From Defluviicoccus sp. (GTDB lineage Bacteria; Pseudomonadota; Alphaproteobacteria; MPNO01): DNA of 64,000 nt. The position numbers were made by a program, and so were the translations under genes. The stretch covers positions 1-64,000 of the forward strand of contig JAJEHI010000171.1 in NCBI GenBank assembly GCA_022823775.1, given 5' to 3'. Shown piece by piece: positions 1 to 64,000 of this stretch (positions within the stretch are counted from its first letter, which is position 1; each line of letters begins with the position of its first letter). The notes under the pieces are model-generated. The model was not told the origin of the DNA. It worked only from the letters and a program-made list of their open reading frames with translations, and ran no database searches.

Positions 1-103
1 TCCATGGGCTCCCGTTCGCGTGGCATCGGATATAGAGCACGGCCCGGGGTCCGGCAAATCCGGGGCGCTTTCCTTTTGCCGGTCGGCGTGGCATCCACAT
101 GGC

Positions 104-961
104 ATGGCTGCGAACCCCGTTGCGCTGACCGGCGTCCGGCCCCTGGCGGAGTCCTTCGACGGCTTCATCGTCGACGTCTGGGGCGTCCTCCATGACGGGC
201 TCCGGCTCTATCCCGGCGTGACGGACGCGCTCGACCGGCTGGCGGAACGGGGCAAGGACGTGGTGTTCCTGACCAACGCGCCGCGCCGGTCCCGGGACGT
301 GGCGCGCATGCTGGCGAGGCTGGGGCTGCCGGAACGCCACCGCCGCAACATCGTCGCCTCGGGCGAGTCGGTTCACGCGTCGCTCGCCGACCGGACCGAT
401 CCCTTTCATGCCGCGCTCGGACGGCGCTGCATCGTGCTCGGCGAGACGATGGAGAACGACATCCTGACCGGGCTCGACCTGGAACGCGTCGACGCGTTGG
501 AGGACGCGGAGTTCATCGTCAATATCGGTCCGTGGCGCAAAGGCGCGGCGTTGGCGGATTACGAGGACGACCTCGCGCGGGCGGCCGGTCTCGACCTGCC
601 CATGATCTGCGCCAACCCGGACCTCAGCGTCATGCAGGGGGGTCTGGAGATGCTTTGCGCCGGCGCGCTGGCCGTCCGGTACGAAGCGCTCGGCGGCAGC
701 GTCGCCTGGCACGGCAAGCCGCGCCCGGCGATCTACGATCTGTGCCTTGCCCGGCTCGGCGGACCGCCGCGGGATCGGGTGGTGGCGATCGGCGACTCCA
801 TGGGAACGGACATCGCGGGCGCGGCGGCGGCGGGCTGCGATTCCGCGCTGGTCCTGGGCGGGCTGCATGCCGACGAGATCGGCCGGGACGGGTCGCTCTC
901 GTCCCTTCTGGAGGCCCATCGGGTCGCGCCGACCTTCACCCTGCCGGGCTTCGCCTGGTAG
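104..961 (+). CDS. HAD-superfamily class IIA hydrolase (TIGR01459-like)
   Basis: A 285-residue cytosolic phosphatase-like protein. HAD motif I is DVWGVLHDG near residue 24, with the first Asp as predicted nucleophile; motif II is FLTNAPRRS, and a late GDSMGTDIAGA supplies the Mg-binding acidic residues. The layout fits class IIA HAD hydrolases (NagD/PGP-like), and this subfamily is common in alphaproteobacteria. An upstream in-frame start at 20 exists, but the extra residues look unlike the family, so the ATG at 104 is chosen. The natural substrate cannot be read from the sequence. An MFS gene follows after 21 bp on the same strand, so the two may be cotranscribed. Confidence 0.85.
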   Translation: MAANPVALTGVRPLAESFDGFIVDVWGVLHDGLRLYPGVTDALDRLAERGKDVVFLTNAPRRSRDVARMLARLGLPERHRRNIVASGESVHASLADRTDPFHAALGRRCIVLGETMENDILTGLDLERVDALEDAEFIVNIGPWRKGAALADYEDDLARAAGLDLPMICANPDLSVMQGGLEMLCAGALAVRYEALGGSVAWHGKPRPAIYDLCLARLGGPPRDRVVAIGDSMGTDIAGAAAAGCDSALVLGGLHADEIGRDGSLSSLLEAHRVAPTFTLPGFAW

Positions 962-982
962 CGGGGCCGCGGCAGGGACCCC

Positions 983-2140
983 GTGCCGGCGCTGCTCCTG
1001 ATCGTATTCGTCGACCTGATCGGCTTCGGGATCGTCCTTCCGCTGCAGCCCTTCTACGCCCAGGCGTTCGGCGCGAGCCCGGGAACGGTTACCCTCGTCG
1101 CGGCGAGCTACACGGCGGCCCAGTTCGCCTTCGCGCCGGTCTGGGGCCGCGTCAGCGACCGTATCGGCCGCAAGCCGGTGCTGCTCGCGACCTCGTTCGG
1201 TTCCTGCCTCGCCTATCTGTGGCTCGCCCAGACGGATTCCCTGACAGGGCTTTTCCTGGCACGCGCCTTCGGCGGAATCATGGCCGGCAATATCGGGGTC
1301 GCGCACGCCTATGTGGCGGATCTGGTGGGCGCCGACCGCCGCGCCGGTGCCATGGGACGTGTCGGAGCGGCCGCCGGGCTCGGCTTCGTCGTCGGACCCG
1401 CGATCGGCGGCCTGCTCGCGGGACCGGATCCGCTCCAGGCCGATTTCGTCCTGCCGTTCGTCGTCGCCGCGGCGGCGGCGGCCCTGGCATTCGGGCTTGC
1501 CGCGATCCTTCTGCGCGAAAGCGCGAGCGGCGGGCAGCTCGCCCGCGCCCGGTCGAACCCCGGCAGGCGGGTCTGGCGCCGCATCCGCGAGGCGGAGGTC
1601 GCGCCGCTCCTCCTGCTGGTGTTCTCGACGCCCTTCGTGTTCGCCGGCATCGAGACGGTGTTCGCGCTGTGGTCGGAGGCCCGGTTCGGCTGGGGTCCCA
1701 CCCGCAACGGCTACATGTACACCTTCATGGGCGCGGTGGCGGTCCTGGTGCAGGGCGCGGCCGTCGGACCGATAACGCGCCGCGCCGGCGAACGCCTCAC
1801 CGTTGCCGCGGGCATGAGCGCGGTGATGGCCGGTTGCCTCGTCATGCCTGTCGCATCCGGGACGGCAACGGTCATGCTCGGGCTCGGGCTGATCGTCGGC
1901 GGCGTATCGGTCTGCGGCCCCTCCCTCTCGTCGCTGATCTCGCAGCAGGCGCGGCCGCACGAGCGCGGCGCCCTCCTCGGGGTTTCGCAATCTTCCGGCG
2001 GGCTGGGGCGAATCCTCGGTCCCGCGCTCAGCGGCTCGATCTTCGCCGGGCTGGGGCACGACTGGCCGTTCCTGCTGGGCGCGGCGACGATGCTGGCCGC
2101 CGCATCGCTGGCGATCGGGCTCGCGTTCCGCCATCGGTAA
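983..2140 (+). CDS. MFS transporter, TetA/multidrug-efflux-like, stop codon supplied by IS insertion
   Basis: A 385-residue inner-membrane carrier starting at GTG. The typical MFS signature between helices 2 and 3 is visible (GRVSDRIGRKPVLL), and hydrophobic segments run through the whole length, consistent with 12 helices. The family contains drug:proton antiporters such as TetA, but the substrate is unknown. The last codons run into the left end of an IS256-family element: TAA at 2138-2140 lies inside the element. Joining the two target copies in silico restores a reading frame that ends at TGA 3432-3434, only two codons later (Ala-Ser). The protein is therefore essentially full length and probably functional. 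Confidence 0.85.
   Translation: MPALLLIVFVDLIGFGIVLPLQPFYAQAFGASPGTVTLVAASYTAAQFAFAPVWGRVSDRIGRKPVLLATSFGSCLAYLWLAQTDSLTGLFLARAFGGIMAGNIGVAHAYVADLVGADRRAGAMGRVGAAAGLGFVVGPAIGGLLAGPDPLQADFVLPFVVAAAAAALAFGLAAILLRESASGGQLARARSNPGRRVWRRIREAEVAPLLLLVFSTPFVFAGIETVFALWSEARFGWGPTRNGYMYTFMGAVAVLVQGAAVGPITRRAGERLTVAAGMSAVMAGCLVMPVASGTATVMLGLGLIVGGVSVCGPSLSSLISQQARPHERGALLGVSQSSGGLGRILGPALSGSIFAGLGHDWPFLLGAATMLAAASLAIGLAFRHR
2127..2135. repeat. Target-site duplication, left copy (9 bp)
   Basis: The sequence TCCGCCATC directly abuts the left terminal inverted repeat of the IS256-family element and recurs at 3415-3423 on the right side. Eight to nine bp duplications are normal for this family. Confidence 0.85.
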
Positions 2141-2160
2141 CGTCAAGAGTTGTGTGTCAG
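2136..2160 (+). repeat. Left terminal inverted repeat of IS256-family element
   Basis: It starts GGTAACGTC and contains both the TAA that ends the MFS gene and the transposase stop codon (2143-2145, minus strand). It pairs with 3390-3414 with a few mismatches and small gaps. Confidence 0.8.
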
Positions 2161-3333
2161 GGAGAAGAGGGTTGGGACTCCCTGGCTTTGGTTTTCGTGT
2201 GTGAAGACGGCGAACAGGATGCGGTCCATGGAGGTTCGGTCCTGGAAGGTCCCCATGGGTCTGGTTCTGCGCCGGACTTCTCGGAAGCGTCGTTCGATGG
2301 CGTTTGTGGTCCTGACCCGTTTGCGCTGGTCGAGGGTCTTGTATCGGAAGCATGTGAGCAGGTCGTCGAGGTCGTTTCGCAGGCAAGCGACAGCCTTGGG
2401 GTAGGTGTTTTCCCATCTGTCGGCGAAGCGGCGCGCGGCGGAGGTCGCCCTGGGCCGGTTTGCGGCGTTCATGATCCTGTGGAGGCTGGCCTTGACGGCG
2501 TCGCGGTCGGGTTTGCGGACCTTGTCGAGGACGTTCCTGATCTTGTGCGCCCAGCAGCGCTGGACGGCGATGCCGGGATAGACGGTTGGCAAGGCGGCGA
2601 GCAGGCCCTGGCCGCCGTCTGCGCAGATCACCTCGATGCCCTCGCCGTCGAGCCCGCGGCGGTAGAGATCGGTGAGGAAGCGCTCCCACTGGGCGGCGCT
2701 CTCGCTGGCCGCCAGGCGGAAGTCGACGATCTCCTTCTTGCCGTCGGCGCGGATGCCGAGCGCCACCAGGACGGGGCGTCTGAGCGCGCCGGCGCCGGTC
2801 TTGCGGGCGAGCACCACGCCGTCGAGCATGAGCACGGGGTAGACGTCCTTCAGCGGCCTGCGGTGGAAGGCGGCGACGGCGCCATCCAGCGTCCTGGCGA
2901 TGCGGCTGACCGTGGCCGGGCTGATGCGCCGGCCGAGGATCGGCAGCAGCGCGGTGGCCACCTTGCGGGTCGACAGGCCGAGCACGAAGCAGGCCAGCAC
3001 CATGCGGTCGATCCGCGGCGCGCGGCGGGCATAGGCGCGCAGCACCGAGCGCGCCGAGAAGCCGCGGGTGCGCGGCACGCGGAGCTCGATCTCGCCGAGC
3101 TCGGTGATCAGCCAGCGCCGGTAATGGCCGTTGCGCCGGTCGGCGATCTGGCGCCTGGCCATGGCGTCGAGATGGCCGGAGATCAGATCGCCCATCCGGG
3201 TCTCCAGAACCTCCTTCAGCGCGGCCCTGGCGGCGGTGCGGTAGTCCTCGCCCCACTCGACCCCTTCGGCCTGCATCGCCTTCATTATCCGGAACGCGGC
3301 GGGTAAACTCTCGATCGTCGCGGATTGCGGCAT
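2143..3333 (-). CDS. IS256-family (mutator type) transposase
   Basis: A 396-residue DDE transposase, the usual full length for IS256. The acidic triad is visible in context: LMLDGVVLARK (first Asp), ICADGGQGLLAALP (second Asp) and TTNAIERRFREVRRRTRP (Glu). The CWAHKIRNVLDK block between the second Asp and Glu is typical of the family. The ATG at 3333 is preferred because GAGGAG lies seven bases upstream; an in-frame ATG at 3348 and a frame running into the flank at 3429 are less likely. No frameshift or internal stop is present, so the element may still be active. Confidence 0.93.
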   Translation of the reverse strand: MPQSATIESLPAAFRIMKAMQAEGVEWGEDYRTAARAALKEVLETRMGDLISGHLDAMARRQIADRRNGHYRRWLITELGEIELRVPRTRGFSARSVLRAYARRAPRIDRMVLACFVLGLSTRKVATALLPILGRRISPATVSRIARTLDGAVAAFHRRPLKDVYPVLMLDGVVLARKTGAGALRRPVLVALGIRADGKKEIVDFRLAASESAAQWERFLTDLYRRGLDGEGIEVICADGGQGLLAALPTVYPGIAVQRCWAHKIRNVLDKVRKPDRDAVKASLHRIMNAANRPRATSAARRFADRWENTYPKAVACLRNDLDDLLTCFRYKTLDQRKRVRTTNAIERRFREVRRRTRPMGTFQDRTSMDRILFAVFTHENQSQGVPTLFSLTHNS

Positions 3334-3389
3334 GGGGGTGCTCCTCATCGTGGATCTCAGCAACCCACGGAGTACCCCCCTCGCCTCAA

Positions 3390-3414
3390 CTGACACAAAC
3401 TCTGATACGTCACC
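3390..3414 (-). repeat. Right terminal inverted repeat of IS256-family element
   Basis: Read on the minus strand it begins GGTGACGTATCAGAG and continues to GTGTCAG, matching the left end at 2136-2160 with small gaps. Confidence 0.8.
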
Positions 3415-3423
3415 TCCGCCATC
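3415..3423. repeat. Target-site duplication, right copy (9 bp)
   Basis: TCCGCCATC is identical to 2127-2135. The bases after it, GGGCATCTTGA, supply the original end of the MFS frame if the element is removed. Confidence 0.85.
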
Positions 3424-3489
3424 GGGCATCTTGACGCGAGTGCGCGCGGGCGACTACAAAGCCCGCCTCACCCCAACGGAGTGCGGACC

Positions 3490-3780
3490 ATGGCGCGGCG
3501 TTGCAGCGTGACGGGCACGGGCGTGCTGACGGGAAACAATGTCAGCCACGCGAACAACAGGACCAGGCGGCGTTTCCTGCCGAACCTGCAGCAGACTTCG
3601 CTCATGTCCGACGCGCTCGGCAGGACGGTGAAGCTGCGCCTCACCGCCCGGACGATCCGCTCGATCGAGCACAATGGCGGGCTCGACGCGTATCTCCTCG
3701 GAACGCCCGACTCGAAGCTCGCCGAAGAAGCTTTGCGCATCAAGCGCCGGATCAAGAAGGCAGCCGCCGCCGCCAACTGA
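3490..3780 (+). CDS. rpmB: 50S ribosomal protein L28
   Basis: A 96-residue basic protein starting [25 protein letters not shown] in sense, with the L28 features [14 protein letters not shown] then RRFLPNLQ, and a C-terminal Lys/Arg-rich helix. It binds 23S rRNA in the large subunit. The ATG at 3490 is used because it gives the canonical MARRC start; the GTG at 3481 would add three residues. It is convergent with cobT, whose stop lies 14 bp beyond. The IS256 insertion ends only 75 bp upstream, so the rpmB promoter must lie in that short gap or be supplied from the element. Confidence 0.95.
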
Positions 3781-3794
3781 GTCTCGCCCGGCCG

Positions 3795-5681
3795 TCAGGC
3801 GATCAGGCGTTCGCCCACCGCCGCGCGGCCGCCGCGCGGCCCGCCGAGATCTTCCTCGAACAATTCCGTCAGCCGGCCCATCATGGTGCCGCCGAGCTGC
3901 TCCGCATCCATGATCGTGACCGCGCGATGGTAATAGCGGGTGACGTCGTGGCCGATCCCGATCGCCGTCAGCTCGACGGGCGACTGGCCCTCGATCCAGG
4001 CGATGACGTCGCGCAAGTGCCGTTCGAGATAATTGCCCGGGTTGACCGAGAGCGTCGAATCATCGACCGGCGCGCCGTCCGAGATCACCATGAGTATCCG
4101 GCGCTGCTCCGGCCGCGAGATGAGCCGTTGATGCGCCCAGATCAGCGCCTCGCCGTCGATGTTCTCCTTCAGAAGCCCCTCTCGCAGCATCAGCCCGAGC
4201 GACTTGCGCGCCCGGCGCCAGGGTGCGTCCGCGTCCTTGTAGACGATGTGGCGGAGGTCGTTGAGCCGGCCGGGGTTGGGCGTCTTACCCTCCGAAAGCC
4301 ATTTCTCGCGCGCCTGACCGCCCTTCCAGGCGCGCGTCGTGAAGCCGAGGATCTCGACCTTCACGCCGCACCGCTCGAGGGTGCGGGCGAGGATGTCGGC
4401 GCTCATCGCCGCGACCGTGATGGGCCGGCCGCGCATCGAGCCCGAATTGTCGATCAGGAGAGAGACGACGGTATCGCGGAACTCGGTCTGCTTCTCGATC
4501 TTGTAGCTGAGCGGGTGCATGGGGTTGACCACCACGCGGGACAGGCGCCCGGCATCGAGCAGCCCCTCCTCCAGGTCGAATTCCCATGACCGCGACTGTT
4601 GCGCCAGCAGGCGCCGCTGAAGCCGGTTGGCGAGCCGGGCGATCATCCCCTGGAGATGGGCGAGCTGCTGGTCGAGATGCTGGCGCAGCCGGCCGAGCTC
4701 GTCGGCGTCGCAGAGCTCCTCGGCGTCGATGATCTCGTCGAATTCCTCGGTGTAGGGCCGATAGGCGGGCTGGCGGGCCTCGTCCGGCAGGAAACCGTCG
4801 GCGCGCCGACGCTGCGCGCGCTCGCCTTCCTCGTCCCCGGTCCCTGGCATCATCTCTTCCTGGACCTGTTCGGCCATCGAATCCTCGGAGTCCTCGCCCT
4901 CGCCGTCTTCCATGTCGGAGGATGGCGAGCCCTCCATCTCGGCGGCCGCGCCGTCCATCTCGGTGGCCTCGGCGTCGTCGTCCTCGGAGTCGGAATCCTC
5001 GCTGTCCTCGCCCTGGTCGGTCGATTCGCTCTCGCCCTCGCCCGGTTCCTCGTCGAGCAGGTCGAGGTCGTAGAGCAGCTTGTTGACCGTCCGCGCAAAG
5101 GTCTCCTGGTCGCCGATGGCGGTTTCCAGAGCCTCGAGATCGGCATCGATCTTGTCGCCGATCCGTTCCCTCCAGAGATCCATCAGCGGGCGGGCCGCTT
5201 CCGGCAGCGACCGGTCGGACCATCTCTCCCGCGCCATCATGCCGACGGCCTCGGCGATCGGCGCGTCCTCGACGTCGGTGATCCGCGCGTAGCCGCGCGA
5301 CTGGCAGCGCCCGGCAAGCGCGGCATCGAGATTGGCCGCGACGCCCGCCATGTGCCTGGAGCCGATGGTCTCGACCCGCACCTGTTCGAGCGACTCGAAT
5401 ACCGCCCGCGCGGTTTCCCCGGCGGGCGCGCGCCGGGCATGCAGATCGGCATCGTGGTGGCGCAGCTTGAGCGCCATGGCATCGGCTTCGCCGCGCAGCT
5501 CCGATACCTCGCCCTCGGGCAGATCGCGTGAGGGGACGGGGAGGCGGGCCTGGTTCTCGACCAGCCGCGGTTCCGCGCCGAAATTGACCGTTACGTCCTC
5601 ACGCCGGGCAATGGCGCGCATCGCCGCGCCGGTGACGCGGCGGAACGCCTCGACAGGAGTATCGGACGGCGTGGAACTCAC
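3795..5681 (-). CDS. cobT: Cobaltochelatase subunit CobT
   Basis: A 628-residue subunit of the aerobic, ATP-dependent cobaltochelatase that inserts cobalt into hydrogenobyrinic acid a,c-diamide during cobalamin synthesis. The order is an alpha-helical N-terminal part, a very acidic Asp/Glu/Ser-rich linker around residues 220-290, and a C-terminal von Willebrand A domain with the MIDAS-type motif [12 protein letters not shown]. CobT forms the AAA+ chaperone complex with CobS, whose gene lies 16 bp upstream on the same strand. The large CobN subunit is not in the window. Length and domain order match the alphaproteobacterial family. Confidence 0.95.
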
Positions 5682-5697
5682 TTGCCGGACCGCGCGC

Positions 5698-6702
5698 CTA
5701 GCCCTGTCCGGACTTGACCGTGGCCTCCGGCAGGTCTTCCCCCATGCAGCGCTGGTAGTACTCGGCCACCGCCGGGCGTTCCAGCTCGTCGCACTTGTTG
5801 AGGAAGGTCATGCGGAACGCGGTCGCGACATCGTCGAACAGGCGGCTGTTCTCCGCCCATGTTATGACGGTGCGGGGAGACATCACGGTCGAGATATCGC
5901 CGTTCATGAAGCCCGCGCGGGTCATATCGGCGACCGAGACCATCGCGCTGATGGTCTTGCGGCCGCCCTCGTCGTCGTAATCGGGCACCTTGGAGAGGAC
6001 GATTTCCTCTTCGTCCTCGCGCGGCAGGTAGTTGAGCGTGGTCACGAGGTTCCAGCGGTCGAGCTGGCCCTGGTTGATCTGCTGGGTGCCGTGATAGAGC
6101 CCGGTCGTGTCGCCGAGCCCGACGGTATTGGCCGTCGCCATCAGGCGGAAGGCGGGGTGCGGGCGGATGACGCGGTTCTGGTCCAGCAGCGTCATCTTGC
6201 CGTCGACCTCCAGCACGCGCTGGATGACGAACATCACGTCGGGCCGCCCGGCATCGTACTCGTCGAAGACCAGCGCGCAGGGGCTCTGCAGCGCCCACGG
6301 CAGGATGCCCTCGCGGAACTCGGTGACCTGCTTGCCGTCGCGCAGCACGATCGCGTCCTTGCCGATCAGGTCGATGCGGCTGATGTGGCTGTCGAGATTG
6401 ACGCGGATGCAGGGCCAGTTGAGCCGCGTCGCGACCTGTTCGATATGGGTCGACTTGCCAGTGCCGTGATAGCCTTGGATCAGCAGGCGCCGGTTGTGCT
6501 TGAGCGCGACCAGGATCGCGAGCGTCGTGTCGTGATCGAAGCAATAGGCCTCGTCGAGGTCCGGCACGTGGTCCGAAGGCGGAACGCTGAACGCCGGCAC
6601 CTGCAAGTCGGTGTCCAGCCCGAACACCTGGCGAACCGACACCGTCATGTCGGGCATCACGGGCGCGCTGCCATTGGCCCCGTTGCTCTTGTCAGCTGAC
6701 AT
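5698..6702 (-). CDS. cobS: Cobaltochelatase subunit CobS (AAA+ ATPase)
   Basis: A 334-residue AAA+ ATPase that partners CobT in cobaltochelatase. Walker A is [10 protein letters not shown] near residue 100, Walker B is [10 protein letters not shown], and sensor-type residues follow in [12 protein letters not shown]. The start [15 protein letters not shown] is an alphaproteobacterial-type leader with no signal peptide, consistent with a cytosolic complex. It lies between a DnaJ-domain gene upstream and cobT downstream, all on the minus strand, and is probably one transcription unit. I saw no B12-box-like sequence in the short upstream region. Confidence 0.95.
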
Positions 6703-6739
6703 AAACCCTCAATCCCTGGTGGATGTAACGTGAAGCTGG

Positions 6740-7297
6740 CTAGGCGGAGCGCGCGGCGCTGAGCGTCCTGTAGGCGTCGTTGACCAGCTTGAGGCGCTCC
6801 TCGGCGCGCTTGTCCCCTCCGTTGACGTCGGGGTGCAATTGCTTGACGAGTTCCTTGTAGCGCAGTTTCACCGTTTCCGCCGTAACCGGCGGGCTCAGAT
6901 TCATCACATCGAGCGCCTGCTTCGCGGCCGGATCGACCGCGAACCGATGCTCGCACCCCTCATGCGCGGCCCGCTGCTCGCCGGGGAACAGATCGAAGGG
7001 ATCGCGCGGATCGGCGCGTCCGCCGCCGTGCCCCGTCCCGAACGGCCAGGACGGACGCCGCCATGTCGTATCGGCGCGAACGTGAGCCTCGACTTCGGCC
7101 ACGCTCATGCCTGCATAGTAGTCCCAAGCCTTGTTGTACGCGCGAACATGCTCGAGACACAACCAAATATAGTCCGACATCCGGTCGCGCGAGCGCGGGG
7201 CGCGGAATTGCGCGGGCTCGCCGCAGCCGTGCGCGGCACAGACAAGCGTCTCGTCTTCGACCCCGCCGTCGACAGATGCATTGCCGTTCCCCATCAT
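6740..7297 (-). CDS. DnaJ-domain protein upstream of cobST
   Basis: A 185-residue cytosolic protein. The C-terminal third is a J domain with the HPD tripeptide in KQLHPDVNGGDKRAEERLKL, needed to stimulate Hsp70 ATPase. The N-terminal part carries Cys/His residues (CAAHGCGE, WLCLEHVRAYN) that could bind a metal. This gene type next to cobS is common in alphaproteobacteria, so a role as co-chaperone for cobaltochelatase assembly is a guess from context. Two adjacent ATG codons (7297 and 7294) are possible starts. It is divergent from bolA, with 65 bp between. Confidence 0.85.
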   Translation of the reverse strand: MMGNGNASVDGGVEDETLVCAAHGCGEPAQFRAPRSRDRMSDYIWLCLEHVRAYNKAWDYYAGMSVAEVEAHVRADTTWRRPSWPFGTGHGGGRADPRDPFDLFPGEQRAAHEGCEHRFAVDPAAKQALDVMNLSPPVTAETVKLRYKELVKQLHPDVNGGDKRAEERLKLVNDAYRTLSAARSA

Positions 7298-7362
7298 GGC
7301 GCGCAGTATGGAGTCGACACCGGGGACAGGCAAGCGCGCCACCGGAGAGAGGCAGGCCGAAC

Positions 7363-7653
7363 ATGAGCGTCGCGGAGACCATCCGGGGCAAGCTGGAAGA
7401 CGCGTTCCGTCCGACATATCTCGATATCGTCGACCAGTCCCATCTGCATCTCGGCCACGCGGGCGCCCCGGAAGGCGGCGAGAGCCATTTCCGGGTGGAG
7501 ATCGCGGCGTCGGCCTTCGAGGGGAAGAGCCGGGTGGAACGCCAGCGGCTGGTTTATTCCTGCCTGGCGGACGAGCTGGCCGGGCAGGTGCACGCGCTCT
7601 CGGTGGCCGCGAAGACCCCCGACGAGACCAGGGACCAGGGAGGAAAACCATGA
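7363..7653 (+). CDS. bolA: BolA family protein
   Basis: A 96-residue protein with the BolA fold. It starts MSVAETIRGKLEDAF and has the conserved SHFRVEIAASAFEGKSRVERQRLVYSCLADEL block, in which a His and the FxGKxxVxRHR-like stretch are family markers. BolA proteins partner monothiol glutaredoxins in Fe-S handling, and some bind DNA. The unusual point is its 3' end: TGA overlaps the ATG of a TRAP solute-binding protein gene by four bases (ATGA), so the two are translationally coupled. AGGAGG-like bases (GGGAGG) for the next gene lie inside bolA. Confidence 0.9.
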   Translation: MSVAETIRGKLEDAFRPTYLDIVDQSHLHLGHAGAPEGGESHFRVEIAASAFEGKSRVERQRLVYSCLADELAGQVHALSVAAKTPDETRDQGGKP

Positions 7654-8654
7654 AATTCGGAAAGCCGTGTCTGCTGGCCGCGGCGCTGGCCGCGACGGTC
7701 GGGTTCGCGCAACCGGCCTCCGCCGAGACGGTGCTCAAGTTCGCGAGCTTCGTCCCGCCGCAATACATCCTTCACAAGCCGATCTTCCTCAAGCTCGCCG
7801 ACGACCTCGACAAGGCGACGGGCGGAGAGGTCAAGATCAAGGTCTACGCCGCCGGCGCGCTGGGCAAGGGGCCCGTCGAGCAATACCAGCGAGCGGTAAG
7901 GCGCGTGGCGGAAATCTCATACGGGCTGCCCGGCTACACCTCGTCGGTGTTTCCCAAGACGCTGCTGATCGAGCTCCCCGGGGTCACGCAAGGCCACCAG
8001 GACGCGACGCGGAAGCTCTGGAAGGTCATGGACGCGCATCTGCGGGACGAGTTCAAGCGCACCCGCCCGCTGGCGGTGTTCGTAACCCCGCCGGCGGTCT
8101 TCATGATGCGCGACAAGCCGGTGAGGACGCTGGAGGACCTCAAGGGGCTCAAGATCCGGGTGGCCTCCAAGTCGGCGGCCGCGGTGATCTCCTCCTACGG
8201 CGCGACCCCGGTGCCGATGCCGGCGACCAAGGTCTACACCTCGATGAGCACCGGGGTGGTCGACGGCGCGCTGATGGGCTCCGACTCGCTGCTCATCTTC
8301 AAGCTGATCGAGCCGACGAAGTTCGTCACCGTCGGTCTGCCCGAAATGCCGACCACGATCTTCATGGTGATGAACCGGCAAGCCTATGACGAGCTGTCGC
8401 CGAAGAACCGGGCCGCGCTCGACAAGCTCACGGGTCTCGATATCAGTCTGCGCTCGGCCGCGGGCCTCGCCAGGTTCGGCCAGATCGCGCTGTCCAAGTT
8501 CCGGGGTCTGGAAGGCAAGCAGATCGTGGAACTCGCGCCCGAGGCGCGGGCGGCGTTCGACAAGCGGGCCGCGGCGGCGGTGGCCGGCGTTCTCAAGGAG
8601 CACGACGCCAAGGGCATTCCCGCGAGCGAGGTCGTCGCGGCGATGAAGAAATAG
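7650..8654 (+). CDS. TRAP transporter solute-binding protein (DctP family)
   Basis: A 334-residue periplasmic receptor. A clear Sec signal peptide ends around ASA-ETVLK (about residue 26). The DctP fold is shown by the central LEDLKGLKIRVASKSAAAVISSYGATPVPMP stretch, in which the Arg binds the ligand carboxylate in characterised members. The ligand is probably an organic acid, but its identity cannot be read. It starts inside the bolA stop codon and has a strong Shine-Dalgarno (GGGAGG). It is followed by DctQ and DctM genes and is probably the first gene of a dctPQM set. Confidence 0.9.
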   Translation: MKFGKPCLLAAALAATVGFAQPASAETVLKFASFVPPQYILHKPIFLKLADDLDKATGGEVKIKVYAAGALGKGPVEQYQRAVRRVAEISYGLPGYTSSVFPKTLLIELPGVTQGHQDATRKLWKVMDAHLRDEFKRTRPLAVFVTPPAVFMMRDKPVRTLEDLKGLKIRVASKSAAAVISSYGATPVPMPATKVYTSMSTGVVDGALMGSDSLLIFKLIEPTKFVTVGLPEMPTTIFMVMNRQAYDELSPKNRAALDKLTGLDISLRSAAGLARFGQIALSKFRGLEGKQIVELAPEARAAFDKRAAAAVAGVLKEHDAKGIPASEVVAAMKK

Positions 8655-8691
8655 GCGCCGCCTCTCCGGGAACGGCGCCGGGCCGCACCGC

Positions 8692-9207
8692 TTGAAGACG
8701 CTCGATAACGTCTCGGGCGGGCTTGCCATCCTTTCCGGCCTCGTCCTCGTCGCGGCGATCGGGCTTACCTTCGCCGACGTGGTCCTGCGCTACGTTTTCG
8801 CCGCCCCGATTCTCGGCGCCAGGGATCTGCTGGAGATGGGGATGGTGACCGTCGTCGCCCTCGCCCTCCCCTTCACCTGGCGGATCGGGGGGCACATCGT
8901 GGTCGACCTGATTCCCGAGTACGGGATCCGGGCGCTGGACCGCGGCCGCGACATCTCGGTGCGCGCCATCGGCTTCTTCGTGTTCGCGGCGCTCGCCTGG
9001 CGCGCGTGGCTGCGCGCCGACGACGCGGCTTTGTTCAACGAAGCGACCAACATGATCGCGCTGCCGTTCCAGCCGTTCTTCTGGCTGCTGGCGGCGGCGA
9101 CCGCGTTCCAGGCGCTCGTTCTCGCGGCGGAAATCGGTCTTGCCGCGACCGGCCGGCCGCTCGGCTACCGCGCCGCCTGGGCGGCGGCGGAGACCGACGG
9201 CGCCTGA
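8692..9207 (+). CDS. TRAP transporter small permease (DctQ family)
   Basis: A 171-residue inner-membrane protein with four hydrophobic segments (about residues 10-35, 45-65, 85-105, 125-150), the normal DctQ layout. VVLRYVF followed by GARDLLEMGMV is typical of the first loop. The start is TTG at 8692, since no ATG or GTG fits the first helix. DctQ links the binding protein to the large permease DctM. It ends TGATG, overlapping the dctM start by one base. Confidence 0.85.
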   Translation: MKTLDNVSGGLAILSGLVLVAAIGLTFADVVLRYVFAAPILGARDLLEMGMVTVVALALPFTWRIGGHIVVDLIPEYGIRALDRGRDISVRAIGFFVFAALAWRAWLRADDAALFNEATNMIALPFQPFFWLLAAATAFQALVLAAEIGLAATGRPLGYRAAWAAAETDGA

Positions 9208-10547
9208 TGGACCCGACGCTTCTCGGCATCGTCGGCCTCGGCCTGCTGCTCGTTCTCATGAGCCAGCGCGTCCCGGTCGCGCTGGCGATGACGGCGGTCG
9301 GGTTCGCGGGCCTCGTCGTGCTCAACAGCTGGCCCGCCGCGCTGGCCACTCTCGTCACCGAGACCTGGAGCACGCTGATCTTCTACGAGCTCACCGTGAT
9401 CCCGTTCTTCGTCCTGATGGGCAATGTCGCGAGCGCCTGCGGGATGAGCCGCGACCTCTACAACGCGGCCAACGCCTGGGTCGGCTGGATGCGCGGCGGT
9501 CTCGCGCACGGCACGGTCCTCGGCTGCACCGGATTCGCCGCGCTATCGGGTTCGTCCGTCGCGTCTGCTCTCACCATCGGACGGGTCGCGCTGCCGGAAA
9601 TGGCGCGCTTCGGCTACGACCGCAAGCTCGCCGCCGGGGCGGTCGCCGCCGGCGGCACGCTCGGCATCCTGATCCCGCCGTCCACGGGGTTCGTGATCTA
9701 CGCGATCCTCACCGAGGAATCGATCGGCCGGCTGTTTCTCGCCGGCGTGATCCCGGGGCTCATTCTCGCGGCGATCTTTCTGGTGGCGATCTTCATCCAG
9801 ATTTCGTTGAAGCCCGAGATCGGCCCGGCCGCGCGACGCTACGACTGGTCGGAGAAGCGCCGCGCGCTGGGCCGCGGCCTGGCGATCGTCTTCATCATCG
9901 TGGTCTCGATCGGCGGCATTTACGGCGGCGTTTTCACCCCGGTCGAAGCGGCCGCGGTGGGCGCGGTGCTGGCGATATTCTTCGCGCTCCGGCGCGGCGC
10001 CGTCTCGAGACGGATGGCGGGCAGCGTGCTGCTCAACACGGTCAGCACGACCGCGATGATCTATTTCATCATCCTGGGCGCGGCGGTCTTCTCGCCCTTT
10101 CTCGCGCTCACCCAGATTCCGGAATCGCTCGCCGGCGCGCTCAAGGCCCTCGAGCTCGGTCCGATCGCCCTGTTGGTCATCATCCTGCTCGCATTCATCG
10201 CGCTCGGCACCTTCCTCGACGGGTTCGCGATGATGGTGCTCATCCTGCCGATCGTCCTTCCCATCATCGAGCAATCGGAGCTCCCCGCCTTTCTCGGGAT
10301 GAGGCCCGATTCGAGCGATCTCAGGGTGTGGTTCGGGGTGGTCATGGTGATCATTCTCGAGATGGCGCTGATCAGCCCACCGGTCGGAATGAACGTGTTC
10401 GTGGTGAAGGGCGTCGCGCGCGACGTGCCGATGCGAGACATCTATATCGGCATCCTGCCGTTCTGGGCGGCGATGATGATCTGCCTCGCGATCCTGGTCG
10501 CCTTTCCCGGCCTGTCGCTGATCCTGCCGAACACGATGTTGAGTTGA
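9207..10547 (+). CDS. TRAP transporter large permease (DctM family)
   Basis: A 446-residue inner-membrane protein of about 12 hydrophobic segments; it is the Na+- or H+-coupled transport subunit of the TRAP carrier. Family stretches include GMSRDLYNAANAWVGWMRGG, GTLGILIPPST near residue 155 and LISPPVGMNVFVVKGVA near the C-terminus. Start and stop are firm: the ATG overlaps the dctQ stop, and TGA is followed by an MFS gene 24 bp on. With the two genes before it, this forms a complete TRAP system. Confidence 0.92.
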   Translation: MDPTLLGIVGLGLLLVLMSQRVPVALAMTAVGFAGLVVLNSWPAALATLVTETWSTLIFYELTVIPFFVLMGNVASACGMSRDLYNAANAWVGWMRGGLAHGTVLGCTGFAALSGSSVASALTIGRVALPEMARFGYDRKLAAGAVAAGGTLGILIPPSTGFVIYAILTEESIGRLFLAGVIPGLILAAIFLVAIFIQISLKPEIGPAARRYDWSEKRRALGRGLAIVFIIVVSIGGIYGGVFTPVEAAAVGAVLAIFFALRRGAVSRRMAGSVLLNTVSTTAMIYFIILGAAVFSPFLALTQIPESLAGALKALELGPIALLVIILLAFIALGTFLDGFAMMVLILPIVLPIIEQSELPAFLGMRPDSSDLRVWFGVVMVIILEMALISPPVGMNVFVVKGVARDVPMRDIYIGILPFWAAMMICLAILVAFPGLSLILPNTMLS

Positions 10548-10570
10548 GCGGCTTCATCGGAGGATCGTCG

Positions 10571-11722
10571 ATGCCGACATGGCTGCGGCTTTCGATCGGG
10601 GGCGCGGCCACGCTGTTCGTGGGCATGGGGCTCGGCCGGTTTTCGTACACCCCGCTGATCCCCGCGCTGATCGAGGACGGAGGGCTGAGCGCCGCCGAAG
10701 CGGGCTCGGTGGCGGCGTTCAATCTGGCGGGTTTCCTGATCGGGGCGCTGGCCGCTCCCTGGCTCCGCCGCCGGATGGAGGAGGCCGCGCTGCTGCGGGC
10801 GTGCCTGTGGATCACGCTCGCCTGCCTGTTCGCCAGCATCGCGCCCGCCGGCGCGGTCTGGCTCATCTTCTGGCGCGGCGTCGCCGGGGTCGCGATGGGC
10901 GTGATGATGGTCTACGCGCTCGCGGTCGTCACCCGCCATGCGCCGCCGGACCGCCTGGGGGCCGCGACCGGGATCGTCTTCACGGGCGTCGGCATCGCGA
11001 TCCTCGCCTCCGGCGTGCTGGTGCCGCTCCTCGTCCAGCGGGGTCTCGTCATGGCGTGGACCGGGCTCGCGCTGTTCGGCGCGGCGGGCGTGGCGGCGGC
11101 GCTTTGGGGCTGGCGGGCGGCGACCCCGGCGGGGGGACCGCCGAACGGGCGTTCGCAATCGCGTTTCCGTCCGACTCCCGCCGCATTCCGGCTGATCGCG
11201 GCGCAGAGCATGTTCGGCATCGGCCTCGTGCCCCACAGCATCTACTGGGTCGACTACCTCGTGCGCGGGCTGGGCGAGAGCATCGGCATCGGCGGGTTCC
11301 ACTGGGTGCTGTTCGGGCTGGGCGCGATAACGGGGACCTTCCTCTGGGGCCGTCTCGCCGACTGGATCGGCCATCGGGCCGGCCTGGTCCTGGTGCTGGC
11401 GAGCCTCGCCGCCGGCGTGGCCCTGCCGGTCATCCTTCCCTTCGCCTGGGTGCTGGTCTTCTCCTCGCTCGTCGTCGGCGCGCAGCCGGGCTTCTCGGCC
11501 ATCGTTTCCGGCCGCGTGCACCAGATCGTGGGCCCGGAAGAAATGCCGCCTCTATGGCGCGCGATGGCGCTGGTGGGCGGCGTGGCCCAGGTCGTCGCGG
11601 GCTATTCGCTGGTGGCCTTGTTCGAGATCACCGGGAGCCACGTCCCGATATTCCTGATCGGCGGGGCGGCGATGGCGGTGGGCGCGGTCGTCGTGGTCGA
11701 CCTGAAGCGCGGCGGTCCGTAG
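10571..11722 (+). CDS. YbfB/YjiJ-family MFS transporter
   Basis: A 383-residue inner-membrane carrier with about 12 predicted helices. The N-terminus has GMGLGRFSYTPLIPALIEDG, the hallmark of the YbfB/YjiJ family (GxGxGRFxYTPxLP), and the second half has WGRLADWIGHRAG, the usual MFS loop. GGAGGATC lies just before the ATG as a plausible ribosome site. It is same-strand and close to dctM, so it may share its transcript. The substrate is unknown. The gene is followed by a copy of the dispersed GC-rich repeat. Confidence 0.85.
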   Translation: MPTWLRLSIGGAATLFVGMGLGRFSYTPLIPALIEDGGLSAAEAGSVAAFNLAGFLIGALAAPWLRRRMEEAALLRACLWITLACLFASIAPAGAVWLIFWRGVAGVAMGVMMVYALAVVTRHAPPDRLGAATGIVFTGVGIAILASGVLVPLLVQRGLVMAWTGLALFGAAGVAAALWGWRAATPAGGPPNGRSQSRFRPTPAAFRLIAAQSMFGIGLVPHSIYWVDYLVRGLGESIGIGGFHWVLFGLGAITGTFLWGRLADWIGHRAGLVLVLASLAAGVALPVILPFAWVLVFSSLVVGAQPGFSAIVSGRVHQIVGPEEMPPLWRAMALVGGVAQVVAGYSLVALFEITGSHVPIFLIGGAAMAVGAVVVVDLKRGGP

Positions 11723-11728
11723 CGTCCG

Positions 11729-11820
11729 ACCCTCCCCCGGCCCCTCCCGCAAGCGGGAGGGGGGAAGGTAAGGAGGAGACGGCAAGCGGGCGGCCCTGAT
11801 CGTGCCCGGTCGAAAAATGC
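11729..11820. repeat. Composite GC-rich palindromic repeat, copy 1
   Basis: A hairpin of CCCCTCCCGC-AA-GCGGGAGGGG at 11741-11762 lies in a C/G-rich segment (CCTCCCCCGG before, GAAGGTAAGGAGGAG after). It is followed by the tail CGGTCGAAAAATGC. The same modules occur near 15.8, 21.8, 29.0, 36.6 and 42.8 kb, always between genes. Confidence 0.75.
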
Positions 11821-11859
11821 TTTAGCCTCCCGCGAATCCGATGTTTCGAGAGGTCGCCG

Positions 11860-12753
11860 ATGTACGTCACCATGCTGGGCACCGGAGCCCCGTTCCCCGA
11901 TCCGGACCGCGCGCAATCGGGCATCCTCGTCACCCTGGATAACGGCGCGCGCTACATGTTCGACTGCGGCAACGGGACAGTGCGCAACATGGTCGCGGCC
12001 AATGCCAACCCGGCGGAGGTCAAGGCGGTCTTCCTGACCCATCTCCACCACGACCATATCTGCGATTTCCCGCTGTTCGCGATCGCGGGTTGGATGTGGG
12101 ACCGGCCCGATTCGCCGATCGTTCTGGGACCCAAAGGGACCGGGCATTTCTGCAAGATGCTGTTCGAAGGCGGCGCCTTCGACGTCGATTTCCGGGCGCG
12201 CAGCGCCTATCCGCTGAGGCAGCAGAACCTCGCCGCCATGCGGCCCGACGTGCGCGAAGTGCAGCCCGGCCTGGCATACGAGGACGAGGACGTCAAAATC
12301 CTCTGCGACTGGGTCGAGCACATCCCGCGCGAGATCAGCGAGTGCTTCGGCATCCGCTTGGAAGCCGAGGGCAAGGCGGTCGCGTTTTCCGGCGACACCG
12401 CGCCCTGCGATGCCGTCGTGCGCCTTGCCCGCGACGCCGACGTCCTGATTCACGAATGCACGTTTCCGCAGGTCTTCGTCGATTACCGGGCGCGGACCGG
12501 CGTCGGCACCTTCGCCCACACCCCGCCGGAGGACCTCGGCAGGATCGCGCGCGACGCGGGCGTCAAGCTGCTGGTCGCCACCCATTTCGGGCATTTCGAA
12601 TCGACCAACACGGTGATCCGCACAGCGTCCTCGAACCACTACCCGGTCGAGCTCATGGGGCCCCACCTGATGGACGAGGTCGTGCGCGACATCCGCAAGC
12701 ACTATTCCGGCCCTCTGATGACCGCGTATGATCTGATGAGGGTGAACCTGTAG
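11860..12753 (+). CDS. Metallo-beta-lactamase-fold hydrolase (RNase Z / arylsulfatase-like)
   Basis: A 297-residue protein. The zinc-binding motif THLHHDH is at residues 60-66 (His61, His63, Asp65, His66). Further ligands are probably FSGDTAPCD (Asp) and the late THFGHFES His. The N-terminus MYVTMLGTGAPFPDPDRAQSG resembles the RNase Z/AtsA-type branch rather than glyoxalase II. No signal peptide is evident. The gene lies between a TRAP system and a TRAP-TAXI/oxygenase cluster, so hydrolysis of an ester or lactone intermediate is possible, but this is context inference only. Confidence 0.85.
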   Translation: MYVTMLGTGAPFPDPDRAQSGILVTLDNGARYMFDCGNGTVRNMVAANANPAEVKAVFLTHLHHDHICDFPLFAIAGWMWDRPDSPIVLGPKGTGHFCKMLFEGGAFDVDFRARSAYPLRQQNLAAMRPDVREVQPGLAYEDEDVKILCDWVEHIPREISECFGIRLEAEGKAVAFSGDTAPCDAVVRLARDADVLIHECTFPQVFVDYRARTGVGTFAHTPPEDLGRIARDAGVKLLVATHFGHFESTNTVIRTASSNHYPVELMGPHLMDEVVRDIRKHYSGPLMTAYDLMRVNL

Positions 12754-12754
12754 C

Positions 12755-12769
12755 GCAGGGAATTCCTGC
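12755..12769 (+). other. Short hairpin upstream of TAXI gene
   Basis: GCAGG-GAATT-CCTGC forms a 5-bp stem with a 5-nt loop directly after the hydrolase stop and 27 bp before the TAXI start. It could be an mRNA processing or regulatory hairpin. It has no T-run, so it is not a classical terminator. Confidence 0.3.
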
Positions 12770-12795
12770 CCAAGAAACCTGAAGGGAGACAGGGA

Positions 12796-13743
12796 ATGAA
12801 GTTTCTGGCAACGACCGCGATCGCCGCGGCCGCCTTCGCCGCGGCGGGCGCCTCGGCGCAGACCGTCAGCATCGGCACCAACCCGCAGGGATCGCTCGCC
12901 TATGCGACCGGCGCGGGCGTCGCCAAGGTGGCGATCGAGGACGCGGGGGTGAAGATGCGCGTGGTGCCGCAGGGCGGGCCGGTCGTCACGCTGCCGCTGC
13001 TCAACGACGGCGAGCTCGACTTCACCATCTCGGTCAGCGTGGTCACCGCCTTCGCGAAATCCGGCGGCGCCATGTTCAAGGGCCGCAAGCAGGAGAACGT
13101 CCGGGTCGTCGCCTCGCTGTTCCCGCTGGTGGTGGGCTGGTACGTCCGCGCCGATTCGCCGATCGAGACCATTTCGGACCTCAAGGGCAAGCGCGTGCCC
13201 TCGCGCTACACCAAGCAGAAGATCGCCGGGCTGTTCGCCCGGGCGCTGCTGGCGACCGGCGGGCTCGGGGAGAAGGACGTCAAGGGCGTGCCCGTGCCCA
13301 ACGGCGTGCGCGGGGTGCAGGATTTCATGGAGGGCAAGGTCGACGCGGCCAACTTCTCGCTGTCCTCGGGCAAGACCCGCCAGGCCCACGCCGCGGTCGG
13401 CGGGATTCGCGTCCTCTCGGCGGAGATGAACGACCGGACCCAGGCGATCCTCCGCAAGATCGCGCCGGGGGCGGTGCTCGGGACGATCCAGCCGTCCGCC
13501 GAGTATCCCGGCGTCAAGGGCCCGACCAACACGCTGATCGCGCCCTTCATCGTCAACGCGAGCACCAATACGCCCGACGAGACGGTGTACAAGGTGGTCA
13601 AGGCGCTTCACGCCAACAAGAAGAAGCTGGTCACCGCCCACAAGTCCTTCGGCGGGTTCGATCCGGCCAAGATCAACCGCGATCTCGGCATCCCCTATCA
13701 CCCGGGGGCGCAGAAGTTCTTCAAGGAAGCCGGTCTGATGTAG
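12796..13743 (+). CDS. TAXI-family TRAP transporter solute-binding protein
   Basis: A 315-residue periplasmic receptor. A signal peptide of about 22 residues ends ASAQTVSIGTNPQG. The stretch IGTNPQGSLAYATGAGVAKV is the TAXI-family mark (xGTGxxGGxYYxxG..), and SDLKGKRVPS follows in the middle. TAXI receptors pair with fused TRAP permeases, and the matching permease begins 3 bp downstream. Reported TAXI ligands are amino acids and dicarboxylates, but this one is unassigned. Shine-Dalgarno GGGAGACAGGGA precedes the ATG. Confidence 0.92.
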   Translation: MKFLATTAIAAAAFAAAGASAQTVSIGTNPQGSLAYATGAGVAKVAIEDAGVKMRVVPQGGPVVTLPLLNDGELDFTISVSVVTAFAKSGGAMFKGRKQENVRVVASLFPLVVGWYVRADSPIETISDLKGKRVPSRYTKQKIAGLFARALLATGGLGEKDVKGVPVPNGVRGVQDFMEGKVDAANFSLSSGKTRQAHAAVGGIRVLSAEMNDRTQAILRKIAPGAVLGTIQPSAEYPGVKGPTNTLIAPFIVNASTNTPDETVYKVVKALHANKKKLVTAHKSFGGFDPAKINRDLGIPYHPGAQKFFKEAGLM

Positions 13744-13746
13744 CCG

Positions 13747-15708
13747 GTGCGGCCGGCGCCCGGGGACATGGCGGAGGCCGAGCGAAACGGGGACGAGGCG
13801 CGGGCGACATGGACCGTCCGCGTCCTCGGCGCTTGGCTCGGCGGGGTGCTCACCGCGGGCGCGCTCGCCGAGGCGGCCGACCTCTACCGCATGGTCGGGC
13901 TGGTCCTCTACAACGAGCAACGGCTCGTGATGCTGCTCGGCATCGGCATCGCGACCCTGTTCGTGGTCAAGCCGGCGAGGACGAAGACCGAGCGCCTGCG
14001 GGTGCCCTGGTACGACGGGCTCGCCGCGGTGGCGGGGCTCATCGTCTGCGCCTACGTCGCCTGGGACTACGAGCGGATCTTCGAGAACCTCCATTTCCGC
14101 CCGGCCGACGCGGTCGTCACCAGCGTGGTCATCGTCGTCCTGGTGGCGGAGGGGCTCAGGCGGACCGCCGGCCAGGTGCTGTTCTGGTTCATGATCTTCT
14201 TCATCGCGTTCGGGCTGGTCGGCCATTTCGTGCCCGGCGCGTTCCAGGGCCGTTCGGTCGACGTCGACCGGATGTTCATCTATCTCGGCCTCGATTCGAA
14301 CGGGCTCCTGGGCATCCCGCTGACGGTGTCGACGACCATCGTCATCGCGTTCATCTATTTCGGCGTGCTGCTCGACACTTCGGGCGGGTCGCGTTTCTTC
14401 ACCGACATCTCGACGGCGCTGATGGGCCGCTACCGGGGCGGCTCGGCCAAGATCGCGGTGACCGCCTCGTCGCTGTTCGGCTCGATCTCGGGCTCGGCGG
14501 TCTCCAACGTCGTCTCGACCGGGGTGATCACCATCCCGCTGATGCGCAAGGGCGGCTATCCGGCCCATGCCGCCGGCGCGATCGAGGCGGTGGCCTCGAC
14601 CGGCGGCCAGCTGATGCCGCCGATGATGGGCGCGGCGGCCTTCGTGATGGCGGAGTTCCTGCAGATCGGCTACCGCGACGTGGTGCTGGCGGCGCTGATC
14701 CCGGCGATCCTCTACTACGTCGCGCTGTTCATCCAGGCCGACCTGTTCGCCGCGCGCGGCGGCATCGCCCGGGTCGACGCCGACCTGATCCCGGCGCGGC
14801 TGAAGGTCCTGAAGGCGGGCTGGCCCTACATCGTCCCCTTCGCGGTGGTGATCCTCTGCCTGTTCCACTTCAACCTGCGCCCGCACGCTTCCGCGCTGTG
14901 GGCCGCGGGCAGCCTGATCCCGATCGGCCTTCTGCTCGGCTACAAGGGCGAGCGGATGAGCTGGCGCGCGGCCATCGCGGCGCTCGGGCGGACGGGCTCC
15001 ATCGTGGTGCAGATCGTCATGATCGGGGCGATGGCCGGCATCGTCATCGGCGTGCTCAACATCACCGGCCTCGGCTTCGCGCTGACCCAGGCGATCATCC
15101 AGTTCGCCGGCGGCAACCTGGTCCTGATCCTGCTGCTCGCGGCGCTGATCTCGATCGTCCTCGGCATGGGGATGCCGACGCTCGGGGTTTATCTTCTGCT
15201 GGCGACGCTGGTCGCGCCGTCGATGGTGGAGGTCGGAATCCGGCCGATGGCGGCGCACCTGTTCGCGCTCTATTTCGGCATGCTGTCGATGATCACCCCG
15301 CCGGTGGCGATCGCCGCCTTCGCCGCCGCCACGGTGGCGGAGTCGGACCCGATCAAGACCGCGACCGCGGCGGTCATGTTCGGCTGGTCGGCTTACGTGG
15401 TGCCGTTCCTGTTCGTGCTCTCGCCGGAACTGATGATGCAGGGGAGCGCGCTCGCCGTCGCGCACGCGGCGGCGGCGGCGGTGGGCGGCGTGTGGCTGGT
15501 CTCGGTCGGGGTGATCGGCTACTTCACCCGGCCGCTCGCTCCGCCCTGGCGGATCGGCTTCGCCGTCGCGGGGCTCGCGCTTCTGCTGCCGGCCGGCTCC
15601 TTCGCGGGCGCCGGGTGGAGCGATATCGGCGGCCTCGCGCTCGCGGCGGCGCTGATCGGATACGAAATCGTCGCGGTGCGCCGGACCGGGTCCCTGCGCG
15701 CGGGGTAG
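13747..15708 (+). CDS. TRAP-TAXI fused permease (DctQ-DctM fusion)
   Basis: A 653-residue inner-membrane protein with some 16-18 hydrophobic segments. The small-subunit-like part occupies about residues 15-150, and the large-permease part includes GSISGSAVSNVVSTGVITIPLM, GQLMPPMMGAAAFVMAEF and GMGMPTLGVYLLLATLVAP, all typical of TAXI-type permeases. Given the TAXI receptor immediately before, the two form a full carrier. GTG at 13747 is used; an in-frame ATG at 13768 is an equally possible start. A repeat copy and then a Rieske oxygenase operon follow. Confidence 0.92.
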   Translation: MRPAPGDMAEAERNGDEARATWTVRVLGAWLGGVLTAGALAEAADLYRMVGLVLYNEQRLVMLLGIGIATLFVVKPARTKTERLRVPWYDGLAAVAGLIVCAYVAWDYERIFENLHFRPADAVVTSVVIVVLVAEGLRRTAGQVLFWFMIFFIAFGLVGHFVPGAFQGRSVDVDRMFIYLGLDSNGLLGIPLTVSTTIVIAFIYFGVLLDTSGGSRFFTDISTALMGRYRGGSAKIAVTASSLFGSISGSAVSNVVSTGVITIPLMRKGGYPAHAAGAIEAVASTGGQLMPPMMGAAAFVMAEFLQIGYRDVVLAALIPAILYYVALFIQADLFAARGGIARVDADLIPARLKVLKAGWPYIVPFAVVILCLFHFNLRPHASALWAAGSLIPIGLLLGYKGERMSWRAAIAALGRTGSIVVQIVMIGAMAGIVIGVLNITGLGFALTQAIIQFAGGNLVLILLLAALISIVLGMGMPTLGVYLLLATLVAPSMVEVGIRPMAAHLFALYFGMLSMITPPVAIAAFAAATVAESDPIKTATAAVMFGWSAYVVPFLFVLSPELMMQGSALAVAHAAAAAVGGVWLVSVGVIGYFTRPLAPPWRIGFAVAGLALLLPAGSFAGAGWSDIGGLALAAALIGYEIVAVRRTGSLRAG

Positions 15709-15727
15709 GAGCATTTTTCGCGCTGCC

Positions 15728-15864
15728 GCCCTCCCCCGGCCCCACCCCCCCGCGGGAGGGGAGAAGGTGAGGAGGAGGGGGGAAGCGAGTCCCCTCTCCC
15801 CCGCGGGGAGAGGGGTAGGGTGAGGGGGCCTTTCGGACGGCAGCCGTGCCCGGTCGGAAAATGC
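15728..15864. repeat. Composite GC-rich palindromic repeat, copy 2
   Basis: This copy holds two hairpin modules: CCTCCCCCGG...CGCGGGAGGGGAG with GAAGGTGAGGAGGAGG, then CCCCTCTCCC-CCGC-GGGGAGAGGGG. It ends with CCGGTCGGAAAATGC, close to the tail of copy 1. It fills the gap between the TRAP permease and the oxygenase operon. Confidence 0.75.
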
Positions 15865-15929
15865 CGCAGGCCGGTTTTGACAGCGCGAACGCCCGGTCGA
15901 TATTGTCGCCAAAAGCTCCGGAGCGCGCG

Positions 15930-17246
15930 ATGACCGCACCCGAACAATCCGATGTCGCGAGCCTGGTCGAGACCGACCGGGTGCACAGGCGCGTCTACAC
16001 CGATCCGGAAATCTTCGTCCTCGAAATGGAGCGGATCTTCGGCCGGGCCTGGATTCTCGTCGGCCATGACAGCCAGGTCCCGGAACCGGGAGACTGGATA
16101 CGCACCAGCATCGGGCTGCGCGACGTGGTGGCGATCCGGGGCGCGGACGGCGCGATCCGGGTGCTCTACAACCGCTGCCCGCATCGCGGGATGACGGTGT
16201 GCGTCCCGGCGAAAGGCAGCGGGCGGCGGCTCGTCTGTCCCTATCACGGATGGGCGTTCGACACCGCGGGCAAGCTGCTCGGCGTGCCCCAGCCGGCCGG
16301 CTACGAGGGCGGCGTCGACGCCGGGGACGCGCGCCGCTCGATGGCCGCGGTCGCGCGGGTCGATTCGTACCGGGGCTTCGTCTTCGCCTCGCTCGCCGCC
16401 GACGGGCCGACGCTCGTCGACTATCTGGGGGACATCTCCGACACGCTCGACAATTTCTGCGACCGCGCCCCGGAAGGCGAGGTCGAGGCGGTGGGGCTGC
16501 CGCTACGCCAGACGTTCGAGGGCAACTGGAAGCTCCACATGGAGAACTCGGTCGACACGGTGCATCCCGGCTTCGTGCACCGGTCGTCGGTCGAGGCGGC
16601 GCAGGGCCATATCTCGGAAAGCGGCGCCGCGGAGGATGCCGACCAGGCGATCCAGATGTTCAACGCCAACGGTTTCACCCTGAACCAGTGGGACTCGACC
16701 GACATCCACGGCTATGACGGCGGCCACGTATATATGGACGGGTTCTACCGCGGCGGCATCATCGATCCGGACCGCAAGGACCCCGTGTTCCAGGAGTACA
16801 AGTCGCGCATGGCCGCCGCCTACGGCGAGGAGCGGACGAACCGGATCTTCGCGCGCGAGACCTTCAACAACCTGATCTATCCCAACCTCTCCTTCAACAC
16901 GCGATTCCAGCAGCTCCGCGTGATCCGCCCGGTCTCGGTCGACCGCACGGACATCCACTCCTATGTGTTCCGCCTCAAGGGCGCGCCGGAGGAGATGTTC
17001 CACACCGCGGTCAAGTTCGTGTCGACCGCCAACTCGCCGGCCTCGCCGGTGCTCGCCGACGATCTCGCGGTGTTCGAGCAATTGCAGCTCGGCCTCAACA
17101 GCGAGGGCTCGGAATGGATCGACCTGTCGCGCCGGTCCGGGCGGGAGGAGGCGTTCGGCAATCGCGGCATCCGCGACAAGGCGACGAGCGAACTGCCGAT
17201 GCGCACCATGCTCGGCGCCTGGCGCCGCTACATGGCGGCCGCGTGA
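15930..17246 (+). CDS. Aromatic ring-hydroxylating oxygenase, alpha subunit (Rieske)
   Basis: A 438-residue catalytic subunit. The Rieske 2Fe-2S motif is Cys83-His85 (CPHRG) and Cys103-His106 (CPYHGW). The mononuclear iron site D-x2-H-x4-H appears as DTVHPGFVH in the second half, giving the 2-His-1-carboxylate triad with a later Asp. These features define the terminal oxygenase alpha subunit, which adds O2 to an aromatic substrate using electrons from a ferredoxin/reductase. No reductase or ferredoxin gene is in the window, so electron donors must be encoded elsewhere. ATG 15930 is chosen over the longer frame from 15846, which runs into the repeat. Confidence 0.93.
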   Translation: MTAPEQSDVASLVETDRVHRRVYTDPEIFVLEMERIFGRAWILVGHDSQVPEPGDWIRTSIGLRDVVAIRGADGAIRVLYNRCPHRGMTVCVPAKGSGRRLVCPYHGWAFDTAGKLLGVPQPAGYEGGVDAGDARRSMAAVARVDSYRGFVFASLAADGPTLVDYLGDISDTLDNFCDRAPEGEVEAVGLPLRQTFEGNWKLHMENSVDTVHPGFVHRSSVEAAQGHISESGAAEDADQAIQMFNANGFTLNQWDSTDIHGYDGGHVYMDGFYRGGIIDPDRKDPVFQEYKSRMAAAYGEERTNRIFARETFNNLIYPNLSFNTRFQQLRVIRPVSVDRTDIHSYVFRLKGAPEEMFHTAVKFVSTANSPASPVLADDLAVFEQLQLGLNSEGSEWIDLSRRSGREEAFGNRGIRDKATSELPMRTMLGAWRRYMAAA

Positions 17247-17755
17247 GCGGGGTCGTCTCGTCCGCCGGCGGCGTCGAGGCGCTGTTGCGGCTCCGCCGGG
17301 TCGAGGAGTTCCTGTTCCACGAGGCCCGGCTGATCGACGAGCGCCGGTTCGAGGACTGGCGCGACCTTTACACCGAGGACGGGATCTACTGGGTGCCCTC
17401 GGAACCAGGGCAGGACAACCCGGTCGACCGGCTGTCGATCTTCTACGAGAACCGGGAGCTGATGGACGTCCGCATCCGCCAGCTTCGGCACAACGCTTTC
17501 TGGGCCCAGATTCCGCCGGTGCGCACGCGTCACGTGATCGGCAACGTGATGCTGGAGGACGGCGGAGACGATGCCGAGGTCCGAGCCCGCTCCTCCTTCG
17601 TGATGCTGGAGTATCGCGACGACCGCCGACGCGTGTTCGGCGGCGAGGCGCGCCACCGGCTGCGCCCGGACGGCGACGGGTTCAGGATCGCCTTCAAGCG
17701 GGTCGACATCGTCGACTGCGACGGCACCCACGGCTTCATGTCGGTGCCGTTCTGA
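17243..17755 (+). CDS. Aromatic ring-hydroxylating oxygenase, beta subunit
   Basis: A 170-residue small subunit of the NTF2/SnoaL-like fold. FLFHEARLIDERRFEDWRDLYTEDGIYWVPS is the family opening, and TRHVIGNVML with SSFVMLEYRDDRRRVFGGEARHRL follows. It packs with the alpha subunit in an alpha3beta3 assembly in known enzymes. Start GTG 17243 overlaps the alpha stop (GTGA), and its own stop overlaps the next start (TGATG), so alpha, beta and SDR are tightly coupled. Confidence 0.9.
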   Translation: MSGVVSSAGGVEALLRLRRVEEFLFHEARLIDERRFEDWRDLYTEDGIYWVPSEPGQDNPVDRLSIFYENRELMDVRIRQLRHNAFWAQIPPVRTRHVIGNVMLEDGGDDAEVRARSSFVMLEYRDDRRRVFGGEARHRLRPDGDGFRIAFKRVDIVDCDGTHGFMSVPF

Positions 17756-18477
17756 TGGCGGGCGCGGCGCTGGTCGTGGGCGCGGGCGATGCGCTGGGCG
17801 GTGCGGTCGCGGAGCGCTTCGCCAAGGGCGGGTTCCACGCGGTGCCGAGCCGCCGCAAGACCGCGCCGCTCGAAGCGCTCGCCCGGCGTATACGAGACGG
17901 CGGCGGCACCGCGACGCCGATCGCCTGCGACGCCCGCGACGAGGAGGCGGTCATCGCGATGTTCGACCGGATCGAGGCCGACATCGCCCCGGTCGAGGTC
18001 GCCGTCTTCAACGCCGGCGCATGGCACAACGCGCCGATCGCGGAGATGACCGCGCGCATCTACCGGCAGGTGTGGGACACCGCGGCCTTCGCGGGCTTCC
18101 TGGTCGGGCGCGAGGCGGGGAGGCGCATGGTCGGGCGCGGGTCCGGCACGATCGTCTTCACCGGGGCGACCGCGAGCCTGCGCGGCGGGGCGGGCTTCGC
18201 CGCCTTCGCGGGCGCCAAGTTCGCGTTGCGCGCGCTGGCCCAGGCCATGGCGCGGGAGCTCGGGCCGATGGGCATCCACGTCGCCCACATCGTCGTCGAC
18301 GGGCGGATCGACTCCGAAGCCGTCAGGGAACGGTTCGCCGACGAGATCGCTACGTCGGGCGAGGACGCGCTGCTCAAGCCGGCGGCGATCGCCGAAACCT
18401 TCTGGTCCGTCCACGCCCAGCCCCGCGACGCCTGGACCTTCGAAACCGAGGTCCGGCCGTGGACTGAGCGCTGGTAG
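17755..18477 (+). CDS. SDR-family protein with altered catalytic residues
   Basis: A 240-residue Rossmann-fold protein. The nucleotide-binding loop is VVGAGDALGGAVA (residues 7-19), and FNAGAWHN (Asn86) matches the usual NAG motif. The canonical catalytic Tyr is replaced by Phe (Phe151 in GFAAFAGAKFAL) while Lys155 is kept, and the Ser position is Ala138. A known SDR subgroup shows such losses, so it may be an atypical reductase or non-catalytic. The gene overlaps the oxygenase beta stop. In dioxygenase operons the partner SDR normally dehydrogenates the cis-diol, which this protein may not do by the standard mechanism. Confidence 0.85.
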   Translation: MAGAALVVGAGDALGGAVAERFAKGGFHAVPSRRKTAPLEALARRIRDGGGTATPIACDARDEEAVIAMFDRIEADIAPVEVAVFNAGAWHNAPIAEMTARIYRQVWDTAAFAGFLVGREAGRRMVGRGSGTIVFTGATASLRGGAGFAAFAGAKFALRALAQAMARELGPMGIHVAHIVVDGRIDSEAVRERFADEIATSGEDALLKPAAIAETFWSVHAQPRDAWTFETEVRPWTERW

Positions 18478-18545
18478 GGGGCGGTCGGGCGGCGCGGATC
18501 GGCGCCGGGAACGCCGGGCTACGGCAATTGCCGTCGAGCGGCCGC

Positions 18546-18644
18546 CCTTCGATACGCGGCTTCGCCGCTACTCAGGGTGAGGGAGGGGTGTGGGCCGCTA
18601 ATAGTTCTCCTCATCCCGCGTAGGCGCGAAGCGCCGTATCGAGG
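18546..18644. repeat. Long imperfect inverted repeat between convergent genes
   Basis: The left arm at 18546-18581 contains GATACGCGGCTTCGCCGC and the right arm at 18609-18644 contains GGCGCGAAGCGCCGTATC; they pair over about 35 bp with a few mismatches around a 27-bp centre. Each arm also contains its own small hairpin (GCGGCTTCGCCGC, GGCGCGAAGCGCC). It lies between the SDR and dctM stop codons, where it could act as a bidirectional transcript end. Confidence 0.7.
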
Positions 18645-18728
18645 GACGCTGCCCGCCGCTCAGACGAACAGCCCAGCGTCGAGAAACGGGTCTTCGGGGA
18701 GCGAAGCGGCGGAGCGCTGGCAGGGGCT

Positions 18729-20045
18729 TCACATCATCCCGGGCAAATAGAGCGCCGTCGCGGGCACCAGAACGATGATGGCGAGGCGGACGACGTCGCT
18801 CAGCACGAACGGCAGGACGCCCATGAAGGTGTGGTTCATCGGCACGTCGTCGGCCATCGCGTTGATGACGAATATGTTGAGGCCGAAGGGCGGGGTGATC
18901 ATCCCCATCTCGACCGCCATCAACGCCAGGATTCCGAACCAGACGCCGACCTGATCGGGGGTCAGGCCGAGGTCGAGCGAAGACACGATGGGGTAGAAGA
19001 CCGGCATCGTCAGCAGCACCATCGCGAGCGCGTCCATCACGCAGCCGAGCAGGATGTAGATCAGCAGCATCGCCGCGATGATCAGGAGCGGAGGCGCCTC
19101 CAGCCCGAGGACGACCTGTCCGAGCTCCTGCGGCATCTGGGTCAGCGCCAGGAACGCGTTGAAGATTTCCGCCCCCATCAGGATCAGGAAGATCAGCGCC
19201 GTGGTCTCGGCGGTATCCACCAGGCACTCGCGCAAGCCCCGCCACCTCATCCCGCCCACGGTCACGGCCAGCACGCCGACCGCCGCCGCGCCGATCGCCG
19301 CCCCCTCGGTCGGGGAAAACCAGCCCAGATAGATCCCTCCGACCACCAGCACGAAGACCAGCGCCGTGGGCCAGATCTCCTGCAGGCTCGCGATCTTCTC
19401 GCGCCACGAGACGCGCGGCGCGGCCGGTCCGGACTCCGGCGAAAGCCGCACATAGACGGCGACGACGATCATGTAGCCGACGGTCGCGATGATCCCGGGG
19501 ATCAGGGCGGCGAGGAAAAGGTGGCCGATGGACTGCTCGGTATAGACCGCATAGATGACCAGGATCACCGAGGGCGGGATCAGGATGCCGAGGGTTCCGC
19601 CGGCGGCCAGCGTGCCGGTGGAAAGCGCGTCCGAATACCGGTAGCGCCGCATTTCGGGGAGCGCCACCTGGGACATCGTCGCGGCGGTGGCGAGCGAGGA
19701 GCCGCAGATCGCGCCGAACATCGCGCAACCGCCGACGGAGGCGATGGCGAGCCCGCCCCGCATGTATCCGAACCAGGCGCTCGCGGCGCGGAACAGGGCC
19801 CGGTTGAGCCCCGCCTTGGTCGCGAACTGACCCATCAGAAGGAATAGCGGCACCACCGACAGGGTGTAGGACGAGAACCGGCTGTAGGTCGAGTTGTTGA
19901 GCGTCTTGATCAACGGGTCCCAGCCGACCAGCAACACGTAACCCAACCCGCCGATGAACAGCATCGCGAGCCCGACCGGCATGCGCAGCGCGATCGCGAC
20001 GAGCGTGACCGCGAACAGCACCAACCCCATCTCGAAGCCGCTCAT
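18729..20045 (-). CDS. TRAP transporter large permease (DctM family)
   Basis: A 438-residue inner-membrane protein with about 12 hydrophobic segments. Family stretches are GLNRALFRAASAWFGYMRGG, GTLGILIPPSVILVIYAVYTE and MITPPFGLNIFVINAMADDVP. The ATG at 20045 overlaps the dctQ stop by four bases (ATGA) and gives the expected length. With dctQ and dctP upstream on the same strand it forms a second complete TRAP system, not closely similar in detail to the one at 7.6-10.5 kb. Confidence 0.92.
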   Translation of the reverse strand: MSGFEMGLVLFAVTLVAIALRMPVGLAMLFIGGLGYVLLVGWDPLIKTLNNSTYSRFSSYTLSVVPLFLLMGQFATKAGLNRALFRAASAWFGYMRGGLAIASVGGCAMFGAICGSSLATAATMSQVALPEMRRYRYSDALSTGTLAAGGTLGILIPPSVILVIYAVYTEQSIGHLFLAALIPGIIATVGYMIVVAVYVRLSPESGPAAPRVSWREKIASLQEIWPTALVFVLVVGGIYLGWFSPTEGAAIGAAAVGVLAVTVGGMRWRGLRECLVDTAETTALIFLILMGAEIFNAFLALTQMPQELGQVVLGLEAPPLLIIAAMLLIYILLGCVMDALAMVLLTMPVFYPIVSSLDLGLTPDQVGVWFGILALMAVEMGMITPPFGLNIFVINAMADDVPMNHTFMGVLPFVLSDVVRLAIIVLVPATALYLPGMM

Positions 20046-20608
20046 GACGCCCGCCCGCCGGCCTGCCGGGACTCCCGCATGTGTCCGATCGAGCGCAGCA
20101 TCGAGTAGATGCAGGCGAGCGACCATGCGATGCAGCCCATAAAGGCGAGCGCGTAGCCCCACCATTGCGGGATGCGCAGGAACATCGATGCATCGGAAGC
20201 GTGAAAGGTAGCGATCCCGCCGACCGCGAGGCGCCAGGTGACGATCAGAATGCAGACCGAGAAGATCGCGTTCATCGTCGCGTCGAGACCGTCGCGCGCC
20301 GCCTGGCCGAGCCTGGCGGTGAAGAAATCGACGATCACGTTCGCCGCCCGCATCTGGCAATAGGGCATGAAGGAGAAGATCGCGATCGCGCAGCCGAGCT
20401 CCACAATCTCCTGGTCGCCGAGCACGGGCAGATCGAACCCGGTCCGCCCGACGACGCTGATCACGGTGAACGCGGTCATCGCCAGGAGCACGATGCCGCC
20501 GAACACGGCGAGCGCCTCGCTGAATGCGAACAGGGCCGCGCCGAAAGGCTCGTCACGGGGAGCGGAAAGACGCTGTCTCGACCCGCCCCCCGGTTCGATC
20601 TCCGCCAT
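20042..20608 (-). CDS. TRAP transporter small permease (DctQ family)
   Basis: A 188-residue protein with four hydrophobic segments. VVGRTGFDLPVLGDQEIVELG is the typical first loop, and QMRAANVIVDFF precedes helix 3. It begins 3 bp after the dctP stop and ends inside the dctM start, so the dctPQM set is one operon. Confidence 0.88.
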   Translation of the reverse strand: MAEIEPGGGSRQRLSAPRDEPFGAALFAFSEALAVFGGIVLLAMTAFTVISVVGRTGFDLPVLGDQEIVELGCAIAIFSFMPYCQMRAANVIVDFFTARLGQAARDGLDATMNAIFSVCILIVTWRLAVGGIATFHASDASMFLRIPQWWGYALAFMGCIAWSLACIYSMLRSIGHMRESRQAGGRAS

Positions 20609-20611
20609 GCG

Positions 20612-21643
20612 TTACCGGCGGTACTTCTTCGCCAGCGCCAGCAGGTCGGCGAACATCTGCTTGCCGTTCAGACCCTTGGCGTCCATGTCCCCGATCCATG
20701 CCTGATGGGCGCCGCGCGCGGCCGCCCGCCAGCGGGCCTCTTCCTCCGCCGAGAGCGTGATGATCTCGTTGCCCTTCTTGCGCGCGATCTCGCGGCCCGG
20801 AGCGGCGCCTCCGTCCCACAGCTTCCCGTAGCGCTTGGCGTACGCCTTGCCGGTGCTCATCTCGACCGCCTTTTTCTGTTTGGCGTCGAGCTTGTTCCAC
20901 GTGCCCATGTGCATCACGGTCAAGAGCAGGGAGTGATAGATCTTCACGTCGGTGTGGAACTTCGTCACCTCGGCGTATTTGAATGGGATTGTGATCAGCC
21001 ACGGGATCAGCATGCCCTGGGTCTGGCCGCGCGCCAGCGACTCGTAGACCGCGGGCAGCGGCATCTGGACCGGGACTCCGCCCAGCGCCTTCACCGCCAT
21101 GCCGATATAGCGCCCGGCGACCCGCAGCTTCAGCCCCTTGATGTCCTCGAGCTTGCGGACCGGCCGCTTGGTGGTGTGCAGGATGCCGATGTCGATGGCG
21201 TTCAGCGTGACGAGCTTGACGGTCTTGAACTCCCGGTGCGCGTACTTGTCGACCCAGTCCCAGGCGACCTGGCTGAAGGCCTCGCCCGTGTCGCCGATGA
21301 ACGGGAGTTCCAGCGCGGTCAGGATCGGGAACCGGCCCGCATGATATCCGGGCAGCGTATAGGACATGTCGACGACGCCGTTCTCCGCCTGCGCGATCAG
21401 GTCGCGCGGCTTTCCGCCCAGCGCCATGCCGTAATAGACCTGGAGCGTCAGCGTGTTGCCGGAATGCGTCTCGAGATCCTTTTTGAGCGGCTCGAAGATC
21501 CACCTGGTCTCCGGCTGCTTGGGCGAGCCGAAGGTGTGAAGCTTCATCTTTATCGTCTCGGCCCCGGCCGTGCCCGCGCCGAGAGCGAGCCCCGCGGCGG
21601 CGGCGAGCGCCATCCCCTTCAGCATCGTTCCATAAGCCGTCAT
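20612..21643 (-). CDS. TRAP transporter solute-binding protein (DctP family)
   Basis: A 343-residue periplasmic receptor. A signal peptide of about 28 residues ends AGAETIKMK. The DctP core LEDIKGLKLRVAGRYIGMAVKALGGVPVQMP is present with the ligand-contacting Arg, and a C-terminal LLALAKKYRR tail follows. It is the first gene of the second dctPQM operon; upstream lies a 473-bp intergenic region with a GC-rich repeat and two parS sites. The ligand is unknown. Confidence 0.9.
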   Translation of the reverse strand: MTAYGTMLKGMALAAAAGLALGAGTAGAETIKMKLHTFGSPKQPETRWIFEPLKKDLETHSGNTLTLQVYYGMALGGKPRDLIAQAENGVVDMSYTLPGYHAGRFPILTALELPFIGDTGEAFSQVAWDWVDKYAHREFKTVKLVTLNAIDIGILHTTKRPVRKLEDIKGLKLRVAGRYIGMAVKALGGVPVQMPLPAVYESLARGQTQGMLIPWLITIPFKYAEVTKFHTDVKIYHSLLLTVMHMGTWNKLDAKQKKAVEMSTGKAYAKRYGKLWDGGAAPGREIARKKGNEIITLSAEEEARWRAAARGAHQAWIGDMDAKGLNGKQMFADLLALAKKYRR

Positions 21644-21742
21644 GTCCCTTCCTCCCTCGATCGTTACCGGCGCACCGCGCGGCAGCGCCGTCTTTCGCGA
21701 GACAATCCTAGAGCCTGTCCGTTCCGCTTGGAACCGCCGGCG

Positions 21743-21806
21743 TCCCTCACGCCGACTCCTCCCTGCCTTCCCCCCTCCCGCTTGCGGGAGGGGCCGGGGA
21801 GGGCGA
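21743..21806. repeat. Composite GC-rich palindromic repeat, copy 3 (partial)
   Basis: The module CCTTCCCCCCTCCCGCTTGC with GGGAGGGGCCGGGGAGGG forms one hairpin; the second module seen in copies 2, 4, 5 and 6 is missing. It lies in the long gap upstream of the second dctP gene. Apart from this repeat and the parS sites, the gap 21644-22116 shows no gene. Confidence 0.65.
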
Positions 21807-22046
21807 GTGTGCGGGTCCGCGCTTCGTCGCGGCTATGTCAACCATGGTTGACAGTGCGGCAACCGGGCGGCGTCATCCGGGCGGCCGCGCCGGTTTCCCG
21901 AACCGGTCCGGCAGCAATCCCCGCCAAGGCACTGGCGCGGCGGGGAGACTCGCCGTCGCGTCCGCGCCGCCCGGCGTCCGGACGGGGCGGACGGGGGAGC
22001 GGTTGCGTCCCCCGGGGACACGAAAAATAGTACCGTTTCGGGACAA

Positions 22047-22062
22047 TGTTTCACGTGAAACA
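22047..22062. promoter_or_regulatory. parS site 1 (ParB-binding centromere sequence)
   Basis: The perfect 16-bp palindrome TGTTTCACGTGAAACA equals the bacterial parS consensus bound by ParB; an extra A/T pair extends it to 18 bp. It is intergenic, 70 bp beyond the stop of the zinc-ribbon gene. Confidence 0.92.
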
Positions 22063-22083
22063 TAGGTCAACAATACTGTCCTT

Positions 22084-22099
22084 TGTTTCACGTGAAACA
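22084..22099. promoter_or_regulatory. parS site 2 (ParB-binding centromere sequence)
   Basis: A second perfect TGTTTCACGTGAAACA, 37 bp from the first (start to start). Two exact 16-bp copies this close cannot be chance in a GC-rich genome. No parA or parB gene is in the window. Confidence 0.92.
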
Positions 22100-22116
22100 T
22101 GGGGGGCCGCCGCCCC

Positions 22117-22386
22117 TCAGTCGAACAGCACGTCGTCGAGGAAGGGGTCTTCGGGGAGCGCGGTCTCGCTGTCGAGCAGGGCGCCGCAGGCCGGGCAGGC
22201 GAAGCGGCGGAGCACCACCCGTTCGCCGCCGCTGTAGGGCACGCCGGCGGCGCCGCGCATCGGGATCTCGGTCATCGCGGCGTGCCGCTTCCACGGCGCG
22301 CCGGCGGGCCCGAGCGCATGGCCGCATTTGCGGCAGCATATCTCGCCCGCTTCGATCTCCAGCGTGGTGGAGAAGCGCCGGCTCAT
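22117..22386 (-). CDS. Acetone-carboxylase-gamma-like zinc-ribbon protein
   Basis: An 89-residue protein with two Cys pairs, CCRKCG near residue 19 and CPACG near residue 67, suggesting a bound zinc. It ends DPFLDDVLFD. Its small size, Cys pairs and position after hydantoinase A and B genes resemble the gamma subunit of acetone carboxylase, although its sequence match is by pattern only. The ATG overlaps the hydantoinase B stop (ATGA). It is probably a third subunit of the same enzyme. Confidence 0.7.
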   Translation of the reverse strand: MSRRFSTTLEIEAGEICCRKCGHALGPAGAPWKRHAAMTEIPMRGAAGVPYSGGERVVLRRFACPACGALLDSETALPEDPFLDDVLFD

Positions 22387-24218
22387 TCGGCGGCCTCGGC
22401 GGGTATCCGCGCGGCGGCGAGCGCCTTGCGCCTGGCCGCGGTGGCCGACGGATCGAACGACGACAGGCTCTCGTCGATCACCACGCCGTAGACGGTCTCC
22501 GCCGTCTCGCGCGAGACCGCGCCGGTGCGGCAGTCTTCCAGCACCGTTTCCGGTTCGCGGTCCAGGGGATCGCCGTAGCCGCCGCCGCCGTTCCAGCGGA
22601 CATAGAGCACGTCGTCGCCCATCAGCGGGAACACGCCCCATGAAATCCGCTCCTGCTCGCCCGGCAGGTCGTCGACCGACCGGCTGAACCCTGCGTCGGT
22701 ATTGCGCGGATCGGGCTCCGCCTCGTTGTTCTTGACCCAGATGTATGAATTCGGCGCCCCGGGATAGCCGCCGGCCAGCCCCTCGCTCATCGGGAAGTCG
22801 GCGCCCTTGCCGGAGACCACGTAGTGGAGCCCGCCGTCGGGCGCGTCGTGCGGCGTCAGGCCGATCTCCATGCCCGCGCCGCCGCGATAGCGCCCGGGAC
22901 CGCCGGAATCGGTCATCCGGCGGCGGAACAGATAGCGCAGCGGGAATATGGTCTCCAGCGTCTCGACATTGGCCATGCGCGAGATCGGGTTCGGGATCTC
23001 GCCGCCGACATCGATCCCGTCGGCGAAGTTGCGCGCCCCGCCGGAGCCCGCGAAGGTCTCGGTCAGGATGCCGATCGCCTCGCCGCCATGCTGGTTGCGG
23101 CCGAACATGAAGACGGCGAAATGGTTGGCGTGCCAGACCGCGGTCGCCTCGCTCGCGTATTTCTCGCTCGCGTCCAGCATCTTGCCGATCGCCGCGCAGG
23201 CCGCGTTGTTGACCGACTGGATCGCGCCCACCGTCGCCACCGAGACCGGCGCCGGCCGCGTGCAGTTCACGATCGAGCCCTCCGGCGCGATCATCTCGAT
23301 GGGCCGGACGACGCCCTCGTTCCAGGTGATGTCGAAGCAGAGCAGCGGGAAGAGCGGCGCGAACAGCCCGCCGAGCGAGGCCCATCTGGTGCAGTTGATC
23401 GCGTAGGGCGCCTGCGGGCTCGAGCCCGAGAAATCGAAGACCAGCCGGTCGTCCCGCTTGGTCATGGTGAGCGCGACCTTGAACACCTCGCCCTTCACGT
23501 CGATGTACTGGCGCGACTGCCAGGACCCGTCGGGCAGCTCGCGCAGCCGTTCGCGCAGCAGCTCTTCCGATTGCCCGATCAGCGTACGGCACGCCTCGTC
23601 GACGGTCTCGTGGCCGTACTTCTCGATCAGCGCCAGCATGCGCTCGCGCGCGACGTTGTTGCAGGCGATCATGGACGACATGTCGAGCGCCACCATCTCG
23701 GGCGAGCGCACCATGTTCAGCATGGTGTCCATCACGTCCCGGTTCACCGTGCCGCCGCTGACCAGCCTTATGCCGGGCGAGGAGAACCCCTCGGTGAAGA
23801 TATCGGGCGCGTCGGGGCAGAACCCGCCGGGATTGGTCGCGCCGATGTCGTAGACATGGACGAAGCAGGCGCTCCAGGCGACCAGCTCGCCGCCATGGTG
23901 GATCGGCGCGACGAGATAGATGTCGGAGGTGTGAAGGGCGGCGGTGTAGGGATCGTTGAGCAGGAAAACGTCGCCCTCGTTGATGTCGTCGCCGAACCGC
24001 CGGATCGTCGCCTTGCAGGCTTCGGCCGCGCTGGTGAGATGGTGCAGGAAGCCGACGCCCCCCATCAGCAGCGAGCCGTCGGCGCGGTAGAGCGAGACCA
24101 TCAGGTCGTGGCCCTCGTTGGTGATCGCCGAGCCCGAGACGTGCTTCAGCGTGATCACCGCCTCGTCGACGATGCGGAACAGGCGGTGGCGGATGATGGA
24201 GAAGGTGATCGGATCCAT
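22383..24218 (-). CDS. Hydantoinase B / oxoprolinase-family subunit
   Basis: A 611-residue protein of the HyuB family. It begins MDPITFSIIRHRLFRIVDEAV and carries GDVFLLNDPYTAALHTSDIYL and a Gly-rich segment PGRYRGGAGMEIGL that are family marks. HyuB-type chains pair with HyuA-type ATPase chains in N-methylhydantoinases, 5-oxoprolinases, and acetone and acetophenone carboxylases. ATG 24218 is preceded by GAGGAGA. It lies 11 bp after the hyuA-like stop and overlaps the zinc-ribbon gene start. Confidence 0.9.
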   Translation of the reverse strand: MDPITFSIIRHRLFRIVDEAVITLKHVSGSAITNEGHDLMVSLYRADGSLLMGGVGFLHHLTSAAEACKATIRRFGDDINEGDVFLLNDPYTAALHTSDIYLVAPIHHGGELVAWSACFVHVYDIGATNPGGFCPDAPDIFTEGFSSPGIRLVSGGTVNRDVMDTMLNMVRSPEMVALDMSSMIACNNVARERMLALIEKYGHETVDEACRTLIGQSEELLRERLRELPDGSWQSRQYIDVKGEVFKVALTMTKRDDRLVFDFSGSSPQAPYAINCTRWASLGGLFAPLFPLLCFDITWNEGVVRPIEMIAPEGSIVNCTRPAPVSVATVGAIQSVNNAACAAIGKMLDASEKYASEATAVWHANHFAVFMFGRNQHGGEAIGILTETFAGSGGARNFADGIDVGGEIPNPISRMANVETLETIFPLRYLFRRRMTDSGGPGRYRGGAGMEIGLTPHDAPDGGLHYVVSGKGADFPMSEGLAGGYPGAPNSYIWVKNNEAEPDPRNTDAGFSRSVDDLPGEQERISWGVFPLMGDDVLYVRWNGGGGYGDPLDREPETVLEDCRTGAVSRETAETVYGVVIDESLSSFDPSATAARRKALAAARIPAEAAE

Positions 24219-24229
24219 CGCGGGTCTCC

Positions 24230-26344
24230 TCAGTCGAACGCGATGACGATATTGCGCCAGGAGTCCATCCGCGCGGTCTGCGCGGCCTGGACGACGATGG
24301 TGGTGATCGGCGTGTGGACGACCGCCGGGCCGGCGAACGCGTTGCCCGGGACCAGCGCCGCGAAATCGTAGATGTCGGCCGGCGCGAGCCCGCCCTCGGC
24401 CTCGACGAACACGTCCCGCTTGCCGCGGCGGGCGGCCGAGGCGTCCTCGCCGGCGAGCGGCTCGGCGGGGATTTCGGGCCGGGTCATGCGGCCGCGCGCC
24501 GACAGGCGGAACATCGTCATCTCGATGCCGGCGCCGCGATAGGCCGAACCTTTGCCGTATTTGCGTTCGTAGAGCGCCTCGAAGTCGCGCACCAGCGTCT
24601 CCAGCCCGGCCTCGTCGAGCGGCGTCGACGCGCGGACCGGCGTGGTCACCTCGTGCACCTGGCGGCGGTAGCGGAGATCGACGGACCATTCGAGCGAAAT
24701 GTCGCCGTCGGCGAAGCCCTCGTCGGCGAGCTGAGCGCGGGCGCGCTCGACCATGGGCGCGTAGAGAGCGTTGATCTCGTCGGCCGGCGTCGGCACGGGA
24801 CGCATCGTGGTGTGGGCGAATTCGTGCACCACGTCCGCCGAGACCAGGCCGAAAGCGCAGTTCACCGAGGCGGTATAGGGAACCACGATGCGCTTCACGT
24901 TGAGCTCCCTGCCGAACACGCCGGCGAGCAGCGGGCATGAGCCGCCGAAGGCGTGCAGCACGAAGTCGCGCGGGTCGAGCCCGCGCTCGACCGTGATCTC
25001 GTGGATCAGATCGGCGATCTGCGCCGCCGCGACGCGGAAAATCCCGAACGCCGCCTCGTTCGTATCCATCCCCATCGGCCGGGCGATCCTGGCCTCGAAC
25101 GCTCTCCGCGCCGCCTCGATGTCGAGCGGGACGGTGCCGCCGAGGAAGGTCGTCGGGTCCATGTAGCCGATCAGGGTCATCACGTCGGTCAGGGTGGGCT
25201 CGGTCCCGCCGAGCCCGTAGCAGACCGGACCCGGCCTCGCGCCGGCGCTCTGCGGGCCGACGCGCGGAACGCCGGTCCGGGGCTCGAGCGAGACGATGGA
25301 CCCCCCGCCGGCCCCGATGGAAACCACCTCGATCTTCGGCGCGACGTAGTGGTAGCGGTCGACCAGCGGCTCGCGCGCGAATTCGAGCGCGCCGCCCTGG
25401 ATCACGCCCACCTTGAAGGTGGTGCCGCCCATGTCGGCCGCGATCACGTCGGGATCGCCCATCGTGCCGCCGAGATACCTGGCTCCGATCACGCCGGCGG
25501 CGGGGCCGCACTCGATCATGCCGACCGCGCGGTTGGAGGCCTCCTCCGCCGGCAGCAGCCCGCCATAGCCCTGCATGACGAGGAGCGGCCCGCCATAGCC
25601 CTCCGCCGCCAACTGCGCCTCGAGATCGACGATGTAATCGTGCGCGATCCGCCCGGCATAGGCGTTGATCGCGGTCGTCGAGGTGCGTTCGTACTCGCCC
25701 GGCACCGGCGCGATGTCGCTCGAGATCGTGACATAGGCCCCGGGCGCGACCGCGGCCGCGATGTCCCGGATGCGCCGCTCGTGCGCCGGGTTGTAGGGGG
25801 ACCAGAGGAGACAGATCGCGAGCGCCTCGACGCCGGCGTTCTCGACGAGGTGACGGATCGCCGCTTCGGCGGCCTCCTCGTCGAGCTCGCGGATCGCCGC
25901 GCCCTTGTAGTCGACCCGCTCGGGCACCCCGCGGATCCGGTCCGCCGGTACCAGGGGCGGCGCGCGATCGGTCTTGACCGGGTGCTTGAGCCCTTCCTCC
26001 GCTAGGCCGGCCCAGCGCCCGTAGGCGCCCCGGGTCACCAGCAGCGTGTCCTCGAAGCCTTCGGTGGTGATCAGCCCGGTCTTCGCGCCGCCCCGGGTCA
26101 GCAGCGCGTTATCGACGACCGTCGATCCATGGGTGAACAGGCCGGTGCGCCCGAGCAGGTCGCCGAGCGGAATGCCCATCTCGTCCGCGGCGGACCGGAT
26201 GGAATCGATCACCCCGTTCGCGAAATCGGGCGGCGTCGAAAGCGCCTTGCCGATGCGAATCGGCTCGCCGGCGGCGAAAACCACCGTGTCGGTGCAGGTG
26301 CCGCCGACATCGGTCGCAATCACGTATGACGTTTCGCCGTTCAC
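24230..26344 (-). CDS. Hydantoinase A / oxoprolinase-family ATPase subunit
   Basis: A 704-residue chain with the actin-like ATPase features of HyuA: DVGGTCTDTVVF near residue 12 (phosphate loop) and ADMGGTTFKVGVIQ in the middle. FTHGSTVVDNALLTRGGAKTG and CGPAAGVIGARYLGG are family stretches. HyuA uses ATP to activate an amide, imide or ketone substrate. The start is GTG at 26344. The operon order A, B, zinc ribbon is closer to ATP-dependent carboxylases than to plain hydantoinases, but the substrate is not readable. Confidence 0.9.
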   Translation of the reverse strand: MNGETSYVIATDVGGTCTDTVVFAAGEPIRIGKALSTPPDFANGVIDSIRSAADEMGIPLGDLLGRTGLFTHGSTVVDNALLTRGGAKTGLITTEGFEDTLLVTRGAYGRWAGLAEEGLKHPVKTDRAPPLVPADRIRGVPERVDYKGAAIRELDEEAAEAAIRHLVENAGVEALAICLLWSPYNPAHERRIRDIAAAVAPGAYVTISSDIAPVPGEYERTSTTAINAYAGRIAHDYIVDLEAQLAAEGYGGPLLVMQGYGGLLPAEEASNRAVGMIECGPAAGVIGARYLGGTMGDPDVIAADMGGTTFKVGVIQGGALEFAREPLVDRYHYVAPKIEVVSIGAGGGSIVSLEPRTGVPRVGPQSAGARPGPVCYGLGGTEPTLTDVMTLIGYMDPTTFLGGTVPLDIEAARRAFEARIARPMGMDTNEAAFGIFRVAAAQIADLIHEITVERGLDPRDFVLHAFGGSCPLLAGVFGRELNVKRIVVPYTASVNCAFGLVSADVVHEFAHTTMRPVPTPADEINALYAPMVERARAQLADEGFADGDISLEWSVDLRYRRQVHEVTTPVRASTPLDEAGLETLVRDFEALYERKYGKGSAYRGAGIEMTMFRLSARGRMTRPEIPAEPLAGEDASAARRGKRDVFVEAEGGLAPADIYDFAALVPGNAFAGPAVVHTPITTIVVQAAQTARMDSWRNIVIAFD

Positions 26345-26468
26345 CGCCGCCCCGCGCTCGCCCGCCTTTGGACGCCCAACGCCGTTGCGCCCGCCAGACC
26401 ATGCGGGCCGGCGCGGCGGCGGTCAAGGCGCGGGGCGCGGATACCGGGACCGGGATTGTCGCCGCGGC

Positions 26469-26849
26469 TTACCGTGCCATGCGCCTCGCCAGCCGGTCGG
26501 GGCCGTAAAACTTCGTCAGGTAATTCAGCACAAGTATCTCGTCTTCCGGTTCGAGCTCCGCCATCTCGTGTTCCTCGACCATGAGGACCAGGACTTCCTC
26601 CCAGGTCGAGCGGGACAGGCCCTGTTGGGTGACCAGCTTCATCGAATGGCAGGCGCCGCAAAGCCCGAAGACCTCGTCCCGCCCCTCTCCGGGGGGCAGG
26701 CCCCCGTAATCGTCGTCATCGTCATCGGCCTCGCCGCCGGCGACGGCCGCGGTCAGCTCCCCGGTACCGGATGCAATTCCCGGCACCGAGGAAAATAACC
26801 AGGCCGCGGCGGCCACGGCCGCGAGCCATGCCCGCCACGGCGAAATCAT
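26469..26849 (-). CDS. Periplasmic c-type cytochrome, sulfite dehydrogenase subunit (SorB-like)
   Basis: A 126-residue protein with a signal peptide ending about ASG (residues 1-28), an Asp-rich stretch, and a single heme motif CGACH at Cys64, Cys67, His68. The gene overlaps the stop of the molybdenum enzyme gene by one base (TGATG), so it is the probable electron acceptor of that enzyme, as in SorAB sulfite:cytochrome c oxidoreductase. The distal heme ligand cannot be assigned with certainty; several Met residues follow the heme motif. Confidence 0.8.
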   Translation of the reverse strand: MISPWRAWLAAVAAAAWLFSSVPGIASGTGELTAAVAGGEADDDDDDYGGLPPGEGRDEVFGLCGACHSMKLVTQQGLSRSTWEEVLVLMVEEHEMAELEPEDEILVLNYLTKFYGPDRLARRMAR

Positions 26850-28153
26850 CAGCTGACGCGTACCGAAATCCGGTGCATCGAGTTGTTGAGATAACCTTTG
26901 GGGTTCCACGCGATGGCGAAGGGCTGGCTTACGCCCTTGTCGTCGGTCGCCCGCGCCCAGACCTCGTAATATCCCTTTTGCGGGAACCGCAGGTCCGCGG
27001 ACCATCGCTGCCAGGCATAGGGATTGGCCGGACTCTTGAGATCCGCCTGCTGCCAGGACGCGCCGAAATCGATCGAAACGTCGACGCGCGCGACGACATT
27101 GTCGCCGGCCCATGCGTGACCCGCGACGGAGAGGTTCCGGCCGGAGACGGCGAGTCCCGTTTTGGGCGTCGTGATCAGGGACTTTACCGGCATCGCATGG
27201 ATGATTTTCATCGCGCTCTTCGGCACCTTCTCGCCGGGCGAAACCGGATAATCGGGCACGCGGTAGGCGCTTCCCGTCATCTTGGGGCCGTCGTGCACAA
27301 CGTCGCGGAGCCAGATTCGCTTGAGCCACTTTTGCGAACACGAGCCCGGCCAACCCGGGATTACCAGCCGCAACGGCGCGCCGTTCATCGCATGCAACGG
27401 TCCGCCGTTCATGCCGAACGCGATGAGGTTGCTGGGGTTCATCGCCTTTTCGATCGGCACCCCGCGCGAGATCGGCAGCTTGCCCTCCTTGCCGGACAAG
27501 TGCGTATCGGCGCCGACGTGGGCGGTGTAGACGACGTTATCCTTCACGCCGGCGGCCTTGAGGACATCGGCGAGGCGAACGCCGGTCCATTCCGAACAAG
27601 CGACCGCGCCCAGCGTCCACTGGTTGCCGCGCGCCGGCGGATCGAAAAACGCACGCCCGTTGCCGCCGCATTCGATGGTAAGGCGCTGCGTAACGACATC
27701 GAATTTCTTTTTCAGGTCCTCGATTCCCAGCGTCATGGGATTGTCGACGAGGCCGTCGATGCGCAACGTCCAGCTCGCCGCGTCCATTTCCTCGGGAACG
27801 ACGCCGTTGTTTCTGATGAAGTGCCGGGCCGTGGGCGTCACTTCATCGTCGAGCAGATGGGCCGGCGTTTCCGCGTTTACGGGCCGGTCGTTGAGAACGG
27901 TAAGGCCGTCCTTGCCGGCGATTTTCACGGGATTGGCGGCGAGCGCCTCCGGGATGAAGCCGGACGGCATGTTCCGGTGAAACGGAATCGACGCGCCCAG
28001 CACCGTGCCCATGGCGGCGAGGCCGGCCCCTCTGAGGAAGCCCCGGCGGTCCTTGTGAGGCTCGCGGCCGAATACCTGCCGATCCGCCCGGTCGGGGTCT
28101 TCGGCATAGAGCTCGAAGAGGTCGGCCTGACGTTTGTCCTTAAGATATTCCAT
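26849..28153 (-). CDS. Molybdenum sulfite dehydrogenase catalytic subunit (SorA/SoxC-like)
   Basis: A 434-residue molybdopterin enzyme. A twin-arginine signal is present (DRRGFLRGAGL, Arg36-Arg37), so it is exported folded. The molybdenum-ligating Cys is probably Cys162 in TIECGGNGRAFF, matching the sulfite-oxidase fold; the C-terminal half is the dimerisation domain. It oxidises sulfite, or a related sulfur oxoanion, in the periplasm. No soxAXYZB genes are nearby, so SorA is more likely than SoxC. Shine-Dalgarno GGGAGGTG precedes the ATG. Confidence 0.87.
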   Translation of the reverse strand: MEYLKDKRQADLFELYAEDPDRADRQVFGREPHKDRRGFLRGAGLAAMGTVLGASIPFHRNMPSGFIPEALAANPVKIAGKDGLTVLNDRPVNAETPAHLLDDEVTPTARHFIRNNGVVPEEMDAASWTLRIDGLVDNPMTLGIEDLKKKFDVVTQRLTIECGGNGRAFFDPPARGNQWTLGAVACSEWTGVRLADVLKAAGVKDNVVYTAHVGADTHLSGKEGKLPISRGVPIEKAMNPSNLIAFGMNGGPLHAMNGAPLRLVIPGWPGSCSQKWLKRIWLRDVVHDGPKMTGSAYRVPDYPVSPGEKVPKSAMKIIHAMPVKSLITTPKTGLAVSGRNLSVAGHAWAGDNVVARVDVSIDFGASWQQADLKSPANPYAWQRWSADLRFPQKGYYEVWARATDDKGVSQPFAIAWNPKGYLNNSMHRISVRVS

Positions 28154-28383
28154 CGATCTTCACCTCCCATATCGCTGCCGGCAAGTAATCGAACCGGCCC
28201 GATGTTGTCAATCCGATTCGGCATTAGGGTTTCGGGGCATGCCTTTATCGCCTGGGTTCGCCCGATTTATTGTACGGCAACGTCTCGCTTTTTTGTTGCG
28301 CCGGGCGTTCCGGCGAATGTATTTTGTGCCATAGAGACCTTTCGAAATTCGCCGAACCTCTTGGGAAATTGTGGAGCCGGATC

Positions 28384-28905
28384 ATGCCGAACGCCTCGGG
28401 TACAAGCACGGAAAAACTATCGGCGCTCATCGCCGAAATCGAAGCCGAGGCCTATGCCCGCGGCCAGGCGGACGCGAAAAAGGAGATGCTGGACCTCCTC
28501 GGCACGGGAGGCGAACGGGCCGCGCGCACGCGCGCGACCCGCGGCCGCCGGGCGAAGACGGCGGCGGCGCCCAAGCGCCGCGCGAGCGGGCGCAAGCGCG
28601 CGCCCAAGGGCTCGGTGCCCCGCTTCGTGGAACAGGCCTTGCGCGAACAGCCCGGCCTGACCCCGCCGGAAATCCTGGCCCGCGCCGCGACCGACATGGA
28701 GCGCCTGATCAAACTGCCGTCGATCCGGACCGAACTGCGAAACGGGCGGAGGCAGGGCAAGTACGAGTTGAACGGCGGCCGCTGGACCCTCGCGGGATCG
28801 GCCGCGGGCGGGGCGACCGCCGCGGAGACGGCGCCTTCGGACAGCTCGCCGGCTTCCGACACCGGCCAGGGCGGCGGCGCGGCCCCCTCCCGCTGGAGCT
28901 GCTGA
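28384..28905 (+). CDS. Basic hypothetical protein with possible winged-helix domain
   Basis: A 173-residue protein. It has an N-terminal helix (EKLSALIAEIEAEAYARGQADAKKEM in outline), an Arg/Lys/Ala-rich linker (about residues 38-78), and a C-terminal block RFVEQALREQPGLTPPEILARA with RMIKLPSIRTELRNGRRQGKYEL-like order that resembles a small winged helix. The last 35 residues are Ala/Ser/Gly-rich. I do not recognise the family. A DNA-binding role is inferred from charge and fold pattern. It is divergent from the sulfite dehydrogenase genes across a 230-bp, relatively AT-rich gap. Confidence 0.7.
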   Translation: MPNASGTSTEKLSALIAEIEAEAYARGQADAKKEMLDLLGTGGERAARTRATRGRRAKTAAAPKRRASGRKRAPKGSVPRFVEQALREQPGLTPPEILARAATDMERLIKLPSIRTELRNGRRQGKYELNGGRWTLAGSAAGGATAAETAPSDSSPASDTGQGGGAAPSRWSC

Positions 28906-29064
28906 CCTCTCCCCGTGGGAGAGGGGGATTCGCAGGGCGCCGCTCCCGCCATACCTTCTCCCCTCCCGGTTGCGGGAGGGGCCGGGGGAGGGCAGAGGCC
29001 GCGATCCGGTCAGATCGGAAAATGCTTGAGATTTTCACGGCGCGCTCCGCGCCGGGCGGGTGAG
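28906..29064. repeat. Composite GC-rich palindromic repeat, copy 4
   Basis: CCTCTCCCC-GT-GGGAGAGG at 28906-28926 is the first hairpin. TTCTCCCCTCCCGGTTGCGG followed by GAGGGGCCGGGGGAGGG is the second. The tail GATCGGAAAATGCTTGAGAT runs to CGGCGCGCTCCGCG, which also ends copy 6. It lies between the convergent basic-protein and regulator genes. Confidence 0.75.
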
Positions 29065-29149
29065 GGTCTCTTCCGCCGTCCGTGATTGCCGCCCCAGCGC
29101 CCGCCCCCACCGTTCGTGTCACCCCGGTCTCGTGCCGCGGTCCAGACCG

Positions 29150-29881
29150 TCAGGCAACGCTCTCGACCGGGCTGGAAAACGCGTAGCCCACGCCCCGAAT
29201 CGTCTTGATGATCGCCGGGGCCTTCGGATCTCTCTCGAGCTTTTTCCGCAGGTTGCTGACATGCAGGTCGATGCTGCGGTCGTAGGGCTGCCAGGCGCGC
29301 CCGCCGACGGCATCGAGGAGCCGGTCGCGCGACATGGGGCGGCCGGATCCGCCTGCCAGCGCGACGAGCAGGTTGAACTCGCTCCCGGTCAGGGGAATGT
29401 CGATCCCGTCCCGCCCGACGAGGCGGCGCGACGCGATGTCGAGCCGGCACCCGTCGAACGCGAGTATCGAGGCGTCGGACGGGCCGCCGCCGGCCGCGGC
29501 GGCCCGCGTTCCGGCACCGTCCATGCGGCGGGAGATGCTGCGCAGGCGCGCCAGGAGTTCGCGCAGGTTGAACGGTTTGGAGAGATAGTCGTCGGCTCCC
29601 ATTTCGAGGCCGACGATGCGATCCACGGGTTCGCCCTTCCCCGTCAGGATCAAAATGCCGATCGTGAAGTTTTCCCTCAGATAGCGCGTCAGCGAGAGCC
29701 CGTCTTCTCCCGGCATCACGAGATCGAGAACGACGAGATGCGCGGGCCGGTCCTTCAGGAACCCGCGCAACGCTTCGCCGCCCGGCAGCGCGTGGGCGTC
29801 GTAACCCTCCCTCCGGAGGAAACCGCAAAGGCGGTTTCTCAGCCGGGCGTCGTCGTCGACGACAAGTACGGTTCTGGACAC
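29150..29881 (-). CDS. OmpR-family response regulator
   Basis: A 243-residue regulator. The receiver has the acidic pocket VVDDD at residues 7-11, phospho-acceptor Asp53 in VVLDLVMPGEDG, and the Lys in LSKPFN. The C-terminal winged helix carries SEFNLLVALAGG and YDRSIDLHVSNLRKKLERD plus TIRGVGYAF, typical of OmpR/PhoB. GTG 29881 is taken as start since it begins right at the receiver fold (VSRTVLVVDDD); longer frames up to 30022 are possible. The cognate kinase is not adjacent; the hybrid kinase at 32.4 kb is a candidate. Confidence 0.9.
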   Translation of the reverse strand: MSRTVLVVDDDARLRNRLCGFLRREGYDAHALPGGEALRGFLKDRPAHLVVLDLVMPGEDGLSLTRYLRENFTIGILILTGKGEPVDRIVGLEMGADDYLSKPFNLRELLARLRSISRRMDGAGTRAAAAGGGPSDASILAFDGCRLDIASRRLVGRDGIDIPLTGSEFNLLVALAGGSGRPMSRDRLLDAVGGRAWQPYDRSIDLHVSNLRKKLERDPKAPAIIKTIRGVGYAFSSPVESVA

Positions 29882-29895
29882 GCGGCGAATCCGTT

Positions 29896-29928
29896 CATAC
29901 CCATACAATTCTATACAAACTGCAGGAG
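29896..29928. promoter_or_regulatory. Possible regulator-binding direct repeats upstream of response regulator
   Basis: Three copies of ATAC occur in TTCATACCCATACAATTC and the following CTATACAAAC, in an AT-richer spot within the divergent region between the OmpR-type and Crp/Fnr-type genes. Direct repeats like this are the usual form of OmpR-type sites, so autoregulation is possible. Confidence 0.3.
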
Positions 29929-30020
29929 TCCGGCACATACCACGCTTACCGGCCGACGCTAGAACGTGACCGTCATTCGTCCGCGCGGCCCGACGCCGCG
30001 TTGCATGGGAGTGGTCGGTC

Positions 30021-30779
30021 ATGTCGAATTTAGCGCACCTGCAAGCCGGATCGGCGGGCTTCCCGCCGACGCCCGCGGCGTGCGATTCCGAAGCCGCCCG
30101 GGTGCGGGGAGCGCCTATCTACGGCGCGCCCGGCGTCACGCCGCAATACCGGCTGTTGGCCGCCGGAACGGAACTGTTCGCCCAGGACGAGCCGAACGAC
30201 GATGTCTTCACGGTCGTCGAAGGCTGGGTGTCGCTTCACCATATCCTCGAAGACGGGCGCCGCCAGATCCTCGAATTCCTGCTGCCGGGCGATATTTGCG
30301 GCTTCGCGCCGCTGACCGGCGGGGCCGCTCCGCATGCCGCGGAGGCGTTGACCGACGTGACGGTCACGACCCTGCCGCGGAGCCAGTTCGCGTCCCTGCT
30401 CGCGGCCGATTCCGACTACGCGGTCGCGATCGTCGGCCGGCTGTCCGAAACGATTTCGTCCGCCCACGAGGCCATGGTCGATATCGGGCGCCGGTCGGCG
30501 ATAAAAGCCGTGGCGCATCTGCTGTTCCGGCTCGACCGGCGCATCCGCGAAATCAGCGGCGCGGCGGCGGGGGCGATCGTCGAATTCCCGCCGACGCAGG
30601 AGCAGCTGAGCGATGCGCTGGGCCTCTCCGCCGCCCATGTATGCCGGACGCTGCGAATTCTGCGGGAACACGGGATACTGTCTCTCCGCCGGCACAGGCT
30701 CCAGGTCCACGACCCGGCGGCATTGAGCAGGATTCTGGTCCGCGACGACCGTTGGCGCGACAACGGCCGCGCGGAGTGA
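30021..30779 (+). CDS. Crp/Fnr-family transcriptional regulator (FixK-like, no Fe-S cysteines)
   Basis: A 252-residue regulator. A cyclic-nucleotide-binding-type beta-roll is visible (TVVEGWVSLHHILEDGRRQILEFLLPGDICGFAPL), followed by the dimerisation helix and a C-terminal HTH (TQEQLSDALGLSAAHVCRTLRIL). The N-terminus has a single Cys (Cys21) and lacks the four-Cys oxygen-sensing cluster of true Fnr, so FixK-like control by level or another signal is likely. Shine-Dalgarno GGGAG precedes the ATG. A universal stress gene follows 42 bp on, probably cotranscribed or controlled with it. Confidence 0.88.
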   Translation: MSNLAHLQAGSAGFPPTPAACDSEAARVRGAPIYGAPGVTPQYRLLAAGTELFAQDEPNDDVFTVVEGWVSLHHILEDGRRQILEFLLPGDICGFAPLTGGAAPHAAEALTDVTVTTLPRSQFASLLAADSDYAVAIVGRLSETISSAHEAMVDIGRRSAIKAVAHLLFRLDRRIREISGAAAGAIVEFPPTQEQLSDALGLSAAHVCRTLRILREHGILSLRRHRLQVHDPAALSRILVRDDRWRDNGRAE

Positions 30780-30821
30780 CGGAGGCGATTTATCGGCGTT
30801 TTGCCATTCGGGAGTCGAACG

Positions 30822-31652
30822 ATGTCGCTCAAGAGCATTCTGGCCCACGCCGCGCCGGACGAAAGGTCGAACGAGGTGCTCGACGTCGCCTGCGCGCTCG
30901 CCAAGGCGCATGAGGCGCATTTGATCGGGCTGCACATATCCTCCGACGCCGGGGTGTCGCTCCGGTCCCTGCCGGGGCCGGTGCCGAGCGAGCTGATGGC
31001 GTCGATCGAATCCCGGATCGGGGAGGAGCGGGACCGGTCCCGGGCCCGGTTCGACGACGTCGTCGCGCGCCACGGCGTGCAGGCCGAATGGCGGGCCGAG
31101 AACGGCGATCCGGCCAGTGTCGTCGGCACCCACGCGCGATACGCGGACATCGCGGTGATGAGCCAGGGCGACGACCGCGACACGCCGGGCGATCCGGAAT
31201 TGCCTACCGTGGTGGCGACCCTGACCGGCCGGCCGGTGCTGATCGTGCCGAGGGCCGGGACGTTCGACAAGGTGGGCGAACGGGTGCTGGTGTGCTGGAA
31301 CACCAGCCGCGAAGCGACGCGCGCGGTTTCCGACGCGCTGCCGATCCTGCAGAAGGCCGAGCAGGTGACCGTGCTCGCCGTCAACCCGAACGACGGACCG
31401 GAGCACGGCGACGTTCCGGGCGCCGACATTTCGCACTATCTGGCCCGGCACGGCGTGCGCGCCGAGGCGAACCGGACCTACGCCGAGGATATCGATGTCA
31501 CCGACGCGATCCTGTCGCGCGCCTCCGACCTCGGCTGCGACCTGATCGTCATGGGCGCCTACGGCCATTCCCGCATGCGGGAGTGGATCTTCGGCGGCGT
31601 CACGCGGTCGATCATGCGCACGATGACCCGCCCGGTCCTGATTTCGCACTGA
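30822..31652 (+). CDS. Tandem-domain universal stress protein
   Basis: A 276-residue cytosolic protein with two UspA folds. The first half starts SLKSILAHAAPDERSNEVL. The second half carries the ATP-binding signature G-x2-G-x9-GS/T as GAYGHSRMREWIFGGVTRSI. GGGAG lies seven bases before ATG 30822; an upstream in-frame start at 30801 lacks such a site. In alphaproteobacteria such genes often respond to low oxygen through FixK-type regulators, and one is encoded directly upstream. Confidence 0.88.
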   Translation: MSLKSILAHAAPDERSNEVLDVACALAKAHEAHLIGLHISSDAGVSLRSLPGPVPSELMASIESRIGEERDRSRARFDDVVARHGVQAEWRAENGDPASVVGTHARYADIAVMSQGDDRDTPGDPELPTVVATLTGRPVLIVPRAGTFDKVGERVLVCWNTSREATRAVSDALPILQKAEQVTVLAVNPNDGPEHGDVPGADISHYLARHGVRAEANRTYAEDIDVTDAILSRASDLGCDLIVMGAYGHSRMREWIFGGVTRSIMRTMTRPVLISH

Positions 31653-31741
31653 GCCGGCCGGCGCGGACCGGCAAGCGGAACGCCGCCCGGTCCGTTTGGG
31701 TTGGAAGCGCGGCGCACGGCCCGGCCGCGTCCGCCCCTTGT

Positions 31742-32263
31742 CGTCATGCCCGGACTCGTTCCACCGCTGTCCGGTTTAACTTCGGAACGGGCTCCGCGCC
31801 GATGTGCGAGTGTGCGAGACCGTCTCCGCTCCCCCGCTGTCACCCCGGCCTTGAGCCGGGGTCCAGGCCTGCCCCGGACGCCGATCCGGGGGAAGCCGGA
31901 CGAGAGCGGTGCCCGACAGTCTGGACCCGGGCTCAAGGCCGGGGTGACAACAGGGGGCACGGGCGGGCGGTGCGGGCGACCGCCACCACCGCCCCCGTAT
32001 CGTCATGCCCGGACTTGTTCCGGGCATCCACGTGGAGCCACCGCCTCGTTCCATCCCGGCGCGCACCGCGATGCGGCAAGACGTGGATGGCCGGAACAAG
32101 TCCGGCCATGACGCCGGGGGGGTGACGGCGACAAGCGATGCCGGCGCCCGTAAGTCCGCGCCCCGACTCGCGCGAACCGTCGGGAACCCGCTTGTACTCA
32201 AGCCTCGCGCCCCGCCCGCCGGAATTAAACCTGACAGCAATGGAACGAGTCCGGGCGTGGCGG
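31742..32263. repeat. Nested inverted-repeat island
   Basis: The gap 31653-32375 has no gene but holds three nested or serial inverted repeats. The outer pair is 31742-31779 with 32225-32263, sharing CCCGGACTCGTTCC. One inner pair is 31838-31866 with 31921-31949: 29 bp, one mismatch, core CACCCCGGCCTTGAGCC. The second inner pair is 32001-32033 with 32081-32113: 33 bp, two mismatches, core CCGGACTTGTTCCGG. Such GTCATGCCCGGA-type palindromes are known dispersed repeats in alphaproteobacteria. Confidence 0.8.
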
Positions 32264-32375
32264 CAGAAATGACGCGTCGTCTTCTTAAGCCCCCCGCATT
32301 GGCCCGAAGGGCGGTCGATGCGACAATTCGTTTTGCCGCCGCAGACCGCTCGGAGTCCTCGCGGGTGAAACCGGA

Positions 32376-34292
32376 TTGACGGCAAGAGAGAAATCGCTCG
32401 AAGAAGAATTGCGCGCCTTGCGCGACACGATCGTCGACGGCCTCGTCGTCATCGATGTCGACAAGCGAATCCGGTCCTTCAATCGCGCGGCGGAGCGCAT
32501 TTTCGGCTACCGGGCGGAAGAAGCGGTGGGCCGAAATGTCGGCATCCTGATGCCGCGCGGCGAACGCGATGCGCATGACGGCCATGTCGACCGCTACCTG
32601 GCGACAGGGGAGGCGCATGTCATCGGCCGCGGCCGCGAGGTCGAGGGCGAGCGCAAGGACGGGTCGACATTTCCGATGTCCATCTATCTGGGGGAAATGC
32701 GGTTCGCCGGGGAACGCCGCTTCCTGGGCGTCGTCCGCGACCTGTCGGAATCGCGCCGCCGGGAAGATGCGCTCCGCAGCCACGAGGAGATGCTGCGAAA
32801 CATCGCGGCCAGCCTGCCGGGGCTGGTTTTCCGGATCGTCCTCGTTCCCGACGGCCGGATCCTGATCCCGTTCGCAAGCGAGGGCCTCCGGCGCGTGTTC
32901 GCCCTCGACCCGGAGGCCGTGCGGACCGACCCCGGAGCGTTTTCGGACGCGATCCACGATACCGACCGGGCCGGCTGGCGGGACGCCCTGGAAGCTTCGG
33001 CGCGCGATCTGGGGCCGCTGGATCACCGGATGCGCGTGCGGGGCGAGGACGGTGTCGAGCGTTGGATGCACGCGTTCGCGCGCCCGGCGCGGCAGGCCGA
33101 CGGCGCGGCGGTCTGGAACGGCCTGGCGCTCGACGTCACCGACCGGCAGACCGCCCAGGCGGAGCTCCAACAGGCCCAGAAAATGGAGGCGATCGGTCAG
33201 CTGACGGGAGGCGTCGCACACGACTTCAACAACCTTCTCGCCGTATTGTCGATGGACCTGGAGGAGCTGGAGGCGCTGACCCCGCCGGAAGACGAGCGCC
33301 GCGCGCTGATCGACGAGGCCCGGGAAACCGAGCGGCTCGCGGCGGAGTTGACCCGGCGGCTGCTCGCGTTCGCCCGCAGGCAGCCGCTCAACCCGGAGAC
33401 GATCGAACCCGCCGGCCTGCTGGTCGGGACGGCCGAGCTCCTCCACCGGACGCTGGGCGGCGCGATCCGCATCGATTACACCGAGCCCGGCGAGCGGTGG
33501 CGCGTGACGGTCGATCCGGTGCAACTGGAAAACGCGGTCATCAACCTCGCGATCAACGCGCGCGACGCAATGCCGGAAGGCGGCACGCTCGGTATCGGCA
33601 TCCGCAACACGGATCTCCAGGACGTGCCGGGCGTGGCTCCCGGCGCCTATGTCTGCGTCGAGGTGACGGACACCGGCACCGGCATGCCGCGGGAAATCGC
33701 CGAGCGCGCGTTCGAGCCGTTCTTCACGACCAAGGCCCAGGGCCGGGGGACCGGCATGGGGCTCAGCATGGTGTACGGCTTCGTCAAGCAATCGTCGGGC
33801 CACATCGCGATGGACAGCCGGCCGGGCGGGGGCACGACGGTGCGCCTCTATTTTCCCCGGACCGAGGCGCCGGCGAAGACGCCGAAAACCCCTCCGGCAT
33901 TCGCTTCCGGACAGATCGAGAAGCGCCGCGTCCTCTATGTCGAGGACCACCCGCGCCTGCGGAGCCGGACCGAGGCGAGGCTGGCCTCCATGGGGCTGTC
34001 GGTCACCGGAGCCGCCGACGGCGAAGCGGCGCTCGACCTGCTCGAGCGGGGCGAACGCTTCGATCTCCTCCTCACCGATGTGGTGATGCCGGGCGGCGTC
34101 GACGGCATCCGGCTCGCCGAGGAGGCGCGCCGGCGCATTCCGGGCATCCGCGTCCTCTACACCACGGGCCATTCGGACAGCGACCGCCTGCGGGATGCCG
34201 CGAACGCGCCCCGGTCGGCGCTGCTGCGCAAGCCGTTCGCCAGGTCGACGCTCCAAGAGCGGTTGCGGTCGCTGCTCGAGAGCGGGAACTGA
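32376..34292 (+). CDS. PAS-domain hybrid sensor histidine kinase
   Basis: A 638-residue kinase with no clear transmembrane segment. The order is a PAS domain (residues about 12-130, with FNRAAERIFGYRAEEAVG), a second weaker PAS-like part (about 140-265), HisKA with His282 in GGVAHDFNNLL, HATPase (NLAINARDAMPEGG, GTGMGLSMVYGFVKQSSGH), and a C-terminal receiver with Asp568 in LLLTDVVMPGG. The AHDFNN form is the FixL/hybrid type. The start is TTG at 32376, as no better start precedes the PAS fold. Its output partner is unknown. Confidence 0.92.
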   Translation: MTAREKSLEEELRALRDTIVDGLVVIDVDKRIRSFNRAAERIFGYRAEEAVGRNVGILMPRGERDAHDGHVDRYLATGEAHVIGRGREVEGERKDGSTFPMSIYLGEMRFAGERRFLGVVRDLSESRRREDALRSHEEMLRNIAASLPGLVFRIVLVPDGRILIPFASEGLRRVFALDPEAVRTDPGAFSDAIHDTDRAGWRDALEASARDLGPLDHRMRVRGEDGVERWMHAFARPARQADGAAVWNGLALDVTDRQTAQAELQQAQKMEAIGQLTGGVAHDFNNLLAVLSMDLEELEALTPPEDERRALIDEARETERLAAELTRRLLAFARRQPLNPETIEPAGLLVGTAELLHRTLGGAIRIDYTEPGERWRVTVDPVQLENAVINLAINARDAMPEGGTLGIGIRNTDLQDVPGVAPGAYVCVEVTDTGTGMPREIAERAFEPFFTTKAQGRGTGMGLSMVYGFVKQSSGHIAMDSRPGGGTTVRLYFPRTEAPAKTPKTPPAFASGQIEKRRVLYVEDHPRLRSRTEARLASMGLSVTGAADGEAALDLLERGERFDLLLTDVVMPGGVDGIRLAEEARRRIPGIRVLYTTGHSDSDRLRDAANAPRSALLRKPFARSTLQERLRSLLESGN

Positions 34293-34326
34293 CGCGCGGC
34301 GGGGCGGCGAGCCGGCGGAACCGCCC

Positions 34327-34926
34327 TCACCCGTCGTCGAGCATCACGTTGGCGCGTTCGAGAACGATCGTTCCGTTCGCTGCGAGACCGAACAGCTGGA
34401 CCGCGGACCATTCGAGCTCGACCGGCGGCTTGGCGACCATGTTCCATCCCGTCGCGAGCGAGAGCAGCGCGCGGATCACGCCCTGATGGCAGACCGCTCC
34501 AGCGGGGCGGCCGGCGCGCCGGACCGTCCCGAGCCAGCCTTCCACGCGTGTCCTCAGGTCGCGCGGCGTCTCGCCGCCATGCGGCCGCATGTCGAGCCCG
34601 TCCGAGATCCGCCGGTCGAACTCGTCGCCGTAGCGGGCGCGAAGCTCGTCGCCTTTGGCGCCGTCCCACGCGCCCCAGTCCATCTCGATCAGGGCGTGCT
34701 CGACGACCGGGTCGAGGCCGAGCAGCGCGGCGGTCTCGCGCGCCCGGCTCAGCGGGCTCACATACCAGTCGAACGCCTCCAATTCGGCGGGCAGCGTCCA
34801 GCCCGACACGGCGGCGCGTCCGGCCCGGCTGAGGGGGCGGTCGGCGCGGCCCTGGATCCGGCGCTGCTCGTTCCAGTCGGTGGGGCCGTGGCGGATGACC
34901 GCGAGCGGAATGTCGGGAGCCGTCAA
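34327..34926 (-). CDS. Histidine phosphatase family protein (phosphoglycerate mutase-like)
   Basis: A 199-residue enzyme. The RHG motif is VIRHGPTDWNEQRRIQGR near residue 11, with the His being the phospho-acceptor; RARETAALLG and the late AVCHQGVIRALL supply the second catalytic His. These are the marks of the cofactor-independent-looking phosphatase branch (CobC/GpmB-like). The start is TTG 34926, which overlaps the xthA stop (TTGA). Substrate unassigned; a role in cobalamin (CobC) is possible but not supported by neighbours. Confidence 0.85.
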   Translation of the reverse strand: MTAPDIPLAVIRHGPTDWNEQRRIQGRADRPLSRAGRAAVSGWTLPAELEAFDWYVSPLSRARETAALLGLDPVVEHALIEMDWGAWDGAKGDELRARYGDEFDRRISDGLDMRPHGGETPRDLRTRVEGWLGTVRRAGRPAGAVCHQGVIRALLSLATGWNMVAKPPVELEWSAVQLFGLAANGTIVLERANVMLDDG

Positions 34927-35708
34927 AGGTCGATGTCGACCGCCACGGGGACGTGGTCCGACGGGTTCGGCCAGCCGCGCGCCTCGCGCAGGACCCGCGC
35001 CCCCTTCAGCCTGGGCGCGAGGCGCGGAGTCACCCAGATATGGTCGAGACGGCGGCCCCGGTCGCTGCCGGGCCACGTCCGGTTGCGGTAGCTCCACCAG
35101 GTATAGAGATTCTCCTCCGGCGGAATGAACCTGCGCACCGCATCCACCCAGCCCCAGCTTTCCCGTACCCGGTTGAGTCCGTCCACCTCGACGGGCGTGT
35201 GGCTCACGACTTTCAGAAGCTGCTTGTGCGACCAGACGTCGGTCTCGAGCGGCGCGATGTTGAAATCGCCGAGGAATATGCGCCGGCCGGGATTCCGCGC
35301 GGCGCACCAGTCCGCCAGCTCGGCGACGAAGTCGAGCTTGTGACCGAATTTCTCGTTCTGCTCGCGGTCCGGAATGTCGCCGCCGGCGGGGACATAGAGC
35401 GAGTGAACCTCCTCGCCCCCGGGCAGGCGCGCGACCGCGTGACGCCCGTCGTCCCGGCCGCACCACATCACCGGCCGGCCGGGTTTCAGGGGCACGCGCG
35501 ACAGGATCGCCGTTCCGTTATAGGCCTTGAACCCCTGTACCACCTGGTGGGGATAGCCCATCGCGGCGATCGCCTCGGCGGGAAAGGACTCCGTCTCGAC
35601 CTTGATTTCCTGCAAACAGATCAGGTCGGCGTCGAGCGTCGACAGGATGCGCTGGAGCAGCTCCAGCCGGAGCCTGACCGAGTTGACGTTCCAGGTGACC
35701 AGCCGCAT
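34923..35708 (-). CDS. xthA: Exodeoxyribonuclease III / AP endonuclease
   Basis: A 261-residue Mg-dependent nuclease for base-excision repair. It starts MRLVTWNVNSVRLRLELL, with Asn7 and Glu38 (LQEIKVE) as expected metal ligands; later come GDFNIAP, then SDHVPVAVDIDL with the catalytic Asp-His pair. Length and motifs match ExoIII. The next gene on the strand, the histidine phosphatase, overlaps its stop. An upstream amidotransferase-like gene ends 2 bp before its ATG. Confidence 0.95.
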   Translation of the reverse strand: MRLVTWNVNSVRLRLELLQRILSTLDADLICLQEIKVETESFPAEAIAAMGYPHQVVQGFKAYNGTAILSRVPLKPGRPVMWCGRDDGRHAVARLPGGEEVHSLYVPAGGDIPDREQNEKFGHKLDFVAELADWCAARNPGRRIFLGDFNIAPLETDVWSHKQLLKVVSHTPVEVDGLNRVRESWGWVDAVRRFIPPEENLYTWWSYRNRTWPGSDRGRRLDHIWVTPRLAPRLKGARVLREARGWPNPSDHVPVAVDIDL

Positions 35709-35710
35709 GG

Positions 35711-36505
35711 TCAGGCGACGCTCGCCCGGGCGGTGCGGGCCGCCGCATAGGCCCGCGCGGCGTCGCCGAAGGCGCGGAACAGCGCGTTCGACAAAGCGTG
35801 TTCCCGGTAGCGGTGCTCGGCGTGCCATTGCACGCCCACCGCGAAGGCGTCGGTGCCGCCGAGCCGGATCCCCTCGATCAGCCCGTCGGGCGCGGTCGCC
35901 TCCACTTCCAGCCCGTCGGCGAGCCGGTCGATGCCTTGGGCGTGCGCGGTGTTGACCTCGATCGCGGTGTCCCCGATCAGCCGTTCGAACAGCCCGCCCG
36001 GGGCGAAGGCGATCTCGTGAAGCTTGCCGAACCTCTCGTCGATGCTGCCCTCCTTCGGCATCCGGTGGTCGAGCTTGCCTTCGACCAGATGGACGCGGTA
36101 GTGCAGCGAACCGCCGAGCGCCACGTTCATCTCCTGCAGGCCGCGGCAGACGCCGAACACGGGGACGCCCCGGCGTACGCAGGCGCGGATCAGGGGCAGA
36201 ACCGTATTGTCGCGCGGCGGGTCGCGATACTCGTTCTCGGGAAAGGGCGGTCCGCCATAGTGGTGGGGTTCGATATTGGCGCGGCCGCCGGTCAGGAACA
36301 GGCCGTCGAGCCGGCTCGCCATCACGTCGAAATCGAAGTCGTCCGCCAGCGCGGGAACCAGCAGCGGGTCGGCGCCCGAGCCTTCCCTGACCGCCCTGAT
36401 ATAGCGTTCGCCGATACCGTGAGTGGGGATCGAGTGCTCCGGCAGCTGGATCAGACCGGTGGGAATGCCGACAAGGGGGCGCATGCGAAACTCTCGATCG
36501 TGCAT
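35711..36505 (-). CDS. Class I glutamine-amidotransferase-like hydrolase (PuuD family)
   Basis: A 264-residue enzyme. The nucleophile is Cys120 in VFGVCRGLQEMNVALGG, and the His-Glu pair is in VGVQWHAEHR. This set defines the gamma-glutamyl-GABA hydrolase (PuuD) branch of peptidase C26. The start is either 36505 or the Met eight codons in (36484, MRPLVGIPTG), which is equally plausible. No other putrescine-pathway genes are in the window, so the substrate is inferred from family only. Confidence 0.88.
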   Translation of the reverse strand: MHDREFRMRPLVGIPTGLIQLPEHSIPTHGIGERYIRAVREGSGADPLLVPALADDFDFDVMASRLDGLFLTGGRANIEPHHYGGPPFPENEYRDPPRDNTVLPLIRACVRRGVPVFGVCRGLQEMNVALGGSLHYRVHLVEGKLDHRMPKEGSIDERFGKLHEIAFAPGGLFERLIGDTAIEVNTAHAQGIDRLADGLEVEATAPDGLIEGIRLGGTDAFAVGVQWHAEHRYREHALSNALFRAFGDAARAYAAARTARASVA

Positions 36506-36560
36506 TTCCCGTCGGTTCCCGCGCCAATCGCCCCCAATTTCGTGGCGGCGACGCTCTAGA

Positions 36561-36698
36561 GAATTTTTCGACCGGCTGCCACCCGAAAGGCCCCCCTCAC
36601 CCCGACCCTCTCCCCCGCGGGGGAGAGGGGGACCCGCCCGCCTCCTCCTTGCCTTCTCCCCTCCCGCTTGCGGGAGGGGCCGGGGGAGGGTGGGTCGG
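36561..36698. repeat. Composite GC-rich palindromic repeat, copy 5
   Basis: Two hairpins in tandem: CCCTCTCCCC-CGC-GGGGGAGAGGG and CCTTCTCCCCTCCCGCTTGC with GGGAGGGGCCGGGGGAGGG. The tail module GAATTTTTCGACCGG at 36561 is the inverse of that at the end of copies 1 and 2. It lies between the amidotransferase gene start and the KamA gene stop. Confidence 0.75.
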
Positions 36699-36710
36699 AA
36701 TTCCCGGTCC

Positions 36711-38156
36711 CTACTCGGCCGCGACGGAGAACTCGGGAATCGATGCGCCCCCGGTCATTTCGGCGAGCTCGTCCTCGAAGAAGAATTTCTCTTCGCCGAA
36801 CGCCGGCTCGAGATGGTTGAGCCAGGTCGCGTTCGGGTTGAAGGCGGCGAAGAACGGACGGCCGACCCATTCCGGATTGCGGCCCTGCAGGAAGCGGAGC
36901 ACGAAGACCTTCTCGCCGTGGACTTCCTGGACGCCGAGGACCTCGACCTTGCCGGGCGTCGCGCTCATGCTCGGTCCGCGCACCGTGCGGGCGAGGCCGG
37001 AGACGCTGCGGACGGCGTGGTTATAGATCGTCCACACCTTGTCGAGCGGCACTTCGAAATAGTTCTTGGCGCCGGTGTCGCGCTCGACGAACAGGTAATA
37101 CGGGATGATCCCGAGAGCGACCTGCTCGCGCCACATGCGCGCCCATATGTCGGGCGAATCGTTGACATGGGCCAGCGCCGGAGCCTGGCTTCGAATGACC
37201 GCCCCGGTGTCGCGCAGACGGCGGATCGCCTCGTGCGCGATGTCGGTGCCGAATTCCCGCCAGTGGTTGAAATGCGCCATGATGGCGACGCTCTTGCCGG
37301 AACTCGTCACCTTCTCCAGAAGGCGCAGAAGATCGTCGGCGTCCGGATCGCTGACGAAGCGGCGCGGCCAGAAGGTCAGCGCCTTGGTCCCGATCCGGAT
37401 GTTGCGGATGTGCTCGAAGCGGGGATCGTCGACGAGCGGGTGCAAATAGCGCTCCATGACGCGGGTCTTCATCACCATGGGATCGCCGCCGGTGATCAGC
37501 AGGTCGCTCACGTCGGGATGGGATGCGAGATAGTCGTGCAGCCCGCTCGCCTCGTTGGCGGCGATCTTGTAGGTCTTGTCGCCGACGAACTGGGCCCAGC
37601 GGAAGCAGAACGAGCAGTAGGCGTGGCAGGTTTGCCCCTGGCTGGGGAAGAACAACACCGTCTCGCGATATTTGTGCTGAAGCCCTTCGACGGTCCCCTG
37701 TTCGGTCTGCGGGATGTTCAGTTCGCGCTGGCCGGCGGGGTGGGGGTTGAGCTTGTCCCGGATTTCGCCGATGGCGGCGTTGATTTCCTTCGCCGGCGCG
37801 TCCCGCTTCATCAGGTCCGCAACCCGGTCGAAGTCACCCTCCTCCAGCATGCCCCTCTGCGGAAAGGTGATCTGGTAGACCGGATCCGCGGGCACGTTGT
37901 CCCAGTCGATCAGGCTGTCCATCACGTAACGGTTCGAGCGGAAGGGCAGCACGCTGCTGACGACCTTCATGGCGAACCGGTCGTCGCCGGAAAGTTTCTC
38001 CAGCTGGGGAATGTCGTCGAGATGCTTGGCCGTGATGGGGTTGAACCGTTCGCCGGTATTCTCGGGCGTGACGGCGGCGGCCGACGAGAATCCCGCGGCG
38101 GCGCTTGCGGCGCGATCTTCCTCGGTGTGCCCGGATGTCTGATGTTCGGAGGTCAT
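36711..38156 (-). CDS. KamA-family radical SAM enzyme (lysine 2,3-aminomutase-like)
   Basis: A 481-residue enzyme. The radical-SAM cluster motif is Cys177-x3-Cys181-x2-Cys184 (CHAYCSFCFRW). The stretch LLITGGDPMVMKTRVMERYLHPL is the KamA-family glycine motif for SAM. The N-terminal ~80 residues are unlike short EF-P lysylases (EpmB). Lysine 2,3-aminomutase, glutamate 2,3-aminomutase, or another PLP-dependent mutase is possible. ATG 38156 follows GGGAG; the upstream frame to 38279 is unlikely. It lies as a single gene between lolA and the amidotransferase. Confidence 0.85.
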   Translation of the reverse strand: MTSEHQTSGHTEEDRAASAAAGFSSAAAVTPENTGERFNPITAKHLDDIPQLEKLSGDDRFAMKVVSSVLPFRSNRYVMDSLIDWDNVPADPVYQITFPQRGMLEEGDFDRVADLMKRDAPAKEINAAIGEIRDKLNPHPAGQRELNIPQTEQGTVEGLQHKYRETVLFFPSQGQTCHAYCSFCFRWAQFVGDKTYKIAANEASGLHDYLASHPDVSDLLITGGDPMVMKTRVMERYLHPLVDDPRFEHIRNIRIGTKALTFWPRRFVSDPDADDLLRLLEKVTSSGKSVAIMAHFNHWREFGTDIAHEAIRRLRDTGAVIRSQAPALAHVNDSPDIWARMWREQVALGIIPYYLFVERDTGAKNYFEVPLDKVWTIYNHAVRSVSGLARTVRGPSMSATPGKVEVLGVQEVHGEKVFVLRFLQGRNPEWVGRPFFAAFNPNATWLNHLEPAFGEEKFFFEDELAEMTGGASIPEFSVAAE

Positions 38157-38289
38157 GGCAACAATCTCCCGTAACAGCGATGAGCCAGAGCCATGCTGGT
38201 TCCATTGCTTTGGAATCGTTCTTTGATATGACTTCAGGTTACCCGGCAACGGTCGAAAGGTCAATTCTGCGACCGCCATTGGGCGGACG

Positions 38290-38925
38290 TCACGGGTCGT
38301 GAGCGGGCCTGATGACGGTGTCCGGATCGAAGTGAAATACGTCGGAATCGATGGTGCCGTTGAATTTCGGCCGCACCAGGGCGACCCGGGTCCGCACCCC
38401 CTGGGCGTCGATGACGGTCCAGCCCTTGAGCGCGAGAGGGCCGCGCCCGAAGGTCAGAATCGCCGAACCCGACTCGGGTTCCTCGGCCCGGACCAGCTCG
38501 ATCATGACCGTCTCCCGGTCCTGCTTCATGCCGACCACCCTCACCGCGCCGGAGAACGAAACCCTCTCGCCCACCAGAAAGGCGGCGGGCGTGCGGTCGA
38601 TCGGGATGTGGGTCACTTCCTCGAGCTCGGTGTCGACGTAGATCAGCCACGAACCGCTAACGTAGATCTGCAACGATGAGGGCGGCCGGTAGTCCAGCCT
38701 CAGCCCGTTCGGCCGCTGGACGTAGAGCCGCCCGCGAGCGAAGCCGCCCTTGGAGGAGGACTGGACGAAATCGGACTCGATCGAGCGGATTCCGCTGAGA
38801 TAGGATTCGAGCCTCTCGATCGTCGTCCCGGTGCCCTGCGCGACGGGGTGGGCGGGCACGGCAACGACGAGCGCCAGCGCGAGGACGAACGCGGCGAAGA
38901 CCGGTCGGGGTCGGGGAATGCTCAT
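38290..38925 (-). CDS. lolA: Outer-membrane lipoprotein carrier protein
   Basis: A 211-residue periplasmic chaperone that carries lipoproteins from LolCDE to LolB. A signal peptide (about residues 1-32) ends AHPVAQG. The LolA stretch SIESDFVQSSSKGGFARGRLYVQRPNGLRLDY is the classical convex-sheet opening. ATG 38925 is used; the upstream frame reaches into ftsK. It lies 49 bp after the ftsK stop on the same strand, as in many alphaproteobacteria. Confidence 0.9.
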   Translation of the reverse strand: MSIPRPRPVFAAFVLALALVVAVPAHPVAQGTGTTIERLESYLSGIRSIESDFVQSSSKGGFARGRLYVQRPNGLRLDYRPPSSLQIYVSGSWLIYVDTELEEVTHIPIDRTPAAFLVGERVSFSGAVRVVGMKQDRETVMIELVRAEEPESGSAILTFGRGPLALKGWTVIDAQGVRTRVALVRPKFNGTIDSDVFHFDPDTVIRPAHDP

Positions 38926-38974
38926 AAGCGAAGGATATGGGGTGCGTCGGGCCGAATGCCAGGCAAGATAGCCG

Positions 38975-41338
38975 TCACCCCCCGCCATGGTCGCCCGCCG
39001 GTGCGAGCACCTGCCGCTTTCCGACATGGTTGGGAGGGCTGATCGCCCCTTCCGCCTCCATCTGTTCGATGATCCGCGCGGCGCGATTGTATCCGATCTT
39101 GAGATGGCGCTGGACGAAGCTGGTCGAGGCCTTGCCCTCCCGGCAGACCAGCGCGAGCGCTTCGTCGTAAAGGGTATCCGCCTCGCCGTCCCCGCCCGGG
39201 AAATCCGCCAGCGAAGATTGATCGTCCGCCTCGGTAACCTCCTCGATATAGTCGGGCGCTCCCTGCTCCCGCAGGAAGCTCACCACCCGCTCGACTTCCT
39301 CGTCGGTGACGAGCGGGCCGTGAACCCGGCTGATCCGGCCGCCTCCGGCCATGTAGAGCATGTCGCCCTGGCCGAGCAGCTGCTCGGCGCCGCCTTCGCC
39401 GAGGATCGTCCGGCTGTCGATCTTGGAGGTGACCTGGAAGCTCACCCGGGTCGGGAAATTGGCCTTGATCGTGCCGGTGATGACGTCGACGGAAGGTCGC
39501 TGGGTGGCCATGATCAGGTGGATTCCGGCCGCGCGCGCCATCTGCGACAGCCGCTGGACGGCGCCCTCGACCTCCTTGCCGGAAACCAGCATCAGATCGG
39601 CCATCTCGTCGACGATGACCACGATGAACGGCAAGGGCGTGAGGTCGATGGGCTCCTCCTCCTCGACCGGCATGCCCTCCGCGTCGAATCCGTTGCGGAC
39701 CGTCCGGGTCAGGACCTCGCCCTTCCGCCGGGCCTGTTCCAGCCGGGCGTTGTAGCCCGCGATATTGCGCACCCCGAGCGCCGACATCGCCCGGTAGCGG
39801 TCTTCCATCTCGCGCACCGCCCAGCGCAGCGCGACGACCGCCTTGCCGGGATCGGTCACCACCGGCGTCAGCAAGTGCGGGATGCCGTCATAGACCGACA
39901 GTTCGAGCATCTTGGGGTCGATCATGATCAGCCGGCATTGCTCGGGCGACAGCCGGTAGAGCAGCGAAAGCACCATGGTGTTGATCGCCACCGACTTGCC
40001 GGAACCGGTGGTCCCGGCGATCAGGAGGTGCGGCATCCGCGCGAGATCGACCAGCACGGGGGTGCCCCCGATATCCTTTCCGAGAACCAGGATGAGGGAG
40101 CCGCCGGCGCGGTCCAGAGCGGTGGATTCCAGGAGCTCGCGGAGCGCCACGACCTCCCGGCTTCGGTTCGGCACCTCGACGCCGATGACGCTGCGGCCCG
40201 GCACGACGGCGGCGCGCACCGAGACCGCGCTCATCGACCGCGCGACATCGTCCGAGAGCCCGATGACGCGGGAAGACTTGGTGCCGGGCGCCGGTTCCAG
40301 CTCGTACAGCGTGACCACCGGACCGGGCCGAACCCGCGTGATGGCCCCCTTTACGCCGAAATCGTTGAACACGGATTCGAGCAGGCGGGCGTTCTCCTGC
40401 AGGGCTTCGGCGTCCACGCTCGACGCGCGCGCAGCCGGGGCGGACGGTTCCAACAGATCTATCGGCGGGGGCAGGTAGGCCGCATCGGAGTCGCCGAAGT
40501 CGAGCTTCGGCTGGCGGTGGCGCTTTGCCGGGCGTTCCGCGGGGCGGGGTTTCCGGGCATCCACCGCGACGACGGGCTCGGGGTCGGGCCTCGATCGGGC
40601 CGCGGGCGCCGGCGACCTGACGGCAGGCTCCTCCTTTACCGGGGCAGGCTTGCGCCTGGCGCTCGCGGCACGCCGCGGCAGGGCGGCGGCGAGCCGCCCC
40701 GCGAATGCCGCGCCGCCCCACGCCGCCCGCCCGAGCGCCTTCCATTCGCGGCGATCGACCCCCATCGCCAGCAAGCACGCCGCCAGGGCGAGCAGTCCGA
40801 GGACGATTCCCGCCGCTTCGATGCCGACCGGAAGACGGTGCAGCAGCAGGTCGCTCAACTCCGCCAAAGCGATTTCGCCGAGCGCCCCGCCCGCCCCGTT
40901 GGGAAGCGGCCATGAGATCGGAGCGGGCCGGGTCGCGAACGCCGTCGCACCCAGAAACAGGGCGGCGGGCAGCATGGTGAACCGGACCCACACCGGCCCC
41001 AAACCGCGATGGGAAGCGATCCGCCACGCCCAGGCGAGCAGGATCGGCGGCACCGACCAGGCCGCCAGGCCCGTCGTCTGGGTGAAGAAATCGGCGAACC
41101 AGGCTCCGGGGTCTCCCAGCGCGTTGTGCGTGACGCCGCCCGCCGGGCCGGAGGCAAGGGCGGAGTCCTCGGGCCGATAGGAAAAAAGCGCGCCCGCCGC
41201 GGCCAGCGATGCCGCGGCGACCGCGACGCCGAACAGTTCGACGAGCCGGCGCTTGAGGAAACGGGCGATACGCGAAGGCCGGTCCTGCCGGCTGCTCACC
41301 AGCAGGATCGACTCTCCCGTGTCGCGCGCCCGCGCCAT
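38975..41338 (-). CDS. ftsK: DNA translocase FtsK
   Basis: A 787-residue protein that pumps chromosomal DNA through the division septum. Four membrane segments lie in about residues 30-190, followed by a Pro/Arg-rich linker, the RecA-like motor with Walker A ([14 protein letters not shown]) and Walker B ([12 protein letters not shown]), and the C-terminal gamma DNA-reading domain ending [20 protein letters not shown]. Start ATG 41338 overlaps the aminotransferase stop (TGATG), and lolA follows. FtsK and the twin parS sites both serve chromosome segregation but are separately encoded here. Confidence 0.95.
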
Positions 41339-42534
41339 CACAGCACCCCGGCCAGGCGAGTCAGCGCCTCGCGCGCGGTCTCGGGATCGTGCACCAGCGC
41401 GACGCGGATATAGCGCCGCCCGGGATCGACGCCGTTCCCGGAGGGGCGGGCGATATAGGAGCCGGGCAGAACGCGCACCGCCGCCTCGGACCAGAGACGG
41501 CGCGCGGCCTCTTCCCCGTCCTCCACGTCGAGCCACAGATAGAATCCGCCCTCCGGGCGATAGAAGCCGAGCCGGCCGTCCAGCAGCTCCTCCGCGATGT
41601 CGATCTTGCGGCGGTACAGCTCGCGGCTTTCCTCGACATGACCTTCGTCCGCGAGCAGCGCCTCGGCGGCCGCGAGGAGCGGCATCGGCGGCGCCGCGCC
41701 GCCGTGGTCGCGGAGGCGCACATAGGCGTCCATGAAATCCGCGTCCCCGATCGCGAACCCGACGCGGAGGCCGGGGACGCTGGAACGCTTGGAAAGCGAG
41801 TTGAAGACCGCCACCTTCTCGAGGCCGCCGCCGAGCTCGCGGCAGGCCTCGATCGCACCCGGCGGCGCGGGACGGCCGCGGTCGTAAATCTCGCTGTAGC
41901 ACTCGTCGGAAACGAGGACGAAGTCGTGCTCGCGGGCCAGGCCGACCAGCCTCTTCAGCCGGTCGAGACCGGCGATCGTGCCTTGCGGGTTGGCGGGCGA
42001 GCAGAAATAGGCCAGCGCGACGCGCGCGAGGACATCCGCATCCAGGCTCTCATAGTCTGGCAGGAACCCGGAAGCCCGGTCCGCGGGAACGAAGACCGGT
42101 TCCGCGCCCGCCGCGACCGCGGCCCCGAGATAGACCTGGTAGAACGGGTTGGGCATCAGGACGACCGGCCGGCCGCCGGCCTTGCGCTCGGGAACCGCCG
42201 CCAGCGCCGCCATGAAAAGCGCCTCGCGGGTGCCGGAGACCGGCACCACGTTGCGGGCCGGATCGATCGTCGTTTCCGGGCAGCGATAGCGCCGGCAGGC
42301 CCAGCGCGCTATCGCCGTTCGCGCGTCCTCGGTACCGCGCATCGGCGGGTAGCGGCCCCATAGGGCATGGTCGGCGAGAATGGCCTCGCCGATGCTGGCG
42401 GGAGGGTCGTGGCGGGGCTCGCCCAGGGAAAGCGCGATGGGCTCCAGCCCGGCCGCCGGCTCGACCGGGCCGAGCAGCGCGCGCAGGCGATCGAACGGGT
42501 AAGAGCCGATCTGCAGCAGGCGATCGTTCAGCAT
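41338..42534 (-). CDS. Class I/II aminotransferase (DapC-like)
   Basis: A 398-residue PLP enzyme. The Lys that binds PLP is in [23 protein letters not shown] and the SDECYSEIY segment supply ring and phosphate contacts. The family includes succinyldiaminopimelate aminotransferase (DapC), an inference supported only by family likeness. It directly precedes ftsK with a one-base overlap. ATG 42534 gives a normal N-terminus ([20 protein letters not shown]); longer frames are not supported. Confidence 0.85.
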
Positions 42535-42644
42535 CGGCCGGCCATGTCTCCTGGCAAGCCGGCACTCTAGCCGCAAGCGAAGTTGCGGCACAAGCGCCAT
42601 TTCAGCCGCGAACCCCCGTATATGGGGTCGAGGGGCGCTTCGAT

Positions 42645-42660
42645 CCCCAAAATATTGGGG
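42645..42660. other. Short hairpin in divergent aminotransferase-ubiH gap
   Basis: CCCCAA-AATA-TTGGGG is a perfect 6-bp stem with a 4-nt loop. A smaller CCCC...GGGG pair lies at 42613-42627. The rest of the gap 42535-43005 is the copy 6 repeat and no gene is evident. Confidence 0.35.
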
Positions 42661-42720
42661 CGATTCGACCCGATCCGACATGCGAACACGCGAGATTACA
42701 AAGAAAGGTTGGATCGCAGC

Positions 42721-42879
42721 CGGCTGCCCGACCCCTCACCCCGACCCTCTCCCCGGCGGGGAGAGGGGGATTCACGCGGCGACGACCCCTCTTCCTCACC
42801 TCCCCCCCCCCCGCTTGGGGGAGGGGCCGGGGGAGGGTGGTCCGCAATGCGGTGGATTTTCGCGGCGCGCTCCGCGTCA
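42721..42879. repeat. Composite GC-rich palindromic repeat, copy 6
   Basis: Two hairpins: CCCTCTCCCC-GGC-GGGGAGAGGG, then CCTCCCCCCCCCCGCTTGGG with GGAGGGGCCGGGGGAGGG. The tail GCAATGCGGTGGATTTTCGC continues into CGGCGCGCTCCGCG, a close match to the end of copy 4. Confidence 0.75.
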
Positions 42880-43005
42880 CCCCCGCCGTCGCGCCTGGGC
42901 CAGCCCACGCCGCGGGGTCGCGTTCGGAAGGCACGCGGGACGGACCCGCGGCGCTATAGTGCCCAGGGAGACGATCTCCCCGGGGACAAGAACCGTGGCG
43001 GCGCG

Positions 43006-44214
43006 ATGACGGACTTCGAGGTAATCGTTGTGGGCGGCGGCATGGTGGGGCTGACGCTCGCGGCCGCGCTCGGCGGCGCCGGAGTGACGGTGGCGGTCGT
43101 CGACCGAAGACCGGCCTCGGCCATGCTGGAGCCCGTCTTCGACGGCCGCGTATCGGCGATCGCGCACGGCTCCCGGACCGTCCTCGATGCGGTGGGCGTG
43201 TGGGACGGGCTCGCCGGCGACGCGGAGCCGATACGCGAAATCCGCGTCTCCGACGGGGCTTCGCCGCTCCATCTCCACTACGACAGCGCCGAGGTGGCGG
43301 CGGACGCGCTCGGATACATCGTCGAGAACCGGCACATCCGGCACGCGCTCCTGGAGCGGGTCCGGTCGCTGGGACGCGCGACCCTGCTCGACGGCCGATC
43401 CATAGTGCGGCACGAACGCGGCCCGATCGAAGTCCGGGTGGAGCTGGAGGACGGCAGCGAGCTCGCCGCCCGCCTGCTGATCGCGACGGACGGGCGCGAA
43501 TCGCCGCTCCGGCGCGCCGCCGGGCTGGGTACGGTGGAATGGCGCTACGACCAGACGGGGATCGTCTGCACAATCGCCCACGAGCGCCCGCATCGCGGCA
43601 TCGCGCAGGAGCGATTTCTGCCGTCCGGCCCGTTCGCGATCCTGCCGATGACGGGCAACCGGTCTTCCATCGTGTGGACCGAGCGGGCGGATGTCGCGAC
43701 CCGCGTCCTCGGTCTGGATCGGGACGCGTTCGCCGACGAGCTGGCGTGGCGGTTCACCGACTATCTCGGCGCGCTCGACATCGAGGGGCCGGTCTTCTCC
43801 TATCCGCTGGCGCTGACCCTCGCCGAGCGCTACACCGCCAACCGGCTCGCCGTCGCGGGCGACGCGGCGCACGCGATCCACCCGATCGCGGGCCAGGGCT
43901 TCAATCTCGGTATCCGCGACGCGGCCGCGCTTGCCGAGACGATCGTCGATGCGGCCCGGCTCGGGATCGATAAGGGCTCGGTCGCGGCGCTCGCCCGCTA
44001 CGCCCGCTGGCGGCGGGCGGACAATTTCGCGATGCTGGCGGCGACCGACGGTCTCAACAGGCTCTTTTCCAACGACCTCGCGCCGGTCGCGTTCGGGCGG
44101 CGCCTGGGTCTCGCCGCGGTGAACCGGATCCCGAGGCTCAAGCGGCTGTTCATGCGCCACGCCATGGGGGAGCTCGGCGAAAGGCCGCGCCTCGCACGCG
44201 GAATGCCTCTCTGA
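43006..44214 (+). CDS. UbiH/COQ6-family FAD monooxygenase
   Basis: A 402-residue flavoprotein hydroxylase. FAD fingerprints are VVGGGMVGLTLAAALGG near residue 8, a mid DGRESPLRR, and GDAAHAIHPIAGQGFNLGIRD in the C-terminal half, the mark of the UbiH/UbiF/VisC/Coq6 family. Family members hydroxylate the ubiquinone ring. The exact ring position (UbiF, UbiH, UbiI or UbiL-type) cannot be set. ATG 43006 is the fold start; the long frame from 42583 runs through a repeat. It is convergent with the GST gene at 44233. Confidence 0.9.
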   Translation: MTDFEVIVVGGGMVGLTLAAALGGAGVTVAVVDRRPASAMLEPVFDGRVSAIAHGSRTVLDAVGVWDGLAGDAEPIREIRVSDGASPLHLHYDSAEVAADALGYIVENRHIRHALLERVRSLGRATLLDGRSIVRHERGPIEVRVELEDGSELAARLLIATDGRESPLRRAAGLGTVEWRYDQTGIVCTIAHERPHRGIAQERFLPSGPFAILPMTGNRSSIVWTERADVATRVLGLDRDAFADELAWRFTDYLGALDIEGPVFSYPLALTLAERYTANRLAVAGDAAHAIHPIAGQGFNLGIRDAAALAETIVDAARLGIDKGSVAALARYARWRRADNFAMLAATDGLNRLFSNDLAPVAFGRRLGLAAVNRIPRLKRLFMRHAMGELGERPRLARGMPL

Positions 44215-44232
44215 GGCCCCGGCCGGAGCGGG

Positions 44233-45048
44233 TCAGGCCGCTTCGATTTCGAGCAACTCCGCGACTTCCGGCCAACTCTTCTCGCCATTCTCCCGAAGCT
44301 GCGCGGTGAGCTCGTCGGGCATCCATTTCCAGATCGCGGGCTGGAAGCTCGCGCGCGCCTTGACGTTGGCGAGCCACGCCTCGACCCGGGGCATCCGGCC
44401 GCCCGCCCACATCCCCTGCATCGACAGCATGTCGAGCCGCATGACATAGGGCGTCATCGCGATGTCGGCGAAGCTGAAGCGGTCGCCGATCAGCCAATCG
44501 CCGTCCTTGAGCGCCTCCTCCATCCGCCAGAGATAGCGGTCGTAGAGCTTCACCTTCGCCGCCGCGCCGGGCGCTTCGAAGCCGAGCCGGACATAGGTCT
44601 TCTTCTGCTCGTGCCAGTCCGCGGTCACCGAGAACGGCGGGGTGGAGTCGAGGAACTCCTTCATCCGCTGCTCGCCCAGCGCCCGTATGGTATGGCGGTG
44701 GGAAGACATGAAGGTCAGCGCGCCGCAGGCCGGGTGCAGCTCCTCGTCGACCGCCTTGGTCCAGTAGCGTTCCTCGGCGCGGAGCACCGGATCGGCGGGC
44801 CGCACGGGCCGTTCGGGAAAGACCTCGTCGAGATAGGCGCAAATGACGGACGACTCCCTGATCGCCTTCCCGTCATGGATCAGGGCCGGCACCACCGCCT
44901 TGGGATTGACTTTCCTGTACTCGGGCGTGAACTGCTCGCCCTTGAGGATGTCGATATAGTGCCCCTCCCAGGGCAGCTGCTTTTCCTCGAGAAACAGCCT
45001 CACCTTGGCCGCGCAGACCGATGAGCCGTGATGGTAGAGTTGGAGCAC
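44233..45048 (-). CDS. Glutathione S-transferase family protein (long form)
   Basis: A 271-residue protein. The thioredoxin-fold N-terminus MLQLYHHGSSVCAAKVRLFL with VPALIHDGKAIRESSVICAYLDE (the glutathione cis-Pro and Ser-containing loop) is followed by an all-helical C-terminal domain (GDRFSFADIAM). It is longer than common 200-230-residue GSTs and resembles beta-etherase-like (LigF) chains in length and order. GTG 45048 has a strong GGAGAGGAAGGC before it. It is the last gene of the minus-strand block from ProXp-ala to DUF971. Confidence 0.82.
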   Translation of the reverse strand: MLQLYHHGSSVCAAKVRLFLEEKQLPWEGHYIDILKGEQFTPEYRKVNPKAVVPALIHDGKAIRESSVICAYLDEVFPERPVRPADPVLRAEERYWTKAVDEELHPACGALTFMSSHRHTIRALGEQRMKEFLDSTPPFSVTADWHEQKKTYVRLGFEAPGAAAKVKLYDRYLWRMEEALKDGDWLIGDRFSFADIAMTPYVMRLDMLSMQGMWAGGRMPRVEAWLANVKARASFQPAIWKWMPDELTAQLRENGEKSWPEVAELLEIEAA

Positions 45049-45080
45049 GCCTTCCTCTCCTTTGGGTTCGAAACGGACGT

Positions 45081-45455
45081 TTACGGGTCGCGGCTCAGCC
45101 CGGCGGCTTCGAGCGCCCCCAGATAGTCGTTCCAGAGCCGTTCCCGGTTCCGGCCGAGCTCGTGGAGGTAGCTCCAGGAGTACAGGCCGGTATCGTGCAG
45201 ATCGTCGAACACGATGCGGACGGCGTAGTTGCCGACCGGCTCGACGTTCATGATCCCGACGTGGCGCCGGCCCGCGACCAGCTGTTTCTGTCCCGGCCCG
45301 TGCCCGCGCACCTCGGCGGACGGGCTCTCCACCCGGAGGAACTCGGCGGGCAGGGAGAAAGACGTGCCGTCGTCGAAGTCGATTTCGAGCAGTTTCTCGG
45401 CCGACTTGAGCCGCAGCGCGGTCGGCCATGGCGCGGGTCGGTGGGGGTCCGCCAA
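45081..45455 (-). CDS. DUF971-domain protein (gamma-butyrobetaine hydroxylase N-terminal-like)
   Basis: A 124-residue protein. The pattern ALRLKSAEKLLEIDFDDGTSFSLPAEFLRV with GNYAVRIVFDDLHDTGLYSW is DUF971; the family is linked to iron or Fe-S biology in some reports, but its role is not defined. It lies 2 bp after the Trm112 gene stop. Confidence 0.88.
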   Translation of the reverse strand: MADPHRPAPWPTALRLKSAEKLLEIDFDDGTSFSLPAEFLRVESPSAEVRGHGPGQKQLVAGRRHVGIMNVEPVGNYAVRIVFDDLHDTGLYSWSYLHELGRNRERLWNDYLGALEAAGLSRDP

Positions 45456-45457
45456 TG

Positions 45458-45691
45458 CTAGTCCCCGGAGATGCGGCGCGCTTCGTCGACCAGCATGATG
45501 GGAATGCCGTCGCGGATCGGAAAGGCGAGGCCGGCGTTCTCGCTGACGAGCTCCTGCGCGGCGGCGTCATAACGGAGCGGGCCCTTGGTGAGCGGGCAGA
45601 CCAGGATCTCGAGCAGCTTCGGATCGATGGGCCGTCCGCGGTCCGTCCGGGTATCGGCCGGGGGAGCTTCCGAAACGGGCCGGTCTGCCAT
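45458..45691 (-). CDS. Trm112-family protein
   Basis: A 77-residue protein. The [20 protein letters not shown] opening with a single Cys and [22 protein letters not shown] ending is the Trm112/YcaR family. Eukaryotic Trm112 activates methyltransferases; bacterial forms are usually unassigned. It lies in a minus-strand operon with the LON-domain gene upstream. Confidence 0.9.
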
Positions 45692-45711
45692 CTCTCCTCC
45701 TTCGCCGCGCC

Positions 45712-46377
45712 CTATTGCCTGGTGCGCCCTTCGTCGTCGGAGCGCTCGAGCAGTGCCATTTCGAGCAGGGTCACGACGATTTCGGCGCGTTCGGCGGTGC
45801 CGGGCGCCTCGAGCAGCGCCTGTTTCTCGCTGGTGCGGAAGGGGCACATCATCGCCAGGGAATCGACGAGCCGGGAATCTCCGGTGCCCTCGATCGCCTC
45901 CCAGTTCGCCTCCACGTTCTGTTGGCGGAGATAGGCGCGGAGCGCGTTCAACAACCGTTCCCGGTCCAGCGGGATCTGCGCCGGCGGCTCCGGCAGGTCG
46001 TCGCGGAAGACGCCGAAGCGCGCCCGCACCCGGCGGTACCCGTCGCGCAGGCTCAACTCCCTCTCGACCACGAAGCGGATCAACCCCTTGAGCGTGATCA
46101 GATAGCGCCCGTCCTCCGTTTCGCCGAACGAGACGATGCGTCCCGCGCAGCCGGTCCGGTAGATGTCGGGCTCGCCGCCGCCGGCCCCTTCGTGCGGAAG
46201 GATCATCCCGATCAGCCGCTGCGGCGCCGCCAGCGCCGCCGCCGTCATGTTCAGATAGCGCGGTTCGAAAATATTGAGCGGCAGCCGGCTGTGCGGCAGC
46301 AGGAGCGCGCCCCCGAGCGGAAAAATCGGAATCTCGTCCGGCAGATCCTCGAATTCGGGATCGAACGGGCCGGGCAT
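45712..46377 (-). CDS. LON peptidase substrate-binding domain protein
   Basis: A 221-residue protein consisting only of the LON N-terminal domain ([28 protein letters not shown], then a C-terminal helical part). It has no ATPase or protease part. Start ATG 46377 overlaps the thioredoxin-TPR stop by one base (TGATG). Role unknown. Confidence 0.88.
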
Positions 46378-47291
46378 CAGGAGAACAGGATCGCAGACAG
46401 CTTGCGCCGTCCCGCGACGGTCACCGGGTCGGTGGGACCCAGCGCCTCGAACAGCTCCAGAAGCTGCTTGCGCGCCGCCTGCTCGTTCCACTCCCGCGCC
46501 CGCTTGACGATCTCGACCAGCGCGTCGATCGCCTCCTCGTTACGGCCCTCGGCGTGGAGCGCCAGCGCGAGATCGAACCGCGCCGCGTGATCGTTGGGAT
46601 CCGCTTCGAGCCGTGCCAGCAGCTCGCTCCGGTCCCCGGTCTCGGCCGTCTTTTCGGCCAGCGCCAGCGCGGATGCCGCGGCCTCCGCCTCCGCGTCGCC
46701 GCGCGCGTCCTCGGGAAGCGTGTCGAACACCTCGCGCGCCCGTGCGACTTCGCCCTGGCCGAGCAGCGCCCGCGTCAGCCCGGCGATACCGGCGGCGTTG
46801 TCCGGCGCGTGCTGGACCACCTGCGCGTAGACCGACGCGGCGGCGCCGTAGTCCTTCGCGTCCAGACGCTCGGCCGCCTGGGCGAGCGCGTCGTCGAGGG
46901 GGGACGAGACCGTCGTGCCGGCCGCCTTCGCGAGCTTGTCGACGAACGCCTTGACCTGGCTTTCCGGAAGCGCGCCCTGGAACGCGTCGACCGGGCGTCC
47001 GCCGGAGAAGGCGAAGACGGCGGGAATCGACTGGATGCGCAGCTGCTGGGCGATTTCGGGGTTCTGGTCGATGTCGATCTTGACCAGCTTGACCCCTCCG
47101 TTCGCGCCCCGAACCACCTTTTCGAGGATCGGCCCGAGCTGCTTGCAGGGACCGCACCACGGGGCCCAGAAATCGACCACCACGGGCGTCTCCATCGAGG
47201 CGTCGATGACATCCGCCATGAACGTCTCGGTCGATCCGTCCTTGATCGCATCGGCGGGCGCGGCGCCCGCCTGTCCCAAGATCGGTTCCAT
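46377..47291 (-). CDS. Thioredoxin with TPR region (YbbN/CnoX-like)
   Basis: A 304-residue protein. The thioredoxin active site is WCGPC at residues 45-49 (Cys46, Cys49), kept unlike in some YbbN proteins that lack one Cys. The C-terminal ~170 residues have helical TPR-like repeats. This is the CnoX/YbbN holdase-chaperone family, which helps proteins under oxidative stress. It begins a block with the LON, Trm112, DUF971 and GST genes. Confidence 0.9.
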
Positions 47292-47372
47292 CGTCCTGCC
47301 CCCTGCGTCAGCCCCGCCGACTGGGTCGGCGACAAGATGGGTGAGGAGCCATGCGGAAGCAAGCCCGGCGGG

Positions 47373-47906
47373 TTATCCCGCCGTCGCCTCGCCGAGGTCG
47401 GCGACCGCCGGATCGTGGCCGAGCGCCCGGATGAAGCGCAGCAGGTCGGACGGCGCGATGGCCGTGGTCGCATCGTTGGACAGCGGGTGGAAATGCGCGC
47501 GCTCGGACTGCATCACGCCGGAATCGATGACCGGCCGCACCGCGCGCTCGCCGTCGTTGATCAGCGCGAACGGCGTGACCGCGCCCGGCACGACGCCGAG
47601 ATGGGCGGCAAGCCGCTCGGGGCTGCCGAAGGACAGCCTGGCCGACCCGATCAGCGGCGCGAGCGCCTTGAGGTCGAGACGCCGGTCCTCCAGCGCGACG
47701 ACGAGCCAGAGCGCCCCCTTCTTGTCCTTGAGGAACAGCGACTTGCAATGCGCGCCCGGCAGGCGGCCGCGTACCCGGCGGCTCTCCTCGACCGTGAACA
47801 CCGGCGCATGGGTCTGGGTCTCGGTGACGATCCCGAGCTCTTCCAGCCGCTCGAACAGGACCCTCTGCCGGGCGGCGACGGCCTCCGGCGAAACCGCTTC
47901 GATCAT
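47373..47906 (-). CDS. Prolyl-tRNA editing-type deacylase (ProXp-ala/YbaK-like)
   Basis: A 177-residue trans-editing domain protein. The stretch AHCKSLFLKDKKGALWLVVALEDRRLDLK includes the Lys for tRNA-ester hydrolysis, and GAVTPFALINDGERAVRPVID is typical of ProXp-ala (Ala-tRNA-Pro deacylase). It is same-strand with, and 81 bp before, the thioredoxin-TPR gene. Confidence 0.88.
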   Translation of the reverse strand: MIEAVSPEAVAARQRVLFERLEELGIVTETQTHAPVFTVEESRRVRGRLPGAHCKSLFLKDKKGALWLVVALEDRRLDLKALAPLIGSARLSFGSPERLAAHLGVVPGAVTPFALINDGERAVRPVIDSGVMQSERAHFHPLSNDATTAIAPSDLLRFIRALGHDPAVADLGEATAG

Positions 47907-48056
47907 CCCTTCCCCCGTTCAACGCGGCGCGTGCTGCCGACTTGCGGCGAGGAATATACACCGGCGCGGAGGCCCGGCGCCTCTGGCCGGGAGGGGCCGG
48001 TGGACCCCGGGGGCGGGGTGGGTTATTCCGGGAGCCGCAGTATCGGGGAGAGAGTC

Positions 48057-49232
48057 ATGCGAACTCAGGTGGCAGTCATCGGCGGCGGGCCCGCGGGCCT
48101 CCTGCTGTCCCACATCCTGCACCTGGAGGGGGTAGAGAGCATCGTCCTCGAAAGCCGTTCCAAGGCCCATGTGATGAAGCGCATCCGCGCCGGCGTGCTG
48201 GAGGCGGGTTCGGTGAAGCTGCTGCGCGACGTTGGCCTCGGCGAGCGGATGGACCGGGAAGGGCATGTGCATGACGGGGCCGCGATCGTCTGGGCCGGGC
48301 ACGGGCGGTTCTTTATCGACACCAGGAAATACACCGGCAAGCGCATGATGGCCTACGGCCAGACGGCCATCACGGAAGACCTGTACGCCGCCCGCGAAGC
48401 CGCCGGCGGCGAGATCCTGGACGAGGTGGACGACGTCGAGCTCCACGGGCTGACCGGCGCCTCGCCGCATGTCACCTTCGAGCGCGAGGGGAGGCCGGAG
48501 CGCATCGACTGCGATTTCATCGCGGGCTGCGACGGCAAGCACGGCGTCAGCCGGCCGTCCATGCCGGCCGGGCTGACGAAAGTCTACGAGAAGGTCTATC
48601 CGTTCGGCTGGCTCGGGGTGATGTCCGAGACGCCGCCGCTCGAGGATTTGGTCTATGCGAGCCACCCGCGCGGGTTCGCGCTGGCGTCGCAGCGCAACCC
48701 GATGCTCAGCCGCTACTACATCCAGTGCTCGCTCGACGACCGGATCGAGGACTGGCCGGACGAGCGTTTCTGGGAGGAGCTCAAGTCCCGGTATCCGAGC
48801 GAGATCGCCGATGCCATCGTCACCGGCCCGACCATCGAGAAGTCGATCGCGCCGCTGCGCAGCTTCGTCAGCGAGCCGATGCGCTACGGCCGGCTGTTTC
48901 TGGCCGGGGACGCCGCCCACCTCGTGCCGCCGACCGGCGCCAAGGGGCTGAACCTCGCGTTCTCGGACGTGTTCTATTTGTCCCGGGCGCTGGTCGAGCA
49001 CTACAAGGGCGGCGGCGACCGTTACCTGGACAGCTATTCCGACATGGCGCTCCGGCGGGTCTGGCATTGCGAGCGGCTGTCCTGGTGGATGACGAACCTC
49101 ATGCACCGCTTCCCGGACGACACCGAGTTCGATCAACGCAGCAGGGAGAACGAGCTCGAATTCCTGTCGATGTCGGACCACGCGCACGCGGCGCTCGCCG
49201 AGCAATACGCCGGCCTGCCTTACGAGTCCTGA
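48057..49232 (+). CDS. pobA: 4-hydroxybenzoate 3-monooxygenase
   Basis: A 391-residue FAD enzyme that makes protocatechuate from 4-hydroxybenzoate with NADPH. FAD motif is VIGGGPAGLLLSHILHLEGV near residue 7, then IAGCDGKHGVSR, and GDAAHLVPPTGAKGLNLAFSD late. Length and motifs equal PobA. GGGGAGAG precedes the ATG. No pobR-type regulator and no protocatechuate genes are present nearby. Two large GST genes lie downstream on the other strand. Confidence 0.93.
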   Translation: MRTQVAVIGGGPAGLLLSHILHLEGVESIVLESRSKAHVMKRIRAGVLEAGSVKLLRDVGLGERMDREGHVHDGAAIVWAGHGRFFIDTRKYTGKRMMAYGQTAITEDLYAAREAAGGEILDEVDDVELHGLTGASPHVTFEREGRPERIDCDFIAGCDGKHGVSRPSMPAGLTKVYEKVYPFGWLGVMSETPPLEDLVYASHPRGFALASQRNPMLSRYYIQCSLDDRIEDWPDERFWEELKSRYPSEIADAIVTGPTIEKSIAPLRSFVSEPMRYGRLFLAGDAAHLVPPTGAKGLNLAFSDVFYLSRALVEHYKGGGDRYLDSYSDMALRRVWHCERLSWWMTNLMHRFPDDTEFDQRSRENELEFLSMSDHAHAALAEQYAGLPYES

Positions 49233-49273
49233 TAAGCCGGCGAACCGGCGAGCGGAGGTTCGACGTCCGGCTC

Positions 49274-50092
49274 TTACCCTCGCGTCGTCTGCGCGGGGTC
49301 CGACACCGTCGGGTCGACGGCAGCGGCATAGGCCGCCTTCTTGCGCCACTCCGTGACCGCCTTCTCGAACTGGGGGCGTGCGCTGACGACGCCATACCAG
49401 CGTCGGACGGCCGGGTAAGGCGTGAAATCGTAGCCGCCGCCCATCAACGTGGTGATCGTCGGCGCCCAGGAAATGTCGGCGAGCGTATAGGCGTCGCCGA
49501 CCAGCCACGCGCTATCCGTCAGGGCCCGGTCCATCTCCGCGAAAATCTCGTCAAGAAGCGCGGTGGCACCCTCCAGATCGGCGTCCGAGAAGCTCTTGCC
49601 CCGGCTGTGCTTGCCGTGGAAGGCCAGCAGTTCGGGATCTGTTTGCAATTTCCAATAGCGCGTTTCTTCCTCTTCCGTCTTCTTCACCAGCCTGGAATTG
49701 ACCTTGCTGTACTGGAAGGTCTTGATCGCCGGCAAATGCATGTCGCCCGACTTTTTCAGCCAGTAATCGATCTCCGCCTGACGGTCGGCGGGCACCGACC
49801 GGAACCCGGGCTCGGGAAACGCCTCTTCGAGATAGACCATAATGTCGTTGGATTCGACGACGACCGTGCCGTCATGCACGAGCGATGGGACGAGTCCTTT
49901 CGGGTTAATGCCGAAATAGTCCTCGGAAATGTTTTCCTTCCTGCCGAGATCGATGTGATGACCGGTCCAGTCGAGGCGTTTTTCCTCCAGTAGCATCCGC
50001 ACGCGCGCGGAACAGTTCGATCGGTTGGCGTGATATAGATGGAGTCCTTCGAGCGAGCGGACGGCTTCGTTGGTCGGAACCACGATTCCCAT
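49274..50092 (-). CDS. Glutathione S-transferase family protein (long form)
   Basis: A 272-residue protein. LHLYHANRSNCSARVRMLLEEK followed by INPKGLVPSLVHDGTVVVESNDIMVYLEEAFP is a GST N-terminal domain; the C-terminal part includes SAWLVGDAYTLADISWAP. Longer than usual. Convergent with pobA. The product may be a beta-etherase-like or dehalogenase-like enzyme, but no catalytic test is possible by reading. Confidence 0.82.
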   Translation of the reverse strand: MGIVVPTNEAVRSLEGLHLYHANRSNCSARVRMLLEEKRLDWTGHHIDLGRKENISEDYFGINPKGLVPSLVHDGTVVVESNDIMVYLEEAFPEPGFRSVPADRQAEIDYWLKKSGDMHLPAIKTFQYSKVNSRLVKKTEEEETRYWKLQTDPELLAFHGKHSRGKSFSDADLEGATALLDEIFAEMDRALTDSAWLVGDAYTLADISWAPTITTLMGGGYDFTPYPAVRRWYGVVSARPQFEKAVTEWRKKAAYAAAVDPTVSDPAQTTRG

Positions 50093-50127
50093 TCGATCGA
50101 TTCTCCCGATTGCGGTTTGCGATCGCT

Positions 50128-50955
50128 TCAGAACGCATGGGCGAAGGTCTCACGGTACTCCGCGAGTTTCTTGCGGAAGCCCGGCTCGGTTTCGCGGCCC
50201 GCCCGGGCATGCGGAGACTCTTCCGAAATCGCATTGCACGGGAAATCGTCGAGCTGGCGCATGCTCGGCCTGCTCGTCACGCGATCCCACCACGCCTTGG
50301 TCAGCGGATAGGGCTCGAGCCAGAAGTCCAGGAACCGGACCATCTCGATCACCTTGACGAACGGAGCCAGGTTGGCCTCGGCCAGCGTGAACCGGTCGCC
50401 CATCAGAAACGGCCGGCCGTCGTCGAGGGCTTTCTCCATTCTGCGAAAGATCGTCTCCAGGGCGCCGATCGCCCGCGGCACGTAAGGCGAGTCGAGACCG
50501 TCGAGGACGACCGACTTCTGCCGGTACAGGCGATCGATGTTGGGAACGTATTTCCAGCGTTCCATGAACTCGTCCCGCGGAATGGTGAGCCGGAATTTGG
50601 TGAGCATGTTGATCACCGCGCAGGCCTCGAATCCGCGCTCGTCGAAAAGCTTGACCCATTCGGCCATGTGAAAGCGCTCCACGGGATCGTCGGGAACGAG
50701 CGGCGGATCGGGTTTCAGGGTATCGATGTAACCGCAGATCAGGGAAGATTCGCGTATTACGGCACCGTCATGGACCAGCGTCGGAACGGTTCCGTTCGGG
50801 TTTATCGCCAGATACGACGGCTTGAACTGGTCCCGGTTCATCAGGACCATTTTGACGGGAGTCCAATCGACGATGCCTTTCTCCGACAGCGTGACTATCG
50901 CCCGGTTGGAACAGATCGAGTCGGTCTCTTCGAGGTAGTAGAGTTCCAGTGACAT
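50128..50955 (-). CDS. Glutathione S-transferase family protein (long form)
   Basis: A 275-residue protein. LELYYLEETDSICSNRAIVTLSEKG and INPNGTVPTLVHDGAVIRESSLICGYIDT form the GST N-terminal domain; GDRFTLAEANLAPFV marks the helical domain. It precedes the other GST on the same strand, separated by 35 bp, so a two-gene operon is likely. The LYxxxxxxxxxxxRxxLxEK opening with Ser/Cys near the N-terminus resembles LigF-type chains. Confidence 0.82.
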   Translation of the reverse strand: MSLELYYLEETDSICSNRAIVTLSEKGIVDWTPVKMVLMNRDQFKPSYLAINPNGTVPTLVHDGAVIRESSLICGYIDTLKPDPPLVPDDPVERFHMAEWVKLFDERGFEACAVINMLTKFRLTIPRDEFMERWKYVPNIDRLYRQKSVVLDGLDSPYVPRAIGALETIFRRMEKALDDGRPFLMGDRFTLAEANLAPFVKVIEMVRFLDFWLEPYPLTKAWWDRVTSRPSMRQLDDFPCNAISEESPHARAGRETEPGFRKKLAEYRETFAHAF

Positions 50956-51110
50956 TATTTTCTCTCTTGGGGTATTTTATTTCCCGGAAAATTAAATCTT
51001 GCGTGCTTTCCCAAGCGATTTAGAGATTGACTTTTTTAGTGAGTTTAACCAGGATGCACAATCATATTCGTCCATAAAATACTGTCAAGTCCAACGAAAC
51101 GGAAACGATC
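50956..51110. promoter_or_regulatory. AT-rich divergent promoter region
   Basis: These 155 bp are much richer in A/T than the rest (for example GGGTATTTTATTTCCCGGAA and TTGACTTTTTTAGTGAG). They separate the GST pair from the divergent DUF2218 gene and contain TTGACT at 51027-51032. A matching -10 is weak, so the assignment to a strand is uncertain. Confidence 0.4.
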
Positions 51111-51392
51111 GTGAACCTCTCTTCCGCCGTCCTCGTCGAAACCGGAAACGCCAGCGGCTACCTGCAGCGCCTTTGCAAACATTTCGGCCACAAGTTGGAA
51201 GTCGAGTTCACGCCGGAAACCGGATCGATCGCGTTCGAATTCGGTCGGGCGGCACTGGAGGCGGGGCCGGACGGTCTGACGATGACGGCCCTGGCCGGAA
51301 ACGAGGAGGACCTGGCAAGACTCAGAGGGGTCCTCGCCTCCCATCTGGAACGCTTTGCCTTCCGGGAGGGGCTGAAGGTCGACTGGCGGTAA
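51111..51392 (+). CDS. DUF2218-domain protein
   Basis: A 93-residue protein. NASGYLQRLCKHFGHKLEVEFTPE and the closing SHLERFAFREGLKVDW are the DUF2218 pattern. Function unknown; some members sit near iron uptake genes. GTG start at 51111. It is transcribed away from the GST pair. Confidence 0.85.
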   Translation: MNLSSAVLVETGNASGYLQRLCKHFGHKLEVEFTPETGSIAFEFGRAALEAGPDGLTMTALAGNEEDLARLRGVLASHLERFAFREGLKVDWR

Positions 51393-51625
51393 CGGGGGCT
51401 TCGACGGGGCGTAAAGCCCCCCATGGCCCGGGAGCCTTCCGGGACCGGACAGATCGCGTACCGCCGGCAGCGCCTTGACACGGGCTCGGGCAAGGGTAAC
51501 TTTGGCCATGCGCCTTCTCCCGGTTGCGGCCGGGAAACGGAAGGGTGCGAGATCCGTTCCCCAGATGCGGTTTCGGGGAGCGGAAACGAGGCTTTTGCAA
51601 AGGGTCGGTAGCGAAGCTGCGCGTG

Positions 51626-51699
51626 CGGGTGTAGCTCAGGGGTAGAGCGCAACCTTGCCAAGGTTGAAGTCGTCGGTTCGAATCCGATCACCCGCTCCA
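51626..51699 (+). tRNA. tRNA-Gly (GCC anticodon)
   Basis: The cloverleaf is readable: acceptor GCGGGTG pairs with CACCCGC; D-arm AGCTCAGGGGTAGAGC; anticodon stem CAACC/GGTTG with loop TTGCCAA (anticodon GCC); T-arm GTCGGTTCGAATCCGAT; CCA is encoded at 51697-51699. Confidence 0.95.
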
Positions 51700-51727
51700 G
51701 TTCGCCCCGGGATCACGGAAGACTTCC

Positions 51728-51907
51728 ATGAACAATGTCGGCAATTGGGTGCTGGGCGGCAGTTCGGCGGTGCTCGGCGTCGGCGGGCTGTTCGTCGCCG
51801 CGCAGGCGGGGCCCGGCACCGTCGGCTATTACGGCGGGCTCGCGATGTTCGCCATCTGCTTTCTGTTCGTCATGCACCTGATCCGGACGTCGGACAGCCA
51901 CGGCTGA
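51728..51907 (+). CDS. Small two-helix membrane protein (59 residues)
   Basis: An ATG-started frame of 59 codons begins MNNVGNWVLGGSSAVLGVGG and ends SDSHG. Two hydrophobic segments (about residues 8-26 and 33-50) predict a hairpin in the inner membrane. It starts 28 bp after the tRNA-Gly and is too short for most gene finders. I do not recognise the family. The complete codon use and membrane pattern argue for a real gene. Confidence 0.6.
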   Translation: MNNVGNWVLGGSSAVLGVGGLFVAAQAGPGTVGYYGGLAMFAICFLFVMHLIRTSDSHG

Positions 51908-51937
51908 GGCTTGACGTCGGCCGCGGAGGCGCGACGC

Positions 51938-52564
51938 TCAGCCTCTTTTCCGCGCGACGATATGGAAGATGTGCCAGCGTTTGGGCCGGCCGCGCGGCGT
52001 GACGCTTTCGTCCTCCTCTTCCCGCAGATGCTCGATGTCGAACCCGTCGAGCAGCGCCTCGACCTCATCCGCCGTATGAAACGCGATCGAGGGATCGCCC
52101 GCCCACTCGTCGCGGTCGCCGTATAGCTGGCCGGCGAATCGGCCGCCGGGGGCGAGCGAGGCGACCATCCGCGACCACACACCGGGAAACGCCGCCGGCG
52201 GGCAGAGCGGGAGCGCGAAGCTGGAATTGACAAGGTCGGTCATGGGCCATTCGACCTCCTCGAAACGGCCGACCCTTACCTCCAGCCTGCCGGTCCCGGG
52301 AAGGTCGTCGCGCGCGGCGAGCCGTTCGATGGCCGTTTTCTCCGCGTCGACCGCGAGCACGGTCCAGCCGCGGCGCAGGAGTTCGACGACATCCCGCCCC
52401 CCGCCGCAGCCCAGATCGACCGCCAGGCGGTCTCGCGCGGGCACCCGGTCGAAGGCATCGAGGGCGCGGATCAGGGTGTCTCGCGGCGGGCGGGCGCCGG
52501 TTTTCTCGTAATAGGCGGACCAAGCCCCGGGTCCGGCGGCCGGCGTCGCCCTGGGCTCGTGCAT
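51938..52564 (-). CDS. Class I SAM-dependent methyltransferase
   Basis: A 208-residue Rossmann methyltransferase. Motif I is LAVDLGCGGGRDVVELLRRG near residue 48 and the acidic residue after strand 2 is AVDAEKTAIERL. The motif order fits small-molecule methyltransferases of the Tehb/UbiE type. The target is unknown. It follows the HMG-CoA-lyase gene (8 bp) on the same strand. Confidence 0.88.
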   Translation of the reverse strand: MHEPRATPAAGPGAWSAYYEKTGARPPRDTLIRALDAFDRVPARDRLAVDLGCGGGRDVVELLRRGWTVLAVDAEKTAIERLAARDDLPGTGRLEVRVGRFEEVEWPMTDLVNSSFALPLCPPAAFPGVWSRMVASLAPGGRFAGQLYGDRDEWAGDPSIAFHTADEVEALLDGFDIEHLREEEDESVTPRGRPKRWHIFHIVARKRG

Positions 52565-52572
52565 CGGAGTGC

Positions 52573-53487
52573 CTACGCCCTCAGCTCGGCGGGAGGAAAA
52601 TTGCCTGCCCGGCTCACCATCGCGGGCACGGTACGGCCCAGCCGCGCCTCGATCCAGTGGGCGGTCTCGATGAGCCCGTCGATATCGATGCCGGTCTCCA
52701 CGCCGAGGCGGTGGAGCATGTAGATCAGGTCCTCGGACGGTATGTTTCCGGTCGCCGCGGGAGCGAACGGGCAGCCGCCGATACCGCCGATGCTCGCATC
52801 GAGCGCGTGCACCCCCGCCTCGACGGCCGCGAAGGCGTTGGCGATACCGGTGTTTCTTGTGTTGTGGAAATGCCCCCGAAGCCGGGCGTCGGGCGCAAGC
52901 CGCGCGGCTTCGGCGAACATTTCCGCGACCTCGCCCGGCGCGGCGACACCGATGGTGTCGGCGATCCCGATCTCGAACAGGCCGAGGCCGGCGCAGTCGG
53001 CGATCAGCCCGTGAACGCGCTCGGGCTTCACCGTGCCCTGAAAGGGACATCCGAAGGCCGCGCTGATCGTGGCGCTGCACCGGATCCCGGCCGCCCGCGC
53101 GGCGGCGGCGATGTCCTCGAGCACCCGGACCGCCTGCTCGATGGTGGTGCCCTGGTTCTTTTCGGAGAACGCATCGCTCGCGACGAGCGCGTAGTTGACT
53201 TCCCTGCAGCCGGCCTCCGCCGCGCGGTCGAAGCCGCGCCGGTTCAGCACCAGTCCGATATAGGTCACGCCGTCGTCCTTCGGCAGGCCGGCCATCACCG
53301 CCTCCGCGTCGGCCATCTGGGGGACGCGTTTCGGGTTGACGAAGCTCGCGGCCTCCAGCCTGCGCACGCCCGCGGCCACCGCGCGCCGGATGAGCTCCAG
53401 CTTGACCTCGGTCGACAGGATCTCGGGCTCGTTCTGGAGTCCGTCTCGCGGCGATACCTCGACGAGCTCGATGCGGCGGGCGGACAT
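52573..53487 (-). CDS. mvaB: Hydroxymethylglutaryl-CoA lyase
   Basis: A 304-residue TIM-barrel enzyme that splits HMG-CoA to acetyl-CoA and acetoacetate in leucine and ketone-body metabolism. It opens ELVEVSPRDGLQNEPE (metal-binding Asp), has GHFHNTRNTGIANA (metal His pair) and the catalytic Cys in GGIGGCPFAPAATGNIPSED. It lies alone with the methyltransferase; leucine-catabolic partners are absent. Confidence 0.93.
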   Translation of the reverse strand: MSARRIELVEVSPRDGLQNEPEILSTEVKLELIRRAVAAGVRRLEAASFVNPKRVPQMADAEAVMAGLPKDDGVTYIGLVLNRRGFDRAAEAGCREVNYALVASDAFSEKNQGTTIEQAVRVLEDIAAAARAAGIRCSATISAAFGCPFQGTVKPERVHGLIADCAGLGLFEIGIADTIGVAAPGEVAEMFAEAARLAPDARLRGHFHNTRNTGIANAFAAVEAGVHALDASIGGIGGCPFAPAATGNIPSEDLIYMLHRLGVETGIDIDGLIETAHWIEARLGRTVPAMVSRAGNFPPAELRA

Positions 53488-53694
53488 GGGCGGTATCTCC
53501 TGCGGCTGGATGGGGGATTTTCGGGCAAGCAGCGGCGCCGCTCAATCGAAATTGCACCGGAACGGTGCACCGCTCCCGGTACAACCTCCAGGACCGCCGT
53601 CGATTGCCGCGTTTCGCGCCGTCGGCTAGACTGTGGATATGTTAAACGGCGCCGCGGACCGGCGCTTTTGGCCGGGGAACGATCGGTGGTTGCG

Positions 53695-54246
53695 ATGAAC
53701 GATAGCCCGGCTCTGGTGCTGAACGCCGACTTCCGTCCGCTCAGCTACTTTCCGCTCTCGCTGTGGTCGTGGCAGGACGCCGTCAAGGCGGTCTTTCTGG
53801 AGCGCGTCAATATCATCTCGGAATACGAGCGGGAGGTGCGTTCGCCGGGCTTCTCGATGCGGCTGCCGAGCGTGATCGCGCTCAAGCGCTACATCCCGAT
53901 GTCGCGGCGCCCGGCCTTCACGCGGTTCAACGTATTCCTGCGCGACCGGTTCGAATGCCAGTATTGCGGGACCGCGCCCGGCACGCCGGAGCTCACCTTC
54001 GACCATGTGGTGCCGCGGTCGCGCGGCGGGCGGACCAGCTGGGTCAATGTCGTCAGCGCCTGCACCGTGTGCAACCTGCGAAAGGGCAACCGGCTGCCCA
54101 GGGAGTGCGGTCTTCACCCGAGGCAGGCGCCGGTGGAGCCGTCCAACGCGCTGCTGCAACAACACGGCCGCGCCTTTCCGCCCAACTACCTGCACGACAG
54201 CTGGCGCGATTTCCTTTACTGGGATTCGGAGCTCGAGGCCGGCTAA
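53695..54246 (+). CDS. HNH endonuclease-family protein
   Basis: A 183-residue protein. A zinc-finger Cys pair and the HNH core are readable: CQYCG, then FDHVVPRSRGGRTSWVNVVSACTVCNLRKGNR, with the His as metal ligand and a second Cys pair. The N-terminal part (LVLNADFRPLSYFPLSLWSWQDA) is characteristic of a widespread bacterial HNH group with unknown target. ATG 53695 is used; the longer frame from upstream overlaps mvaB. Confidence 0.88.
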   Translation: MNDSPALVLNADFRPLSYFPLSLWSWQDAVKAVFLERVNIISEYEREVRSPGFSMRLPSVIALKRYIPMSRRPAFTRFNVFLRDRFECQYCGTAPGTPELTFDHVVPRSRGGRTSWVNVVSACTVCNLRKGNRLPRECGLHPRQAPVEPSNALLQQHGRAFPPNYLHDSWRDFLYWDSELEAG

Positions 54247-54434
54247 CCCGATCTTTCTCACCGGTTCCGGCTTATCGGCCGATTTCGGGCGCGCACGACC
54301 CGGTTCGGCCTCTGTTCACGGCGCCCGCAGTGGATCGCCGGAAACCCGTGTCGACGATGCGGCGTATTCGGGCTTCTTCTGGGGCGTTGATACTTGTCAT
54401 GCGTCCCCACGCCCAGGCGAAGCGTTGCGGTCCC

Positions 54435-54452
54435 TGTATCGTGTGGGATACA
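54435..54452. promoter_or_regulatory. Operator palindrome upstream of toxin-antitoxin genes
   Basis: TGTATC-GTGTGG-GATACA is a perfect 6-bp inverted repeat with a 6-bp centre, eight bases before the toxin GTG. This is the normal size and place for an antitoxin operator, so autoregulation is likely. Confidence 0.6.
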
Positions 54453-54460
54453 AATGGCCA

Positions 54461-54775
54461 GTGACCGAAGTCCGCCAGACGGATGCGTACGAGAACTGGT
54501 TCCGGAGGCTTCGCGACAGGGAAGCGAAGGCGCGGATTCTCGTCAGGGTTAGGCGGCTGGCGCTGGGGAACCCAGGACCAGGAGACGTGCGCCCGGTGGG
54601 CGGAGGCATCTCCGAACTTCGGATCGACCACGGGCCGGGGTATCGCGTGTATTGGTTTCATCCCGATGAGGAAACGGCCGTGCTGTTGCTTGGCGGGGAT
54701 AAAAGCACCCAGCGCCAAGACATTGGGAAAGCCCGCGATCTTGCACGGGAGCTGGCGAAAGGAGGGGATCGATGA
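54461..54775 (+). CDS. RelE/HigB-type toxin (TIGR02683-like)
   Basis: A 104-residue basic protein of the RelE/ParE fold. It starts at GTG (VTEVRQTDAYENWFRRLRDREAKARI) and carries GGGISELRIDHGPGYRVYWF, the family core, ending KARDLARELAKGGDR. Toxins of this type cut mRNA at the ribosome. Its stop overlaps the ATG of the antitoxin (ATGA), giving toxin-first (higBA) order. An in-frame GTG at 54443 lies inside the operator and is less likely. Confidence 0.85.
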   Translation: MTEVRQTDAYENWFRRLRDREAKARILVRVRRLALGNPGPGDVRPVGGGISELRIDHGPGYRVYWFHPDEETAVLLLGGDKSTQRQDIGKARDLARELAKGGDR

Positions 54776-55128
54776 CCGGGTCTGGAAAAGATGTATCGGC
54801 TGCCGGCGCGAAAACGCGGCCTTGGGACGCCGTGGAGTATCTGGAGACCGCGGACGACGCAATCGCCTATCTCGAAGCGGCCTTCGAGGACGGCGATCCG
54901 CAAGTGATTACCGCGGCGCTCGGGGACGTCGCACGTCGCCAGGGCATGACGGCCGTGGCGGCGAAGGCCGGGCTCGGCAGGGAAAGCCTGTACAAGGCGC
55001 TTTCGCGAGACGGCAATCCGGGCTTTGCGACCGTGCTCAACGTCCTCGAAGCTCTGGGTCTGCGGCTCCGCCCGCTGAGCAGGGATCGGGAAACCGTTGC
55101 GCCGGACATGATCGACGAAGCCGGCTGA
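54772..55128 (+). CDS. HigA-type antitoxin (TIGR02684-like)
   Basis: A 118-residue protein. AIAYLEAAFEDGDPQVITAALGDVAR and a helix-turn-helix RQGMTAVAAKAGLGRESLYKAL, with a conserved FATVLNVLEALGLRL, are typical of addiction-module antidotes. It neutralises the overlapping toxin and probably represses the pair by binding the palindrome at 54435-54452. Confidence 0.87.
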   Translation: MTGSGKDVSAAGAKTRPWDAVEYLETADDAIAYLEAAFEDGDPQVITAALGDVARRQGMTAVAAKAGLGRESLYKALSRDGNPGFATVLNVLEALGLRLRPLSRDRETVAPDMIDEAG

Positions 55129-55341
55129 ACTTACGGGTTCTCGCTGCCTCTCACCGATTTATTCGTGCTGAGCGGCGAATCGCTGCCGCCTTCGGCGCAA
55201 CGGGCGTCGGGACAAATCCGGCCATGATGCGGCGGGCGGGCTTTGCGGGAGGACGGGGAGTTGGAAGACTCGACACCGACGGGCTTGCCATGGGTTCCGG
55301 CGGCGGGGACAATCCGCGCGGGCGTCGGGTGGAGCGAAGGG

Positions 55342-56157
55342 ATGGCCACGATTCTCGAAGAAAGACACATCACCGACGCGGAACGCGCTGTCTGGCAAAG
55401 CGACGGCGCGCTCTGCCTGCGGGGCGTGGTGGCGCCGGAATGGCTTGAAACGCTCGCCGAGGGGATCGACGCGGCGATGGGCGATCCGAGCGACGTCGCC
55501 AAGGCCTATGGCGAAGGCGAGAGCCGGTTCCGCACCGACCACGGCATGTTCCTGCGCTTCGAGCAGTTCAGCCGCTTCATGCACGAATCGCCGATGGCGC
55601 GGCTCGCCGCCGAGCTGATGGGGGCGACCCGGATCAACCTTTACGACGAGCATCTGCTGGTCAAGGAACCGGGCACCGATACCCCGACCTGGTGGCACCA
55701 CGACCTGCCCTATTTCCGCATCAAGGGCTCGCAGATCTGCAGCTTCTGGGTCCCGCTCGACCCGGTGACCGAGGCGACGGGCTCGCTCCGGTTCGCCGTG
55801 GGCTCCCACGCGTGGGGAAAGCTGTTCCGCCCGGTGAAGATCGGCCAGGGAGACTTCGTCGCCGAGACCGAGCAGTTCGACGAGACGGTGCCCGATATCG
55901 ACGGCGATCCGGAAAAGTACCCCACGGTCTGCTTCGATCTGGAGCCGGGCGACGTCGCCGTGTTCCACGGGGCGACGCTGCACTCCTCAAGCGGCAATCC
56001 GCTGCCGACGGCGCGCCGCGCGGTCTCGCTGCGCTTCACGGGAGACGACATCACCTGGTATCCGGGGCGCCACTCGCCGACCTTCTACGACGCGCCGCAC
56101 CTGGTGGAAGGCGGGCCGATCGACGCCGAGATCTTCCCCCGCCTCTGGACCCGCTGA
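55342..56157 (+). CDS. Phytanoyl-CoA dioxygenase (PhyH) family protein
   Basis: A 271-residue Fe(II)/2-oxoglutarate enzyme. The iron-binding His-Asp is HHD in WWHHDLPYFRIKG, and the distal His is in FHGATLHSSSGN, with a following Arg in TARRAVSLRF for 2-oxoglutarate. ATG 55342 follows a GGAG; the upstream 33 codons are not part of the fold. The substrate is unknown. It is convergent with RidA. Confidence 0.88.
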   Translation: MATILEERHITDAERAVWQSDGALCLRGVVAPEWLETLAEGIDAAMGDPSDVAKAYGEGESRFRTDHGMFLRFEQFSRFMHESPMARLAAELMGATRINLYDEHLLVKEPGTDTPTWWHHDLPYFRIKGSQICSFWVPLDPVTEATGSLRFAVGSHAWGKLFRPVKIGQGDFVAETEQFDETVPDIDGDPEKYPTVCFDLEPGDVAVFHGATLHSSSGNPLPTARRAVSLRFTGDDITWYPGRHSPTFYDAPHLVEGGPIDAEIFPRLWTR

Positions 56158-56181
56158 CCCGCCGGCCGGACCGCGGCGGCC

Positions 56182-56649
56182 TTACCGGATCTCGAACACC
56201 GCGTCGATCTCGACGGCGGCGTCGAACGGCAGCGAGGGGGCGCTGACGGCGAAGCGCGCGTGCTTGCCGCGGTCGCCGAAGATGTCGACGATCAGGTCGC
56301 TGGCACCGTTGATGACCCTGGGCTGGTCGGTGAAATCCGGCGTCGCGTTGACGAAGCCGCCGAGCTTGACGCAGCGGGTCACCCGGTCGAGGTCGCCGCC
56401 GCAAGCCGCCTTGAGCTGGGCGAGGATATTGATCGCCACGATGCGCGCGCAGGCCTGGCCCTCCTCGACGGTGAAGGCATTCCCCAGCTTGCCGACATGG
56501 CTCAGCCTGCCGTCCCGGTACGGCACCTGTCCCGCGATGAAGACCAGATTGCCGGTCACCACCCAGGGCACGTAATTTGCCGCCGGGGCGGGGGCTTCGG
56601 GCAGGTCGATGCCGAGTTCGGCGAGGCGGGCGTCGATGGCGCCGGTCAT
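56182..56649 (-). CDS. RidA/YjgF family protein
   Basis: A 155-residue protein. GNLVFIAGQVPYRDGRLSHVGKLG and RVTRCVKLGGFVNATPDFTDQPRVIN are typical of the YjgF/YER057c/UK114 family. Many lack the imine-deaminase Arg of RidA or vary in it, so the reaction should not be assumed. It lies downstream of hemF on the same strand, separated by about 98 bp. Confidence 0.88.
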   Translation of the reverse strand: MTGAIDARLAELGIDLPEAPAPAANYVPWVVTGNLVFIAGQVPYRDGRLSHVGKLGNAFTVEEGQACARIVAINILAQLKAACGGDLDRVTRCVKLGGFVNATPDFTDQPRVINGASDLIVDIFGDRGKHARFAVSAPSLPFDAAVEIDAVFEIR

Positions 56650-56747
56650 GGCGGGCTCCTCCGGTAAACGCTGGGTTCCTGAGGCGTTGACTAGCGGCGC
56701 GGCGCCGGCGCGGCAAGAACCGCCCGGCGGGCCGCCCTTCGCCGCGG

Positions 56748-57602
56748 TCACGGCCAGGCGACCATGGGTGGCAGCGACATCAGGATCGCCTCGACATTGC
56801 CCCCGGTCCTGAGCCCGAACTCGGTTCCCCGGTCGTAGAGGAGGTTGAATTCGACATATCGTCCGCGGCGGACGAGCTGATGGGCGCGCTGCGCTTCGGT
56901 CCAGGGCTCCGCCATGCGCTCGCGGACGATTTCGGGATAGGCTTCGAGAACGGCGCTGCCCACGCCCCGGGTAAACGCGAAATCGGCTTCCCAGTCGCCG
57001 CTGTCCAGATTGTCGTAGAAAATGCCGCCTGCGCCGCGGGGCTCGTCGCGATGGGGCAGGAAGAAATACTTGTCGCAGGCTTCCTTGAATCGGGCGTAGC
57101 AGGCGGGATCGTAGGCATCGCAGGCGGCCTTGAGCGCGGCATGGAACGCCGCCGCGGCGTCGGCGTCGGGATAGATCGGGGTCAGGTCGCCACCGCCGCC
57201 GAACCACGCCTTCGTGGTGACGATGAACCGCGTGTTCATGTGCATCGCGGGGACCAGCGGCGAGCGGAGATGCGCGACCAGGGATATGCCGCTCGCCCAG
57301 AAGCGCGGATCGTCGGCCGCGCCCGGAATCCGGTCCCGGAATTCAGGCGAGAACGCGCCGTGCACCGCCGAGAAGTTGACGCCCACCTTCTCGAACACAC
57401 GGCCCTTCATGATCGATATCTCGCCGCCGCCGCCGTCGCCGCCGTCTTCCGTGGGCCGCTTCCAGACGGTGCGCTCGAACCGGCCGGGCGCCCCGGAACC
57501 GCCCTCATGGTCGTCCTCAAGCCCCTCGAAGGCGCCGCAGAAGCGGTCGCGCAGAGTCCTGAACCACGCCGCGGCGCGTTCCTGCAGGACTTCGACGGTC
57601 AC
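56748..57602 (-). CDS. hemF: Oxygen-dependent coproporphyrinogen III oxidase
   Basis: A 284-residue enzyme of heme synthesis. [24 protein letters not shown] and [14 protein letters not shown] (His ligand), then [15 protein letters not shown] and [19 protein letters not shown] are conserved. It ends [10 protein letters not shown], shorter than E. coli HemF, a form I believe is normal in alphaproteobacteria. GTG 57602 is taken as start; a TTG at 57734 would add 44 residues. petABC diverges from it. Confidence 0.9.
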
Positions 57603-57877
57603 TTGTTCCGCCCGCGCGAGGCGCGGGCCCCGGGGAATCGCGGGATGTCGGCCCGGTGTGGCGCGGGAAGCATCGGGCTGCCGCTCCGACCTTGATTCGA
57701 CGACGGATTTGATTATACCCGTTCCCCTGTCCAAGGCGCGATTTGCGGTGCGGACATCGGTTTCGGAGGCGGCCGCCCGGCTGCGTCCGAAGGCCGCGTT
57801 GCCGCCCTTCCGGGAGGCAGCTAGTGTTCGCGGTCGCAGAACGGACGTGTTTTCCTGCCCTGCCGAGAGGTTCTTCT

Positions 57878-58429
57878 ATGGCGGATTACGAGGACACCAA
57901 GGCCGGTCACGGCCACGGCGAAACGCGCCGCGATTTCCTCTATTTGGCGACCGGCGCGTTCGGCGCCGCCGGAAGCGCGATCGCCCTGTGGCCGCTGGTT
58001 CACCAGATGAGCCCCGCCGCGGACACCCTGGCGCTGGCGACCACGGAGGTCGATCTGTCGCCCATCGAGCAAGGCCAGAGCATCACCGTGGTGTGGCGCG
58101 GCAAGCCGGTCTTCATTCGCCGCAGGACGGATAAGGAGATCGAGGAAGCGCAAGCGGTCGCGCTCGACGACCTCCCCGATCCCCAGACCGACGCCCAGCG
58201 GACCAAGAAGCCGGAGTGGCTGATCGTCGTCGGCGTCTGCACCCATCTCGGCTGCATTCCCAAAGGCCAGGCGACCGGCGACAGGAAGGGCGACTACGGC
58301 GGCTGGTTCTGCCCCTGCCACGGCTCGCATTACGACACCTCCGGACGCATCCGCAAGGGACCCGCGCCGGAGAACCTGCCGGTCCCCGACTACGAGTTCC
58401 TGTCCGACAGCCTCGTGCGGATCGGGTAG
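57878..58429 (+). CDS. petA: Ubiquinol-cytochrome c reductase iron-sulfur subunit
   Basis: A 183-residue Rieske protein of the bc1 complex. A twin-arginine-like [23 protein letters not shown] forms the membrane anchor (residues 15-40). The cluster motifs are CTHLGC near residue 125 and CPCHGS near residue 147. It carries electrons from ubiquinol to cytochrome c1. It is the first gene of petABC. Confidence 0.95.
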
Positions 58430-58440
58430 GGGGGAAGGTC

Positions 58441-59721
58441 ATGACGCAGCCCTGGATGAATAACCGCCTGGTCCGGTGGATCGACTACCGCCTGCCGATG
58501 TTCTCCTTCATGGAGAAAGAGCTGATCGACTATCCGACGCCGCGCAACCTGAGCTACTGGTGGAATTTCGGTTCGCTGGCGGGGATCGTGCTGGTCATCA
58601 TGATCGTGACCGGCATCGTTCTGGCGATGCACTACACGCCGCATGTCGATTACGCCTTCGACAGCGTCGAGCGCATCATGCGCGACGTGAACTACGGCTG
58701 GCTGATCCGCTATATCCACACCAACGGAGGCTCGGCCTTCTTCATCATCGTCTACATCCACATTTTCCGCGGGCTCTATTACGGCTCCTACAAGTCGCCG
58801 CGCGAGATCCTGTGGATCCTGGGCGTGATCATCCTGCTCTGCATGATGGCGACCGCGTTCATGGGCTACGTCCTGCCGTGGGGCCAGATGAGCTTCTGGG
58901 GCGCGACGGTGATCACCAACCTGTTCTCGGCGGTGCCGATCGTGGGCGACGTCATCGTGACCTGGCTGTGGGGCGGCTTCACGGTCGACAATCCGACGCT
59001 CAACCGGTTCTTCAGCCTGCACTATCTGATGCCGTTCGTGATCGTCGGCGTCGTCGCGCTGCACCTGGTCGCGCTGCACCAGCACGGCTCGGGCAACCCG
59101 CTCGGCATCGACGCCAAGGGGCCGCAGGACAAGATCCCGTTCCACCCGTATTACACGGTGAAGGACATGTTCGGGCTCTGCGCGTTCCTGACGATTTTCG
59201 CCGGCTTCGTCTTCTTCGCGCCCAACTTCTTCGGCGAGCCCGAGAACTACATCCCGGCCGACCCGCTCGTGACGCCGCCGCATATCGTGCCGGAGTGGTA
59301 CTTCCTGCCCTACTACGCGATCCTGCGGTCGATCACCTTCGATGTCTGGTTCCTGTCGGCCAAGCTGATCGGCGTGGTGCTGATGTTCGGTTCCATCCTG
59401 ATCCTGTTCCTGGTTCCGTGGCTCGATCGTTCGCCGGTCCGGAGCGCGCGTTACCGGCCGATCTACAAGCAGCTTTTCTGGGTGCTGGTGATCGATTGCC
59501 TGGTGCTGGGCTGGGTCGGAGGGAACCCGCCGGAAGGCATTTTCGTGATCATCGGGCAGATCGCGACGCTGTACTATTTTGCCCACTTCCTGGTCCTGAT
59601 GCCGCTCCTCTCCTACATCGAGACGCCGCGGCCGCTGCCGACCAGCATCGGCGAACCGGTGCTCGGCGGAAGCGGAGGGCCGCCCGCCGCGGCGGAACAG
59701 CCGATGGAGAAGGCGCAATGA
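58441..59721 (+). CDS. petB: Cytochrome b subunit of bc1 complex
   Basis: A 426-residue membrane protein with eight or nine hydrophobic segments. The heme His pairs are in the helices HxxH-type context [23 protein letters not shown] and [23 protein letters not shown]. The Qo motif [13 protein letters not shown] is intact. It lies 11 bp after petA and its stop overlaps petC (ATGA). Confidence 0.95.
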
Positions 59722-60482
59722 GGCGGACCGTCGGTGCCATCGTCGCGGCGTTCGTCCTGATCGGCTCGAACCCCGCCCCGGCCGCGGAGGAAGCCGCCGC
59801 GCCGCCCAGCATGAAGTGGACGTTCGACGGTTTGTTCGGTTCGTTCGACCGCGCGGCGCTCCGGCGCGGCTTCCAGGTCTATACCGAAGTCTGCGCGGTC
59901 TGCCATTCGCTGCGGCTGGTCCACTACCGCAACCTGACGGCGATCGGCTTCACGGAGGACCAGGTCAAGGAAATCGCCGCCGAGGTCGAGGTCACCGACG
60001 GCCCCGACGCCGAGGGCGAGATGTTCGACCGCCCCGCCCTGCCGAGCGACCGGTTCGTATCGCCCTTCCCCAACGACAACGCCGCGCGCGCCGCCAACAA
60101 CGGCGCGCTGCCGCCCGATCTCTCGCTGGTCACCAAGTCGCGCATCGGCGGCCCCGACTATATTTACGGGCTGATGGTCGGCTACAGGGACGCGCCGGGC
60201 GACATGGAGATGTCGGAGGGCATGGCCTACAACATGTACTTCCCCGGCCACCAGATCGCGATGCCGGCGCCGCTGAGCGAAGAGCTGGTCGAATACGCGG
60301 ACGGCACCGAGGCGACGGTGCCGCAGATGGCGAAGGACGTGACCGACTTCCTCGTCTGGGCCGCCGAGCCCGAGCTCGAAGAGCGCAAACGCATGGGGGT
60401 CAAGGTCGTACTCTTCCTGATCCTGCTCACGGGGATGCTCTTCGCGGTCAAGCGGGCGGTCTGGTCCAACGTCCCGCACTGA
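59718..60482 (+). CDS. petC: Cytochrome c1
   Basis: A 254-residue protein. A signal peptide ends APAAEE near residue 24. The heme motif is CAVCH ([15 protein letters not shown]). The axial Met is probably in [21 protein letters not shown]-terminal helix ([21 protein letters not shown]) anchors it. The end of petABC is followed by mtnP after 28 bp. Confidence 0.95.
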
Positions 60483-60510
60483 CGGCGGCCCGCGCCGCCG
60501 GGGAGACGTC

Positions 60511-61394
<884 letters not shown>

Positions 61395-61398
<4 letters not shown>

Positions 61399-62495
61399 AG
61401 GTCGACGGGATCCCCCGGCGGTCGATTCAGCTCGCCGCCGACGGCGAGACCGTCGAGATCGTCGACCAGACCTTACTGCCGCACCGCTTCGAAACGCGGC
61501 GGCTCGCGACGCTCGAAGACGCGGCGACGGCGATCCGCGACATGCGGGTGCGGGGCGCGCCGCTGATCGGAGCCACCGCGGCCTACGGGCTCTGCTTCGC
61601 CGTCCGGGACGACCCGTCGCTCGCGTCGATCGAAAACGCCTGTGCCGCGCTGCGTGCGACCCGCCCCACGGCGGTCAACCTGGGATGGGCGCTCGACGAC
61701 ATGAAGGCGCGGATGCTGGCGCTCGACGAGACCGGGCGCGCCCGAGCCGCCTTCGCGCGGGCGGCGGAAATCTGCGACGAGGATGTCGCGATCAACGCGG
61801 CGATCGGCGAGAACGGTCTGGGCCTCCTGCGCTCCGCCGCGGATCGGAGGACCGGCCCGGTCAACGTGCTGACCCATTGCAACGCCGGCTGGCTCGCGAC
61901 CGTGGATGGCGGGACCGCGCTCGCTCCGGTCTATGGCGCCCACGATTCCGGAATCGATGTCCACGTCTGGGTGGACGAGACGCGGCCCCGCAACCAGGGC
62001 GCGGGATTGACCGCCTGGGAGCTCGCCGCGCACGGCGTTCCGCACACGGTAATCGTCGACAACGCGGGCGGGCACCTGATGCGCGAAGGCCGGGTCGACC
62101 TCTGCATCACCGGTACCGACCGGACCTGCGCCAACGGGGACGTGTGCAACAAGATCGGCACCTATCTGAAAGCGCTCGCCGCGTCCGACAACGGGGTTCC
62201 GTTCTACGTCGCCCTGCCCGGCCCGACGATCGACTGGACGGCGGAGTCGGGCGCGGAACTGCCCATCGAGGAGCGCGGGGGCGACGAGGTTTCCACCGCG
62301 ACCGGCGAGACGGAAACCGGCGAGGTCCGGACCGTCCGCCTGACCCCGGCGGCGAGTCCGGTATTCAACCCGGCCTTCGACGTGACGCCGGCGCGCCTGG
62401 TAACGGCGCTTATCACCGAGCGCGGCATCGCCGAGGCGTCGGAGGAAGGCCTGCTGTCGCTCTACCCTGAGCGGCGGCGGGCGGCGGCGGGGTAG
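61395..62495 (+). CDS. mtnA: S-methyl-5-thioribose-1-phosphate isomerase
   Basis: A 366-residue enzyme of the eIF2B-like fold that turns methylthioribose-1-phosphate into methylthioribulose-1-phosphate. MRVRGAPLIGATAAYGL, LTHCNAGWLATVDGGTAL (catalytic Cys), and TGTDRTCANGDVCNKIGTYLKAL (catalytic Asp region) match. The following gene is 5 bp further on, giving mtnP-mtnA-aldolase order. Genes for the common MtnB-C-D branch are not in the window. Confidence 0.94.
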
Positions 62496-62500
62496 GTCGG

Positions 62501-64000
62501 ATGCAAAGCCTCTATTCGGCACGGGACGCGGCTTCCACGGTCGCCCGTTACGAGGCGGAGGATGTCCCGGAAGACATCGCGCTCCGGGTCTACACGACGC
62601 GCCTTCTGGGCGGCGACCCCCGCCTCGTCCTTCACGGCGGAGGCAATACGTCGGTCAAGACGGCCGTGCCCGACATGCTGGGCCAATCCGTCGACGTGCT
62701 TTGCGTCAAGGGAAGCGGCTGGGACATGGCCCGTATCGAGCCGTCCGGCCTTCCCGCGGTCCGGCTCGAACCGCTCCGCCGCCTGGCAACGCTCGACAGG
62801 CTCGGCGACGAGGAGATGGTCGCCTACCAGCGCGGCAACCTGCTCGATCCGCAGGCGCCGAATCCCTCGACCGAGACGCTGCTGCACGCCTTTCTGCCGC
62901 ACAGATTCGTCGACCACACCCATGCGGATGCCGTCCTCGCGCTGACCGACCAGCCGGACGGCGAAGCGATCTGCCGCGAGGTTTATGGCGGGACGATGGG
63001 TCTCGTCCCCTACGTCATGCCGGGATTCCAGCTCGCCAGGGCTTGCGCGGCCGCCCACGCCGCCGATCCTTCGATCGAGGGGCTGATCCTCCTCAAGCAC
63101 GGGATCTTCACGTTCGGCGAGACCGCGGAGGAAGCCTACGAACGGATGATCTCCGCCGTCAGCAGGGCGGAAGCGCGCCTGGAACGACGGACGACCTCGG
63201 TGCGGCCGGCGGCCCCGCCGGAGGTGCCGGCGGCTGCTGTCGCGCCGATCCTCAGGGGCCTCGCGAGCGGCGCCGGCCGCCTTGTCCTCGACTTTCGCGG
63301 CGGCGACGAAGTGCGCGCTTTCGTCGACGGGGAAGAGCTCGAGCGCCGCGCGTCGGGTCCGGTGACACCCGATCACGCGATCCGCACCAAGCCGACACCG
63401 CTGATTCTGCCCGCGCCCCAACCGGGCACGTTGGACCGGTTCGAGCGCGACGCCAAGGCCTCGGCCGCCGCCTTCGTGCGCGGCTACGAGGCCTATTTCG
63501 AGCGCAACAACGCGCGCCAGGAGGAACCCAAACGGGCGCTCGACCCCTACCCGCGCGTGATACTGGTGCCGGGGCTCGGGCTGTTCGGGCTCGGCAACTC
63601 GGCAAAAGCGGCGGCGGTGGCCGCCGACCTGGCGGAGACGACGGCCCGGGTCGTCACGGCGGCGGAATCCTTCGGGCGCTTCGAAAGCATCCCGGAAGCC
63701 GACATCTTCGACGTCGAATACTGGTCGCTGGAGCAAGCGAAACTCGGCAAGACCAGCGAGAAGGCACTCTCCCGCCGGATTGTCGCAGTGACCGGCGGGG
63801 CGTCGGGTATCGGCCGGGCAACGGCGGCCGCATTCTCGCGCGAAGGCGCGGAGGTCGCGATCCTCGACCGCGACCGGGAGGCGGCGGATGGAGCGGCGGA
63901 TGCCATCGGAGCCCGCGCCTTCGCCTGCGATGTCACCGATCCGGACTCGGTCGCGGCGGCCTTCGATGCGGTCGCGGAGTCCTTCGGCGGGCTCGACATC
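62501..64000 (+). CDS. Bifunctional class II aldolase / short-chain dehydrogenase (3' end beyond window)
   Basis: A partial frame of 500 codons. The aldolase part (about residues 1-230) has LHGGGNTSVK, the zinc pair H139-x-H141 in VDHTHADAVLAL, and third His200 in LLKHGIFTFGE. A linker (about 230-425) follows, then an SDR part with VTGGASGIGRATAAAFSREG and AILDRDREAA, cut at the window end. The same fusion is known in RhaEW-type enzymes, where an aldolase yields DHAP and an aldehyde that the SDR part then processes. Its position right after mtnA suggests methylthioribulose-1-phosphate as substrate. Confidence 0.88.
   Translation, partial: MQSLYSARDAASTVARYEAEDVPEDIALRVYTTRLLGGDPRLVLHGGGNTSVKTAVPDMLGQSVDVLCVKGSGWDMARIEPSGLPAVRLEPLRRLATLDRLGDEEMVAYQRGNLLDPQAPNPSTETLLHAFLPHRFVDHTHADAVLALTDQPDGEAICREVYGGTMGLVPYVMPGFQLARACAAAHAADPSIEGLILLKHGIFTFGETAEEAYERMISAVSRAEARLERRTTSVRPAAPPEVPAAAVAPILRGLASGAGRLVLDFRGGDEVRAFVDGEELERRASGPVTPDHAIRTKPTPLILPAPQPGTLDRFERDAKASAAAFVRGYEAYFERNNARQEEPKRALDPYPRVILVPGLGLFGLGNSAKAAAVAADLAETTARVVTAAESFGRFESIPEADIFDVEYWSLEQAKLGKTSEKALSRRIVAVTGGASGIGRATAAAFSREGAEVAILDRDREAADGAADAIGARAFACDVTDPDSVAAAFDAVAESFGGLDI

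Follow-up and report, generated by a model that had tools for sequence, protein, structure and literature searches.

The 64-kb stretch of DNA analysed here (the window) is the start of a 194,107-bp contig, C98, in a 198-contig, 4.8-Mb draft genome of Defluviicoccus. A gap between a TRAP transporter gene and an acetone-carboxylase-gamma-like gene contains a pair of parS sites and several associated elements, as follows.

20612-21625, minus strand: dctP, TRAP transporter solute-binding protein DctP, flanking the parS gap
21836-22100, plus strand: full-length copy of a genus-specific interspersed repeat, with the parS pair as its right end
21836-21853: left-end palindrome of the repeat, TGTCAACCATGGTTGACA, related to the inner repeat palindrome
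22004-22022: GC-rich hairpin, TGCGTCCCCCGGGGACACG, kept among copies of the 265-bp repeat
22023-22044, minus strand: GTCCC/GGGAC stem with TATTTTT after it, resembling a terminator; degenerate in this copy
22047-22062: parS copy 1, TGTTTCACGTGAAACA, exact match
22064-22082: inner inverted repeat AGGTCA-N7-TGTCCT (family consensus AGGTCA-N7-TGACCT), imperfect, centred between the parS copies
22084-22099: parS copy 2, TGTTTCACGTGAAACA, exact match, 37 bp start to start from copy 1
22117-22386, minus strand: acetone-carboxylase-gamma-like gene, on the other side of the parS gap

A pattern search of the window bore out the first-pass annotation, which had reported twin perfect parS sites at this spacing in an intergenic gap. 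No third match to TGTTTCACGTGAAACA was found within the 64 kb at up to three mismatches, and shuffled sequences gave a chance expectation of 0.01 matches. The acetone-carboxylase-gamma-like gene has its 3' end facing the pair, with its stop codon 18 bp from parS copy 2. The GC-rich repeat that had also been mentioned for this gap is real, but it proves to be one part of the larger interspersed repeat; the inner inverted repeat, the left-end palindrome and the genome-wide repetition of the whole unit had been overlooked. A scan of the gap for sigma-70 promoters and terminators called nothing, the GTCCC/GGGAC stem included.

The 16-bp parS consensus, TGTTNCACGTGAAACA, is matched exactly in the window and at 35 places genome-wide. 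Allowing up to one mismatch gave 44 parS-like sites, 35 of them exact, compared with none for a reversed control pattern; a few of the 44 look accidental, lying within genes or without a composite. Upstream of gidA, contig C3 carries three parS, with a fourth between this gene and gidB, and the end of contig C103 encodes the C-terminus of gidB, then parA and parB. These two contigs are presumably adjacent, because gidB is split across both, and the gid-par cluster is intact in three other genomes (G002, G004 and G001). The same TGTTTCACGTGAAACA 16-mer is found in the window pair and at the gidA-gidB-parA-parB cluster of this genome. Three genomes from the same order, G011 (complete), G006 and G009, have exactly two parS each, one in the gap between mnmE and gidA and one where gidA meets gidB. 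The copy in the mnmE-gidA gap of G006 has one mismatch, and both copies in G011 coincide with the minimum of the cumulative skew. The ParB encoded by our genome is of canonical type: it contains LGRGL and GERRWRA, and its HTH region can be aligned to Caulobacter ParB. The same 16-mer is bound in vitro by ParB of the alphaproteobacterium Hyphomonas neptunium (PMC6650430). The presence of the 16-mer at the gid-par cluster of this genome and its order-mates, the canonical ParB, and the near-invariance of the palindrome in a drifting repeat (see below) all uphold its original reading as a ParB site. On this evidence, the window sites are genuine parS of the lineage. Genes for PIN-domain (VapC-like) proteins (L016:2610-3026 and L031:8926-9354) adjoin two parS composites, including the triple beside gidA.

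This abundance is a feature of the genus. Its five species, all represented by fragmented MAGs, carry 44 (this genome), 25, 61, 28 and 37 parS-like sites; the sister genus has 2, and other genomes of the order have 0-5, mostly 2. In comparisons with three congeners, many parS loci proved to be shared by at least two species, the number of parS at a given place ranging from one to three. The C51 locus is filled here but empty in G002, with 390 bp between the homologous flanks compared with 88 bp on G002 contig C121. Short forms are found in other species at two loci, in G002 at the locus on C101 and in G004 at the window locus. In a comparison of 18729-22010 of the window with G004 (L038), the TRAP transporter operon beside the parS pair is absent from G004, and the SDR gene found at about 17700-18477 in the window directly adjoins the element; this comparison places a rearrangement breakpoint at the element in G004. 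A tree of full copies mixed cross-species pairs with species-specific groups, at low support.

The 265-bp element holds several GC-rich hairpins. Eight full copies matched the 265-bp query in this genome (79-100% identity) and about ten did so in G002. Shorter types in the genome include forms of about 95 bp, bare composites of about 53 bp, and a single parS followed by the inner repeat. Some copies lack a sharp left end. Composite loci are intergenic, usually just downstream of stop codons, and in 10 of the 12 composites of callable orientation the parS side points toward the gene 3' end, often within 20 bp. On C4 (L017:9376) and C179 (L034:126), near-identical flanks surround a single parS with the inner repeat; TTATCCATCGCATGAAGAAA comes next, giving the element a second type of end.

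We found no target-site duplications around the copies, as candidate matches were no longer than those of shuffled pairs (2.28 compared with 2.70), and no clear terminal inverted repeat by eye in the alignment of copies; nor do we know of any transposase that accompanies the repeat. In these respects the element does not resemble a transposase-mobilised MITE, although orthologous loci are occupied in some species and empty in others, as would be expected of one. A structured RNA gene was rejected, given that the RNA consensus fold is nearly without covariation (term -0.47) and an Rfam search returned weak chance matches only. Phage and plasmid collections yielded no relatives of the element, and the literature searched contains no description of parS in Defluviicoccus or in repeat families.

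Within the repeat, the parS letters stand apart. Across 17 full copies from two species, 1 of 544 parS bases departs from the consensus; the corresponding share is 4-5% in the inner arms, 24% in the inner N7 and, for most of the remaining segments, 7-24% (Fisher test of parS against all else in the repeat, p=2.6e-24). This difference points to use of the palindromes, with ParB as the simplest candidate user, and to selection that holds the parS letters constant as the surrounding repeat drifts. The same count bears on whether the element is simply a REP- or MITE-like family in which ParB makes no use of the parS-like palindromes, these being incidental or serving termination or another regulator. 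Such a family would account for copies that are interspersed, hairpin-rich, intergenic and mostly situated by gene 3' ends, many of them with a terminator-like stem. However, it would leave unexplained why parS is far better conserved than the remaining repeat, hairpins included, and why the palindrome is identical to the gid-par parS, and the near absence of RNA covariation and of any credible Rfam match also speaks against it. We consider this reading improbable.

The composite itself has the architecture parS / AGGTCA-N7-TGACCT / parS, and all close parS pairs in the genome are exactly 37 bp apart start to start. A composite with the inner repeat is also found at gidA/gidB in two genomes from another family, G055 and G185. 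Three more genomes of the class (G241, G330 and G256; L080-L082) have parS at 37-bp spacing with unrelated spacers, two of them as pairs between mnmE and gidA and the third as an array beside mnmE. That array, in the 1.8-Mb alphaproteobacterial genome G256, consists of at least six perfect tandem parS with a 37-bp period (L080:9889-10089), begins directly after mnmE and reaches the contig end; the G256 genome has 17 close parS pairs. A triple parS with a 34-bp period is found in G396, from another alphaproteobacterial family (L083:9932-10015), with no gid-par gene in the surrounding 20 kb. A scan for the exact composite in a collection of 84,980 species genomes returned essentially this genus and G055. 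Two further matches lie on contigs L041 and L059, binned as a Vicinamibacteria MAG; at 97-99% identity to this genome, they probably reflect MAG contamination. One more, in an alphaproteobacterial MAG, shares 96% identity with a locus of this genome. The genus suggests a preferred 37-bp geometry for paired ParB nucleation, one that recurs in other alphaproteobacterial families. It is very likely that twin parS held at this spacing function together as a single nucleation unit.

The symmetry between the two parS raises a further possibility, namely that AGGTCA-N7-TGACCT is the binding site of a second protein that cooperates with ParB at the composites. Its arms are more constrained than its loop, it is exactly centred, it occurs in two alphaproteobacterial families, and the left end of the repeat carries a related palindrome. 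Against this, parS at the same spacing do without it in other families, its function may be no more than to preserve symmetry, spacing or the potential to form a cruciform, and no candidate protein emerged. The suggestion is compatible with the explanation that we favour below, and we offer it tentatively, as somewhat unlikely.

Taken together, the data are probably best explained by a dispersed repeat that has multiplied composite centromere sites specifically in this lineage. The composite would provide two ParB nucleation sites 37 bp (about 3.5 helical turns) apart around a symmetric inner repeat. From known ParB biology, ParB dimers would load on each parS, become CTP-bound sliding clamps and recruit ParA and SMC, with the two parS of a composite serving as a single nucleation point. 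The composite probably descends from the ancestral parS beside gidA/parAB and has, in this genus, become the business end of a repeat (about 265 bp in full, about 95 and about 53 bp in short forms). Copying or gene conversion would then have carried the repeat to about 25 intergenic loci, with selection preserving the parS letters against drift of the remaining repeat. The sequence identity, the fixed spacing, the repeat family, the copy numbers, the orthologous and empty loci and the constraint on parS are direct observations; ParB occupancy, any function of the inner repeat and the mechanism of copying are our inferences.

The first-pass annotation had further proposed that the window should be origin-proximal, which our results do not support. 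A whole-genome pattern search found no parS on the 194-kb contig other than the window pair, and parAB lie on C3/C103. In a mapping to G011 that used 39% of that genome, had no control contigs and relied on uncalibrated gene-order conservation between families, the orthologues of 11 genes on the window contig lie at a median of 1.27 Mb from the origin, compared with about 16 kb for the gid-par genes. In the same mapping, 34 genes near other sites have orthologues that are spread uniformly relative to the origin (median 890 kb, KS p=0.57). This origin-distance test is a weak one, because the genome is a draft in 198 contigs. Since the genus carries 25-61 sites, a parS pair is in any case no marker of the origin.

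These distances also bear on a more conventional layout, in which the sites form an ordinary origin-proximal parS cluster that has been enlarged, with all copies, the window pair included, within a few hundred kb of oriC. The sites do show significant short-range clustering, with 5 gaps of less than 5 kb between neighbouring loci compared with 0.6 expected (p=0.0002). HslU/Smr and polA, which are often origin-proximal in this class, flank two of the sites. In addition, parS elsewhere cluster near the origin, and Caulobacter and Pseudomonas tolerate extra parS only within about 500-650 kb of it, with sites outside that range being harmful (PMC5815017, PMC7333895). Against such a cluster, the window contig carries a single pair, and the G011 orthologues are uniform or distant, subject to the uncalibrated gene order. 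We regard the enlarged cluster as a serious possibility, though one with less than even chances. At the other extreme, the composites may lie all around the chromosome, so that ParB and SMC would load at two dozen or more dispersed centromeres, giving a 'polycentric' chromosome derived from a selfish or domesticated centromere-carrying repeat; we think this extension of dispersed-repeat multiplication somewhat unlikely.

The sites resemble the chromosomal parS of the ParABS systems of Hyphomonas neptunium, Caulobacter and Bacillus in their identical 16-bp palindrome, the ancestral copies beside gidA-gidB-parA-parB and the canonical ParB, but differ in numbering 25-61 rather than a few, in forming 37-bp composites with an inner repeat, and in being carried by an interspersed repeat. 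Many parS per chromosome are also known from Streptomyces coelicolor and Listeria innocua (20-23 sites) and Myxococcus xanthus (22). The Streptomyces and Listeria sites are described as lying near the origin, whereas the genus studied here has up to 61, with no origin bias outside gid-par in the weak mapping to G011; in the literature searched, none of these multi-parS chromosomes is described as owing its sites to a repeat family. The element is also like REP/BIME and MITE-type repeats in being short, non-coding, intergenic, palindromic and dispersed, with loci occupied or empty between species, but it lacks a detected target-site duplication or clear terminal inverted repeat and carries functional-looking centromere sites that appear to be under selection.

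We conclude that the notable point is the apparent multiplication of composite centromere sites by a repeat within one genus, beyond the 20-23 sites of the richest genomes described (PMC7333895). The review literature asks what causes centromere sites to become more numerous (PMC7333895), and the true site layout in this genus is worth knowing, because elsewhere extra parS are tolerated only within about 0.5-0.65 Mb. This sponge-type genus offers a natural experiment, in which 2 sites appear to have become 25-61 by way of a repeat, with closely related species at different stages and the sister genus in the ancestral state.
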